IMG/VR virus record: IMGVR_UViG_3300036978_000177
Span: 1 to 32,605 of that record
Reading direction: 5' to 3' (one strand)
Source of the DNA: a virus
DNA length: 32,605 nucleotides
Shown here: positions 1 to 32,605 of the stretch, one piece after another
Layout of the letters: each line of letters starts with the position of its first letter
How positions within the stretch are numbered: position 1 is the first letter of the stretch
Notes under the pieces: generated by a model
What the model was told of the DNA's origin: nothing
Database searches by the model: none
The model's input: the letters and a program-made list of their open reading frames with translations, nothing else
Made by a program: the position numbers and the translations under genes

Positions 1-134
1 TCATCCCGTCCACTGCGGCAATCTCAGAGCATTGACCAAGCAGTGGCTCGGTGCCATCTATGGCATGGGTTGGTTGATGCAGTATGCACAGTTGTTTGGC
101 ATCCCATGGCGGCACATTGAGACAGACGGCAGCG
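1..134. repeat. Terminal overlap, left copy
   Basis: These 134 bases recur at the other end of the window (32472-32605) with one difference, g at position 8 against a at 32479, which changes Val to Ile in the portal protein. This is what a circular or circularly permuted genome gives when assembled as a linear contig. The implied unit length is 32,471 bp. Whether it is a true terminal repeat of the virion DNA or only an assembly overlap cannot be told from the sequence. Confidence 0.95.
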
Positions 135-1024
135 ATGGTGCCATGACTGCTGCACAAGAACTGCTTGAAGGCATCGGATCATCTGGTGCTGCTGTCACCG
201 GTCCCAACGTCAAGCTCAATGTGCTGGATGGTGTGAGTGGATCCGCAGCAACAATGCCACAGTCTCACTTGATGGACATCGCTGACAAAGCGTGTGACAT
301 TCTGATGCTCGGTCAGACACTCACCACAGATGTTGGTGCCAGCGGCAGCCGGGCATTGGGTGATGTCCATGCCTCGGTGAGATCCGACATCTTGCAATCA
401 GTGGCAACATGGGTGAGTGGGATATACACAAACCAGTTGATCCCTGCCATCGTGCAACTCAACTTTGGCAAGGTGGCAAGTGAAGATCTGCCCTATGCCA
501 CACTGGAGATCCCAGTGCCGAAGGACCAGAAAGCAATCGCAGAGAGACTCAAGATCATCAGTGAGATTGGTCTGCCGGTCACACTGAAGTGGGCATATGA
601 AGAAATGGGGATTCCAGAACCACAGGATGGTGACACACTACTCGGTGAGGCACCACCGCAGATGGATCTGCCAGATCCAATTTTGCCAGACCCAATCACA
701 CCGGCACCAGTGGATCCAGAAGATCCAGAGGATGATCTAGAAGATGAGCCAATATCTGAGCTGATACCAACACCAGAGATGGCACAGGCAGCACAGGCAG
801 CACTCGAAGCCAGACGCATTGCACCAATCGGTCAGCGTGGCATGACTGCGGCTGGTCTGCAAAGGGCGCGTGACATCGCGGCTGGTGTCGAGTTGACACA
901 GGCAGCCCGGAACAAGATGAAATCATTCTTCAGCACCGCAGAGTCTGGTGAGGTGGGATCCAAACAGTGGCAGACATACCAAGGATGGGGTGGTGCTGCT
1001 GGCAAAGAATGGAGCAACAAATGA
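2..1024 (+). CDS. Mu gp29-like portal protein, C-terminal part
   Basis: This is the continuation of the gene that starts at 31864; joined across the circular overlap it encodes about 543 residues, the usual size for Mu gp29/DUF935 portals. The portal forms the dodecameric ring at the capsid vertex through which DNA enters and to which the tail joins. Visible here are the portal core (to about residue 420), an acidic Pro/Asp-rich linker (about 422-454), and a C-terminal tail (about 463-543) with the pattern RGMT-x-x-G-x-x-RARD, a SFF segment and a WGG-x-AG-x-x-W ending. That tail is also present in the next gene. The reading frame is open from base 2, so the gene is partial at the window edge only because of linearisation. 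Its stop overlaps the next start (ATGA). Confidence 0.9.
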   Translation, partial: HPVHCGNLRALTKQWLGAIYGMGWLMQYAQLFGIPWRHIETDGSDGAMTAAQELLEGIGSSGAAVTGPNVKLNVLDGVSGSAATMPQSHLMDIADKACDILMLGQTLTTDVGASGSRALGDVHASVRSDILQSVATWVSGIYTNQLIPAIVQLNFGKVASEDLPYATLEIPVPKDQKAIAERLKIISEIGLPVTLKWAYEEMGIPEPQDGDTLLGEAPPQMDLPDPILPDPITPAPVDPEDPEDDLEDEPISELIPTPEMAQAAQAALEARRIAPIGQRGMTAAGLQRARDIAAGVELTQAARNKMKSFFSTAESGEVGSKQWQTYQGWGGAAGKEWSNK

Positions 1025-1602
1025 TGACAGAAGAACAACTGGCAGAGGTGTCAGCAAAATGGTTGGCACCCATCGATGAGGTGATTGCTGACCTCGTTGA
1101 CAAATCACAACGAATGACCATTGGTGCATTCATGCGTGAGGTCGATGAGGTGGTCTTGAGGATCCCTGATCTGTGGGAGAGACTGGACATCACATCACTT
1201 GAAGAATCACTCAACGATGAGATGGTCAATGCATTTGTCAAACCATTGGAGAAGATCATGCCAAGCAAGGTGCAAGCAGCAAGATCTGATGTTGACCTAA
1301 CACCGACAGCAGCAATGGCGAAGGCAGCACAAGATGCTTTGGATGTTCGCAAAACAAAACCACCATCAGAAAGAGGCATGACTGATGTGGGCATTGCCAG
1401 AGCAAGAGATCTTTCCAACAGGACACAACTCACACCAGACACAGTTGCCAGAATGGTGTCCTTTTTCGCACGGCATGAAGTTGATAAGGAGGGATCCACA
1501 TGGAGTGAGAAGGGCAAAGGATGGCAAGCATGGCATGGGTGGGGAGGTGATGCCGGCAGATCTTGGGCAATTGCAAAAATGAAAGAACTAGAGAATCAAT
1601 GA
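1021..1602 (+). CDS. Portal-tail-like protein with RGMT/WGG domain
   Basis: The product is 193 residues. The N-terminal half (about 5-85) has the look of the helical segment found near the C-terminus of many gp29-type portals (KWLAPIDEVI..., then a run ending in a L-D-x-x-x-L-E-E-S-L helix). The C-terminal half (about 100-193) is clearly homologous to the tail of the portal just upstream: AKAAQDAL, RGMTDVGIARARDL, SFFARHEVDK and WGGDAGRSW. The ARHEVDK...WGGDAG pattern is one I know from scattered phage structural proteins; its function is not established to my knowledge. The start was taken at 1021, in ATGA overlap with the portal stop (ATG at 1024 is equally possible). A GGAG lies 7 bases upstream, one of few SD-like sequences here. 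It may be a split-off or duplicated portal domain, or a head-assembly partner of the portal. Confidence 0.75.
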   Translation: MMTEEQLAEVSAKWLAPIDEVIADLVDKSQRMTIGAFMREVDEVVLRIPDLWERLDITSLEESLNDEMVNAFVKPLEKIMPSKVQAARSDVDLTPTAAMAKAAQDALDVRKTKPPSERGMTDVGIARARDLSNRTQLTPDTVARMVSFFARHEVDKEGSTWSEKGKGWQAWHGWGGDAGRSWAIAKMKELENQ

Positions 1603-2195
1603 GCATCAAAACCACCATCACTGTCACCGGTCTGGACAAGGTCACATCATCGATGCTGAAGTTGCAAGACATAGGTGTCAGGAGAAGGGCAATCTACATG
1701 GGTTCACTCAATGCACTTGATGTGGTGAGAAAATACTATGGTGTTGGAGGCAGTGCCATGTGGAGTGGCACCGGTCCCACACAAGGTGCTGGACGTAAAA
1801 AGACACAGTGGTGGAGAAAGGTGGCATATAATTGGTCAATAAAAAATGCATCATCTGTTGGTGTGACACTGTCCAACATTGGCACTGATGGATTCTCACA
1901 CAAGATCACCGGTGGCACGATCAGTGCAAAGCGTGCTAAGTTCTTGACCATCCCCATTGTGCCAGAAGCGCACGGTCTATCTGCCAAGACCTACAGCAAG
2001 ACAATCAAACCATTGTTTCGTGTGAAGAATCTGTTGGTCCAAGAAGAGAAAGATGGCAAGATCAAACCCATCTTTGTCCTGAAGAAATCAGTCACGCAGA
2101 AGGCATGGAAGGGTGCATTGCCACCAGAAAAAACATATCTGGATGCATATGCTGCGGGTGTGCTGGAAACACTCATTGCAGAAGCTGAAAAATAA
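1599..2195 (+). CDS. Mu gpG-like virion morphogenesis / tail completion protein
   Basis: The product is 198 residues, starting at the ATG that overlaps the previous stop (ATGA at 1599). The middle of the protein carries GGTISAKRAKFLTIPIVPEA (about 105-124), which matches the GGTI-x-x-K-x-A-K-x-L-x-I-P pattern of the phage virion morphogenesis family (Mu gpG and relatives). Those proteins act at the head-tail junction or in tail completion. Position just after the portal genes and before the protease/scaffold agrees with Mu-like head clusters, where F and G lie between portal and protease. The basic, beta-rich remainder gives no other clue. I infer a head-tail joining role rather than an enzymatic one. 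Confidence 0.7.
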   Translation: MSIKTTITVTGLDKVTSSMLKLQDIGVRRRAIYMGSLNALDVVRKYYGVGGSAMWSGTGPTQGAGRKKTQWWRKVAYNWSIKNASSVGVTLSNIGTDGFSHKITGGTISAKRAKFLTIPIVPEAHGLSAKTYSKTIKPLFRVKNLLVQEEKDGKIKPIFVLKKSVTQKAWKGALPPEKTYLDAYAAGVLETLIAEAEK

Positions 2196-2236
2196 GACTA
2201 ACGTGAATGTCAGTGTGGTGGTAAATTCCACACAAG

Positions 2237-3220
2237 TTGAGCGCAGAACACATCACAGCAGCATTTGGGAACGGCATTGATTCTTTGACGGAGTCAATCG
2301 TTTATTTGCCTGAAGGTGTGCATGAGATCCATGCAACAGTGAATGGAAAGCCACAGAAGCGCACGGTCACAGTTGACCAGCGTGTGTTGGCATCATTTGC
2401 TGAGGATCTCGCATCAAGACTTGCTCGCAATGTCAGACCCTTTGCAGGGTTTGATCATGCAGCCGGTGCCGCATCATTTCTTCCAAAAGAGTTCCGCTAT
2501 GAACACGGCACCGGGCTGGTGCTGGATGTCGAGTGGACATCTGCTGGCAAGTCTGCCATCGAAGGCAAAGACTATTCTTATTTCTCGCCAAACTTCCTCC
2601 TGATCAATGGCATCCCTGCTGGTCTTGCCAAGCATGGCGAGATTGGATCACTTGTCAATGAACCGGCATTTGAGGCAATGGAGAAGATTGCCGCATCTCA
2701 CAACATCAACACAGAAAAAAATATGGACATCGATTATTTGGTAGAACTGGGTTTAGTCCCAGAAGGACAGGATCCACTGACAGCAATGGACGTGGCGAAG
2801 GCAACACTTGCAACTCTACGTGAAGACACCGTCATGGCATCGCACGTTGAGACAATCCAAGCACAACTTGATGCAGCAGTTGCTGAGAAAGATGTTGCTT
2901 GTGGACAAGTCGAGGATCTCACCAAACAGGTTGATGATCTCAAGGTCCAAGCAGAAAAAGCAGATGATGAGAAGATCGAAGAGATCCTCACTGATGCAGT
3001 TGAAGCTGGACGCATCGCACCACAAGATGACAGCAGCAAATCATTCTGGAGAAAGTCAATCAAAGCAGACAAGTCTGCCGTTGACATTCTCAAAGCACTT
3101 CCTGCCAAGCCAATCAATGGCGAGGTGATTCTTGCTGGCAAAGCAAGTGCGGAAAACAAACAAACAACTCTCACAGGTATTGCTCGCGTAGAAGCAGCAT
3201 TCAAAAACAATCAACAATAA
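2237..3220 (+). CDS. Mu gpI-like prohead protease with C-terminal scaffold
   Basis: The product is 327 residues. Residues about 1-165 match the Mu I protease pattern: FAGFDH (His74) followed by a short beta region, then VEWTSAGKSAIEGKDYSYFS (Ser117), and a LVNEPA segment. Residues about 200-290 form a charged coiled coil and the C-terminus is Lys/Ala-rich, as in gpI, where the same reading frame supplies the capsid scaffold that is later cleaved. It acts inside the procapsid. Initiation is at TTG: the frame has a stop at 2222 and no ATG before the conserved part of the domain, so TTG at 2237 is the only credible start. There is no Shine-Dalgarno sequence. An internal ATG-AC-ATC around 2722 (residues NMDIDYLVEL) could give a separate scaffold product, as Mu gpZ does, which is an inference. 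Confidence 0.85.
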   Translation: MSAEHITAAFGNGIDSLTESIVYLPEGVHEIHATVNGKPQKRTVTVDQRVLASFAEDLASRLARNVRPFAGFDHAAGAASFLPKEFRYEHGTGLVLDVEWTSAGKSAIEGKDYSYFSPNFLLINGIPAGLAKHGEIGSLVNEPAFEAMEKIAASHNINTEKNMDIDYLVELGLVPEGQDPLTAMDVAKATLATLREDTVMASHVETIQAQLDAAVAEKDVACGQVEDLTKQVDDLKVQAEKADDEKIEEILTDAVEAGRIAPQDDSSKSFWRKSIKADKSAVDILKALPAKPINGEVILAGKASAENKQTTLTGIARVEAAFKNNQQ

Positions 3221-3226
3221 AAAAAT

Positions 3227-4168
3227 ATGTCATTATCACTCCTTGATCTTGCAAAACTAAATGGGTCCGACCAAGTTGTTGGACTAATCGAAGAAGTCGC
3301 CAACACATCCCCTGAGGTGACTATCATCCCTGCTCGCACCATCCGTGGCACCAGCTACAAGACGGTGACTCGCAACACCCGTCCATCCGTGGGTTTCCGC
3401 GCTGCCAATGAAGGCACTGCTGGCAGTTCATCGATGTTCACAGAGCGGCTCGTTGAGTGCTTTATCCTCTCCGCTCGCGTGGAGATTGACAAAGCAATTG
3501 CGCGTGGCTACGAGGACGGACCAGAAGCACTCCAAGCAATTGAGGCAGTTGGCACGATGAAAGCAGCACTCAGCACTGTTGGATCACAAACGATCTACGG
3601 CACAAGCAACAGCACCAAAGGTTTCCTCGGTCTGCAAGAGTTGCTTGCCACCTTCGGATCTGACCTTGTAGTTGATGCCGGTGGCACGACTGCTGACACT
3701 GGATCCAGCGTCTATGCCATCCAAGCGGGTGTGCAAGGTGTGCAATATGTTTACGGCAACGGCACGACCTTTGACTTGTCACCGTTCCGTGAAGGTGATG
3801 CAGTTGACTCAGGCGGCACAAATCGCTTTGCAGCACTCATCGCAGACCTCACCTCATGGATTGGTTTGCAGTGTGTGAACAAGTTCGCAGTTGGACGTTT
3901 GAAAGATGCCACTGCTGACTCTGGCAAAGGTGTCACCGATGCCAAGATTGCAGAACTGATCAGCAAGTTCCCAATCGGTCAGACTCCAACGCATTTGTTG
4001 ATGAATCGCCGCAGTGCTTTCCAACTCTCAACGAGTCGCACGACTGCACCGAACAGCAAGCAAGAAGCATTCACTGGCATCATCCCATTCGGTATGCCAA
4101 CGGAATCCTTCGGCATCCCCATCATCATCACCGACTCCATTGTCTCAACTGAGGCATTGACAGCTTAA
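3227..4168 (+). CDS. Major capsid protein
   Basis: The product is 313 residues. It begins LLDLAKLNGSDQVVGLIEEV, followed by a P-E-V-T-I-I-P-A-R-T segment and GTSYKTVTRN and SVGFRAANEG, a sequence start I associate with major capsid proteins of HK97-like fold in a large group of siphoviruses. The position directly after protease/scaffold and before a small decoration-type gene is the canonical place. The leader is very A-rich (aataaaaaaatATG) with no Shine-Dalgarno. The codons favour GC-rich third positions more than in most neighbours, as expected of the most highly expressed phage gene. No cleavage site for the protease can be assigned by eye. Confidence 0.8.
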   Translation: MSLSLLDLAKLNGSDQVVGLIEEVANTSPEVTIIPARTIRGTSYKTVTRNTRPSVGFRAANEGTAGSSSMFTERLVECFILSARVEIDKAIARGYEDGPEALQAIEAVGTMKAALSTVGSQTIYGTSNSTKGFLGLQELLATFGSDLVVDAGGTTADTGSSVYAIQAGVQGVQYVYGNGTTFDLSPFREGDAVDSGGTNRFAALIADLTSWIGLQCVNKFAVGRLKDATADSGKGVTDAKIAELISKFPIGQTPTHLLMNRRSAFQLSTSRTTAPNSKQEAFTGIIPFGMPTESFGIPIIITDSIVSTEALTA

Positions 4169-4195
4169 TCATTCACAATCTAACATTACAAAAAT

Positions 4196-4588
4196 ATGTC
4201 ATTTGAATTTAATCGCAATCAACAAGACCTTCGCTACAGCAACAGCACTGCACTTCACACCACCGCAGCAAACTCAGCATCTTTGGATCTTGAGCAAGTA
4301 GTTGGTGGTGACATTGAGAGCATTGTTGGTGAAGTAGTTTCACCAGCATCTGTTGCCACCACTGGCAAAATCTGCACCTACACTCTGCAAGACTCTGCTG
4401 ACAACTCAGCATGGGCAGCAGTTGATCCAGCAGTGACCACCACAATCACTGCTGCTTCCTCGGCACTCGCAGCAAAGACTGTGCGTTTCCGCTTCCCTCC
4501 TAATGTTCGCCGGTATGTGCGTATCGCACAAACTGGTGACACCCTTGGGTCCGTAGCTGGATCCTTCACCTTCAAGGTGTTGTTCTAA
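4196..4588 (+). CDS. Probable capsid decoration (cement) protein
   Basis: The product is 130 residues, beta-rich with many Ser, Thr, Ala and Val and few charges. The segment TYTLQDSADNSAWAAVDPAV followed by RFRFPPNVRRYVRIA resembles the Bbp16-type capsid cement family (from Bordetella phage BPP-1), which binds the outside of the shell and stabilises it. It sits right after the major capsid gene, 27 bases downstream, and is followed by a terminator-like hairpin, so capsid and cement would be produced together in large amounts. The start ATG follows attacaaaaat, again an A-rich leader without SD. Family assignment rests on pattern and position only. Confidence 0.6.
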   Translation: MSFEFNRNQQDLRYSNSTALHTTAANSASLDLEQVVGGDIESIVGEVVSPASVATTGKICTYTLQDSADNSAWAAVDPAVTTTITAASSALAAKTVRFRFPPNVRRYVRIAQTGDTLGSVAGSFTFKVLF

Positions 4589-4624
4589 AATTCTGTTTCT
4601 GTTTCATAGCGTATTGTAGAGAGA

Positions 4625-4656
4625 GGGTGGTAGTGGGTAAATCCCTGCTGCCACCC
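4625..4656 (+). terminator. Hairpin after capsid/decoration genes
   Basis: GGGTGGTAG (4625-4633) pairs with CTGCCACCC (4648-4656) with one G-T wobble, and an inner GGG/CCC (4635-4637, 4643-4645) extends the stem. It is followed by TTGATCTTT, a weak T-tract. It lies in the 99-base gap between the decoration gene and the first connector gene. It could be a partial intrinsic terminator lowering expression of the tail genes relative to capsid, or an mRNA-stabilising 3' stem. Confidence 0.6.
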
Positions 4657-4687
4657 TTGATCTTTATCAATTCAAATATCTCACATC

Positions 4688-5140
4688 ATGGCATGGACTA
4701 TCCTCACATATTCTGGACTCAAGGACAGACTCTCATCTGAGGAGTTGTCGAGACTGTTGGCTGAATGCCCAACACCAGAGGAGAAGGCACAAGAGATCCT
4801 GACCTCAGTGGCACAAGAGGTTGTGTCCAGAGTAAATGCCGGACGCAGAAAGCGTGGACTGCCACCACTGGTCAATACTGGTCTATATATCCCCTACGGT
4901 GCCAGCCGTCACTCATACGTGCTTGCTCGCAGAGAACTCACAGACTCATACCCGGCACTGGCAGAGTTCAACGGTGAGGATCGCAAAGACTCGGTCCAAG
5001 AAGCAAACAATTATCTTGAGGCACTCTCTGACAACAATGCTGACAGTGATGACACAGGTGCTTCTGCATTTGTGGTGTCATCCAGTGGATCCTTCCGCAT
5101 CAGTGGCAGCACACTAATGGACTTCGCAGAATCACCATGA
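4688..5140 (+). CDS. Head-tail connector-like protein
   Basis: The product is 150 residues. Its N-terminal 100 residues follow the layout of Mu gp36/HK97 gp6-type connectors: a short N-terminal helix (YSGLKDRLSSEELSRLL), a helix with AQEIL...VAQEVVSRVNAGRR, then a Pro-rich turn (RGLPPLVNTGLYIP) and a helix containing SYVLARREL, with an acidic helix EDRKDSVQEANNYLEAL. Such proteins form a ring under the portal. The Ser-rich C-terminus (about 115-150) is not typical. It follows the capsid block and overlaps the next gene by ATGA, as connector and tail terminator genes usually do. Confidence 0.6.
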   Translation: MAWTILTYSGLKDRLSSEELSRLLAECPTPEEKAQEILTSVAQEVVSRVNAGRRKRGLPPLVNTGLYIPYGASRHSYVLARRELTDSYPALAEFNGEDRKDSVQEANNYLEALSDNNADSDDTGASAFVVSSSGSFRISGSTLMDFAESP

Positions 5141-5628
5141 CCAACAGCATCATCAGACAGATTGTGGAGAGCATAGCAGCAACACTCACTGCTCATGCTT
5201 ACTTTCGCACATTGCCTGTGATCCCTGTCATCGTTGAGGATCACCGTGACATCGATCAGCAGATTGAGAAGGCGATGAACTCATGTGGTGCCTTTGTGCT
5301 GGTCAACTTCGCCAACTCCAACACAGACACACCTGACACACCCGGACCATACATGGACCAGTGTGAGTTTGTCTGCACAGTGGCTGAGATTCCCAGTGTG
5401 TGGAGGCAGCAAGTTGGCAATCAATCAAAGCCATCATGCACAGAGATTGCTGAGGCAGTTTCTCGGATCCTTCACCATCACACACCACTGGACAAAGAGG
5501 GTGATCCACTCACCGGTGGTGTCCTAATTTTCGAGGGCATGGCACAAGATGCCATCCCACCAATGCTTCAACAAATCATCAGATTCAATTGTCCAGTAGG
5601 ACTTCACAACACAACTCCAACACGATAG
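5137..5628 (+). CDS. Tail terminator-like protein (gp37 position)
   Basis: The product is 163 residues. It begins with an amphipathic helix (IIRQIVESIAATLTAH), then a beta strand region (IPVIVEDHRDIDQQIEKAM), and CEFVCTVAEIP, in the manner of minor tail or tail-terminator proteins that cap the tail tube and join it to the head. No strict family motif can be given. It is coupled by ATGA to the connector gene and lies one gene before the tube protein, the usual place for the tail terminator in siphoviruses. Confidence rests mainly on synteny. Confidence 0.5.
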   Translation: MTNSIIRQIVESIAATLTAHAYFRTLPVIPVIVEDHRDIDQQIEKAMNSCGAFVLVNFANSNTDTPDTPGPYMDQCEFVCTVAEIPSVWRQQVGNQSKPSCTEIAEAVSRILHHHTPLDKEGDPLTGGVLIFEGMAQDAIPPMLQQIIRFNCPVGLHNTTPTR

Positions 5629-5634
5629 AACATC

Positions 5635-6546
5635 ATGCCAACATTCGATAGAACAACAATAGTGCGTGGACCTTGCAAGGTCACTTATGACTCAGAAACA
5701 TTTTACAGCAAAGGTGCTGTGGTCTTGACCACTGCCATCACTACTTTTGACAAAGTGGCAGATGCGTATGGTCCTGTGGGCAAAGCAAAAACTGACTACA
5801 CCATCACCGTGGAGTTTGAGCCAACTGGTGAGATCGAAGCACTCGCAGTGCTTTATCCACACGGCAACACAGCAATGGGTGCCAGCATCTATGGCTCCAC
5901 TGACAAACCACTGGTGATTGTGGCAGCAGATAAAACATACACCATACTCAACGCACAGATCACCCAGATGCCAGCGATCAAGTGCAGTGCGAACAACACA
6001 GCATTTGGATCTGTTCAATTCACTGGTCTGCTCAAAAAAGCAGGTGACCCTGCACTGCTCATTGACTACATGACATCTGCTGGTGGTGCATCTATTGGCA
6101 CAGCGTTTGTCCCGGGCAACATCAAGACAGCACCATACCAAGCAACACTTGGTGCAATGTCAGCATTCTTCAGTGCTGAAGGATTCGACATCTCCTTTGA
6201 CCTATCTCTCAACCCAGTCATGGTGGACGGCATTGGCACAGTGGATATGACCCTCGGATCTCTTGGGTGCAACATCACATGTGTGCCAACTGGACCAACA
6301 CAAACAGATTTTGACACATTCTTCAACTTGCTGGATGCCGGTGAGGATCTGAGCAGCAGCGTTCTAGAAATCAAAACTGCCACAGTGGGTGGACTGGACT
6401 TTGACTGTGCAGCAGTGCAGGTCATCGATCTTGTGCGAAACTTCAGTGCCGGTGACAATCGACTTGGCACACTCAATCTTGCAGCAAAACGCACATTCTC
6501 CTCCGGCGCACCAGTAACATTGTTTGCAGTGGCAGCAGTAGTATAA
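5635..6546 (+). CDS. Major tail (tube) protein
   Basis: The product is 303 residues, almost all predicted beta structure, with TTIVRGPCKVTYDSETFYSK at the start, repeated TxTxEF-type strands (DYTITVEFEPTGEIEALAVL) and a Thr/Ala-rich body. A 300-residue beta-rich protein between the terminator-like gene and the tape measure is expected to be the tube subunit that stacks around the tape measure protein. I see no Ig-like fusion or frameshifted form. The start codon lies 6 bases after the previous stop with no Shine-Dalgarno. Confidence 0.7.
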   Translation: MPTFDRTTIVRGPCKVTYDSETFYSKGAVVLTTAITTFDKVADAYGPVGKAKTDYTITVEFEPTGEIEALAVLYPHGNTAMGASIYGSTDKPLVIVAADKTYTILNAQITQMPAIKCSANNTAFGSVQFTGLLKKAGDPALLIDYMTSAGGASIGTAFVPGNIKTAPYQATLGAMSAFFSAEGFDISFDLSLNPVMVDGIGTVDMTLGSLGCNITCVPTGPTQTDFDTFFNLLDAGEDLSSSVLEIKTATVGGLDFDCAAVQVIDLVRNFSAGDNRLGTLNLAAKRTFSSGAPVTLFAVAAVV

Positions 6547-6555
6547 TCCCTCAGT

Positions 6556-7305
6556 ATGTATGTCTCAATCCAACGTGGTTCTGTTCTCTTTGTCCTTGCC
6601 GGTGGCGATGGGCAAAGATCAGAAACGTCAAATTTGAGGATCTCATCAGAGACAAACTTTCAACAGTCAGCATACATTGAGGCGGCAGAGTTTGTGCAGT
6701 TCTACAGAGGAGGTGCAGCAACGACTGTGTCCTTCTCGTCGATCTTGACCTTCTCAACGGTGGCAGAGGCAGAGACTTATTTGCTCAACACACCGCAGGG
6801 TCTGCTCAATCAGTTGGACATGACTGCCACACTCGGCAGACTGACAGCGGCTGGCACCCGGCAAGTTGAAACTCTGACTTGTGTTGGTAATGCCAGCATC
6901 AATGGCAACATCAACTGGGCATTGACTGCGGCTGATGGCAATGCCAGTGGATCTGTGGCAGTTCTGAGTGGTGACACACCCACACTGTATGCACCCAAGA
7001 TTGCAGCATCCCTCAATGCCAGCAGTGCCTTCGCGGTGTCCAACATGGCAACGAGTTCAGGCACCACAGTGATTGTGACCAAACGCAATGCGGCTGCAAA
7101 TGATGGCACTCTGGCATTGGTCACGACAAACGGATCCCCCAATCCAACGATCACCGGTGCCACCAGCGCAGACACCACTGCCGGTGTTGCACCAACAATC
7201 AGCAACTCGGTCACACTCAATGATGTGAGTGCCATGGTTGATCTATCACAACAGGGTGTGGCAATCACACAAAACGTCACAATCCTTGGCAAATATGGCA
7301 GCTAA
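6556..7305 (+). CDS. Tail protein with beta-sandwich domain
   Basis: The product is 249 residues. Residues about 110-225 contain the phage tail pattern NGNINWALTAADGNASGSVA, then ...SNMATSSGTTVIVTKRNAAA and NDGTLALVTTNGS, which resembles the beta-sandwich module found in tail tube and tape-measure-associated proteins (x-x-I-V-L-T-x-x-x-A-A-N-D-x-T-L). Function is likely structural in the tail. In position it replaces the tail assembly chaperone pair of many siphoviruses, but nothing in the sequence looks like a chaperone and I see no programmed frameshift. Its last 11 bases overlap the tape measure gene. Confidence 0.55.
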   Translation: MYVSIQRGSVLFVLAGGDGQRSETSNLRISSETNFQQSAYIEAAEFVQFYRGGAATTVSFSSILTFSTVAEAETYLLNTPQGLLNQLDMTATLGRLTAAGTRQVETLTCVGNASINGNINWALTAADGNASGSVAVLSGDTPTLYAPKIAASLNASSAFAVSNMATSSGTTVIVTKRNAAANDGTLALVTTNGSPNPTITGATSADTTAGVAPTISNSVTLNDVSAMVDLSQQGVAITQNVTILGKYGS

Positions 7306-8764
7306 AAAAGTTGATATTAACATCAAGACAACTGCTGACACCACTGGGTTGAAGCAGACCACTGTTGCTGCCAATAGTCTGACCACAGCAACAAAGGCAA
7401 ACTCTACAGCAATCAACACCACATCTGCCAATACTGGCAAAATGGGACAAGTTGCACAGGGTGCCGGTTACCAGATTCAAGACTTTGCTGTGCAAGTGGG
7501 TAGTGGCACAAATGCACTTGTGGCATTCTCTCAACAGGCACCACAGTTTCTTGGGATGTTTGGACCAGCGGGAGCAATCGCTGGTGCAGTTGTTGCCATC
7601 GGTGCCATTGCTGCCAAGGTGTTCATGGGGATGGGTGAAGATGCCACATCCGCATCAGACAAAGCTGACACTCTAGCAGAAGCAATCAAAAAGATTGGTG
7701 AAGAAGCAGGTAAGATCAAATCAGAAGAAATCGACCTTGGCAGGGATGCAATTGAGCAAGCTATTGAACTGACAAAACTACTTGCACAGGGATTCAAAGA
7801 AGCAACTGCACAAGAAAGACAATTTTCTGAACAAGCAGTTGAAGGTTTCAATAAAATCAAAATTGCAGAGATTGAACTGAGAAAATTAAGAAGTGGAATC
7901 ACTGATGATCAAGTAGCATCTGAGAAATTTGCAGCAAGTCAAAAACTCATTGTTGACATTGCAGATCAACAAAAGAAGCAAGAAGAAGAAAAGCGACAAG
8001 CAGCAGAGAGCACTCTTGAGATTGCAAGGCAAGAAGTCATCACCAAAGGTGCTGCATTGAATGCCAGAAAAGAAGAACTGGATCTTGAAATCCAAAAACT
8101 TGAGACGTTAAGACAGCAAAAGGCGGAGCTAGAAAAAGTATCAAAACAAGGTGAGTATTATGCATCTGGTGAAGCTGACATTTTTACACCAACTCCCGAA
8201 GCATTAGCTGCCAAACAATCACTTGCATCCACTCCATTTGATGCACAGATTGAAGCATTAAAAGCAAGCATTGAGGCAATTGCAAAAGCCACAGACGGTG
8301 GTCTTTTGTCTGATGTGAGGGATGCTGCCGATGGACTAGCAAAAGCTCAGGTGTCAGTGCAGACAATCTCTGATTTGGTCACAGGTCAGATTGAGCAGAT
8401 TGATCTCAAGGCACAAGAGCAACTAATAACTGAGAACACAGCACAACTACAGACACAAGCAAAGACCAATTCTGACTTGCTAAAATCTGCTTTTGAGAAT
8501 GTGCAACCTCTCAACAAAACACAGCAAGAAGGGCTTTTGTTGATCGACAAAGCAACTGAAGATGGGTTGTTGATTGCCTCAGAATCAGTAGATGTGCAAC
8601 GTGGCATTTCCATGGTTTTGTCAACTGCATCAACACAGCAAAAAATCACCATTGGCAATGTAAACAAGTTGATCCAACTTATGAATGGATTCAGTGGTGA
8701 TCTACTGCAACAGAAAAAACAGATTGATGCAATCAATCAAAGATATCCGGGGATTATAAAATAA
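7295..8764 (+). CDS. Tape measure protein (short)
   Basis: The product is 489 residues. After an N-terminal Thr/Ala/Asn-rich region it has GYQIQDFAVQVGSGTNALVA (residues 59-78) followed by a glycine/alanine hydrophobic stretch (about 88-110), a sequence typical of tape measure proteins, then a long charged coiled coil (about 135-295). The tape measure sets the tail length and is delivered into the cell. At roughly 0.15 nm per residue this would give a short tail of about 70 nm, an estimate from family knowledge. The start was placed at ATG 7295, which directly precedes AAKKVDI; the frame is open farther upstream, but that stretch overlaps the previous gene. No lytic or peptidase domain is visible. 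Confidence 0.85.
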   Translation: MAAKKVDINIKTTADTTGLKQTTVAANSLTTATKANSTAINTTSANTGKMGQVAQGAGYQIQDFAVQVGSGTNALVAFSQQAPQFLGMFGPAGAIAGAVVAIGAIAAKVFMGMGEDATSASDKADTLAEAIKKIGEEAGKIKSEEIDLGRDAIEQAIELTKLLAQGFKEATAQERQFSEQAVEGFNKIKIAEIELRKLRSGITDDQVASEKFAASQKLIVDIADQQKKQEEEKRQAAESTLEIARQEVITKGAALNARKEELDLEIQKLETLRQQKAELEKVSKQGEYYASGEADIFTPTPEALAAKQSLASTPFDAQIEALKASIEAIAKATDGGLLSDVRDAADGLAKAQVSVQTISDLVTGQIEQIDLKAQEQLITENTAQLQTQAKTNSDLLKSAFENVQPLNKTQQEGLLLIDKATEDGLLIASESVDVQRGISMVLSTASTQQKITIGNVNKLIQLMNGFSGDLLQQKKQIDAINQRYPGIIK

Positions 8765-8765
8765 T

Positions 8766-10658
8766 ATGCCAGTCTGGACAATAGCAGGAGAAGCAGCCAA
8801 GGCATGGGATGCCACTGCTCAATCAATGGAATATCGGCAGATTGCTGATGCAGAGTTGACCTTTCGATCGATTGGTGTTGATGAGTTGATCCTCGGCATC
8901 ATCACACAATCACTGGCAAGCTACACACCACCAGAACTTGGGCAGACCATCAAGATCTACAGATCCGGCACTCTGTTCTTCACTGGCACCGTCACCGACA
9001 TTCAATCACAGAACACAAGTGGACTGAACATCACAGTCAGTGGTCCGTGGTGGTGGTTGGATCGCATTGCCTACACCACACCGCAGACTGACAGTGCTGG
9101 ATCCACAGCAGACAGACTGACTGGTGTCTTTGGCACTGCTGGTGCTGGCACCAATCTCAAGACTGCCATTGAGACAGCAATCAACACATCAGTGGCACTG
9201 GGCGCACCAATGGCAAACATTGCCGGTGGATCCGCAGTGGCGACATATTTTGATCTGCCAAGAATCACACTCAATCAAGCATCATGCTCAGGAGTGCTGA
9301 CAGAGTTGTTGAGGATTGTGCCAGACACAATGACTTATTTTGACTACTCGACTGCCACACCCACTTTACAGGTCACACGCAGAGGTGTTGCAAGTGCGGT
9401 GGATTTCACAGTTGGCACCTCACCCATCGATGCAATGAGCATCAACCCAGTCTTTGAGCTAAAGGTCAACCAAGTGGTGCTGCCGTATGTGGACAGGGAC
9501 ACACTTGGACGCACAGTGTATCAGACCCAGAGCAGTGGCACGGCATCTGCTGGCAAGATCCAAGTGGTCACCATGGGTGGTCCAGAGTTGGACACATTTC
9601 TGCCGAATGATTTGTTTGAGAAGGCAACAGTGAAAAGCTATACCACTCTTGAATCTTTTGTCATCGATGCAGATCGACAATTTGAGAATGCCAAGACCAG
9701 AGGTCTTGTCAATCAGATTCAAGTGGAGGGTGGTTTTCATTACTACAACTCCACTACATTTGCCCCTCCCATAAATTTTTATAATTTCCCCCAGCCTGTA
9801 TACACTGACAACAATGGCAACCCAGTTGTCTTTACTTCTCAGAAGTTCTTGATGTCAGAGAATTTGCCACAATGGGCAATTGAAGAAAATGGACTTACAC
9901 CTGTGACTGTGACTGGCAAGTGGGGATACCAATGGTATGACCAGACCGATGACATCCCCAACTGGACAAAAGATCTGCAAGTCAATTTTGAATTTCAAGC
10001 ATATAGTCAAACCAGTCCAACAGTAATTCATTTTGTTCTCTACACCAACACCTATGCAGCAACTGGATATCTGGCATCTACGGCATACCACTGGACTGGC
10101 ACTGCCAGATCCAGCAGCAGCACAACCAAAATCCAACTTGCACTTGCTGCCAGCAGCATAGATGATTACTATGTAGGTCTGACTGTCTCATGGAGAACCA
10201 CAGGAGGTGCCTCCTTCACTGACACCATCACTGACTATGTTGGATCCACAAGACTGGCAACACTGACCAGCACATGGTCATCTACACAAAAACCAGCAAA
10301 TGGTCTGACCTACCAACTCCAAGGTCATCCACTTTATCGTGAGGCTGACTACAGTTTCCTTGCACCACCGGCTGGACTTGCTGCCAATCTGCTCGCAGCA
10401 CAGAGTTTCATAGTCTACGAGGGTCAGATTAGCACTACTGAGCAGACTGCCGGTGCCGTGCGCTATCGTGGCAAAAAGATCAACGTGATTGGATCCCTGA
10501 CAGCACACAGCACCATGGGTGCCATGGTGTCGGGTGAGACACTCAACCTTTTTACCGGTCAGACCACCATCTCTCTTGGCACTCCACCAAGGGTTGACTA
10601 CAGATCGCTGACTGAACGGATCCGCAAAACACCACAAGACAACATCGTTTTCACATGA
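8766..10658 (+). CDS. Tail hub / baseplate protein (gp27-like region)
   Basis: The product is 630 residues. The N-terminal 210 residues follow the pattern of tail hub proteins: ELTFRSIGVDELIL, GQTIKIYRSGTLFFTGTVTD, then LNITVSGPWWWLDRIAYTT, and a segment with TELLRIVPDTMTYFDY followed by TPTLQVTRRG, as in late-control-D/gp27-like hubs. The large C-terminal part has a beta-rich insert around residues 420-520 with Ser/Thr-rich strands. It would close the distal end of the tube and connect to tip proteins. It is ATGA-coupled to the next gene. No enzymatic motif was seen. Confidence 0.7.
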   Translation: MPVWTIAGEAAKAWDATAQSMEYRQIADAELTFRSIGVDELILGIITQSLASYTPPELGQTIKIYRSGTLFFTGTVTDIQSQNTSGLNITVSGPWWWLDRIAYTTPQTDSAGSTADRLTGVFGTAGAGTNLKTAIETAINTSVALGAPMANIAGGSAVATYFDLPRITLNQASCSGVLTELLRIVPDTMTYFDYSTATPTLQVTRRGVASAVDFTVGTSPIDAMSINPVFELKVNQVVLPYVDRDTLGRTVYQTQSSGTASAGKIQVVTMGGPELDTFLPNDLFEKATVKSYTTLESFVIDADRQFENAKTRGLVNQIQVEGGFHYYNSTTFAPPINFYNFPQPVYTDNNGNPVVFTSQKFLMSENLPQWAIEENGLTPVTVTGKWGYQWYDQTDDIPNWTKDLQVNFEFQAYSQTSPTVIHFVLYTNTYAATGYLASTAYHWTGTARSSSSTTKIQLALAASSIDDYYVGLTVSWRTTGGASFTDTITDYVGSTRLATLTSTWSSTQKPANGLTYQLQGHPLYREADYSFLAPPAGLAANLLAAQSFIVYEGQISTTEQTAGAVRYRGKKINVIGSLTAHSTMGAMVSGETLNLFTGQTTISLGTPPRVDYRSLTERIRKTPQDNIVFT

Positions 10659-11575
10659 ACCAGTTTGACGTAGCAATTGACAATCAAGGCAACCTGTTGG
10701 TTGCGGCTGGCACAGTTGTGGATCTGACTGCTGCCACCAGCACCACCACACACTTGGGTCAGGCAAACCTGTCAATCATTGGCAATGGACCAAGACTTCG
10801 CACGATCAGCATCAACGATTTGTTTTTTGTGGGTGGTAGTGGTGAGAGCATGGCGACCACCGGCACACTCTCTGGCACTGCTGCACCGATTGGCTACTTT
10901 CAGCAAACCGGCACAGAGACTTGGGTGGACAGTTACGGCAACACAATTGTAGGCAATGATGCTGCCAACACCGCAGAGTTGAAGATTGGCACTGATGTCA
11001 TTGCCACCTTTGCCACTGCCTACACCACAGCACCTGTTGGGACATTCTCATCCACGACCTTTGGCAAAGACACCTACAATGGAGGCACAGCATTCACTCT
11101 GACCACCACCTTTGAGGGTGGAGCTACTGCATCAACTGCACAAGTTGAGATCTTCACCGGCACTGCTCAGGATGGAACATACACAGAAGCATCTTTTGAC
11201 ACATGGACCAACACCGGTTGGACAATTGACAGCACCACCGGGGAGATCGATGATGGCACAGATGTTGTGGCAAGTGCCACACCATATGGCAGAGATCCCA
11301 CCAACACCTACGACTCGACCACCTACGGTGCAGACACATACAACAACGGTGCATCGTTTGTGATGGTGGTGTCACTGCTCGGCAGAGTGCCAATGACTGG
11401 TTTTGTCTATGTTGAGATTGTTCTTGCTGCTGGTGTGTTCTCAACTGCTCGCGGTCCATTCTTCGGCACCTCTTTGCCGGCAAACTCATCTACACTTGAG
11501 GTGGTCCCAATCGCCTACTCAGACGGTGCTGGGATCCTCACACAATTTGTCAACGGTGCAATCCTTTACCGATGA
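10655..11575 (+). CDS. Tail tip protein with internal repeat
   Basis: The product is 306 residues, almost free of Lys and Arg and rich in Thr, Gly and Ala, so very likely a beta-structured virion protein. Two internal repeats are visible: residues about 112-150 (GTDVIATFATAYTT... FSSTTFGKDTYNGGTAFTL) and about 201-240 (GTDVVASATPYGRD... YDSTTYGADTYNNGASFVM). It is ATGA-coupled on both sides, to the hub gene and to the glycosyltransferase-like gene. It has no family I recognise. Role in the tail tip or in host recognition is inferred from position. Confidence 0.55.
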   Translation: MNQFDVAIDNQGNLLVAAGTVVDLTAATSTTTHLGQANLSIIGNGPRLRTISINDLFFVGGSGESMATTGTLSGTAAPIGYFQQTGTETWVDSYGNTIVGNDAANTAELKIGTDVIATFATAYTTAPVGTFSSTTFGKDTYNGGTAFTLTTTFEGGATASTAQVEIFTGTAQDGTYTEASFDTWTNTGWTIDSTTGEIDDGTDVVASATPYGRDPTNTYDSTTYGADTYNNGASFVMVVSLLGRVPMTGFVYVEIVLAAGVFSTARGPFFGTSLPANSSTLEVVPIAYSDGAGILTQFVNGAILYR

Positions 11576-12264
11576 AAACTCCAGCATGTATTTTTTGCTA
11601 CTCGGGAGATGCCCTGCCAGTCAGGGAGTGCATCATCGGTGCAATTGCTGCTGGTCTGGTGCCGTATGTCTTTGATGATTCACACTCACCACTGCCTCGG
11701 CACATGGTCACATGGATCCAAGACAATGGTGGACACCACATACTGACCACCTTTGAGCGCAATGGCAATCTGAACGGCACCAAGTGTGCTGTGGGGATTG
11801 TGAGATCGATGATCCATTCGATGATCCTCTGCCGGTCAACCATCGCCATCAAGATTGACAGTGACACACTCATCATTGACGCATCACCATTCTTGGAGAT
11901 GTCCACTGGTGTCTGCTCACTGGAGATTGACAGAAGGGATGCATTTGGGTGTTGCTACAGTCTGACCATGGCAGATGCTGTCGAGGTCTACATCCACCTA
12001 TGTGATGGTGAGGTCAGTGCAGATGTGCCAGAGGATCTTGCCATCTGGGGTGCTGTGTGTGAACTCGGTCTGCACCACAAGATGCACAACTTCAACCCAT
12101 CCGGTGGTGCCTTCTCAGCAGTGCCATCATCGTTCCACCCGGCAGACTGTCAGAAGTTCTCAGTCTGCACATTTGGCAATTCTCCGCGCACACCAGAGGG
12201 TGTGACAATTTCTATGCAAAAGTTGAATAAATTCTTGCAATTACAAACAAAAAATATAATGTAA
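11572..12264 (+). CDS. Glycosyltransferase-like protein (GT-A, DSD motif)
   Basis: The product is 230 residues. The N-terminus (ACIFCYSGDALPVRECIIGA, then GLVPYVFDDSHSPLP) looks like the nucleotide-sugar half of a GT-A fold, and residues 91-101 (IAIKIDSDTLI) give the DxD metal-binding motif with hydrophobic flanks and a K-I-D-S-D-T core. In GT-A enzymes this Asp-x-Asp holds the metal and the sugar-nucleotide phosphates. Cysteine content is high for a tail-operon protein (about a dozen Cys). The gene is embedded in the tail module and coupled by ATGA to the upstream tip protein, so it may glycosylate a virion protein or the host surface. The last 20 residues are a Lys/Gln-rich extension. Assignment is from motif and layout only. 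Confidence 0.5.
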   Translation: MKTPACIFCYSGDALPVRECIIGAIAAGLVPYVFDDSHSPLPRHMVTWIQDNGGHHILTTFERNGNLNGTKCAVGIVRSMIHSMILCRSTIAIKIDSDTLIIDASPFLEMSTGVCSLEIDRRDAFGCCYSLTMADAVEVYIHLCDGEVSADVPEDLAIWGAVCELGLHHKMHNFNPSGGAFSAVPSSFHPADCQKFSVCTFGNSPRTPEGVTISMQKLNKFLQLQTKNIM

Positions 12265-12269
12265 TCGCC

Positions 12270-12596
12270 ATGGCTTATGCAGGTGCAAATTTTGAGTTCT
12301 GGATTGGTGAGGACATCACAATGTCTTTGACCTGTTTGCAGTCTGACGGCACTGCCTTCAACCTCACCGGATACACAGCAGATGGTGTGCTGAAGATCAA
12401 CCCATCATCAGCAGTGGCACTGGATCTGGCACCCACAATCCCCACACCGGCGAATGGTGTGGTGTTGGTGTCTGTCAACACAACTGGTGTGGCAGCAGGG
12501 GTCTATGGGTGGGATGTCCAGATCACTGAGGGAGCCAATGCACCAATCGTGATTGGCTATGGCACTGCAAAATTGAGAAAGAAAAATACACCATGA
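12270..12596 (+). CDS. BppU-like small tail / baseplate protein
   Basis: The product is 108 residues. It shows FEFWIGEDITMSLTCLQSDG followed by FNLTGYTADGVLKI and a closing VNTTGVAAGVYGWDVQI strand pair, the signature of the BppU N-terminal type beta-sandwich that attaches receptor-binding proteins to the baseplate. It lies immediately before the fibre gene and overlaps it by four bases (ATGA), which fits a fibre adaptor. The leader before its start codon is AT-rich with no SD. Confidence 0.65.
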   Translation: MAYAGANFEFWIGEDITMSLTCLQSDGTAFNLTGYTADGVLKINPSSAVALDLAPTIPTPANGVVLVSVNTTGVAAGVYGWDVQITEGANAPIVIGYGTAKLRKKNTP

Positions 12597-14233
12597 GTTT
12601 GTCAACAGTAGAGATCAGAATCGCCAGTGCCAATCCATCACTTGTAGAACTACAGGCAACTGGATCCCCTGCCATTGTGCAGATCAACATGGGACCAGCC
12701 GGTGCAGCCGGTGCAGCCGGTGCATCTGGCGGCTCAACCAATGCTTGGAAATATAAAGCCAAAACAACTGCAACCAGTGGCTACCCGGGCAATGGTTTTT
12801 TGCTGTGGAACAACGCCACACAGACAAGCGCGACCAGCATCATTGTCTCGCACCTAACCGACGACGACACCGACATTGAGCTTTTCCTGTCATTTTTCGT
12901 CCTGAACCAAAAAATCTTTATACAAAATCGCGACGACTCATCGCAGAACCAAGTCTGGCGCATCACAGGAACGCCAACGGTGACGGGGGCAAACACATCG
13001 ACAGCATACTACACTTTTCCCGTCACCTTGGTGTCATCGGCGGGTGCGGCATTTACAAACAACCACTCTATTTTATTTGGGCAAATCGTAGTTGCTACCA
13101 ACTCAGTGACAAGCGCGACGACCAGCGATGGCACTTGTGATCTGGCAGTTGACACAATAGTTGTAAGCACAACAGAAGAAGGAACATCGGCTGGTTTGTT
13201 TGTAAGCGAAAGCGGATACGGGGTAGACGCATTAAGCACTAACTTTGTTGGTGCGAGAATAACAAGCATTAGCGGAAAAATAATCAGCGGAAATAATTCC
13301 ACAACTGAGGTTTTCGCAGTGTCAAATGCAGGGGTAATGCAGGCAACGGGACTACACATAACAGGCACAAGTTTCACCTACGGCACAGGCGCGGCGACAG
13401 CGCATGTAACCGCGCTAGGATTACCAGCGGCTAACACGATTGCGACACTAGCAGGGAGCGAAACCCTCACCAACAAAACGCTGACCAGTCCAGCAATCAA
13501 CTCAGCGACATTTGGCACGGCGGCGACATTTAACGCCACTACTTACACATATGGAGCAGGCGCGGCAACTCAGCACATGGCGGCACTGGTAAACGGCAGC
13601 GGAATTGGCAATGTTTTTTGCTATGATGAGTTCTTGGGAACAGCAGTGGGGGGAGGTGCGATTGGCGAGCTTGGATGGAGCGGCGTTGGAACGGCCTCTT
13701 TGAGAGGAAATGAGTTAAATCATCCCGGCGTTATAAGGCTGGCATCAGCGACAACAGGAACGCTATTTCTCAATTATCTAGCCACTTTCGGAGGGACGGA
13801 TTGCCTGGATGGGTTTACCTTAGAAGCGGTTTTCCGTATCACAGACGTTGCTAGTTGTCAATCACTTTTCGGACTCGGCTACGTCAATTCCTACCTAACA
13901 AACGGATTTAGGGGCATTAGCTACGATTCTTCTTTGTCAGCAAATTGGCGATTGCTACACTACACGCAAGCGGGTGCAGCGACTTACACCGATACGGGCA
14001 AAGCGGCGGTGAATAACGAATGGGTAAAAGTATCGCTAACATTTTCCAATGGCTCAACGTCATGCACTATCTCGACCACATCTAGCAGCACGGCGGCAAC
14101 TGTGACAAACTCAGGAGCATATACGGCGACTACACTAGCGCACTGCCCTCAGTATGTTATCAAAGCGTTGAGCGGCACAAAGACCATCGACATTGACGCA
14201 TTTATGATGCACGGAATCACAACCAGATTATAA
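12593..14233 (+). CDS. Tail fibre / receptor-binding protein
   Basis: The product is 546 residues. Residues 1-33 form a conserved attachment strand region, 34-47 are a short collagen-like stretch (GPAGAAGAAGASGG), the shaft region contains LAGSETLTNKTLTSPAINSA (about 285-304), a motif common in tail fibres, and residues about 345-546 form a beta-rich C-terminal domain resembling a LamG/concanavalin-like receptor-binding domain (EAVFRIT, WRLLHYTQ, WVKVSLTFSN). From about base 12,790 the codon use changes: gcg, acg and cgn codons become frequent and GATC almost disappears, unlike the genes on either side. This suggests the shaft and tip were exchanged with another source, as host-range modules often are. 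Confidence 0.85.
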   Translation: MSLSTVEIRIASANPSLVELQATGSPAIVQINMGPAGAAGAAGASGGSTNAWKYKAKTTATSGYPGNGFLLWNNATQTSATSIIVSHLTDDDTDIELFLSFFVLNQKIFIQNRDDSSQNQVWRITGTPTVTGANTSTAYYTFPVTLVSSAGAAFTNNHSILFGQIVVATNSVTSATTSDGTCDLAVDTIVVSTTEEGTSAGLFVSESGYGVDALSTNFVGARITSISGKIISGNNSTTEVFAVSNAGVMQATGLHITGTSFTYGTGAATAHVTALGLPAANTIATLAGSETLTNKTLTSPAINSATFGTAATFNATTYTYGAGAATQHMAALVNGSGIGNVFCYDEFLGTAVGGGAIGELGWSGVGTASLRGNELNHPGVIRLASATTGTLFLNYLATFGGTDCLDGFTLEAVFRITDVASCQSLFGLGYVNSYLTNGFRGISYDSSLSANWRLLHYTQAGAATYTDTGKAAVNNEWVKVSLTFSNGSTSCTISTTSSSTAATVTNSGAYTATTLAHCPQYVIKALSGTKTIDIDAFMMHGITTRL

Positions 14234-14235
14234 TT

Positions 14236-14574
14236 ATGGACACCTCACTAACAACCGCAGAATTTGAAAAGAGCTTGACCCGAAAAGGGATCATTGCAAC
14301 TAAGCACCTAGCAGATACACTCAACGAGTGCTATGCTGAGTTTTGGCGGCGTGAACCGCAAACAATCCTCGACAGCATCAACGGCAATCTTGCTGCCACT
14401 CTCGAACGATTCGCGGCGAACTCAGAACTAGGCGCGGCGGTAAATTCGCAACTAGCCAAGACTGACATTGCCACTCGCGTTATTGTTGCCATGCCGATTG
14501 GCTACAGTTTCAACGGCACGGAATTTATCTACACCGCACCAGCACCTGAACCAGTATTAGAAACCATAGAATAA
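14236..14574 (+). CDS. Unknown protein after the tail fibre
   Basis: The product is 112 residues, helical in the first two thirds (TTAEFEKSLTRKGIIATKHL, then LNECYAEFWRREPQTILDSI) with a short Pro/Ala/Glu-rich C-terminus (APAPEPVLETIE). I recognise no family. It starts 3 bases after the fibre stop and shares the foreign codon pattern of the fibre (gcggcgaactc, ctagccaag), so it probably came with it as one unit. It could be a fibre assembly chaperone, which typically sits directly behind the fibre gene, but there is no motif to prove it. Confidence 0.6.
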   Translation: MDTSLTTAEFEKSLTRKGIIATKHLADTLNECYAEFWRREPQTILDSINGNLAATLERFAANSELGAAVNSQLAKTDIATRVIVAMPIGYSFNGTEFIYTAPAPEPVLETIE

Positions 14575-14756
14575 TGCACGAACACAGCGCGACTTACAAC
14601 ATTGTTAATGGGCTTATCGGCATAGCTGCTTCATCTTTGGGTGTCATCACTCAGTTTCAAGAACAGTTGGACTGGGCTTTGAAAACATCTTCGACAATAC
14701 TGCTGATTTGCGTCTCCATTGTTACCCTCCGCAACCTACTGAGGAAAAAGAAATAA
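14574..14756 (+). CDS. Small membrane protein, holin candidate 1
   Basis: The product is 60 residues. The N-terminal half has a hydrophobic segment (YNIVNGLIGIAASSLGVITQ, about 9-28) and the C-terminal half a second one (SSTILLICVSIVTLRNLL, about 39-56), followed by a basic tail RKKK. Two hydrophobic helices and a charged C-terminus are the layout of class II holins. It starts within the stop codon of the previous gene and lies four genes before the endolysin. Together with the next gene it could form a holin/antiholin pair, which is an inference. Confidence 0.55.
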   Translation: MHEHSATYNIVNGLIGIAASSLGVITQFQEQLDWALKTSSTILLICVSIVTLRNLLRKKK

Positions 14757-14763
14757 TAAAAAT

Positions 14764-14940
14764 ATGAAGAACTGGAAAACAACACTACTTGGCGCGATTG
14801 GCGCGGCACTCACAGCAGTCACAATCTACATACAAAGTGGTGGAGATCTTGCTGACTGGAAGCTCTACATCCTGCCAGTCTTGGTGGCAATCTTTGGCTA
14901 TGTGTCAAAAGATGCAGGGGTCACCGGAACTGGGATTTAA
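14764..14940 (+). CDS. Small membrane protein, holin candidate 2
   Basis: The product is 58 residues. It starts MKNWKTTLLGAIGAALTAVT with a first hydrophobic helix (about 8-24), has a polar turn with SGGDLADW, and a second hydrophobic helix (YILPVLVAIFGYV, about 35-47) ending in SKDAGVTGTGI. The basic N-terminus followed by two short helices and the FGYVSKDAGVTG ending is a pattern I associate with small phage holin-like proteins. The leader is aaataataaaaatATG. The next gene starts 12 bases downstream. Confidence 0.6.
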   Translation: MKNWKTTLLGAIGAALTAVTIYIQSGGDLADWKLYILPVLVAIFGYVSKDAGVTGTGI

Positions 14941-14952
14941 CCATAGAACAAT

Positions 14953-15081
14953 ATGAAACTACTAATCGCAATCTTTTTAGTATTTGCTTACACAAGCTGC
15001 ACTCTCTCTGTCTCACCAGATGGCACACGCACTTATGGTGTGGATGCTGGCACTGCCATTGAGATCCTCAACAACAAATGA
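14953..15081 (+). CDS. Small lipoprotein (lysis region)
   Basis: The product is only 42 residues. It has a short signal sequence (MKLLIAIFLVFAYTSC) ending in a lipobox-like Y-T-S-C at Cys16, then TLSVSPDGTRTYGVDAGTAI. After lipid attachment at Cys16 only about 27 residues would remain outside, in the manner of Rz1-type or other phage lysis lipoproteins, but there is no overlapping Rz partner, so a two-gene spanin is not supported. The stop codon overlaps the endolysin start (ATGA at 15078), so the two are translated together. A lipoprotein here points to a Gram-negative host. Confidence 0.65.
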   Translation: MKLLIAIFLVFAYTSCTLSVSPDGTRTYGVDAGTAIEILNNK

Positions 15082-15575
15082 AAACACTCTCAGAGCATCT
15101 CTCAGCAGTGGCAATTGCTGAGATTGGAGTGAAGGAGATTGGATCATCTAACACTGGCAAGCGTGTGCAGCAATACCAAGCAAGCACCTCTCTGGGTGGC
15201 ACAGGTTGGTATTGGTGTGCTGCATACATCTGCTGGTGTGTGCAACAAGCAATTGTGCTGTGGGAGAAGGAGCATGGCACCAAGGTCACATTCAAAAGAC
15301 CAATCACACCACTTGCTTATGGATTTGATGAGTGGTCCCTGCAACAGGACCGCAGCACCAAGACCAGACGGTCACACGGTGGTGAGGCAGTTGGGATCTT
15401 CTCACTCAAAACTGTGTCTCACTGTGGCATTGCCATCAGCAAGCCAGACAAAAATGGATTCTTCTACTCGGTGGAGGGCAACTCAAGTCTTGCCAATGCG
15501 CGTGATGGTGGTGGTGTGGTCAAACAAAGACGGCACACTTCACAGGTCCGTGACTGGATCACATTCACTGTCTAG
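15078..15575 (+). CDS. CHAP/NlpC-type endolysin
   Basis: The product is 165 residues. It begins with a helix AIAEIGVKEIGSSNTGKRVQ and then GTGWYWCAAYICWCVQQA, in which Cys47 is the expected nucleophile of a CHAP or related cysteine amidase/peptidase. The histidine is in KTVSHCGIAI (His115) and the third polar residue in YSVEGNSS (Glu133 or Asn135). This A-x-x-E-I-G-V-x-E start plus W-C-A-A-x-x-x-W is the classical single-domain phage cell-wall peptidase. No signal peptide and no wall-binding domain are present, so export would depend on a holin. It is the last rightward gene; its stop overlaps the stop of the leftward helicase gene. Confidence 0.85.
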   Translation: MKTLSEHLSAVAIAEIGVKEIGSSNTGKRVQQYQASTSLGGTGWYWCAAYICWCVQQAIVLWEKEHGTKVTFKRPITPLAYGFDEWSLQQDRSTKTRRSHGGEAVGIFSLKTVSHCGIAISKPDKNGFFYSVEGNSSLANARDGGGVVKQRRHTSQVRDWITFTV

Positions 15576-17005
15576 GTGACTGAGTTGAGGATCTTGAGAT
15601 TGCGGCTCAACACTCCAAGAAAATTGTCCTGTGTGCTGTTGCGTGACTCCAGCACACTCACCACCACATCATCCAGTGTGCCATCGACCAGCAGCCGGAA
15701 GATCTGTGTGGGGTGCTTCTGACCAGTTCTGGCAAGTCTGGCATTGGTCTGGTTGTATTCTTCAGTAGAGAATGGCAGAGTGACCCACACAATTCTGCTG
15801 CCACCACTTTGCATATTCAACCCATGACTAATGGACAGTGGGTGTGCAACTAGCATGGGGATCTTGCCACTGTTCCAATCACCCAGCAGATCAGAGTGAA
15901 ATGCTTTCGCTTGGGGAAATGCTGCGAGGATCCGTTCACGTTCATGGATGTATCGGATCACCACTAGCATGGGTGCCTTCTCTCTGTCCACTAGCTTGTG
16001 CAGTGCTTTGATCTTGGCATCATGCACCTGTGTGACTGTCTTGACCTCACCGGCACCGATGTTGTAGATGTTGGCAAGTGAGTCAGCATAGACTGCACCA
16101 CTGAGCATCTGCTGGAGCTTGCCCACCAGCACACCTTTGTTGACGGCTGTGACCTGTGAGTCTGCCAAGGTCACGATCAACTCCTTTTCGAGTTTCTTAT
16201 ACTTCACCTTCACTGCCGGTGGGAGACTCACTGAGATGTCCTCCACTGTCACCGGGGGGATGTCGAGGTGATCCTCGGATCTCAGAGTCAGCACATACGA
16301 CAGCAGTTTTTCCTCAATCATGCCCTCACAGTCTGCTCTGACTCTCCACTGTCTTTCATGGAAATCAATTGGCTCAAGGTATTGTTGTTTGAAGTTGCCC
16401 ATGTGCTTGCCAAACATGGCACCGTCATCCAGCAGACGGATCTGAGCAAACAGGTCTTGGTGACTGTTGGGGATCGGTGTGCCGGTCAATCCCCAGTGGC
16501 GTTTGAATTTGCTTCTATATTTGCGGAAAAACTGGATCCTCTTGGACTTGGGATCCTTTGCTTTGCTGAGTTCATCCCAGACTATGGTGTCCACCGGCAG
16601 ATCATCTGGGTGTTTGCCATGTAAGATCTTCTTGATGATGCCATGGTCCGTGATGGTGCCATCATTGGCAGTGCGGGGGATGTAGAGAGATTCATAGTTG
16701 AGTGTGTAGATGCAAGCATCACCTCTGGACCATGCTGCCATGCCCTCTGGTGTACGCAGTGACACAATCCTCATCCATGAGAAGTTGTGCCACTTGCTGA
16801 CCTCATCCAACCATGTGAACAATGACACACGCAATGGAGCGATGACCAAGGCACCCTTGCAGGATCCATCAGCAATGTCCTGTGAGAGTCTTGCCAGCAC
16901 CATGGCAGTTTTGCCCAGACCCATGCCAGCAAACAATGCACCAATCGGGTGATCACCCAGATGATCAATGCCAGTCTGCTGATATGGTTTGGGTGTGAAG
17001 ATCAT
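15572..17005 (-). CDS. SNF2-family DEAD/DEAH-like helicase
   Basis: The product is 477 residues. Motif I is FAGMGLGKTAMV (Walker A at 27-33), preceded by the Q-type start PKPYQQTGIDHL. Motif II is VDTIVWDELSKAKD (W-D-E-L at 143-146), motif III is GLTGTP (172-177), and the C-terminal RecA domain ends with TNARLARTGQKHPTQIFRLL, a motif VI of the SNF2 type. Such short SNF2 proteins occur in phage replication clusters next to VRR-NUC nucleases and family A polymerases. The start is the ATG at 17005, ATGA-coupled to the 62-residue gene; the open frame continues upstream but that part overlaps two other genes and has no helicase features. It is the last gene of the leftward operon. Confidence 0.85.
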   Translation of the reverse strand: MIFTPKPYQQTGIDHLGDHPIGALFAGMGLGKTAMVLARLSQDIADGSCKGALVIAPLRVSLFTWLDEVSKWHNFSWMRIVSLRTPEGMAAWSRGDACIYTLNYESLYIPRTANDGTITDHGIIKKILHGKHPDDLPVDTIVWDELSKAKDPKSKRIQFFRKYRSKFKRHWGLTGTPIPNSHQDLFAQIRLLDDGAMFGKHMGNFKQQYLEPIDFHERQWRVRADCEGMIEEKLLSYVLTLRSEDHLDIPPVTVEDISVSLPPAVKVKYKKLEKELIVTLADSQVTAVNKGVLVGKLQQMLSGAVYADSLANIYNIGAGEVKTVTQVHDAKIKALHKLVDREKAPMLVVIRYIHERERILAAFPQAKAFHSDLLGDWNSGKIPMLVAHPLSISHGLNMQSGGSRIVWVTLPFSTEEYNQTNARLARTGQKHPTQIFRLLVDGTLDDVVVSVLESRNSTQDNFLGVLSRNLKILNSVT

Positions 17006-17190
17006 GGTCTGGTGATGTCCAGTGGTGGCAAGGTGCCAAACGGTGTGCGGCACATCTTGATCATCACCTCTCTCGGCATTCTTGTTAGGTGTGCCAGCAG
17101 CATCTTGACAGGTGTGTGGTTGGTGCTGTGCTGGAGGTAGTCGAGTGCTGCGAGTATGCCAGCAGATCTGTCGGTGGTTCTGTGTTTCAT
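17002..17190 (-). CDS. Small basic protein between VRR-NUC and helicase
   Basis: The product is 62 residues (MKHRTTDRSAGILAALDYLQ at the start), rich in His, Arg and Met. Both ends are ATGA overlaps, with the VRR-NUC stop upstream and the helicase start downstream, which is strong evidence that it is translated. The segment AALDYLQHSTNHTPVKMLLAH looks helical. It has no recognised family. Function would most likely be tied to the neighbouring nuclease and helicase. Confidence 0.6.
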   Translation of the reverse strand: MKHRTTDRSAGILAALDYLQHSTNHTPVKMLLAHLTRMPREVMIKMCRTPFGTLPPLDITRP

Positions 17191-17522
17191 TTTGTTTCGT
17201 TTGTTGGTTGTTGATTTTTGCATCTCCTTTTGAGATCTGCGGTGAGTTTGTAGCGCAGAGAAAAGAGAAATGCTGTGGCATCTGTGAAGTTGTCCACCCA
17301 TCCCACCAGACCACCAACAGAACTGATCAGTGCCATCTCATGCTGCTGTGCCTGTGTGGGTTTTTTCCCTGCTGTCTTGATCTCAAGGAACAGCACAGTG
17401 CCACCATGCATGAAGATCCTGTCTGGCACTGCTCGGTGTCCGGGTGATGTGAATTTTCTGGTGTATATGCCAAGACTCTTGGCAAACTGCACAATCTTTT
17501 TCTCTAGTTGTGCCTCGGTCAT
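17187..17522 (-). CDS. VRR-NUC nuclease
   Basis: The product is 111 residues, the size of single-domain phage VRR-NUC proteins. The core is GHRAVPDRIFMHGGTVLFLE followed by IKTAGKKPTQAQQHE, giving Pro33-Asp34, Glu47-x-Lys49 and Gln59, the PD-(D/E)xK catalytic set with the family's closing Q-x-x-x-x-x-x-L region. VRR-NUC enzymes are structure-selective nucleases acting on DNA junctions or flaps, consistent with a role in replication or recombination here. It overlaps the upstream 104-residue gene by four bases and the downstream 62-residue gene by ATGA. Confidence 0.9.
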   Translation of the reverse strand: MTEAQLEKKIVQFAKSLGIYTRKFTSPGHRAVPDRIFMHGGTVLFLEIKTAGKKPTQAQQHEMALISSVGGLVGWVDNFTDATAFLFSLRYKLTADLKRRCKNQQPTNETK

Positions 17523-17833
17523 AGTTCGATGCTGGTGTGGTAAAGGATCTTTTGCTTCAATTCTCTTTTGTCAATCCCGGTCATGTAGTTGAGCAGCCGG
17601 TTGATGGTGTCCACTCGCGGTGGTGCATCAGATCTGAACAACTCCAGAAGGATCAGTTGCTTTGCTTCTGTCTCACTGAGCATCTCATCTCTCAAGAATG
17701 GGTTGAGTGATGACCATGCCACCACTATGCCAGAGTGATTGAGCAGACCAGCATTGTGCAAATTCTGGGCAGATGCTGCACTCACTGAGCGCACATCAGA
17801 GAATATCTTTTTGTTTTTTGGTAGTGTGGTCAT
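17519..17833 (-). CDS. Unknown replication-cluster protein
   Basis: The product is 104 residues. The start TTLPKNKKIFSDVRSVSAAS is basic; the middle has NPFLRDEMLSETEAKQLILL and the end NRLLNYMTGIDKRELKQKIL, all helical. It could be a small DNA-binding protein, but no motif is clear enough to name. It is ATGA-coupled upstream (to the 55-residue gene) and downstream (to VRR-NUC), so it belongs to the same translation chain. Confidence 0.6.
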   Translation of the reverse strand: MTTLPKNKKIFSDVRSVSAASAQNLHNAGLLNHSGIVVAWSSLNPFLRDEMLSETEAKQLILLELFRSDAPPRVDTINRLLNYMTGIDKRELKQKILYHTSIEL

Positions 17834-17997
17834 TGGTTGTTGATGTGTTCAATGGTTTCTTGGATCTTGTTGAGTGCATTGTTGAGTTCATCGATGAGTG
17901 CCTCTTTATCAGCTTCATCGTTGCACTCAATTGCCTCCTCAAGATGTTGGATTGCTGAGAGGATCATGTCCTCAATTTTTCTTTGGTTTGCTGTCAT
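17830..17997 (-). CDS. Small acidic helical protein
   Basis: The product is 55 residues, nearly all helix, with an acidic amphipathic pattern (NQRKIEDMILSAIQHLEEAI, then DKEALIDELNNALNKIQETI). It may form a coiled coil or bind a partner of the replication complex. The stop overlaps the next start by ATGA. Its start codon overlaps the end of a 16 bp direct repeat, CAACACTACAAAAAAT on the minus strand, which also covers the last codons of the polymerase gene; see the repeat entries. Confidence 0.65.
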   Translation of the reverse strand: MTANQRKIEDMILSAIQHLEEAIECNDEADKEALIDELNNALNKIQETIEHINNQ

Positions 17998-18011
17998 TTT
18001 TTGTAGTGTTG
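17996..18011 (-). repeat. 16 bp direct repeat, downstream copy
   Basis: On the minus strand this reads CAACACTACAAAAAAT. The identical sequence lies at 18326-18341. The two copies flank the 97-residue gene. This copy ends in the AT of the start codon of the 55-residue gene. Confidence 0.9.
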
Positions 18012-18025
18012 TTATTAGTTAAACA

Positions 18026-18319
18026 TCATGGCAATTCAACAATCCATTTACCATCTTTCTTCTCGATCCATATTTTTATACGACCAAAACCATCGCTTTC
18101 ATATCTTTCTTGCACACCATCACAAAGGTAATCAGTTAATATTTTGAACAGTTCAAAATCTGGCACTTGCCATGTTGTTAATCCATTATATTCAAATGTT
18201 GCAAATATTTTGTTAGTAGTTTCTGGTGAATCAAATGACCCAAGATGAATACCCGTGAGGTAACCATAGAATTTTGATTCTTTAGTAATAAGTGGTGCTG
18301 TATTGTTTATTGGTGTCAT
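18026..18319 (-). CDS. AT-rich inserted gene of unknown function
   Basis: The product is 97 residues: MTPINNTAPLITKESKFYGY, then a beta/alpha mixture ending in IKIWIEKKDGKWIVELP. The composition is visibly richer in A and T than its neighbours, and it lacks the GATC and TGCCA words so common in this genome. It is flanked by a 16 bp direct repeat, and it interrupts what would otherwise be an ATGA-coupled run of genes. I recognise no family. The start at 18319 was chosen because it follows the leader directly; the open frame extends upstream into the polymerase gene in a different frame. A recently acquired accessory gene is the best reading. Confidence 0.7.
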   Translation of the reverse strand: MTPINNTAPLITKESKFYGYLTGIHLGSFDSPETTNKIFATFEYNGLTTWQVPDFELFKILTDYLCDGVQERYESDGFGRIKIWIEKKDGKWIVELP

Positions 18320-18323
18320 AGTA

Positions 18324-20528
18324 TTATTTTTTGTAGTGTTGAATTGTTGATCCTTCTGCTGCCAGTGGCAGACCTTCTGCCCATGCTGGCATGGTGCAAA
18401 GCAATTGGCAAAGTTCTTCGTGTGTCTGTCCTTCTTCCTGTGTGCAGAGAATCTCATCATGGACAAGCATAAAAGGTTTATATCCAGCACTCTCTGCTGC
18501 CAGCATACCTTCGCGCATGATGTCACCGGCACACGCTTGTGTGGCATTCTCCAGCAACTTGCCACCATACGTGTGGCACCATCCCCATGTGCCAGCACTG
18601 TTGGGGATCACTCCCCAGAAGCGGATCTGTGAAGTCCAGAACTTCGCACTGTTTGTGATGATCTCTGCCTTGGGGTAAATCAGATGATGACCAGATGGCA
18701 ACTTGATGCAGAGTGCTGTGAAGTTGGCAATGGTGCTGCACGACAGGGTGAGCTTGCCAACCTTGTGCTTTGTGTTGGGTGACTTGATCGCTGCCTTGGC
18801 TGCATCATCTAACTGCTTCCAACTTGCCACCACAACCGGGTTCTCTGATCTCCAACTGGTCACTGCTCGGTCAGCCAGATCATCAAAACAAAACTCAGAC
18901 CACTCTGCCTCGGTCTGTGGGTCCACTGTGGTCCATCCCATCTCCTTGGGATCCTTGCCATCGATGAAGTCTGCATGGCGGGGTTTGTAGTCAGCAATCA
19001 TCTGTGGGGTAGGTGCGAACCCATAGGACTCACAGGTGGCGCGGAACTTGGGTCTGCCCATGTTGTAGGAGCAACCCAGCACTGACTGCTTGCCAATGAA
19101 TCGTTCATCCTTGGTGATGTTGCTGACTGGTTTGCCAAAGATCAACGATGCCATGATCTCATAGATTGGCTCATTGTTTCTGAACTTCTGCAGGGTCTTT
19201 TCTTCACCCACCAACCATGGTGCCACTCTTGCCTCAATGGCTGCATAGTCTGCCTGTAGGACCATGCCAGTGCGCGGCTGGATGAAGTTACGGATCACAG
19301 AGATCATCACTTGGAACAGGTCACCAAAGAGTGCCTCCAACTCATCGATGGTGGCACCGGCACACACACAAGCATATGCCAGATCTGAGAATGCTATCGT
19401 GGGTCTGGCGTAGTTCTGCGGCTGGATCCCTTTGCCGGTCCACCGATGGGTGCGCTCGGCACCGTAGATCAATAGCGCACCTCGGACCTTGCCATCTGTG
19501 TCAGCCATGTTGAGCATGGCGGGGATCTTCTTTACAGCAGCAGATCCGATGAGTGAGTAGGTGGTCAGTGCTGCCACTGCCTCTGGTGTGAGTAGGTCCA
19601 CCAGTGGCGAGGTCAACCATGCACTCACGGTGTCTGCTTGCAGATCCTGACCTGTGAATCCTTTGCCCTTCAGCCAGCACTGCATCATCTCATTTTGTGA
19701 TGGGTTGAACCCAGCAGTGATGCTGACTTGCTTTGGTGCTTTTCTGAGCTTGGTCACCGGCAGGGTGATCATCTCGGTGGGGTGTGCCGTCTGTGATTGG
19801 AAAATTGGGATAAGTCTGCTGGTGTATTCACCAATGAGACTCTCAGCATGATGCAGTGCGTTCATCTTGAGTGGGATCCCACGGTCATTCATTCTCAGAT
19901 CTGCATGGAAGTGTGCAGCAGTAGGGTGTGACTGCTTTGTCAGACTGACCAGTGCATGATGCACCAATCTCTCTGCCTCGACATCGCGGCGGCAGTAGTC
20001 AACGAACATCTGAAAGTCGAGTAATGCGTCTGCTGGATAGATCCGTGTGCGAGAATCACCCTTGGTGGGTTTGCGAGGCACACAGAACTGCTGGATCAAC
20101 TTGGTGCCGTCTGTGCTTTTCGGCATTGGGATCTGTAGAAACTCACCAGCCTGTGCCAGTGATGATGGGATTGCTGCCAGACGGCACAGTGCTGCTGTGC
20201 ATCTCCACTGTGTGAGTGCCGGTGCTGTCATCAGTCCGTATTTCAAGAATGCTTTGTGAAACAAGTGCTTGGTGATGGCAAATTCAAATTGGGCATTGTG
20301 CGCCCATATCTCTGCACCACTCTGCACTGCCTGACTGAGCAGTGCCAGTGCATCGGTGTTGTTGTCCATGACTGACCACACCAGTGGTGCCTCATCATTC
20401 TTGGCAATCGCCATGACGAGGATCTCAGCATCATAGTGTGCTGCATATTTGAATGCACCAACATCTTTGAGACTTTCTGGTGAGAATGTCTCATAGTCGA
20501 GATGATAGGTGTCTGGTGTGGTGAGCAT
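18324..20528 (-). CDS. Family A DNA polymerase with 3'-5' exonuclease
   Basis: The product is 734 residues. The exonuclease domain shows ExoI (LDYETFS, Asp11 and Glu13), ExoII (WAHNAQFEFA, about 76-84) and ExoIII (YCRRDVEAE, Tyr178 and Asp182). The polymerase domain shows motif A (LQADYAAIEARV, Asp427), motif B (ERFIGKQSVLGCSYNMG, Lys480 and Tyr488) and motif C (LVHDEIL, His690-Asp691-Glu692). All key residues are present, so a replicative, proofreading polymerase is expected. No 5'-nuclease domain is visible. The stop TAA lies immediately after a stretch that is repeated 330 bases downstream. The gene begins 15 bases after the small coiled-coil gene. Confidence 0.95.
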   Translation of the reverse strand: MLTTPDTYHLDYETFSPESLKDVGAFKYAAHYDAEILVMAIAKNDEAPLVWSVMDNNTDALALLSQAVQSGAEIWAHNAQFEFAITKHLFHKAFLKYGLMTAPALTQWRCTAALCRLAAIPSSLAQAGEFLQIPMPKSTDGTKLIQQFCVPRKPTKGDSRTRIYPADALLDFQMFVDYCRRDVEAERLVHHALVSLTKQSHPTAAHFHADLRMNDRGIPLKMNALHHAESLIGEYTSRLIPIFQSQTAHPTEMITLPVTKLRKAPKQVSITAGFNPSQNEMMQCWLKGKGFTGQDLQADTVSAWLTSPLVDLLTPEAVAALTTYSLIGSAAVKKIPAMLNMADTDGKVRGALLIYGAERTHRWTGKGIQPQNYARPTIAFSDLAYACVCAGATIDELEALFGDLFQVMISVIRNFIQPRTGMVLQADYAAIEARVAPWLVGEEKTLQKFRNNEPIYEIMASLIFGKPVSNITKDERFIGKQSVLGCSYNMGRPKFRATCESYGFAPTPQMIADYKPRHADFIDGKDPKEMGWTTVDPQTEAEWSEFCFDDLADRAVTSWRSENPVVVASWKQLDDAAKAAIKSPNTKHKVGKLTLSCSTIANFTALCIKLPSGHHLIYPKAEIITNSAKFWTSQIRFWGVIPNSAGTWGWCHTYGGKLLENATQACAGDIMREGMLAAESAGYKPFMLVHDEILCTQEEGQTHEELCQLLCTMPAWAEGLPLAAEGSTIQHYKK
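18326..18341 (-). repeat. 16 bp direct repeat, upstream copy
   Basis: This copy of CAACACTACAAAAAAT (minus strand) encodes the end of the polymerase (Gln-His-Tyr-Lys-Lys) and the T of its TAA stop. The other copy is at 17996-18011. If the intervening 330 bases were lost by recombination, the polymerase would end in AAA-AAA-TGA and the TGA would overlap the ATG of the 55-residue gene, as other genes in this operon do. Confidence 0.9.
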
Positions 20529-20543
20529 GGAGCCGGTGGTGTG

Positions 20544-20732
20544 TTATGATTTAGACAGCAGGATCTCGGAATGTAGTGCCTCGACCTCTGACTGGAGTGC
20601 TTCAACTTTGCCCTGCTGGGCTAGGTTGTAAATCCCCAATTGTTCATTGAGGATCCTCATGCCATCATTGTCATTCTGGACAAGGTGGTGGATTGCTTTG
20701 ACGTATTCTTTTATTTTTGATTCTGTGGACAT
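20544..20732 (-). CDS. Small coiled-coil protein
   Basis: The product is 62 residues (MSTESKIKEYVKAIHHLVQN at the start), with a C-terminal heptad pattern VEALQSEVEALHSEILLSKS that should form a coiled coil. It lies between the DUF2815 gene and the polymerase in the same direction. The start was placed at 20732; the frame runs open farther upstream but overlaps the end of the ssDNA-binding protein gene. A partner or dimerisation factor for a replication protein is possible; nothing more can be said. Confidence 0.6.
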   Translation of the reverse strand: MSTESKIKEYVKAIHHLVQNDNDGMRILNEQLGIYNLAQQGKVEALQSEVEALHSEILLSKS

Positions 20733-20796
20733 AAATGTGGTGGTGTTGTTGTCCTCACCACTCCACCCAATGCTGGGCAGAGTGGCAAGGTATTGT

Positions 20797-21417
20797 TTAG
20801 AAGTTCTCAACCTCGATCTCCTCTTCTTCCATCTCCTCATCCTCGAATGCATCAACTGTTACTTTAGCAGCACCGAATGGTTCACCCTTCCGCAGATATT
20901 GGATTGCCTCAATGCTGGCAGAGATGCCCTTTTTGCCTTCATACTCGTAAGCAAAGATGTTGAGAATGGCATTGACGTAGTCACCATTGTTAGGCATCCC
21001 AGTTGATGCTGGCAGTGGTTGACGCTTCTGGTCCACAATCAACACACCGTTGGGTGCATCTGCCACCTTTGTCCCGGCACTGAAAAACATGGTGCTGGCA
21101 TCATATCCCTCGTAGTAGTCACCATCCTCGTTGACCTTAGGACCACGACTGCCAACTTGCTGGTCTGCTTTGCTGTATGCATACATCTCCAGCTTGCCGG
21201 GTGTTTTCCCCCACTTGTCTTTGCAGATGGCAGCAAGAATGACCTTTTCAAAGTCTGTGCTTGGCACACTGACTTTCTTCTCATCGATAGTTGCCTCAAC
21301 AGTAGAGTCAGCAGAGCAGATGCCGGTGAAGGTGTATTTTGGATCACCAGTCTTTGGGGTGTATGGTTTTCTCAAGTTGGAGAAACTGAGACGGACATTT
21401 TTGATTTTGACTTGCAT
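20797..21417 (-). CDS. DUF2815 ssDNA-binding protein
   Basis: The product is 206 residues. It starts MQVKIKNVRLSFSNLRKPYT and contains KVILAAICKDKWGKTPG, YYEGYDASTMFFSAGTKVAD, and NGDYVNAILNIFAYEYEGKK, all typical of the DUF2815 family found beside family A polymerases and DUF2800 nucleases in phages and related to the gp2.5-type OB-fold SSBs. The C-terminus is strongly acidic (DEEMEEEEIEVENF), as single-stranded DNA-binding proteins need for partner contacts. It lies downstream of a terminator repeat, so it may need a promoter of its own; the 21418-21470 leader has only weak candidates. Confidence 0.85.
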   Translation of the reverse strand: MQVKIKNVRLSFSNLRKPYTPKTGDPKYTFTGICSADSTVEATIDEKKVSVPSTDFEKVILAAICKDKWGKTPGKLEMYAYSKADQQVGSRGPKVNEDGDYYEGYDASTMFFSAGTKVADAPNGVLIVDQKRQPLPASTGMPNNGDYVNAILNIFAYEYEGKKGISASIEAIQYLRKGEPFGAAKVTVDAFEDEEMEEEEIEVENF

Positions 21418-21477
21418 ATGTTTGGTATGTTTAATTTTGGTTAATTTGACTGGGTGACAACGTGCCACCCTTCGCCC

Positions 21478-21508
21478 AGAAAACCCCACCCAATTCAATG
21501 GGTGAGGT
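21478..21508 (-). terminator. Intrinsic terminator, repeat copy 1
   Basis: On the minus strand ACCTCACCCA (21508-21499) pairs with TGGGTGGGGT (21492-21483), 10 base pairs with one wobble and a 6-base loop, followed by TTTCT. It lies 26 bases after the stop of the 114-residue gene. A 37-base sequence including this hairpin (21473-21509) is identical to one at 24235-24271. Confidence 0.8.
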
Positions 21509-21534
21509 GTGTCTGTGGGTGGGTGAGTGGTGGT

Positions 21535-21879
21535 TTATGCTTTTGCAAACTGCTTCTTGTATCGTGCAGAGGTTGATTTTTTGCGCTTGTCAATTGCATC
21601 TTGTAGTTCACCAACTGTGCGATAATACTCTGGGTATTGGCTTGCACCAAACCAATTGCCATCTCTGGTGCAGGTCATTGTCACTTTGAACCACACACCA
21701 ATTTGTTCTTCTGTTTTCCAATAGTAACCCTTTGCATCTTCTGGTGCCACTGTGAATTCTGCTGTTGATATGGCAATACACAGACCAATTGATCTGCCCT
21801 TGTTGTCAAGGACACCAAAGTCGATTTGCTCAGTAGTGGCAGGAGTGATTTGTTTGATTGTAACTTTTATTTCTTTCAT
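21535..21879 (-). CDS. Stand-alone small gene, cassette B
   Basis: The product is 114 residues. It starts MKEIKVTIKQITPATTEQID, has a central GRSIGLCIAISTAEFTVAPE and a YYWKTEEQIGVWFKVTMTCT segment, and ends in a basic helix (DAIDKRKKSTSARYKKQFAK). I recognise no family. The gene has its own promoter-like repeat 19 bases upstream and its own terminator, both copied at the 24.2-24.6 kb cassette, which makes it an independent unit set into the early operon. Such isolated early genes in phages often encode host-takeover or anti-defence functions; that is an inference. Confidence 0.75.
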   Translation of the reverse strand: MKEIKVTIKQITPATTEQIDFGVLDNKGRSIGLCIAISTAEFTVAPEDAKGYYWKTEEQIGVWFKVTMTCTRDGNWFGASQYPEYYRTVGELQDAIDKRKKSTSARYKKQFAKA

Positions 21880-21897
21880 GGTTCTGTATGTTTGTTT

Positions 21898-21961
21898 TGG
21901 TTCGGTGCCGTGTGGCGGGGACACACTAGCATACACTTTTGTATACTGTCCAGATTTATTT
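21898..21961 (-). promoter_or_regulatory. Promoter/operator-like repeat, copy B
   Basis: These 64 bases match 24511-24574 at about 53 of 64 positions and lie at the same distance from a start codon. Read on the minus strand the order is TGGACA, an interrupted dyad GTATAC-N6-GTATGC, the words CTAGTGTG, then CCCCGCC-ACACGGC with a small GCC/GGC hairpin. Spacing from TGGACA to TATGCT is 13, too short for a standard sigma-70 promoter, so a phage-specific factor or an operator over a degenerate promoter is likely. Confidence 0.55.
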
Positions 21962-22240
21962 TCAACTATTTTTTACAGGCAAATACTCGGCAAAAACCCA
22001 TGTCCATCTGATGACAGTTCCATTTTTGGCGCAGTCTTGGATGATAAATGGCTCACTCATTTTTGCCAGTGTTTCAATTTGTATTAGGCTTGATGCCCCA
22101 CCTCGGACGCATTCCACCATTTGTTCGGTGTTGCCATCGTCGGTCAGCCTATGTGGGCATTGACTTCCACACGCCTTGAGTTTTTCTGTGATGTCACCGG
22201 CATACGTTACGATGCAGTTCATGATTACTTTATTCTTCAT
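21962..22240 (-). CDS. Small cysteine-containing protein
   Basis: The product is 92 residues, with MKNKVIMNCIVTYAGDITEK at the start and further cysteines in KACGSQCPHR, MVECVRGG and IQDCAKN. The C-x-x-x-C followed by later Cys could bind a metal, but the spacing fits no named family. It is coupled by ATGA to the end of the DUF2800 gene. The AGGAGG seven bases before its start is part of the DUF2800 coding sequence (Gln-Glu-Asp codons), yet it may work as a ribosome site. Its stop lies one base from the cassette B promoter repeat. Confidence 0.6.
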   Translation of the reverse strand: MKNKVIMNCIVTYAGDITEKLKACGSQCPHRLTDDGNTEQMVECVRGGASSLIQIETLAKMSEPFIIQDCAKNGTVIRWTWVFAEYLPVKNS

Positions 22241-23475
22241 AAACAATCCTCCTGTGTGATCTCATCATCAAAGTTGCCAGCACCGGTGACTCTTGCGGGT
22301 CTTGGATCTGACTCCAGCACCAGTTTTGGAGATCCGTCTGACTGACTTACTAGTTGGTCCCAACGTCCCAAGAATCTCTTATTCTGTTTGTCAAGAGGTG
22401 TGCCTTGTTTCTTCAGCACCTTCTCAATCTGTGCCGGTGACAACAGTTTCTTCGGTGCATATTTTTCTGCTGCTGGGATCTTACGCAGCAACTTGTCAAC
22501 CTCTGACTCACTGCTCCACTTTCTGTTGCCCTTGCCACCATCGATGGTCTTCAGACCACAGATGCTTTGCCCTGCTTCGATCAACTCCAGTGTGTTCTCA
22601 TTCAACTCATCAAAGAATTTGCTGATCTCTTTTGAATTCATTGCGATCCGCACACGCACAGCATCAGTGATCTCCACCTTGGCAAACTGCTCCTTGTCAA
22701 TCTCACCCTTGAGTGGGTTGATCTCATCTGGCAGACCATCAAACATGGCACCCACTCTTGTGGCACACACCCGGCGAGCATCACAGAACCGACAAGCATC
22801 GTAAGATGGTGTCAACATCGATGCATCTGCTGCTTTGCTGAGTTTGTATGAGTCAAAGATCCGTTCGCCAATCTCAACCATCAACTCACCCAGTGTGGTG
22901 GTCCACACTTCGGCTGTGCCATCAAATGAGTGATGGCGCGGCTGGTAGATTGCCATGGTCACCGGTGTGGTCTTGGTGAACTTGTGACCCTGTGATTGCA
23001 GCAACTCCACCAGACTGATGGCATAAATTGCCAACTGATCATTGCCCTCTGCACTGACTTTCTCACCCACTCCGTATTTCAAATCAAGGATGTTGATGCC
23101 CTTGTCACCCACCACAGCAAAGTCAATGGTGCCATGCACTGTCTTGTTGTAGTAGAGTGGCACTCTTTGCTCAGTGTATACTGTGGCACCACCGTGCATC
23201 TGTTCTGCAAGTTCATCTGCATAATCGATGTATCCACCAAGATGCTCCAGAAATGACTCTGGGATCTCGGACCGGACTATGTCACCCTTGAGACAGCGAT
23301 CTGCCCAGTCGTGTGCCTCTGTGCCTTCAAGACTGTAGGCTGTGTCAACCTTGGCAGGGATCATCCCTGCTGCCTTGCACTGGGCGATGTATGCCACAGA
23401 TCCGGCACATCCTCTCCACTGCTTGGCAGCAGATGCTCCCCAAGCGTAGTGGGTATTTTCTGGTGGTGTGTTCAT
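22237..23475 (-). CDS. DUF2800 nuclease (Cas4/AddB-like, Fe-S)
   Basis: The product is 412 residues. It shows the PD-(D/E)xK exonuclease pattern of the DUF2800 family: LEGTEAHDWAD (His55), HGTIDFAVVGD (Asp118), NILDLKYG (Asp131, Lys133) and EGNDQLAIYA (Gln147). An N-terminal cysteine (WRGCAGS, Cys23) and a C-terminal YDACRFCDARRVC cluster (Cys228, Cys231, Cys237) are the four ligands expected for a 4Fe-4S cluster of the Cas4/AddB type. In phages this enzyme travels with DUF2815 and a family A polymerase. It probably processes DNA ends during replication or recombination. Its start overlaps the stop of the small membrane protein gene. Confidence 0.9.
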   Translation of the reverse strand: MNTPPENTHYAWGASAAKQWRGCAGSVAYIAQCKAAGMIPAKVDTAYSLEGTEAHDWADRCLKGDIVRSEIPESFLEHLGGYIDYADELAEQMHGGATVYTEQRVPLYYNKTVHGTIDFAVVGDKGINILDLKYGVGEKVSAEGNDQLAIYAISLVELLQSQGHKFTKTTPVTMAIYQPRHHSFDGTAEVWTTTLGELMVEIGERIFDSYKLSKAADASMLTPSYDACRFCDARRVCATRVGAMFDGLPDEINPLKGEIDKEQFAKVEITDAVRVRIAMNSKEISKFFDELNENTLELIEAGQSICGLKTIDGGKGNRKWSSESEVDKLLRKIPAAEKYAPKKLLSPAQIEKVLKKQGTPLDKQNKRFLGRWDQLVSQSDGSPKLVLESDPRPARVTGAGNFDDEITQEDCL

Positions 23476-23648
23476 AGGTTGATGATCATGTTAAGAAGAA
23501 TGCCGGTGAGGACTCCAAAGGCATAGAGTGCCACAATGCCAATCACAGGCACAGTGCGGTCATATCGACGCAGACGATCATATCTGCGGTGGTTGTTGTT
23601 GATCGGGTGGCGTTCGATGCCCAGCAGTTTTTTAGTTTCTTGTGTCAT
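23472..23648 (-). CDS. Small membrane protein upstream of DUF2800
   Basis: The product is 58 residues. The N-terminal half is basic (IERHPINNNHRRYDRLRRYD, about 11-30) and the C-terminal half is one hydrophobic helix (VPVIGIVALYAFGVLTGILL, about 33-52). It would be a single-pass inner membrane protein with a positively charged cytoplasmic part, able to bind nucleic acid or lipid head groups. Its stop overlaps the DUF2800 start (ATGA), which supports translation. A structured sequence lies 28 bases upstream of its start. A role in anchoring replication at the membrane is a guess. Confidence 0.6.
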   Translation of the reverse strand: MTQETKKLLGIERHPINNNHRRYDRLRRYDRTVPVIGIVALYAFGVLTGILLNMIINL

Positions 23649-23676
23649 AGTGTTTGGTTCTGTTTGGTAAAGTTGA

Positions 23677-23759
23677 TTCTCTCAGATCTGTCATGTTTTG
23701 AAGTCATCGCTGACAGGTATTGTTTTATCCTTGGTCACCACCCAAGCGATCTGAGAGAA
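23677..23759 (-). other. Structured leader with 12 bp closing stem
   Basis: TTCTCTCAGATC (23677-23688) and its perfect complement (23748-23759) enclose 59 bases. On the minus-strand transcript the inside can fold into CTTGG-N7-CCAAG and into GTCA-GCGA-TGAC, a hairpin with a GNRA-type tetraloop; a competing pairing CTGTCA/TGACAG is possible. This multi-branched layout lies between the stop of the 145-residue gene and the start of the small membrane protein, a place for a cis-acting RNA. It matches no riboswitch or ribozyme that I recognise. Confidence 0.5.
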
Positions 23760-23766
23760 AAGTGTT

Positions 23767-24204
23767 TTATTTGACCATCTCAAGTGCAGTGGTCAGTGCC
23801 ATCTCAATGGCAGGATAGAATGATTTGTCACAGGTGCTGATCTTCTGTCCAGCAATCCCTGCACCGTCGAGTAGGTCACGCAGTGCAGCCGGGCTGTTGA
23901 AGGCGATGAATGACTTGGCAAGATTGGTGATTGACTCCACAGTTGGTGCTTTGACCACCAGTGTTGGTGTCTCCTCTTCCTCATCCTCCAGAGTGATCTC
24001 TGGTGTGATGATCGATGTGATCGGTGCTGGTGGATCCACTGGAGCCGGTGGTGTGACCTTCTCCTTCTTGACCTTCGGTGTCGGTGCTGGATCCACTGGA
24101 GCCGGTGCCGTGATCGGTGCGGTGGTGAGTTGGTTTATGTCAATGCCTCGCTCGAGGATTGAGCAGAGTCTGTCTAGTGCTGGGATGCTGATTGTGATGT
24201 TCAT
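23767..24204 (-). CDS. Unknown protein with Pro-rich linker
   Basis: The product is 145 residues. An N-terminal helix (IPALDRLCSILERGIDINQL) is followed by a repetitive Pro/Ala/Val/Lys linker (two copies of PAPVDP with KVKKEKV between), an acidic stretch (LEDEEEETP), and a C-terminal helical domain (SITNLAKSFIAFNSPAALRD, then STCDKSFYPAIEMALTTAL). The C-terminal part resembles the helix-loop-helix tails seen on phage proteins of DNA-replication clusters, in which a L-A-x-x-x-A-x-x-x-L region precedes a conserved Y-x-x-x-x-x-A-L. I know no function. It is the first gene after terminator copy 2. Confidence 0.6.
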   Translation of the reverse strand: MNITISIPALDRLCSILERGIDINQLTTAPITAPAPVDPAPTPKVKKEKVTPPAPVDPPAPITSIITPEITLEDEEEETPTLVVKAPTVESITNLAKSFIAFNSPAALRDLLDGAGIAGQKISTCDKSFYPAIEMALTTALEMVK

Positions 24205-24239
24205 AGTTTGGTAGTTGTAAATGGTTAGATGTTACGCCC

Positions 24240-24270
24240 AGAAAACCCCACCCAATTCAATGGGTGAGGT
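24240..24270 (-). terminator. Intrinsic terminator, repeat copy 2
   Basis: This is the same hairpin as at 21478-21508: ACCTCACCCA (24270-24261) pairs with TGGGTGGGGT (24254-24245), loop of 6, then TTTTC. It lies 19 bases after the stop of the 66-residue gene. Thirty-seven bases (24235-24271) are identical to copy 1. Confidence 0.8.
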
Positions 24271-24289
24271 GATGCTGTGGGTGGTTGGA

Positions 24290-24490
24290 TCAATCTGCGA
24301 TCATTGACCACTCTGCTGCACTTGGGAAAGCTTGATCTTGATCACCATGCATTAGCGCACCATTATATTTGCCAATCTCACATGACTCAAGTCCTTCATA
24401 GTTGCTTTTGCTCCAGTTGTTTTCCCAGTCAGCGTGTTTTGCTGCGATGTTTGCATTAACTATTTCTACGATTTGTTGAAGTGATTTCAT
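24290..24490 (-). CDS. Stand-alone small acidic gene, cassette A
   Basis: The product is 66 residues, MKSLQQIVEIVNANIAAKHA at the start and LMHGDQDQAFPSAAEWSMIA near the end, with 10 acidic and 4 basic residues. I recognise no family. It is unrelated in sequence to the 114-residue gene of cassette B but sits between the same upstream repeat (20 bases before its start) and the same terminator. The size, acidity and isolated transcription unit are those expected of phage inhibitors of host enzymes or of defence systems; this is an inference and not shown by any motif. Confidence 0.75.
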   Translation of the reverse strand: MKSLQQIVEIVNANIAAKHADWENNWSKSNYEGLESCEIGKYNGALMHGDQDQAFPSAAEWSMIAD

Positions 24491-24510
24491 ATTGTTTGTG
24501 TGGTTCGATT

Positions 24511-24574
24511 TGGTTCAGTGCCGTCCGGCGGGGATAGACTAGCATACTTTTTTGTATATCGTCAACATTTATTT
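24511..24574 (-). promoter_or_regulatory. Promoter/operator-like repeat, copy A
   Basis: This copy reads on the minus strand TTGACG, then an interrupted dyad ATATAC-N6-GTATGC, CTAGTCTA, then CCCCGCC-GGACGGC. It lies between the primase gene and the 66-residue gene. The TTGACG and the TATGCT are 13 bases apart, as in copy B. The conserved part extends into the transcribed leader (GCC/GGC mini-hairpin, then GAACCAAA), suggesting control both of transcription and of the mRNA. Confidence 0.55.
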
Positions 24575-24619
24575 GCGTATTTTTTCACATTTGTTGAAAA
24601 TAGTTCTACAGCCTATATA

Positions 24620-26971
24620 CTAGAAAGGATCCATGCAGTCGTCAATTGTCACTTCTTCACCTTTTTTTGGCATGATCACCCAGTAAAACGCACCATTTTT
24701 CTTCTTCGGTGAGATCATCGATGACTCATCACCTGAGTAGATCACACGCTCAGAATGTGTTTTTGTTAGATGTTGGAGTTGTGAAATCAGCACCTTGGGT
24801 GATGGGCAGAATCTGCTGAACTGCATCTGTGAGTTGCGTGTGCCAACGTCACTCAGGATCTCAAACAAAGCACCCACCGTGCCGGTCCATGCTTCGGGCT
24901 TTTCATCCTCCTCAAACAACTGGCAGAACAGTCTGCCATGTGCAGCACCATCGATGCGCTCAATCAGTGAATGCTCTGGACTGCCCTCATTTATCAGATC
25001 CAGCACACTTGGGTTGTGATAGGACAAAGTGGGAAATCGTTTGGCAGGGTCAACGATGTGTGCGGGGATGATGAACTCCTCCAGCAAGAAGTGCAAGAAT
25101 GCTGGCAACTCACTCAGGATCTTCTGCTGTGTTGGTTCATACCACCCGGCAGTGGTATTGTCGATCAGACCACCAACCATGCTCTGTGCTTTGAGCAAGA
25201 TGATCTTGTCCTTGATGCCCTCGTTCATCTGCGGCAGAGTGCTGATCGATGAGTTCTCCATGTTCATCAGTCGCACAAATCTCCACCATGGTTTGACTGG
25301 GATCTTGTCGGCAAACTTCTGGTGATAGTCACCACCGGTGCCAACTGTGAGTGACTTGATCTGTTCGCCCAGTTTTGATCGGCTCTTGAAGTCTGGCAGC
25401 AGCACACTGGTGTCATCCAAGAACAGCAACTCACACTGGAACAGGTCAGAGTTGAATGCTGCACCATACTCTGAGAACATACTGTCGGCATTGGTGCTGC
25501 GTCCACCCAGTAGGTGTGGCAAGATGTTGTCGAGCAGCAGAGTCTTGCCACTGTTGACCTCACCCAAGATGTGCAAGAACTGACAAGGTGAGAACTTTGA
25601 TTGACGCTTGCCATCATTGCGAAATGCCTTGGCACTGGCACTGGTCCATCCGTAGAACACATCAAGTTGATGTGGTGAGTGGTCAAACATGTGTGTGAGT
25701 AGTTTTTTGATGGTCCCCCATTCACCCTTCCGTGGTTTGATCACTGTGGGTGAACGCATCACCAGATAGTCATATCCATTCTCTGAATGCACACCGGCAC
25801 ACCGTCCACTGGCACCTTGCATGATGGCATCAATTGGGTGGTGCATCTCCACTCCAGCGATGAAGGTGTCCACCGGTGACTGACCCTCACCAGTCATCTT
25901 GATGCCTCGCATCCCCACATCGATCAACTGCCTTGCCATCGATCTGCCAGACAGTGAGATCCACTTCCCACTGATCGACTCTGTGTAATACTTCCCACCA
26001 TGATAATAATACAGCACATCCTTGCAAGTGGTGATCGATGCCTCAAACCCAGCCACATCCCATTTGCCCTTGGCAATCGTCATTGGGTAGTTGTCACCCT
26101 TCGGATCAAAATAGACCACACGCTGGGCAGATCTGCCATCATCCGCTGCACTCACGTTGGGCATCCTTGCCACCTGTGAGCGCACTGCCATTTGTTTGTC
26201 TGCACCATATAGACAGGCAACGGTGAAGATGGCATCCACCTCTGCCAGTGATGCTTGTCGTGCGTCAAACCAAAAGTGCAAAGACTTGCCACCGGTGTCC
26301 ACCACCATCTTCAGAGGCACATACTTTGAGAGACTCATGGCAAAGGTGGAGAACTGCTGGACCACCTTGGCATCTGTGCTGTCCATCTCCAGCAGCATGT
26401 ATGGTCTGCTGGCTACATTGGCATTGCACCGGGTGCTGAGTTTCTGTCCACCGTTCTTCTGATCGCGGATCCATGCACCTTCTATTGATTTGAAGGTTGA
26501 CGGGTTGAGAAATTTGAATGCATCAAGTGCTGGGTGTGGGTAGAGGTTGACGATATCCTCGACCACCACCAAGGTGCCAGACTGTTTGCTGATTTCTTGG
26601 ATTCCTATGATCTCATCCTGTAGGAAAAGGTTTTTGATGATGCTGCTGGTCTTGATGCCAGTCCTGTGTGGCGATGCCTCCACAATGGTGGAGAGTGGTG
26701 TGCAGTTGAGCCGGTGCAGCAGCTTCTCATCTGCGTCTGGCATGGTCACCTTGTCATCATCATCTGGCACATCAGTGGACCAGATAAGGTCAACCACACG
26801 TTGTGTGGCTGTGTGGTGGTCTGGTCTGGTGGAGTCATAGATTGACCTCAGATGCTCAAGTGTTTCTTCTTTGGATGCACCAGCGTTCTGGCATCTACGT
26901 GCTGCGGCTGGTAGTCCAGCATTGTGTCCATCTCCTGCCGGTGGCAGAGTTATATTTTCGATTTTGCTCAT
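24620..26971 (-). CDS. Primase-helicase (AEP primase plus SF3 helicase)
   Basis: The product is 783 residues. An N-terminal helical region (about 15-65, AAARRCQNAGASKEETLEHL) is of the PriCT type. The middle has the archaeo-eukaryotic primase features LLEMDSTDA (Asp197) and VVDTGGKSLHFWFD (His232). The C-terminal part is a superfamily 3 helicase with Walker A HILGEVNSGKTLLL (470-477) and Walker B CELLFLDDTSV (515-520). Such proteins unwind and prime at a phage origin, so this is the most likely origin-recognition or origin-opening enzyme here. It is the first leftward gene after the large non-coding region with inverted repeats. A sigma-70-like promoter lies just upstream. Confidence 0.9.
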   Translation of the reverse strand: MSKIENITLPPAGDGHNAGLPAAARRCQNAGASKEETLEHLRSIYDSTRPDHHTATQRVVDLIWSTDVPDDDDKVTMPDADEKLLHRLNCTPLSTIVEASPHRTGIKTSSIIKNLFLQDEIIGIQEISKQSGTLVVVEDIVNLYPHPALDAFKFLNPSTFKSIEGAWIRDQKNGGQKLSTRCNANVASRPYMLLEMDSTDAKVVQQFSTFAMSLSKYVPLKMVVDTGGKSLHFWFDARQASLAEVDAIFTVACLYGADKQMAVRSQVARMPNVSAADDGRSAQRVVYFDPKGDNYPMTIAKGKWDVAGFEASITTCKDVLYYYHGGKYYTESISGKWISLSGRSMARQLIDVGMRGIKMTGEGQSPVDTFIAGVEMHHPIDAIMQGASGRCAGVHSENGYDYLVMRSPTVIKPRKGEWGTIKKLLTHMFDHSPHQLDVFYGWTSASAKAFRNDGKRQSKFSPCQFLHILGEVNSGKTLLLDNILPHLLGGRSTNADSMFSEYGAAFNSDLFQCELLFLDDTSVLLPDFKSRSKLGEQIKSLTVGTGGDYHQKFADKIPVKPWWRFVRLMNMENSSISTLPQMNEGIKDKIILLKAQSMVGGLIDNTTAGWYEPTQQKILSELPAFLHFLLEEFIIPAHIVDPAKRFPTLSYHNPSVLDLINEGSPEHSLIERIDGAAHGRLFCQLFEEDEKPEAWTGTVGALFEILSDVGTRNSQMQFSRFCPSPKVLISQLQHLTKTHSERVIYSGDESSMISPKKKNGAFYWVIMPKKGEEVTIDDCMDPF

Positions 26972-26996
26972 GGTTGGTTGTGGTTGAGATGCGGAG

Positions 26997-27023
26997 ATTG
27001 TACTGAGAAGTATGAGTTGTCAA
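26997..27023 (-). promoter_or_regulatory. Candidate early leftward promoter
   Basis: On the minus strand TTGACA (27023-27018) and TACAAT (27002-26997) are separated by 15 bases, a perfect -35 and a good -10 with a slightly short spacer. It lies 26 bases before the start codon of the primase-helicase gene and would drive the whole leftward operon. Confidence 0.55.
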
Positions 27024-27189
27024 AACTATTTTTTGCCTTTTTTAGCCACCTCGGCAGGTCATTTCTAACACTGATTTTGGATCGAGTGAACAAAATTCTG
27101 AGGTGGTGGTCAGAATGATTTGAGAGGATTATCTGCGAGGATTCATGCAGATGAGTGCAAAAAGGTGATTTGCAGAGATTTGTGCAGAT

Positions 27190-27240
27190 AAACAGCACCC
27201 GAAAAAAGTTGTGTTGCATGATTTGTGTTTCGTGCTGTTT
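27190..27240. repeat. 9 bp inverted repeat
   Basis: AAACAGCAC (27190-27198) and GTGCTGTTT (27232-27240) are perfect complements 33 bases apart. Around it the words TGCAGA and TGCAAA occur several times (27120-27190). It lies between the leftward promoter and the large nested repeat and may belong to the same control or origin region. Confidence 0.45.
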
Positions 27241-27271
27241 TTTGCACAAATAAGAGAGAAACCTATATGTG

Positions 27272-27572
27272 CCAATGGTTTTTTCTTAGGGCAGCAAAAT
27301 ATGCCTGCCCTACCCACTGCCCCCCAAAAAGCCATTGGTGCATATGGGTTTGCGGGGATTTAGGGCAGAGGGCAGTGATTTGTACTTCTATTAGTGGAGG
27401 GTAAAAATATAGTATATATTGGGTTTTTTCATGTGTTCTTCATGTTATCTCTTTATATATGGGTACAGAAGTGCTGCCCTCTGCCCTTTTCTGTTAGATT
27501 TGGCAAAATTGCTATACATACCAATGACTTTTTGAAGGGCAGTGGGTAGGGCAGTGAAAATTCCACTGCCCT
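27272..27572. repeat. Nested inverted repeats, candidate replication origin
   Basis: CTGCCCTACCCACTGCCC (27305-27322) returns as a perfect complement at 27537-27554; with its flank the arms are 34 bp (27305-27338 against 27521-27554, 31 matches). Inside are a 14 bp perfect pair (27362-27375 with 27474-27487) and a 6 bp pair (27384-27389 with 27467-27472), and at the ends two local hairpins (27287-27312 and 27548-27572). The unit GGGCAG/CTGCCC occurs ten times, five in each orientation, in doublets spaced 7 or 12 bp. The centre (about 27,390-27,460) is AT-rich with TATATATT. No gene is present. The layout resembles an origin with protein-binding iterons and an unwinding region, next to the primase-helicase gene. 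Confidence 0.7.
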
Positions 27573-27786
27573 TTAGATATCTTAACTAATTTTTGACCAT
27601 CTAACGGAAAATTTGAGGTGCAATGCTGGCACCGGACCAGTGGCAGAAATATACAAATTAGTGCAGAAAAAGATTGCACTTTTGTCAAAACTGATCCACT
27701 CTCACCGCAGCACCACTGTGTGACCAGACTCAAATAATTTTGGGTTGAATGGTTGAGATCTGGCACACAGGGGGCAAAAATAAAAA
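27573..27786. other. Non-coding stretch before the regulator
   Basis: No credible gene is seen here. A small hairpin, AGTGCA (27660-27665) with TGCACT (27675-27680) followed by TTTTG, could be a weak rightward terminator. The rest is A/T-rich sequence without clear repeats. Confidence 0.4.
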
Positions 27787-27815
27787 TTGACAATGTGGGA
27801 AAATTAAGATAATAC
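27787..27815 (+). promoter_or_regulatory. Sigma-70-type promoter of the regulator gene
   Basis: TTGACA (27787-27792) and TAATAC (27810-27815) are 17 bases apart, a near-consensus promoter. The start codon of the regulator gene is at 27823, only 7 bases after the -10 box, so transcription is expected to begin at or next to the A of ATG and give a leaderless message. Confidence 0.75.
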
Positions 27816-27822
27816 CACACCC

Positions 27823-28055
27823 ATGGACAGATCCATTGATCACATCGCCAAACTTGAGGTTGGCATGAAAGAGGCAAGAGTGCTGGCAAGGGTCAGTGGC
27901 ATCTCTGCAAGGGCGATTGCTCAAGATATGAATGACACCAGAGTCAATGTGACCAACTCACTCTATGTCCTATCTCTGAAAGGTTTTGTGGTGGCTGATA
28001 GGTCCACAGCACCTGCACGATATATTCTCACACCACTTGGCAAGGAGGCACAGAG

Positions 28056-28068
<13 letters not shown>
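27823..28068 (+). CDS. Winged-helix DNA-binding regulator
   Basis: The product is 81 residues. After an N-terminal helix it has VLARVSGISARAIAQDMNDT and RVNVTNSLYVLSLKGFVVAD, followed by a wing RSTAPARYILTPLGKEAQRC, a MarR-like winged helix-turn-helix of minimal size. It is the first rightward gene after the origin-like region and lies under a strong promoter. It could regulate the switch to the late genes or bind the GGGCAG sites; both are inference. It overlaps the MuF gene by 13 bases. The AAGGAGG seven bases before the MuF start lies inside this coding sequence. Confidence 0.8.
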
Positions 28069-29734
<1,666 letters not shown>

Positions 29735-29750
<16 letters not shown>

Positions 29751-29899
29751 AAATGATAGACAACATCTATGATGATGTTGCCCTTGGTAAATATGATTCA
29801 GTGCAAGAAGCAGTGGATGACCTCATCTATTATGGTGAGGATCCAATGGTGGCACTCAACAGCGTGTTGGCAATGGACACAGTAGATGTGATAGATTGA
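29735..29899 (+). CDS. Small acidic protein behind the MuF-peptidase gene
   Basis: The product is 54 residues (MAKNLKMIDNIYDDVALGKY at the start), with 12 acidic and 3 basic residues and a helical pattern (DSVQEAVDDLIYYGEDP). It overlaps the end of the MuF gene by 16 bases in another frame and ends 4 bases before the small terminase gene. It has no recognised family. The position directly after a possible effector makes an inhibitor or immunity role thinkable; it may equally be a minor head or terminase accessory. Confidence 0.6.
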
Positions 29900-29903
29900 A
29901 CAT

Positions 29904-30443
29904 ATGGCAGCAAAAAAAACAGCATTGGTCAAGAAGGCACCAGTGGGGAGGGGCAGACCCACCAAACGCAATGATGGTGTCATCAAGGCAATTCTTGATG
30001 GTCTGAGCAATGGCACACCACTCACTGTCATCTGTCGTGGTCTGAGCATTCATGACAGCATAGTGAGGGATTGGATGAACACAGACGAACAATTATCCCT
30101 TGCCATCGCACATGCGAGAGAACTTGGTTTTGATGTCATCGCAGCAGAAGCACTGAGGATTGCTGATACACCAGTTGATGCATACATTGAAAAGATTGGC
30201 AAGGATGGTGTTGAGATCACAAAACAAGATGCGCTCGGTCACAGAAAACTACAGGTGGAGACAAGACTCAAACTGTTGGCGAAGTGGGATCCCAAACGCT
30301 ATGGTGACAAGCCAGAGATCATTGTGAACAACAACAACACTGCGGCTGGCAATGTCAACCTCGGTCAGCAGCAAGAAGCACAACTGGCACAACTGGTGGC
30401 AATGGCAAGAGCATCAGCCAAAAAGCAAGTCATCGATGTATGA
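29904..30443 (+). CDS. terS: Terminase small subunit
   Basis: The product is 179 residues. A basic N-terminus (GRGRPTKRNDGVIKAILDGL) is followed by an HTH region (VICRGLSIHDSIVRDWMNTD), then AIAHARELGFDVIAAEALRI and LQVETRLKLLAKWDPKRYGD, the pattern of TerS proteins that recognise the packaging site and load DNA into the motor. The C-terminus is Gln/Asn/Ala-rich and ends in a basic helix, as needed for contact with TerL. It overlaps the terL start by four bases. Confidence 0.85.
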   Translation: MAAKKTALVKKAPVGRGRPTKRNDGVIKAILDGLSNGTPLTVICRGLSIHDSIVRDWMNTDEQLSLAIAHARELGFDVIAAEALRIADTPVDAYIEKIGKDGVEITKQDALGHRKLQVETRLKLLAKWDPKRYGDKPEIIVNNNNTAAGNVNLGQQQEAQLAQLVAMARASAKKQVIDV

Positions 30444-31795
30444 AAATGTCACCAACAGAGTTCTGTGTGAAGGTGCTGGGAGTGATCCCATACTTCTGGC
30501 AGTGTGAGGCAATGGAGTCAGTGGCAATGGAGCAACCCAGCAGTGTGGTAGCTGCCAACGGATCCGGCAAGACAGCGCGGCTGGTGGCACCTCTGATCCT
30601 GTGGTTCCTCCATGAATATCCCCAAGGTCAATGTGTCTTCACCTCTGGATCTTGGATGCAGATTGAGAAGCAACTGATGCCAGCAGTCAAAGTCTTTTGT
30701 GGTAAGTTCCCACAATGGGAGTTCATGGCAACAGAGATCCGCACACCGTCTGGTGGTGTTGCCTTCGGGTTCAGCACAGACAATGCTGGCAGAGCAGAAG
30801 GTCACCATCCCAAGATCAGTGGTGAGGTGGATCCTGTGTTCTTGATCATCGATGAGGCAAAGACTGTGCCTGATGCCATCTTTGAAGCATTTGATCGCTG
30901 CACCAGACGCTTTGAGTTGTGGGTGTCATCCACTGGCAGCCCTCGAGGGCAGTTCTACGATTCCTTCCACAAAAACGCAGCACAATACTGGACCAGAAAG
31001 GTGCCAAGCACAGAATGTCCACACATCAGTGCAGAGAAAAGAGAGTTGGATCTGATCAAATATGGTGAGGGTCATCCACTCTACAGATCCAAACATCTGG
31101 CAGAGTTCACTGAGGATCTCGACCGTCTGGTCCTATCGGCACCGGCACTGCGGTCTGCACTCGACACCCAGCCGGTGGAGAACGAGGTTGGTGAGGTGGT
31201 GGCGTTCTGTGACTTTGCTGCTGGCAGAGATGAGAACGTGCTGTGCATCCGTAGAGGCAACAAGGCACGGATCATCAAAGCGTGGGTGGAGAAGGACACA
31301 GTGCAAGCAGCCCGGGAGTTTGTGCAGATGTTCACCGATGAGAAACTATCTGCCGGTCAGATCTGGGGTGATGCTGATGGACTTGGCACAGGGTTCATTG
31401 ATCAGTTTGCTGAGATGGGATGGCACATCAACAGGTTCCATGGTGGTCAGACCAGCACAGAGAAGGATGAGTATGCCAACCTCATTGCACAGGTCTGGCA
31501 TGTAGGTGCCAGAGACATTGAGAGAGGCAGGATCAACCTTGGACAACTTGACACCAAGACCTTTGAGCAGTTGACCACCAGAAAATCTGAGTGGAATGAG
31601 ACAGGCAAACTCAGGTGTGAGTCAAAGGAAAAGATGGCAATCCATGGTCTAAAGTCACCAGACAGAGCAGATGCACTGCTTGGGTGCATTGTGATGGGAT
31701 CAAGGATCACCGGTGCCATGGGTAGTGCGACTGTGGTCAGCACAAGCAAGTCAGCATTCAAACCCAGAGCAGTCAAAGGGTTTAATGCACTCTGA
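30440..31795 (+). CDS. terL: Terminase large subunit (ATPase-nuclease)
   Basis: The product is 451 residues. The ATPase has Walker A VAANGSGKTARL (38-45) and Walker B VFLIIDEAK (Asp138-Glu139). The nuclease half has an RNase H-like set: AFCDFAAGRDENV (Asp258), IWGDADGLGTG (Asp311, Asp313) and SPDRADALLG near residue 410. It powers DNA packaging and cuts the concatemer. The circular overlap of the assembly fits a headful packager, which this class often is. It is coupled to terS by overlap (ATGA) and ends 68 bases before the portal start. Confidence 0.95.
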   Translation: MKMSPTEFCVKVLGVIPYFWQCEAMESVAMEQPSSVVAANGSGKTARLVAPLILWFLHEYPQGQCVFTSGSWMQIEKQLMPAVKVFCGKFPQWEFMATEIRTPSGGVAFGFSTDNAGRAEGHHPKISGEVDPVFLIIDEAKTVPDAIFEAFDRCTRRFELWVSSTGSPRGQFYDSFHKNAAQYWTRKVPSTECPHISAEKRELDLIKYGEGHPLYRSKHLAEFTEDLDRLVLSAPALRSALDTQPVENEVGEVVAFCDFAAGRDENVLCIRRGNKARIIKAWVEKDTVQAAREFVQMFTDEKLSAGQIWGDADGLGTGFIDQFAEMGWHINRFHGGQTSTEKDEYANLIAQVWHVGARDIERGRINLGQLDTKTFEQLTTRKSEWNETGKLRCESKEKMAIHGLKSPDRADALLGCIVMGSRITGAMGSATVVSTSKSAFKPRAVKGFNAL

Positions 31796-31863
31796 TACCT
31801 TTTATATAAGATACCACACGCTTTTACTTCACACCGGAACTGGTCTGTGCTATTGGTCAACCC
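31796..31863 (+). promoter_or_regulatory. Possible late promoter before the portal
   Basis: The 68-base gap contains TATATAAGATACCACACG, which resembles the TAAGATAATACCACACCC next to the promoter at 27,805-27,822. A -35 element is not convincing. Shared wording with the other rightward start suggests the same recognition factor. No hairpin terminator is visible here. Confidence 0.3.
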
Positions 31864-32605
31864 ATGACGAAAGACGAGAAAAAAGGAGTAGTCACTCCAC
31901 TGCCAGCATCATATCGCACACAGGACTTTGACCTTGCCAATGTCACACCAGAACAGGTGCGGTCAATCCTCCGCAATGTTCGCACCGGCAGACTTGAAGA
32001 TCAAGACAGACTCTTCCGTCTGATGCTCGACTCATGGAGCAGATTGAGAAAGTGTTTGAATGAGGTCAGTGGAGCAGTGGCATCTCTGCCCATCCAGATC
32101 TCACCAGCAATCAGAGAAGGTGAAGAAGAAGCAACACCAGAGGCACTCAGGATCCATGAGGTGGTTGAACGTGCGCTGGAGTCATATGCACCCAGACCAG
32201 CATACTTAGAACTGGATGGCATGGGGATGATCAAGGCAATGGTGGACGCATATGCCAAGGGCATCAGTGTGGTGGAGATCCTGTGGCATGTAGAGAATGG
32301 TGTGGTGTCCCCTCGGTGCTTCTGTCCGGTCCCTGCAAAATATCTTGCATATCCCCAAGACTCAAATCAGATAGACAGACTGATGGTGTCACCTGATGGT
32401 GTGGCAATGGGTAATCTCCAAGACTTTCCAGCAGATAAATTCTTGATTGGCATCTGGCAACAAGGTGGCATTCATCCCATCCACTGCGGCAATCTCAGAG
32501 CATTGACCAAGCAGTGGCTCGGTGCCATCTATGGCATGGGTTGGTTGATGCAGTATGCACAGTTGTTTGGCATCCCATGGCGGCACATTGAGACAGACGG
32601 CAGCG
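31864..32605 (+). CDS. Mu gp29-like portal protein, N-terminal part
   Basis: The first 247 codons of the portal gene lie here; the rest is at 2-1024 across the circular join. The sequence shows VRSILRNVRTGRLEDQDRLF, a L-N-E-V-S-G-A-V-A-S-L-P region and AKGISVVEILWHVENGV with the KGIS-x-x-E-x-x-W pattern of DUF935 portals. The start ATG at 31864 was chosen because it is the first in the frame after the terminase stop and gives the usual N-terminal length. The leader has no Shine-Dalgarno. Confidence 0.9.
   Translation, partial: MTKDEKKGVVTPLPASYRTQDFDLANVTPEQVRSILRNVRTGRLEDQDRLFRLMLDSWSRLRKCLNEVSGAVASLPIQISPAIREGEEEATPEALRIHEVVERALESYAPRPAYLELDGMGMIKAMVDAYAKGISVVEILWHVENGVVSPRCFCPVPAKYLAYPQDSNQIDRLMVSPDGVAMGNLQDFPADKFLIGIWQQGGIHPIHCGNLRALTKQWLGAIYGMGWLMQYAQLFGIPWRHIETDGS
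32472..32605. repeat. Terminal overlap, right copy
   Basis: This copy matches 1-134 at 133 of 134 positions. Trimming it gives the 32,471 bp circle. The one difference (a at 32479, g at 8) may be a strain polymorphism or a read error. Confidence 0.95.

Follow-up and report, generated by a model that had tools for sequence, protein, structure and literature searches.

A 97-residue orphan gene between 16-bp direct repeats behind a phage DNA polymerase gene: probable gain at an overlapping gene junction

In the virus record IMGVR_UViG_3300036978_000177 a small AT-rich gene separates the gene for a family A DNA polymerase from a gene of 55 residues, and the same 16 bases occur at the end of the former and at the start of the latter. 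This raises the question whether the small gene was gained here or lost elsewhere, and how a junction could be doubled so precisely. The whole record of 32,605 nt was analysed and is called the window in the following. The features concerned are listed in Table 1.

Table 1. Features at the junction downstream of the polymerase gene (positions in the window).
Feature	Position	Strand	Remarks
Family A DNA polymerase, 734 aa	18324..20528	minus	DNA_pol_A, PHROG 17
Repeat copy 1, CAACACTACAAAAAAT	18326..18341	minus	inside 3' end of polymerase gene
Inserted stretch, 314 nt	18012..18325	minus	missing from sister phage G001; blastn gap 314 in window, overlap 16 in relative
97-residue orphan ORF	18026..18319	minus	start 4 nt after polymerase stop
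Repeat copy 2, CAACACTACAAAAAAT	17996..18011	minus	leader and AT of ATG, 55-residue gene
55-residue gene	17830..17997	minus	homologue (54 aa) in G001 only, among relatives read
104-residue gene	17519..17833	minus	conserved beside polymerase in relatives; ATGA overlap with 55-residue gene
111-residue endonuclease-like protein	17187..17522	minus	PHROG 93; weak Hjc match; ATGA overlap with 104-residue gene

A first-pass annotation had reported 16-bp direct repeats where the polymerase gene ends and where the 55-residue gene starts, and both exact copies were located on the minus strand. They are identical at 16 of 16 positions and the outer base differs at both edges, so that the repeat cannot be extended by even a single base. 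The exact 16-mer CAACACTACAAAAAAT occurs no more than twice in the whole record. If up to two mismatches are allowed, three matches are obtained, compared to 0.01 on average when the sequence was shuffled 100 times by dinucleotides. Moreover, when the local 800 bases were shuffled 1000 times, the longest exact repeat reached 15 nt once and 16 nt never. Over the entire record 76 pairs of identical 16-mers lie at most 2 kb apart (0.02 on average in 100 shuffles). The 60 listed pairs fall into four places, one being the junction repeat and the others short repeats, in tandem or nearly so, at about 12.7, 24.0 and 28.9 kb. A third, imperfect copy (81%) is located at 17814-17829, at the start of the 104-residue gene. 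It was rejected as part of the event: it encodes TLPK, kept or nearly kept in relatives, and as a sequence it is best read as a coding coincidence.

The stretch between the two copies is nearly filled by one ORF, 97 codons and the stop accounting for 294 of the 314 nt (94%). When the insert was shuffled 5000 times by dinucleotides, an ORF of at least 97 codons arose in 7 cases. The GC content at codon positions 1, 2 and 3 is 0.42, 0.37 and 0.21, a fall that resembles the pattern of an AT-rich coding gene. In agreement with the AT-rich 97-residue gene described before, the lowest GC content of the record profile, 0.330, is found in the 300-base segment 18001-18300.

Merging the repeats on paper had led to the prediction of a junction at which the polymerase gene and the next gene are coupled by ATGA. 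This very junction is found naturally in a relative, G001 (also L003; IMGVR_UViG_3300027212_000019), whose polymerase is 92% identical to that of the window. Here the 16-mer is present once and the polymerase gene adjoins the 54-residue homologue of the 55-residue gene directly, the kind of relative that the first-pass annotation had proposed to look for. The junction reads ...CAACACTACAAAAAATGA..., also given as ...GGATCAACAATTCAACACTACAAAAAATGACACCAAACC..., and the polymerase stop TGA overlaps with the following ATG as ATGA. In a blastn comparison the matches break at 18011|18326 in the window, and their G001 counterparts share exactly 16 nt. The insertion spares both neighbours. The polymerase still ends with ...QHYKK, its last codons being CAA CAC TAC AAA AAA followed by a TAA stop, and the 55-residue gene retains ATG and leader. 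The ATGA coupling claimed for the next three junctions is likewise seen in the window (55-residue/104-residue, 104-residue/111-residue and 111-residue/62-codon ORF).

Flanking repeats of this kind were otherwise not found at the breakpoints surveyed. Eight pairwise comparisons of the window, G001, G002 and G003 were covered, with matches below 150 nt and gaps of at least 3000 nt dropped, a procedure that would miss diverged repeats. A flanking repeat of at least 8 nt was found at 1 of 36 breakpoints between collinear matches, which is the one at the polymerase junction.

Seven relatives with a polymerase identity of at least 51% were read in total. A 97-residue gene common to all relatives, named at the outset as the case against the insertion, was not found: all six readable junctions (G001, G003, G004, G005, G006 and G007) are without it. 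The seventh and second-closest relative, G002, ends inside the polymerase at residue 694, leaving its junction unreadable. The 97-residue protein was found in none of the seven relative records in a search that had no positive control. The polymerase gene is followed by a gene of the 104-residue family in G003, G004, G005 and G006 and by the endonuclease gene in G007. In a tree of the polymerases the window and G001 are sisters (100/99), and G003, G004 and all others branch outside this pair; support for the G002 fork is 81/85, and long branches were flagged among the four distant rows. As the insert is missing from the readable relatives and the outgroups branch outside, a single gain in the window lineage is the simplest history.

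The start of the 97-residue gene, ATGACACCAA, resembles the start of the 55-residue homologue in G001, ATGACACCAAACC, which could point to a longer duplication that has decayed. Since similar starts occur elsewhere, ATGAACACACCA at 23475 and ATGACACCT in L166 (G006), the likeness may also have come about by chance.

The 16-mer consists of the C-terminal codons of the polymerase and of an A-rich leader that ends in the AT of the next start codon. At 28 of 29 hand-chosen ATG starts of the window an SD-like 4-mer is missing from the 15 upstream bases. At most positions upstream of the starts A is more frequent than any other base, and at position -3 it is found in 18 of the 29. The missing SD-like 4-mers together with the A-rich leaders suggest a host without SD-led initiation, such as a member of the Bacteroidota. 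A-rich initiation is known in Flavobacterium johnsoniae and Bacteroidetes (PMC6847099), and the leaders of the window resemble it. At an overlapping junction of this type, both neighbours would survive an insertion only if the 16 nt remain on each side. Since these nucleotides serve two genes, selection on the outcome would suffice for a doubled junction, and an enzyme with a 16-bp footprint would not have to be invoked.

We consider it likely that a foreign, AT-rich stretch with a single gene entered the window lineage after its split from the sister G001, at the exact overlap of the polymerase and the 55-residue gene, whereby the 16 junction nucleotides were doubled. Directly seen are the single-copy empty site of the sister, the 16-nt overlap at the breakpoint, the readable relatives without insert and the intact ends of the neighbours. 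The join itself would have been non-site-specific, by break repair or by template switching during replication. The phage encodes an exonuclease (PHROG 69) and a Gp2.5-like ssDNA binding/annealing protein (PHROG 112), which makes short-homology joins plausible, and both proteins perhaps assisted. The duplication would have been retained because the 16 nt do double duty as polymerase C-terminus and as leader of the next gene. The 97-residue gene, starting 4 nt past the polymerase stop, is presumably read from the same predicted operon. An illegitimate join with junction duplication is thus the favoured reading, with a donor-borne repeat as its main rival. With respect to the original proposal of a precise gain by either duplication or homologous insertion, the empty site in G001 bears out the precise insertion; the second copy of the repeat may stem from duplication on insertion or from a donor.

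According to this main rival, a partner phage already had the 97-residue gene beside the 16-mer and passed it on by a crossover within the short identity. Such homologous transfer is what the authors propose for Corndog gene 14 (PMC4351075) and for LRRHood (PMC3029335), and the exonuclease and annealing proteins encoded by the phage would suit it as well. However, PMC3945230 gives minimal pairing lengths of 23-27 bp for Red-beta and of 31-34 bp for RecA. The repeat of 16 bp is shorter than either, and by these figures crossover insertion and crossover loss are both expected to be rare. Moreover, with homologous transfer the duplication would merely have originated in another phage, and a donor was not found in the viral_contigs, genome_contigs, phage or plasmid searches. 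The 97-residue protein gave no tblastn match at E ≤ 1 in 50,697 phage records, nor in plasmids. In viral_contigs one stretch fitted the pattern and none was confirmed; in genome_contigs 41 stretches were obtained, and the one match among them, 17 residues long and located in an Idiomarina contig, was taken as chance and not as a relative. Close DNA relatives of the window were not matched among named phages. A pattern scan of viral_contigs for the polymerase end gave mostly unrelated contigs among the matches listed and was left out. We regard homologous transfer from such a donor as rather unlikely.

The opposite direction, with the gene and both repeats ancestral and the relatives deleted between the repeats, would yield exactly the junction type of G001. 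Counted on the polymerase tree, it would however need about five losses for a gene as old as the group; for a gene going back only to the common ancestor of the window and G001, one gain and one loss would be required. Five of five readable relatives outside the sister pair are without the gene, and the insert occupies the part of the record with the highest AT content. An ancestral gene lost by the relatives is hence quite improbable. A loss of the gene from the window by recombination between the repeats, also raised by the first-pass annotation, may occur; a literature search on repeat-mediated deletion in T7 gave no fitting paper among those listed.

A small mobile element that duplicated 16 bp of its target, either MPME-like or a transposon remnant, would account for the single ORF, the precise ends and the direct target repeat. 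Such an element appears very doubtful given that terminal inverted repeats of the insert are not in excess over shuffles (P 0.54, 0.57 and 0.25 at 30, 40 and 60 nt), that profile searches with the 97-residue protein gave no transposase family, and that the insert is present in a single copy without relatives elsewhere in viral_contigs, genome_contigs, phages or plasmids. A folded structure above shuffles was not found in the insert either. The MPMEs of mycobacteriophages (PMC4351075; PMC3029335) share with the insert the very small size, the single ORF and the visible empty site. They differ by their length of about 440 bp, inverted repeats, a 6-bp addition and many sites, and the ORF of the window is not found among the 50,697 phage records (tblastn, E ≤ 1).

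An assembly artefact or a chance ORF, conceivable for a metagenomic contig and an ORF without relatives, is barely credible: length and codon-position pattern of the ORF are unlike noise, the record closes on itself via a 134-bp end repeat, and a repeat of 16 bp should be too short to cause a false join by itself, usual assembly k-mers being longer than 16 bp.

The function of the 97-residue product was approached by profile and structure searches. Nothing exceeded the curated cut-offs of Pfam and NCBIfam, and PADLOC gave no match. A weak Pfam match concerns the crAss muzzle C-terminus (E 0.0019, 19.1 bits compared to a cut-off of 27); the best E values were 0.021 in PHROGs and 0.092 in the PDB searched by sequence. 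AlphaFold2 was run on the single sequence and resulted in a best model with a pLDDT of 72.1, the other four ranging from 37 to 57. The best model has three strands, a helix and two strands, which is the order of an OB fold. Foldseek gave nothing significant with this model (best E 0.14 in the PDB and 0.012 in BFVD). VIA-align reached a best Z of 5.8 with an rmsd of 2.9 over 63 residues, where the guide value of the tool is 8. Matches at Z 4 to 5.8, all below this guide value, include RuvB-like OB domains, baculovirus LEF-3 and ssDNA-binding proteins; by our own assignment OB-fold domains make up 43 of 50 rows, which is a lead only. The modelled product is perhaps a small OB-fold-like protein, and at a guess a small accessory protein that binds ssDNA, encoded next to the polymerase.

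Single orphan genes placed between conserved genes are familiar from morons and from T4-type promoter/stem-loop cassettes. The insert may differ from these, as no clear promoter or terminator was seen in it. One weak promoter-like site overlaps repeat copy 1 and is the only one in 17000-21000, where 4.4 were expected. A terminator-like site was not found on the minus strand of the insert. The term PeSL is used in PMC4503421.

The closest known case is Corndog gene 14 of the Cluster O mycobacteriophages, flanked by a 17-bp direct repeat that is found once, at the junction of two genes, in four relatives (PMC4351075). As in the window, one small gene is restricted to one phage and its short flanking repeat is single-copy in relatives. 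In contrast to the window, the phage group is an unrelated one and gene 14 is Xis-like, whereas the gene described here is an orphan. In the window, moreover, the outgroups speak for a gain, and the repeat falls together with both an ATGA overlap and an A-rich start leader. LRRHood genes 43-46 lie between direct repeats, one copy closing the gene before them and the other preceding the gene behind, and relatives have this sequence once (PMC3029335). The likeness is limited by the repeat length of 29 bp, the number of four genes and a cargo that has known homologues. YungJamal gene 60 and Island3 gene 68 also show the gain of a gene at a junction with a doubled boundary (PMC4351075; PMC3029335). 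They are looser cases, with an imperfect 24-bp repeat or shared 3' ends of about 50-60 bp, and YungJamal gene 60 is transcribed against its neighbours. Taken together, the insertion in the window is of a known kind in an unrelated phage group, with a better resolved direction and unusually clean evidence.

Small orphan genes abound in phages, and their gain is rarely caught with filled site, empty site and direction at once. The junction of the window suggests a reason for short repeats, namely that the repeated bases serve two genes. For this reading of the duplication the literature search returned no published statement, which is weak evidence of absence. The repeat is a simple signature by which genes gained recently can be spotted in phage genomes that lack annotation, and it allows reversibility to be tested. 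One may speculate, though we would not expect it to hold, that overlapping junctions are a general entry port for phage genes, that end/start repeats of ~16-30 bp as in the window, Corndog and LRRHood are the fossil of a gain, and that a common joining mechanism, with duplications of such a length, maybe stands behind them. If true, such repeat fossils could be searched for systematically in unrelated phages.

The region downstream of the polymerase shows further variation. As the 55-residue gene is limited to the window and G001 among the records read, the junction has been altered more than once. The 104-residue gene is without known family and lies downstream in the polymerase cluster of five relatives (G001, G003, G004, G005 and G006); the model of its product consists of five helices and had no significant match in a PDB search. 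In G003 (L005) the ATGA of the polymerase offers this gene a start that reads MINQQNKM, and the 55-residue homologue of G001 ends with INQ. The start in G003 may thus be the scar of a deletion of the 55-residue gene. In L166 (G006) an ORF between the endonuclease and helicase genes contains repeats of a KAY/QSE motif that is roughly 15-16 residues long.

Several observations concern other parts of the record. Its ends, 1-134 and 32472-32605, consist of the same 134 bases (99%), and this stretch is internal in the G001 contig. Based on both features the record is probably a complete genome, either circularly closing or terminally redundant. Two small-gene cassettes on the minus strand (21473-21974 and 24235-24585) share one pair of elements, a promoter-like one of 85 bp upstream (80% identical between them) and a terminator-like stem-loop followed by T's of 53 bp downstream (92% identical). 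The genes between or beside these elements are different ones in G001 and G002, a pattern also seen with morons and T4-type promoter/stem-loop cassettes. The N-terminal 294 residues encoded by the minor head protein gene (28056-29750) are 95% conserved in G001 and the remainder is replaced, the change point being a 24-bp tandem repeat array (28938-29057). Finally, an AT-rich stretch contains a 35-nt inverted repeat (27305-27339 and 27520-27554) with 91% complementarity and arms 180 nt apart.

Follow-up and report, generated by a model that had tools for sequence, protein, structure and literature searches.

Two fixed expression sites in the replication operon of a small phage lineage, with accessory genes probably exchanged through shared flanks

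Introduction

The closest known systems to the locus described here are the PeSL (promoter early stem-loop) cassettes of T4 and the morons. In the T4 PeSL, terminator and promoter are reportedly joined as one composite intergenic element, the PeSL cassettes having reportedly been described by Arbiol et al. 2010 and Comeau et al. 2014. T4-type phages have an early promoter and a stem-loop repeated between small hypervariable genes, and these cassettes are reported to mediate gene shuffling among related phages (PMC4503421, PMC3950731). In the haloarchaeal virus HGTV-1, a promoter-like motif of archaeal TATA type with an inverted repeat, found ahead of most left-hand ORFs, was proposed to promote shuffling in the manner of T4-like phages (PMC3950731).

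The locus lies in a 32,605-nt record of an uncultivated phage (IMGVR_UViG_3300036978_000177), the whole of which is called the window. Like PeSL cassettes, it has a predicted early-type promoter and a stem-loop terminator repeated around nine unrelated small-gene families. Here, however, the cargo has the promoter before it and the terminator after it, none of the terminators is followed by a promoter copy, there are two fixed sites at either of which the same genes are found, and the genome is that of a 32-kb phage unrelated to T4. What it shares with HGTV-1 is confined to a promoter-like motif that recurs, with an inverted repeat, ahead of ORFs, no fixed socket pair being described for that virus (PMC3950731). 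The original prediction had also likened the cassettes to morons. This stands insofar as each small accessory gene has its own predicted promoter and terminator, is absent from some relatives and has a GC content below most of the core, but the promoter is tied to its site and cargo is swapped beneath it, only one block fitting a travelling unit. No integrase was found in the five records that would point to lysogeny or prophage expression, another difference from morons. Anti-CRISPR and anti-defence loci are similar in that one position holds small ORFans, unrelated to one another, behind a predicted promoter that is probably early; searches of Pfam, NCBIfam, PADLOC and PDB matched no cargo here to a known inhibitor family. 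The difference from integrons is that the cassettes come without an encoded site-specific recombinase in the five records compared, some of which are fragments.

Results

Two cassettes with common flanks

Two cassettes with common flanks and unrelated genes are a real feature of the window. Site B (21473-21973) and site A (24235-24585) have promoter/leader segments about 80% identical and a common 37-nt terminator, and BLAST aligns one with the other at E = 1e-17 and 9e-19. A repeat search of the window returned an upstream pair (21890-21972 and 24503-24585; 83 nt, 78% identical) and a downstream pair (21473-21525 and 24235-24287; 53 nt, 92%). Identity is complete over the initial 37 nt of the latter pair, which form the longest exact direct repeat of the window, contig-end overlap excepted. 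The identity of about 83% originally claimed for the upstream repeat was recovered over a 65-column core (83%), and the part of the motif that was scanned gave two hits in the window versus none in 100 shuffles. Equally accurate was the claim of an identical 37-bp downstream repeat containing an intrinsic terminator: at site A (24235..24271, minus strand) and site B (21473..21509, minus strand), it consists of a 10-bp hairpin followed by TTTT, the hairpin folding at -24 kcal/mol (z -4.4). Spacing, which had been described as the same, is alike but not equal: leader motif and ATG lie about 42 nt apart at both sites, and the distance from stop to terminator is 18 nt at one and 25 nt at the other.

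Promoters were called from consensus and terminators from folding. At site A, the promoter and leader (24503..24585, minus strand; a repeat, aligned with eight other copies in five phages) comprise a predicted -35 element TTGACG (24560-24565), an 18-nt spacer containing a dyad (24542-24559) and a predicted -10 element TAGTCT (24536-24541) preceded by TG and followed by the CCCCGCCggacGGCACTGAACCAA leader, all on the minus strand. Site B, delimited by the repeat and the alignment of copies (21890..21973, minus strand), has on that strand a predicted -35 TGGACA (21947-21952), an 18-nt spacer (21929-21946) with the dyad GCATACacttttGTATAC, given as read on the plus strand, and a predicted -10 TAGTGT (21923-21928), after which comes the CCCCGCCacacGGCACCGAACCAA leader. 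Leaders are rich in AACCAA and contain a small CCCGCCnnnnGGC hairpin, which by itself is no more stable than shuffles.

Both sites interrupt an operon, as predicted, namely a minus-strand replication operon encoding a DUF5906 primase-like protein, a DUF2800 exonuclease, an Enc34/Gp2.5-like SSB and Pol A. The left core neighbour of site A is a 783-aa DUF5906 primase/helicase-like protein (24620..26971, minus strand), 79-98% identical to its counterparts in the four other phages, and the right one is a 145-aa protein present in five of five phages (23767..24204, minus strand). Site B is flanked on the left by the DUF2800/PD-(D/E)XK exonuclease (phrog_69; 22237..23475, minus strand), a candidate recombination nuclease, and on the right by an Enc34-like/Gp2.5-like ssDNA-binding and annealing protein (phrog_112; 20797..21418, minus strand). 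A variable 92-aa ORF (21962..22240, minus strand) separates the exonuclease gene from promoter B; its place is taken by an unrelated 82-aa ORF in G002 and is empty in G003 and G004.

Cargo genes

The cargos have 66 and 114 residues and show no similarity to each other, in agreement with the original description. The 66-aa ORF of site A (24290..24490, minus strand) has no known relatives and gives a structure model of low confidence (pLDDT 66). The 114-aa protein of site B (21535..21879, minus strand), whose relatives are uncharacterised phage proteins, is modelled by AlphaFold with pLDDT 90 as beta strands plus a C-terminal helix. Its gene is, as read from substitution patterns, under purifying selection (dN/dS 0.13-0.32). 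Between G002 and G004 its dS is 0.32, the lowest among 23 genes (typically 0.8-1.0), which fits recent exchange. GC3 is 0.24-0.48 in cargo lying within the sites versus 0.54-0.59 in four of the five core genes tested, the SSB gene having 0.38.

Searches of the cargos against Pfam, NCBIfam, PADLOC and PDB gave no significant match, and the PHROGs matched by two of the cargos have no assigned function. For the 114-aa model, a fold search of solved structures returned nothing reliable (best Foldseek E 0.16; top VIA entry DCAF15, Z 6.1). In BFVD, two uncharacterised phage proteins match it (E 3.5e-6 and 4.7e-4). The anti-Cas complex 7eni (Z 4.7) was rejected as a match to this model since its score was not above those of unrelated entries, and PADLOC hits for a 65-aa protein of G002 (best E 0.006) were dismissed as chance. 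The cargos may, on weak inference, be host-interaction or accessory early genes; an anti-defence role is a guess, with no family or structure match behind it.

The same flanks enclose different genes in related phages

An exact DNA pattern search found the flanks in four other contigs of IMG/VR, all from one phage group with the window (G001, G002, G003 and G004), and in no other viral contig, and a relaxed terminator scan recovered the same four. Since the related contigs number just five and include fragments, the counts that follow are small and partly non-independent. There are nine promoter and nine terminator copies. Eight sites are loaded cassettes with both elements, one is loaded but has no terminator and one is empty, and nine unrelated gene families are distributed over sites A and B, common to the group, and site C, seen once. 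In place of the 66-aa ORF of the window, site A of each relative holds an unrelated gene or genes, encoding 54 aa (G001), 61, 81, 65 and 73 aa (G002), 67 aa (G003) and 116 aa (G004). Site B encodes 114 aa in the window and G002 and 70 aa in G004; in G003 it keeps the terminator and has neither promoter nor gene, and in G001 it is cut by the contig end and its promoter seems different. Site C, in G003 alone, has a 66-aa cargo and no terminator.

Two families occur at both common sites. Members of the 114-aa family occupy site B in the window and G002, and site A in G004 (82% identity). The 70/73-aa family occupies site A in G002 and site B in G004 (90% identity). Flanks that enclose different genes in four other phages, families that switch sites and breakpoints that fall at the flanks all bear out the predicted reusable site with genes exchanged by recombination in its flanks. 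The finding originally named as fatal to it, flanks absent elsewhere and constant in the genes they enclose, was not obtained.

Relatives sought through the DUF5906 protein and the exonuclease included no further group member, only exonucleases 26-36% identical, and nhmmer with a promoter/leader profile found no copy at the loci of the latter. Two scans for a host or prophage among bacterial genomes, a DNA search of named phages, and Rfam and tRNA scans of the window returned nothing. The terminase is nearest to those of Akkermansia phages (39-44%), and this similarity, the one line of evidence used, points to hosts that are probably Verrucomicrobiota.

Breakpoints and promoters

In same-site comparisons, homology stops at the start codon and restarts 3-15 nt before the terminator. 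Site A of the window is homologous to that of its relatives up to the ATG, where homology ends; with G001 it extends into the start codon and returns 6 nt before the terminator, and G004 and G002 show the same pattern at site A, with a return at 3 nt. Site B of the window and site A of G004, which carry the same family, share instead a single block, which starts 94 nt upstream of the ATG and ends precisely on the final base of the terminator. For the 73-aa gene, fourth in the G002 run, the 5' junction with site B of G004 lies inside the run, not at the promoter. When the window is aligned with G003, 3 of 9,023 37-nt windows are fully identical, and all three are at cassette terminators.

Promoter cores above unrelated genes at the same site are 92% (site A, window and G001) and 86% (site A, G002 and G004) identical, those of the 114-aa gene at its two sites 72%. 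By these comparisons promoters follow the site, not the gene, which makes the locus more a reusable socket for gene expression than a moron complete in itself. The leader of site A in G004 looks hybrid, being of site-A type up to ACCACACA and of site-B type (GAACC) beside the ATG.

Discussion

The reading that we consider probable is that of fixed accessory-gene expression sites whose cargo is replaced by homologous recombination in leader and terminator. The phage lineage would keep two such sites (three in one phage) within its replication operon, each with a sigma70-type promoter, predicted to drive whatever cargo is loaded, a leader, a single small gene or a few in a row and a strong intrinsic terminator. 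The promoters presumably fire early, and the dyad in their spacer may serve as the binding site of a dimeric regulator. The partners in replacement would be different phages or the two sites within a single phage, with a first crossover in the promoter/leader, just 5' of the start codon, and a second in the near-invariant terminator, with the consequence that an incoming gene gains the existing promoter and the existing terminator. Annotation and position, their genes flanking site B, plausibly make the phage's own exonuclease and Gp2.5-like annealing protein the agents of this recombination. A dedicated cargo-exchange device, in which the hairpin would be at once terminator and target of the annealing machinery and a common dyad operator would place any cargo under one regulator, is improbable.

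Some of the same observations could be read as classical morons, whole promoter-gene-terminator units inserted by illegitimate recombination and with flanks alike through copying from site to site. The block shared by site B of the window and site A of G004 does run from promoter through terminator and stops exactly there, site C of G003 looks like a copy of site A of the same phage (promoter 88%) and site B of G003 has neither promoter nor gene. That this last site retains a terminator without a gene is nevertheless awkward for such units, as are promoters that cluster by site while the genes beneath them change and same-site breakpoints at the ATG rather than upstream of the promoter, and we regard this explanation as unlikely. 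Ordinary mosaicism, in which replication operons gain ORFans at random and the flanks are common regulatory parts that were duplicated, finds some support in the variable ORFans outside the flanks, such as those of 92 aa (window) and 82 aa (G002) before promoter B. It is disfavoured, and very unlikely in our view, because both multi-site families are invariably enclosed by the same flanks and every same-site comparison made puts the edges of homology at those flanks.

The terminator is at the centre of the last alternative, an integron-like site-specific system in which a phage or host enzyme so far unrecognised would recombine DNA at the 37-nt hairpin. In the hairpin's loop and in most of the CTGGGCG downstream, conservation exceeds by far what a terminator requires, and the moved block stops at the repeat's final base. 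However, neither a tyrosine or serine recombinase (Phage_integrase, Resolvase) nor an HNH gene was detected in the five records, some of them fragments, the 5' junctions are at the start codon without a matching site, and homogenization by homologous recombination accounts equally well for terminator identity, which leaves this the most far-fetched of the explanations considered.

If the terminators work, the downstream operon genes would need read-through, antitermination or unseen promoters to be expressed. With two sockets, the same genes at either, an empty site and breakpoints placed to within a few bases, these small phages offer an unusually clean comparative case of early accessory-gene exchange. 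The flanks are also a handle, CCCGCCNNNNGGCACYGAACCAA and then CACCTCACCCNNNNNNNNGGGTGGGGTTTT within 2 kb, for gathering the entire cargo pool of the phage group from metagenomes, and collecting genes in this manner would be a homology-free route to candidate anti-defence genes in phages that probably infect Verrucomicrobiota.

Conserved flanks around unrelated genes

The replication operon of the window, on the minus strand, encodes a 783-aa DUF5906 primase-like protein, a 145-aa protein, a 58-aa protein, a DUF2800 exonuclease, an Enc34/Gp2.5-like ssDNA-binding protein (SSB), a family A DNA polymerase and a SNF2-type helicase, and it holds two repeat-flanked segments. Their upstream repeat extends over 83 nt (78% identity, 83% in the core), their downstream repeat is 37 nt long and identical, and the enclosed genes, of 66 and 114 aa, are unrelated, which bears out the original prediction of two cassettes with shared flanks. 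When folded, the downstream repeat gives a 10-bp hairpin with TTTT after it (-24 kcal/mol versus -13 for shuffles), and no exact direct repeat of the window is longer once the overlap of the ends is set aside. This 134-nt overlap (1-134 and 32472-32605, 133/134 identical) makes it likely that the window is a whole circular genome, about 32.47 kb in size.

Among 2.9 million viral contigs scanned for its exact pattern, the terminator occurs in four besides the window, G001 (3300011339_000778), G002 (3300027212_000019), G003 (3300032232_001560) and G004 (3300008266_000335), whose exonucleases are 98, 94, 74 and 77% identical to that of the window, respectively. A leader-motif scan and a second terminator scan found no further contigs. 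An HMM of the upstream region, built from nine clear copies in these five genomes (two each in the window, G002, G003 and G004, one in G001), found no tenth among them. In the alignment of the window with G003 (73% identity), full identity is reached in only 3 of the 9,023 stretches of 37 nt, and every identical run of at least 37 nt sits at a cassette terminator.

Other features were noted in passing. An AT-rich, CTGCCC-rich stretch of the window (27200-28000) with a 35-nt inverted repeat (27305-27339 and 27520-27554, 91%), likewise found in relatives, resembles an origin of replication or a control region. The gene for a 564-aa minor-head-like protein contains five 24-nt tandem repeats (28938-29057), and 28942-29903 has no DNA alignment to the closest relatives. 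Directly 3' of the site B terminator, within the leader of the SSB gene, lies a second hairpin (GGGTGGCA cgt TGTCACCC, 21445-21472); four phages retain it, with one compensatory pair, and it is a possible SSB translational operator. In L032, a distant relative whose exonuclease is 36% identical, a 42-nt repeat (4768-4809 and 5210-5251, 98% identical) serves as leader both to a 137-aa gene and to the gene that follows. One gene upstream of the exonuclease thus lies between nearly identical leaders, in what may be a less strict version of this gene-swap arrangement.

Cargo of the sites

Site A, between the DUF5906 and 145-aa genes, carries a gene of 66 aa in the window, 54 aa in G001, 67 aa in G003 and 116 aa in G004, and four ORFs (61, 81, 65 and 73 aa) in G002. 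Site B, between the exonuclease and SSB genes, holds a 114-aa gene in the window and G002 and a 70-aa gene in G004; in G003 it is empty, with the terminator only, and in G001 it runs off the contig, with another gene and another promoter-like sequence. Site C, seen only in G003, where it precedes the helicase gene, consists of a promoter and a 66-aa gene, with no terminator seen. The site A gene of G004 is 82% identical to the site B gene of the window, and the site B gene of G004 is 90% identical to the last site A gene of G002. Since their dN/dS values are 0.11-0.32, these two shared families are coding genes under selection. The remaining cargo is mutually unrelated, making nine families within the sites, and at site B three more variable ORFs lie outside the conserved promoter or lack it. 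ORFans between the exonuclease and promoter B, outside the shared flanks, also vary (92 aa in the window, 21962-22240; 82 aa and unrelated in G002; absent from G003 and G004).

No site cargo has a significant match in Pfam, NCBIfam or PADLOC; the 114-aa protein and the 67-aa protein of G003 match PHROGs of unknown function. Weak relatives of the 114-aa protein are found among small ORFs of a Sinorhizobium and a Caulobacter phage, and its predicted model (pLDDT 90; beta strands and a C-terminal helix) clearly matches only uncharacterised phage proteins. The large terminase is nearest to those of Akkermansia phages (39-44%), which suggests a Verrucomicrobiota host; two scans of bacterial genome collections found no relative. 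A role of the cargo in anti-defence or host takeover is a plausible guess from its position and pattern.

Exchange beneath a resident promoter

Homology breaks at the flanks. At site A, the window and G001 are 95% identical through the start codon region, then share nothing until six bases before the terminator; G004 and G002 part a few bases past the ATG and rejoin three bases before the terminator; and the window and G003 match up to the base preceding the ATG, with homology resuming 14 bases short of the terminator. At site B, homology between the window and G004 extends to about the ATG and returns 15 bases before the terminator. The same gene at site B of the window and site A of G004 lies in a single block that starts 94 nt before the ATG and stops exactly at the final base of the 37-nt repeat, past which no homology was reported.

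Promoter cores agree by site (92% for the window and G001, 86% for G002 and G004, at site A with unrelated genes) more than by gene (only 72% between site B of the window or G002 and site A of G004, despite their common gene), so that the promoter is for the most part tied to the site, and it is the genes under it that are exchanged. Read by eye over a short stretch, the site A leader of G004 is site A-like (GGCACTGAACCAAATC..GAACCACACA) at first and takes the form GAACC, that of site B, immediately before the ATG. The two G003 promoters are most similar to each other (88%), as would result from copying inside that genome. Predicted promoters read TTGACG/TGGACA - 18 - TAGTCT/TAGTGT. Their spacer carries the dyad GCATAC-N6-GTATGC, or close to it, in the window, G001, G002 and site A of G004, with perfect half-sites at site A of G002 and G004 although N6 differs; it is read as a putative operator of a regulator. 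The only near-intact copies in the window are those in its two cassette promoters, and the dyad is not recognisable in G003 or at site B of G004.

Composition and divergence were also compared. Four core genes have GC3 values of 0.54-0.59, compared with 0.24-0.48 for cargo inside the sites; the SSB gene, at 0.38, is an exception. Of 23 gene pairs between G002 and G004, none has a lower dS than the 114-aa gene (0.32, most others 0.8-1.0), which ranks third lowest of 23 between the window and G004. This fits movement after G002 and G004 diverged, and is supporting rather than decisive because the next-lowest values (0.33 and 0.40) also come from small genes, where dS is noisy.

Mechanism and kinship to known systems

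The flanks, sought in other phages as had been proposed, are present in four and enclose different genes, with edges at the flanks, the same gene at two sites and one site empty, and the predicted reusable expression site with exchanged genes is thereby supported. The cargo would be swapped by homologous recombination, since no tyrosine recombinase, serine recombinase or HNH nuclease was detected in the five phage records and the genes for the phage exonuclease and the Gp2.5-like annealing protein flank site B, one on each side. These sites may be called sockets, in which promoter and terminator stay and the genes between them are replaced. The proposed likeness to morons holds in part: sockets resemble them, but the promoter stays with the site instead of travelling with the gene. 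Sockets also work similarly to the T4 PeSL mobile regulatory cassettes, but they do not join promoter and terminator in one composite element, and the phage carrying them is not T4-type. Sockets are thus neither PeSL cassettes nor morons as defined.

Follow-up and report, generated by a model that had tools for sequence, protein, structure and literature searches.

The array of ten GGGCAG hexamers in the divergent gap between the early and late genes of this phage is probably its replication origin, of the bilateral-iteron type. The origin reading is the best supported of those considered below, and it is from sequence comparison that we infer that replication initiates here. The window, as we call the whole stretch of 32,605 nucleotides analysed, is a viral record (IMGVR_UViG_3300036978_000177) whose two ends share 134 bp with a single mismatch, so the phage genome is circular, of about 32.47 kb. 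Its 851-bp gap has leftward replication genes on one side and the rightward winged-helix gene, TerS, TerL and virion genes on the other, as the first-pass annotation had proposed in placing the array at the early/late divergence beside the primase-helicase gene. The same annotation called the gap the only large non-coding region; it is the largest, but about 490 bp at 17,834-18,323 are also non-coding, and this second stretch holds the 98-bp window with the highest AT content in the genome (18,124). The genes and the gap to which we refer are as follows.

18324-20528, minus strand: family A DNA polymerase (PolA), in the replication module that travels with the array
20797-21498, minus strand: Enc34-type ssDNA-binding protein (SSB), same replication module as PolA
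24620-26971, minus strand: primase-helicase, 783 aa, proposed reader of the hexamer
26972-27822: divergent non-coding gap, 851 bp, with the primase-helicase gene on one side and the late-side winged-helix gene on the other

Other features of this region were recorded. Upstream of the primase gene, two dyads of about 22 bp (27131-27191, type ATTTGCAGAGATTTGTGCAGAT), with similar dyads in L004 and L007, may represent an operator or another class of site. On the late side, the first ~292 residues of a 564-aa gene (28056-29750) are kept in relatives and its C-terminal half, which carries PVPVARP repeats and a HEIGH motif (zinc-peptidase-like, with a weak LPD1 match), is not; in L007 a ParB-like/methylase-like ORF comes next at this place.

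Within the gap, the hexamer GGGCAG/CTGCCC occurs ten times in 283 bp, five times in each orientation (starts 27289+, 27305-, 27317-, 27363+, 27370+, 27474-, 27481-, 27537+, 27549+ and 27566-), as first described. The sites follow the order + - - (16 and 12 bp apart), 46 bp, ++ (7), a 98-bp core, -- (7), 56 bp, and + + - (12 and 17). The AT-rich centre reported earlier corresponds to this core, which is 70% AT, close to the maximum of 72% for 98-bp windows in this genome. The parts of the element and its surroundings are listed below.

27259-27351: inverted repeat, 26 nt, 85% (arms 27259-27284 and 27326-27351), bracketing the left triplet and containing CCAATGG/CCATTGG
27289-27322: left outer triplet GGGCAG-N10-CTGCCC-N6-CTGCCC (27289+, 27305-, 27317-), invariant in five relatives
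27305-27554: inverted repeat, 35 nt, 91% complementary (arms 27305-27339 and 27520-27554)
27363-27375, plus strand: left inner doublet GGGCAGaGGGCAG, of which TTAGGGCAGAGGGCAG is invariant in five relatives
27376-27473: AT-rich core, 98 bp, 70% AT, proposed unwinding element
27474-27486, minus strand: right inner doublet CTGCCCtCTGCCC, facing the left doublet, of which CTGCCCTCTGCCCTTT is invariant
27493-27498, plus strand: GTTAGA beside the right inner doublet, invariant in five relatives and also noted by eye at the corresponding place in L043
27537-27571: right outer triplet GGGCAG-N6-GGGCAG-N11-CTGCCC (27537+, 27549+, 27566-)
27787-27792, plus strand: TTGACA, about 215 bp outside the array, unchanged in five relatives and likely the -35 promoter element of the 27823 gene

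Ten hexamers in 283 bp, where 0.18 are expected, are not due to chance (local Poisson probability about 7e-15), the whole window holding 26 matches against 20.4 expected. Neither ten copies nor facing doublets of GGGCAG appeared in any of 1000 Markov simulations of the gap. When any hexamer was allowed, facing doublets were obtained in about 0.5-1.5% of simulated genomes (3/200), never with more than four copies of the word. In the density scan, 11 copies of some word were reached in one simulated genome out of 60, so that the geometry counts for more than the density of an arbitrary word alone. A second array was looked for in the window and not found.

To determine how the element varies, the whole gap was aligned with that of four close relatives, the IMG/VR contigs L003, L005, L004 and L007, whose primases are 98, 96, 88 and 79% identical to that of the window. 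The array occupies the same position in all four, with its spacings kept. The hexamer bases are identical at 60/60 positions in the first three and at 59/60 in L007, while identity falls to 98, 90, 71 and 53% in the rest of the element and to 94, 87, 53 and 24% in the flanks of the gap (same order of contigs). The difference between hexamers and the rest of the element was strong in L004 and L007 (Fisher, 1.5e-8 and 2.8e-13), sites in one alignment being not fully independent. By this comparison, the hexamers are under purifying selection in the close family.

These results bear on the idea that the array is a low-complexity tandem repeat or a mobile element devoid of phage function. Tandem repeats of GGGCAGT-type heptamers or octamers do imitate the doublets elsewhere, and five contigs from the pattern scans (L008, L040-L042 and L062) were rejected as tandem repeats of GGGCAG-containing units. 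However, these look-alikes lack the core, the spacing and the companion genes, whereas in the element each doublet has only two copies, the spacings are fixed, the core is AT-rich, the position is the same in relatives and the hexamers are under selection. We therefore find this explanation scarcely credible, and the transposon-like insertion first offered as an alternative falls with it, as position and hexamers are conserved in relatives and the window has a single array.

The inverted repeats raise the question of whether the working form is a cruciform or a single-strand hairpin, as in pRN1-type origins, the hexamers being kept as parts of a stem. The three layers of inverted repeats described earlier were found where claimed, the inner arms (27362-27375 and 27474-27487) being 14 nt long and 100% complementary, but the 26-bp repeat around the left triplet, which is conserved less well, had been missed. 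Their supposed common centre near 27,430 applies to the outer sites; the inner doublets centre on 27,424.5, so that the layers are not exactly concentric. As a single strand the element folds strongly (-68.4 kcal/mol, z -7.4), and five pairs of the 35-nt outer arms have changes on both sides. By contrast, most hexamer pairs never vary and are thus uninformative on pairing, base pairs break down where the long arms do vary, and in distant relatives the outer arms are no longer mirror images. In L050 the left triplet (- - -) and the right one (+ - -) are not mirror images, so the long arms cannot form. What the family shares is the orientation and distance of the sites, not a long conserved stem-loop free of iterons as in pRN1, and a cruciform is accordingly very improbable as the working form. 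It should be noted that a 26-bp inverted repeat (GGAACCCTTGAAGAATAAGGGATTGC) also surrounds the left CTGCCC triplet of L050 (L050:3265-3355), a bracketing like that of the window with an unrelated sequence.

More distant relatives were retrieved in two ways. A scan for the outer-triplet pattern on DNA alone, combined with a site-density filter, yielded L033 and L017, and an alignment search with the primase yielded L043-L050, in which the gene is present by construction (L044 ends before the gap). Matches to the triplet pattern were mostly isolated. Both contigs retrieved by pattern carry DUF5906, against none of the 25 other contigs from the pattern scans, a soft control because many of these are short fragments. 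The primase-helicases of distant relatives that keep the array are 37-54% identical to that of the window. The word is GGGCAG in L033 (40%) and in L050 (38%, 12 sites); it is GGGYAK in L043 (54%), which has the perfect facing pair AAGGGTATTAGGGCAG/CTGCCCTAATACCCTT, and GGGGAG in L045, L046, L049 and L047. The primases of the word-switched relatives (GGGYAK in L043, GGGGAG in L045-L047) are 39-54% identical to that of the window. Comparison with relatives, proposed by the first-pass annotation as a check, thus favours its reading: those with the replication genes keep the array, the hexamer being switched in some.

The layout is also retained in part where the word differs. Strict facing doublets over an AT-rich core were found in the window family, L033, L050, L043 and L017, core lengths ranging from 58 to 136 across relatives, and the outer triplet with spacings of 17 and 12 recurs in L045 and L017. 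L045 and L047 have the words and failed the strict facing-doublet test, L045 keeping direct doublets but not their facing arrangement and L047 having overlapping facing repeats. No simulation out of 1000 matched L043, L045 or L047, figures that overstate significance because the motifs were picked after viewing the sequences. Distances from outer to inner sites fall into clusters at 45-46, 56-57 and 68 bp, with a step of roughly one helical turn; these clusters were chosen post hoc, leave out the outliers 62 (L045) and 65 (L033), and come from genomes of partly shared ancestry. The array lies 3.4 kb from the primase gene in L050 and 9 kb in L017. The DUF5906 protein of L017 is AEP-like but different, was not detected by the primase profile of the window family (A3) and is therefore of a remote lineage, so the GGGCAG array of L017 may be convergent.

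Other searches gave little. No match was obtained by tblastn against INPHARED with the primases of the window and of L033, in genome contigs with the A2 primase alignment, or in Rfam; blastn of the gap against phages and PDB sequence searches with the primase returned only weak or chance-level matches, respectively. A scan for a doublet spacing of N2-3 retrieved a single tandem-repeat contig without a primase gene. The literature searched, which was partial, held no description of this element.

L033 shares with the window the primase, PolA (41%), SSB and DUF2800, and L050 shares PolA (51%), SSB and DUF2800, while in the available stretches of both no match to the TerL, portal or capsid of the window was found (tblastn, E 1e-3). 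Because of this, because TerS is replaced in L007 and because the 27823 gene is restricted to the close family, the constant companion of the array, in these comparisons, is the replication module and not the packaging genes. Since the early genes always lie on one side of the array and the terS side on the other, its position cannot by itself tell replication from packaging or transcription control.

One might suppose that the array is a packaging start (pac/cos) which TerS binds and at which TerL cuts, and wherever genomic context is available the gap that holds it is indeed on the side of the early genes facing terS, with the array at 0.25-2.3 kb from that gene. Yet L007 keeps nine of the ten hexamers and the spacings although its TerS has an unrelated DNA-binding part, only a 40-residue C-terminal tail matching the TerS of the window. 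In L003 the element is 98% identical and the neighbours 97-99%, whereas TerS is 73% identical with changes in the HTH region, and the layout is kept in L033 and L050 without a TerL related to that of the window by the tblastn threshold above. Replacement of the DNA-binding part while the array is retained disfavours TerS as the reader, and we regard the packaging site, another of the initial alternatives, as improbable. The replaced DNA-binding part of TerS (L003:6317-6847; L007:12075-12500), in an L003 neighbourhood otherwise 97-99% conserved, suggests that packaging specificity is swapped as a module.

The array could instead be an operator through which a phage regulator, such as the 81-aa winged-helix protein encoded at 27823, controls divergent early and late promoters. 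In favour of this, the gap is a divergent one, and cooperative regulators typically bind several short sites. However, L033, L043, L050 and L045 keep the layout without the 81-aa gene; a scan detected no promoter-like site within the array, the conserved TTGACA being about 215 bp away; and an operator would not be expected to have facing doublets round an AT-rich core whose length varies. We consider an operator unlikely, and a mixed role as origin and regulator possible. Of the readers suggested earlier, the 27823 protein is absent from distant relatives, which makes the primase-helicase the better candidate. Beside the array of L033, a short ORF (L033:6724-7054) resembles, by eye, a lone MutS N-terminal mismatch-recognition domain (MMKQYETLRSALPEKYILFFRLGDFYEMFFEE...).

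The origin reading was also examined from the side of its presumed reader, the primase-helicase. DUF5906 (SF3 type) was detected above cut-off at residues 470-571, in the window as in relatives, so that the phage encodes its own putative initiator with an SF3 helicase core, although the helicase part of the model is of low confidence and the full-length model is weak (pLDDT 55). No Pfam primase domain matched. An AEP primase fold is predicted at about residues 105-310, with conserved LLEMD and KSLHFWF motifs, the nearest folds over residues 105-314 being RepB' (Z 8.1) and the S-2L PrimPol (Z 8.0). The last 144 residues, modelled alone, gave a helix-helix-helix-wing with pLDDT near 90 in the core, which predicts a C-terminal winged helix at about residues 690-770. 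The nearest folds of this model are mostly winged helices (Cdt1, ORC subunits, plasmid initiators) with Z of 5-6.5, and Foldseek gave no match under E 0.001; the structure matches, those to AEP folds included, are of a strength that common folds also reach. The fold being common, the winged-helix match alone proves no function. The models nevertheless predict a protein made of an AEP primase, an SF3 helicase and a C-terminal winged helix, and because it reads in this way a P4/PICI-like iteron origin is the kind to which it points. The cumulative GC skew of the circularised genome, another check suggested at first, has its detrended minimum at 26,486, 0.9 kb from the centre of the array; its support is weak because the skew at third codon positions shows no clear strand bias.

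Several known systems resemble this arrangement. The SV40 T-antigen origin combines an SF3 helicase, facing short direct site pairs, an AT-rich melting region and double-hexamer loading; its GAGGC pentamers are tightly packed and its protein has no primase, unlike the window, and the likeness is one of analogy only. The pRN1 protein ORF904 joins an AEP primase, an SF3 helicase and a C-terminal winged helix as in the window protein, but its origin is a 100-bp stem-loop without iterons, whereas the window lineage has an iteron array. Both ORF904 and P4 alpha have a winged helix, with which P4 alpha binds the origin repeats, and AEP/SF3/winged-helix proteins were proposed, from BIP-1, to recognise stem-loops (PMC4234260). 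P4 ori and crr are like the window array in having short repeats in both orientations, read by a multidomain primase-SF3 helicase through its winged helix (PMC4234260), and crr is annotated in the order ++ ... -- +. They differ in their 8-bp type 1 repeat (GGTGAACA-like), which the window lacks, in the separation of ori and crr as two sites and in a primase of Toprim type. For PICI origins with pri-rep initiators, the iterons have been set out for each element in turn, and their design was described as exclusive to PICIs (PMC6092414). In PICIs the origin lies immediately 3' of the initiator gene, whereas the window array lies upstream, in the divergent gap; it is carried by phages that encode PolA, SSB and virion proteins of their own, has additional outer inverted triplets, and goes with a primase of AEP type. 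The element would work like a PICI-type bilateral-iteron origin but, being phage-borne, upstream of its initiator and equipped with outer inverted triplets, is not classed as one.

A possible mechanism follows the layout. GGGCAG would be the iteron, primase-helicase monomers binding single hexamers through the C-terminal winged helix. The inner direct doublets, facing each other over the AT core, would place two opposed SF3 rings head to head, while the outer triplets, several helical turns out at fixed phase, would anchor extra molecules on one face of the DNA and constrain it. ATP-driven strain would then melt the AT core, the rings would load and move apart, the AEP domain would prime, and PolA and SSB would extend; melting, direction and initiation are steps that we infer.

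Cultured phages were also considered. In Alteromonas phage R9Y2, which could thereby serve as a test system, the layout of the window recurs at 30,337-30,600 with another word: nine TGTAAC sites include facing doublets on either side of a 97-bp core of 73% AT, located between the terS side and its Prim-Pol/PriCT_2/D5_N/DUF5906 gene, upstream of that gene. The gaps of R9Y1 and R9Y2 differ at 14 of 425 positions, none of those listed falling in a TGTAAC site, a result often expected by chance and not evidence. The passages of PMC9430817 on origin, replication and packaging in these phages report no mapped origin. The facing-doublet scan found no match in P4, in the MG592416 and OM373558 stretches or in MW202577, and a weak match in MF580955 has a GC-rich core. 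By eye, TGACGGATA-like repeats flank an AT-rich stretch between the SF3 helicase gene and terS of MW202577 (L058:13435-13901).

A wider proposal, tentative and in our judgement somewhat short of an even chance, is that these arrays form a widespread and undescribed class of phage origin in which the geometry (facing doublets, an AT core and helically phased outer sites) is conserved and the word (GGGCAG, GGGYAK, GGGGAG or TGTAAC) is replaceable, changing with the winged helix of the AEP/SF3 reader. If this is true, an origin organisation stated to be private to PICIs extends to phages, and phage origins become predictable from sequence. The origins of replication of most phages are not yet known, and a rule of geometry first and word second would, if right, find them in phages with AEP/SF3 primase-helicases, one of them cultured. 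Such arrays would also provide a natural series of matched reader-word pairs, in which to ask how an initiator can move to a new binding site while its origin is kept. Since the design was described as exclusive to PICIs (PMC6092414), the finding finally bears on whether it passed from phages to these satellites or in the other direction.
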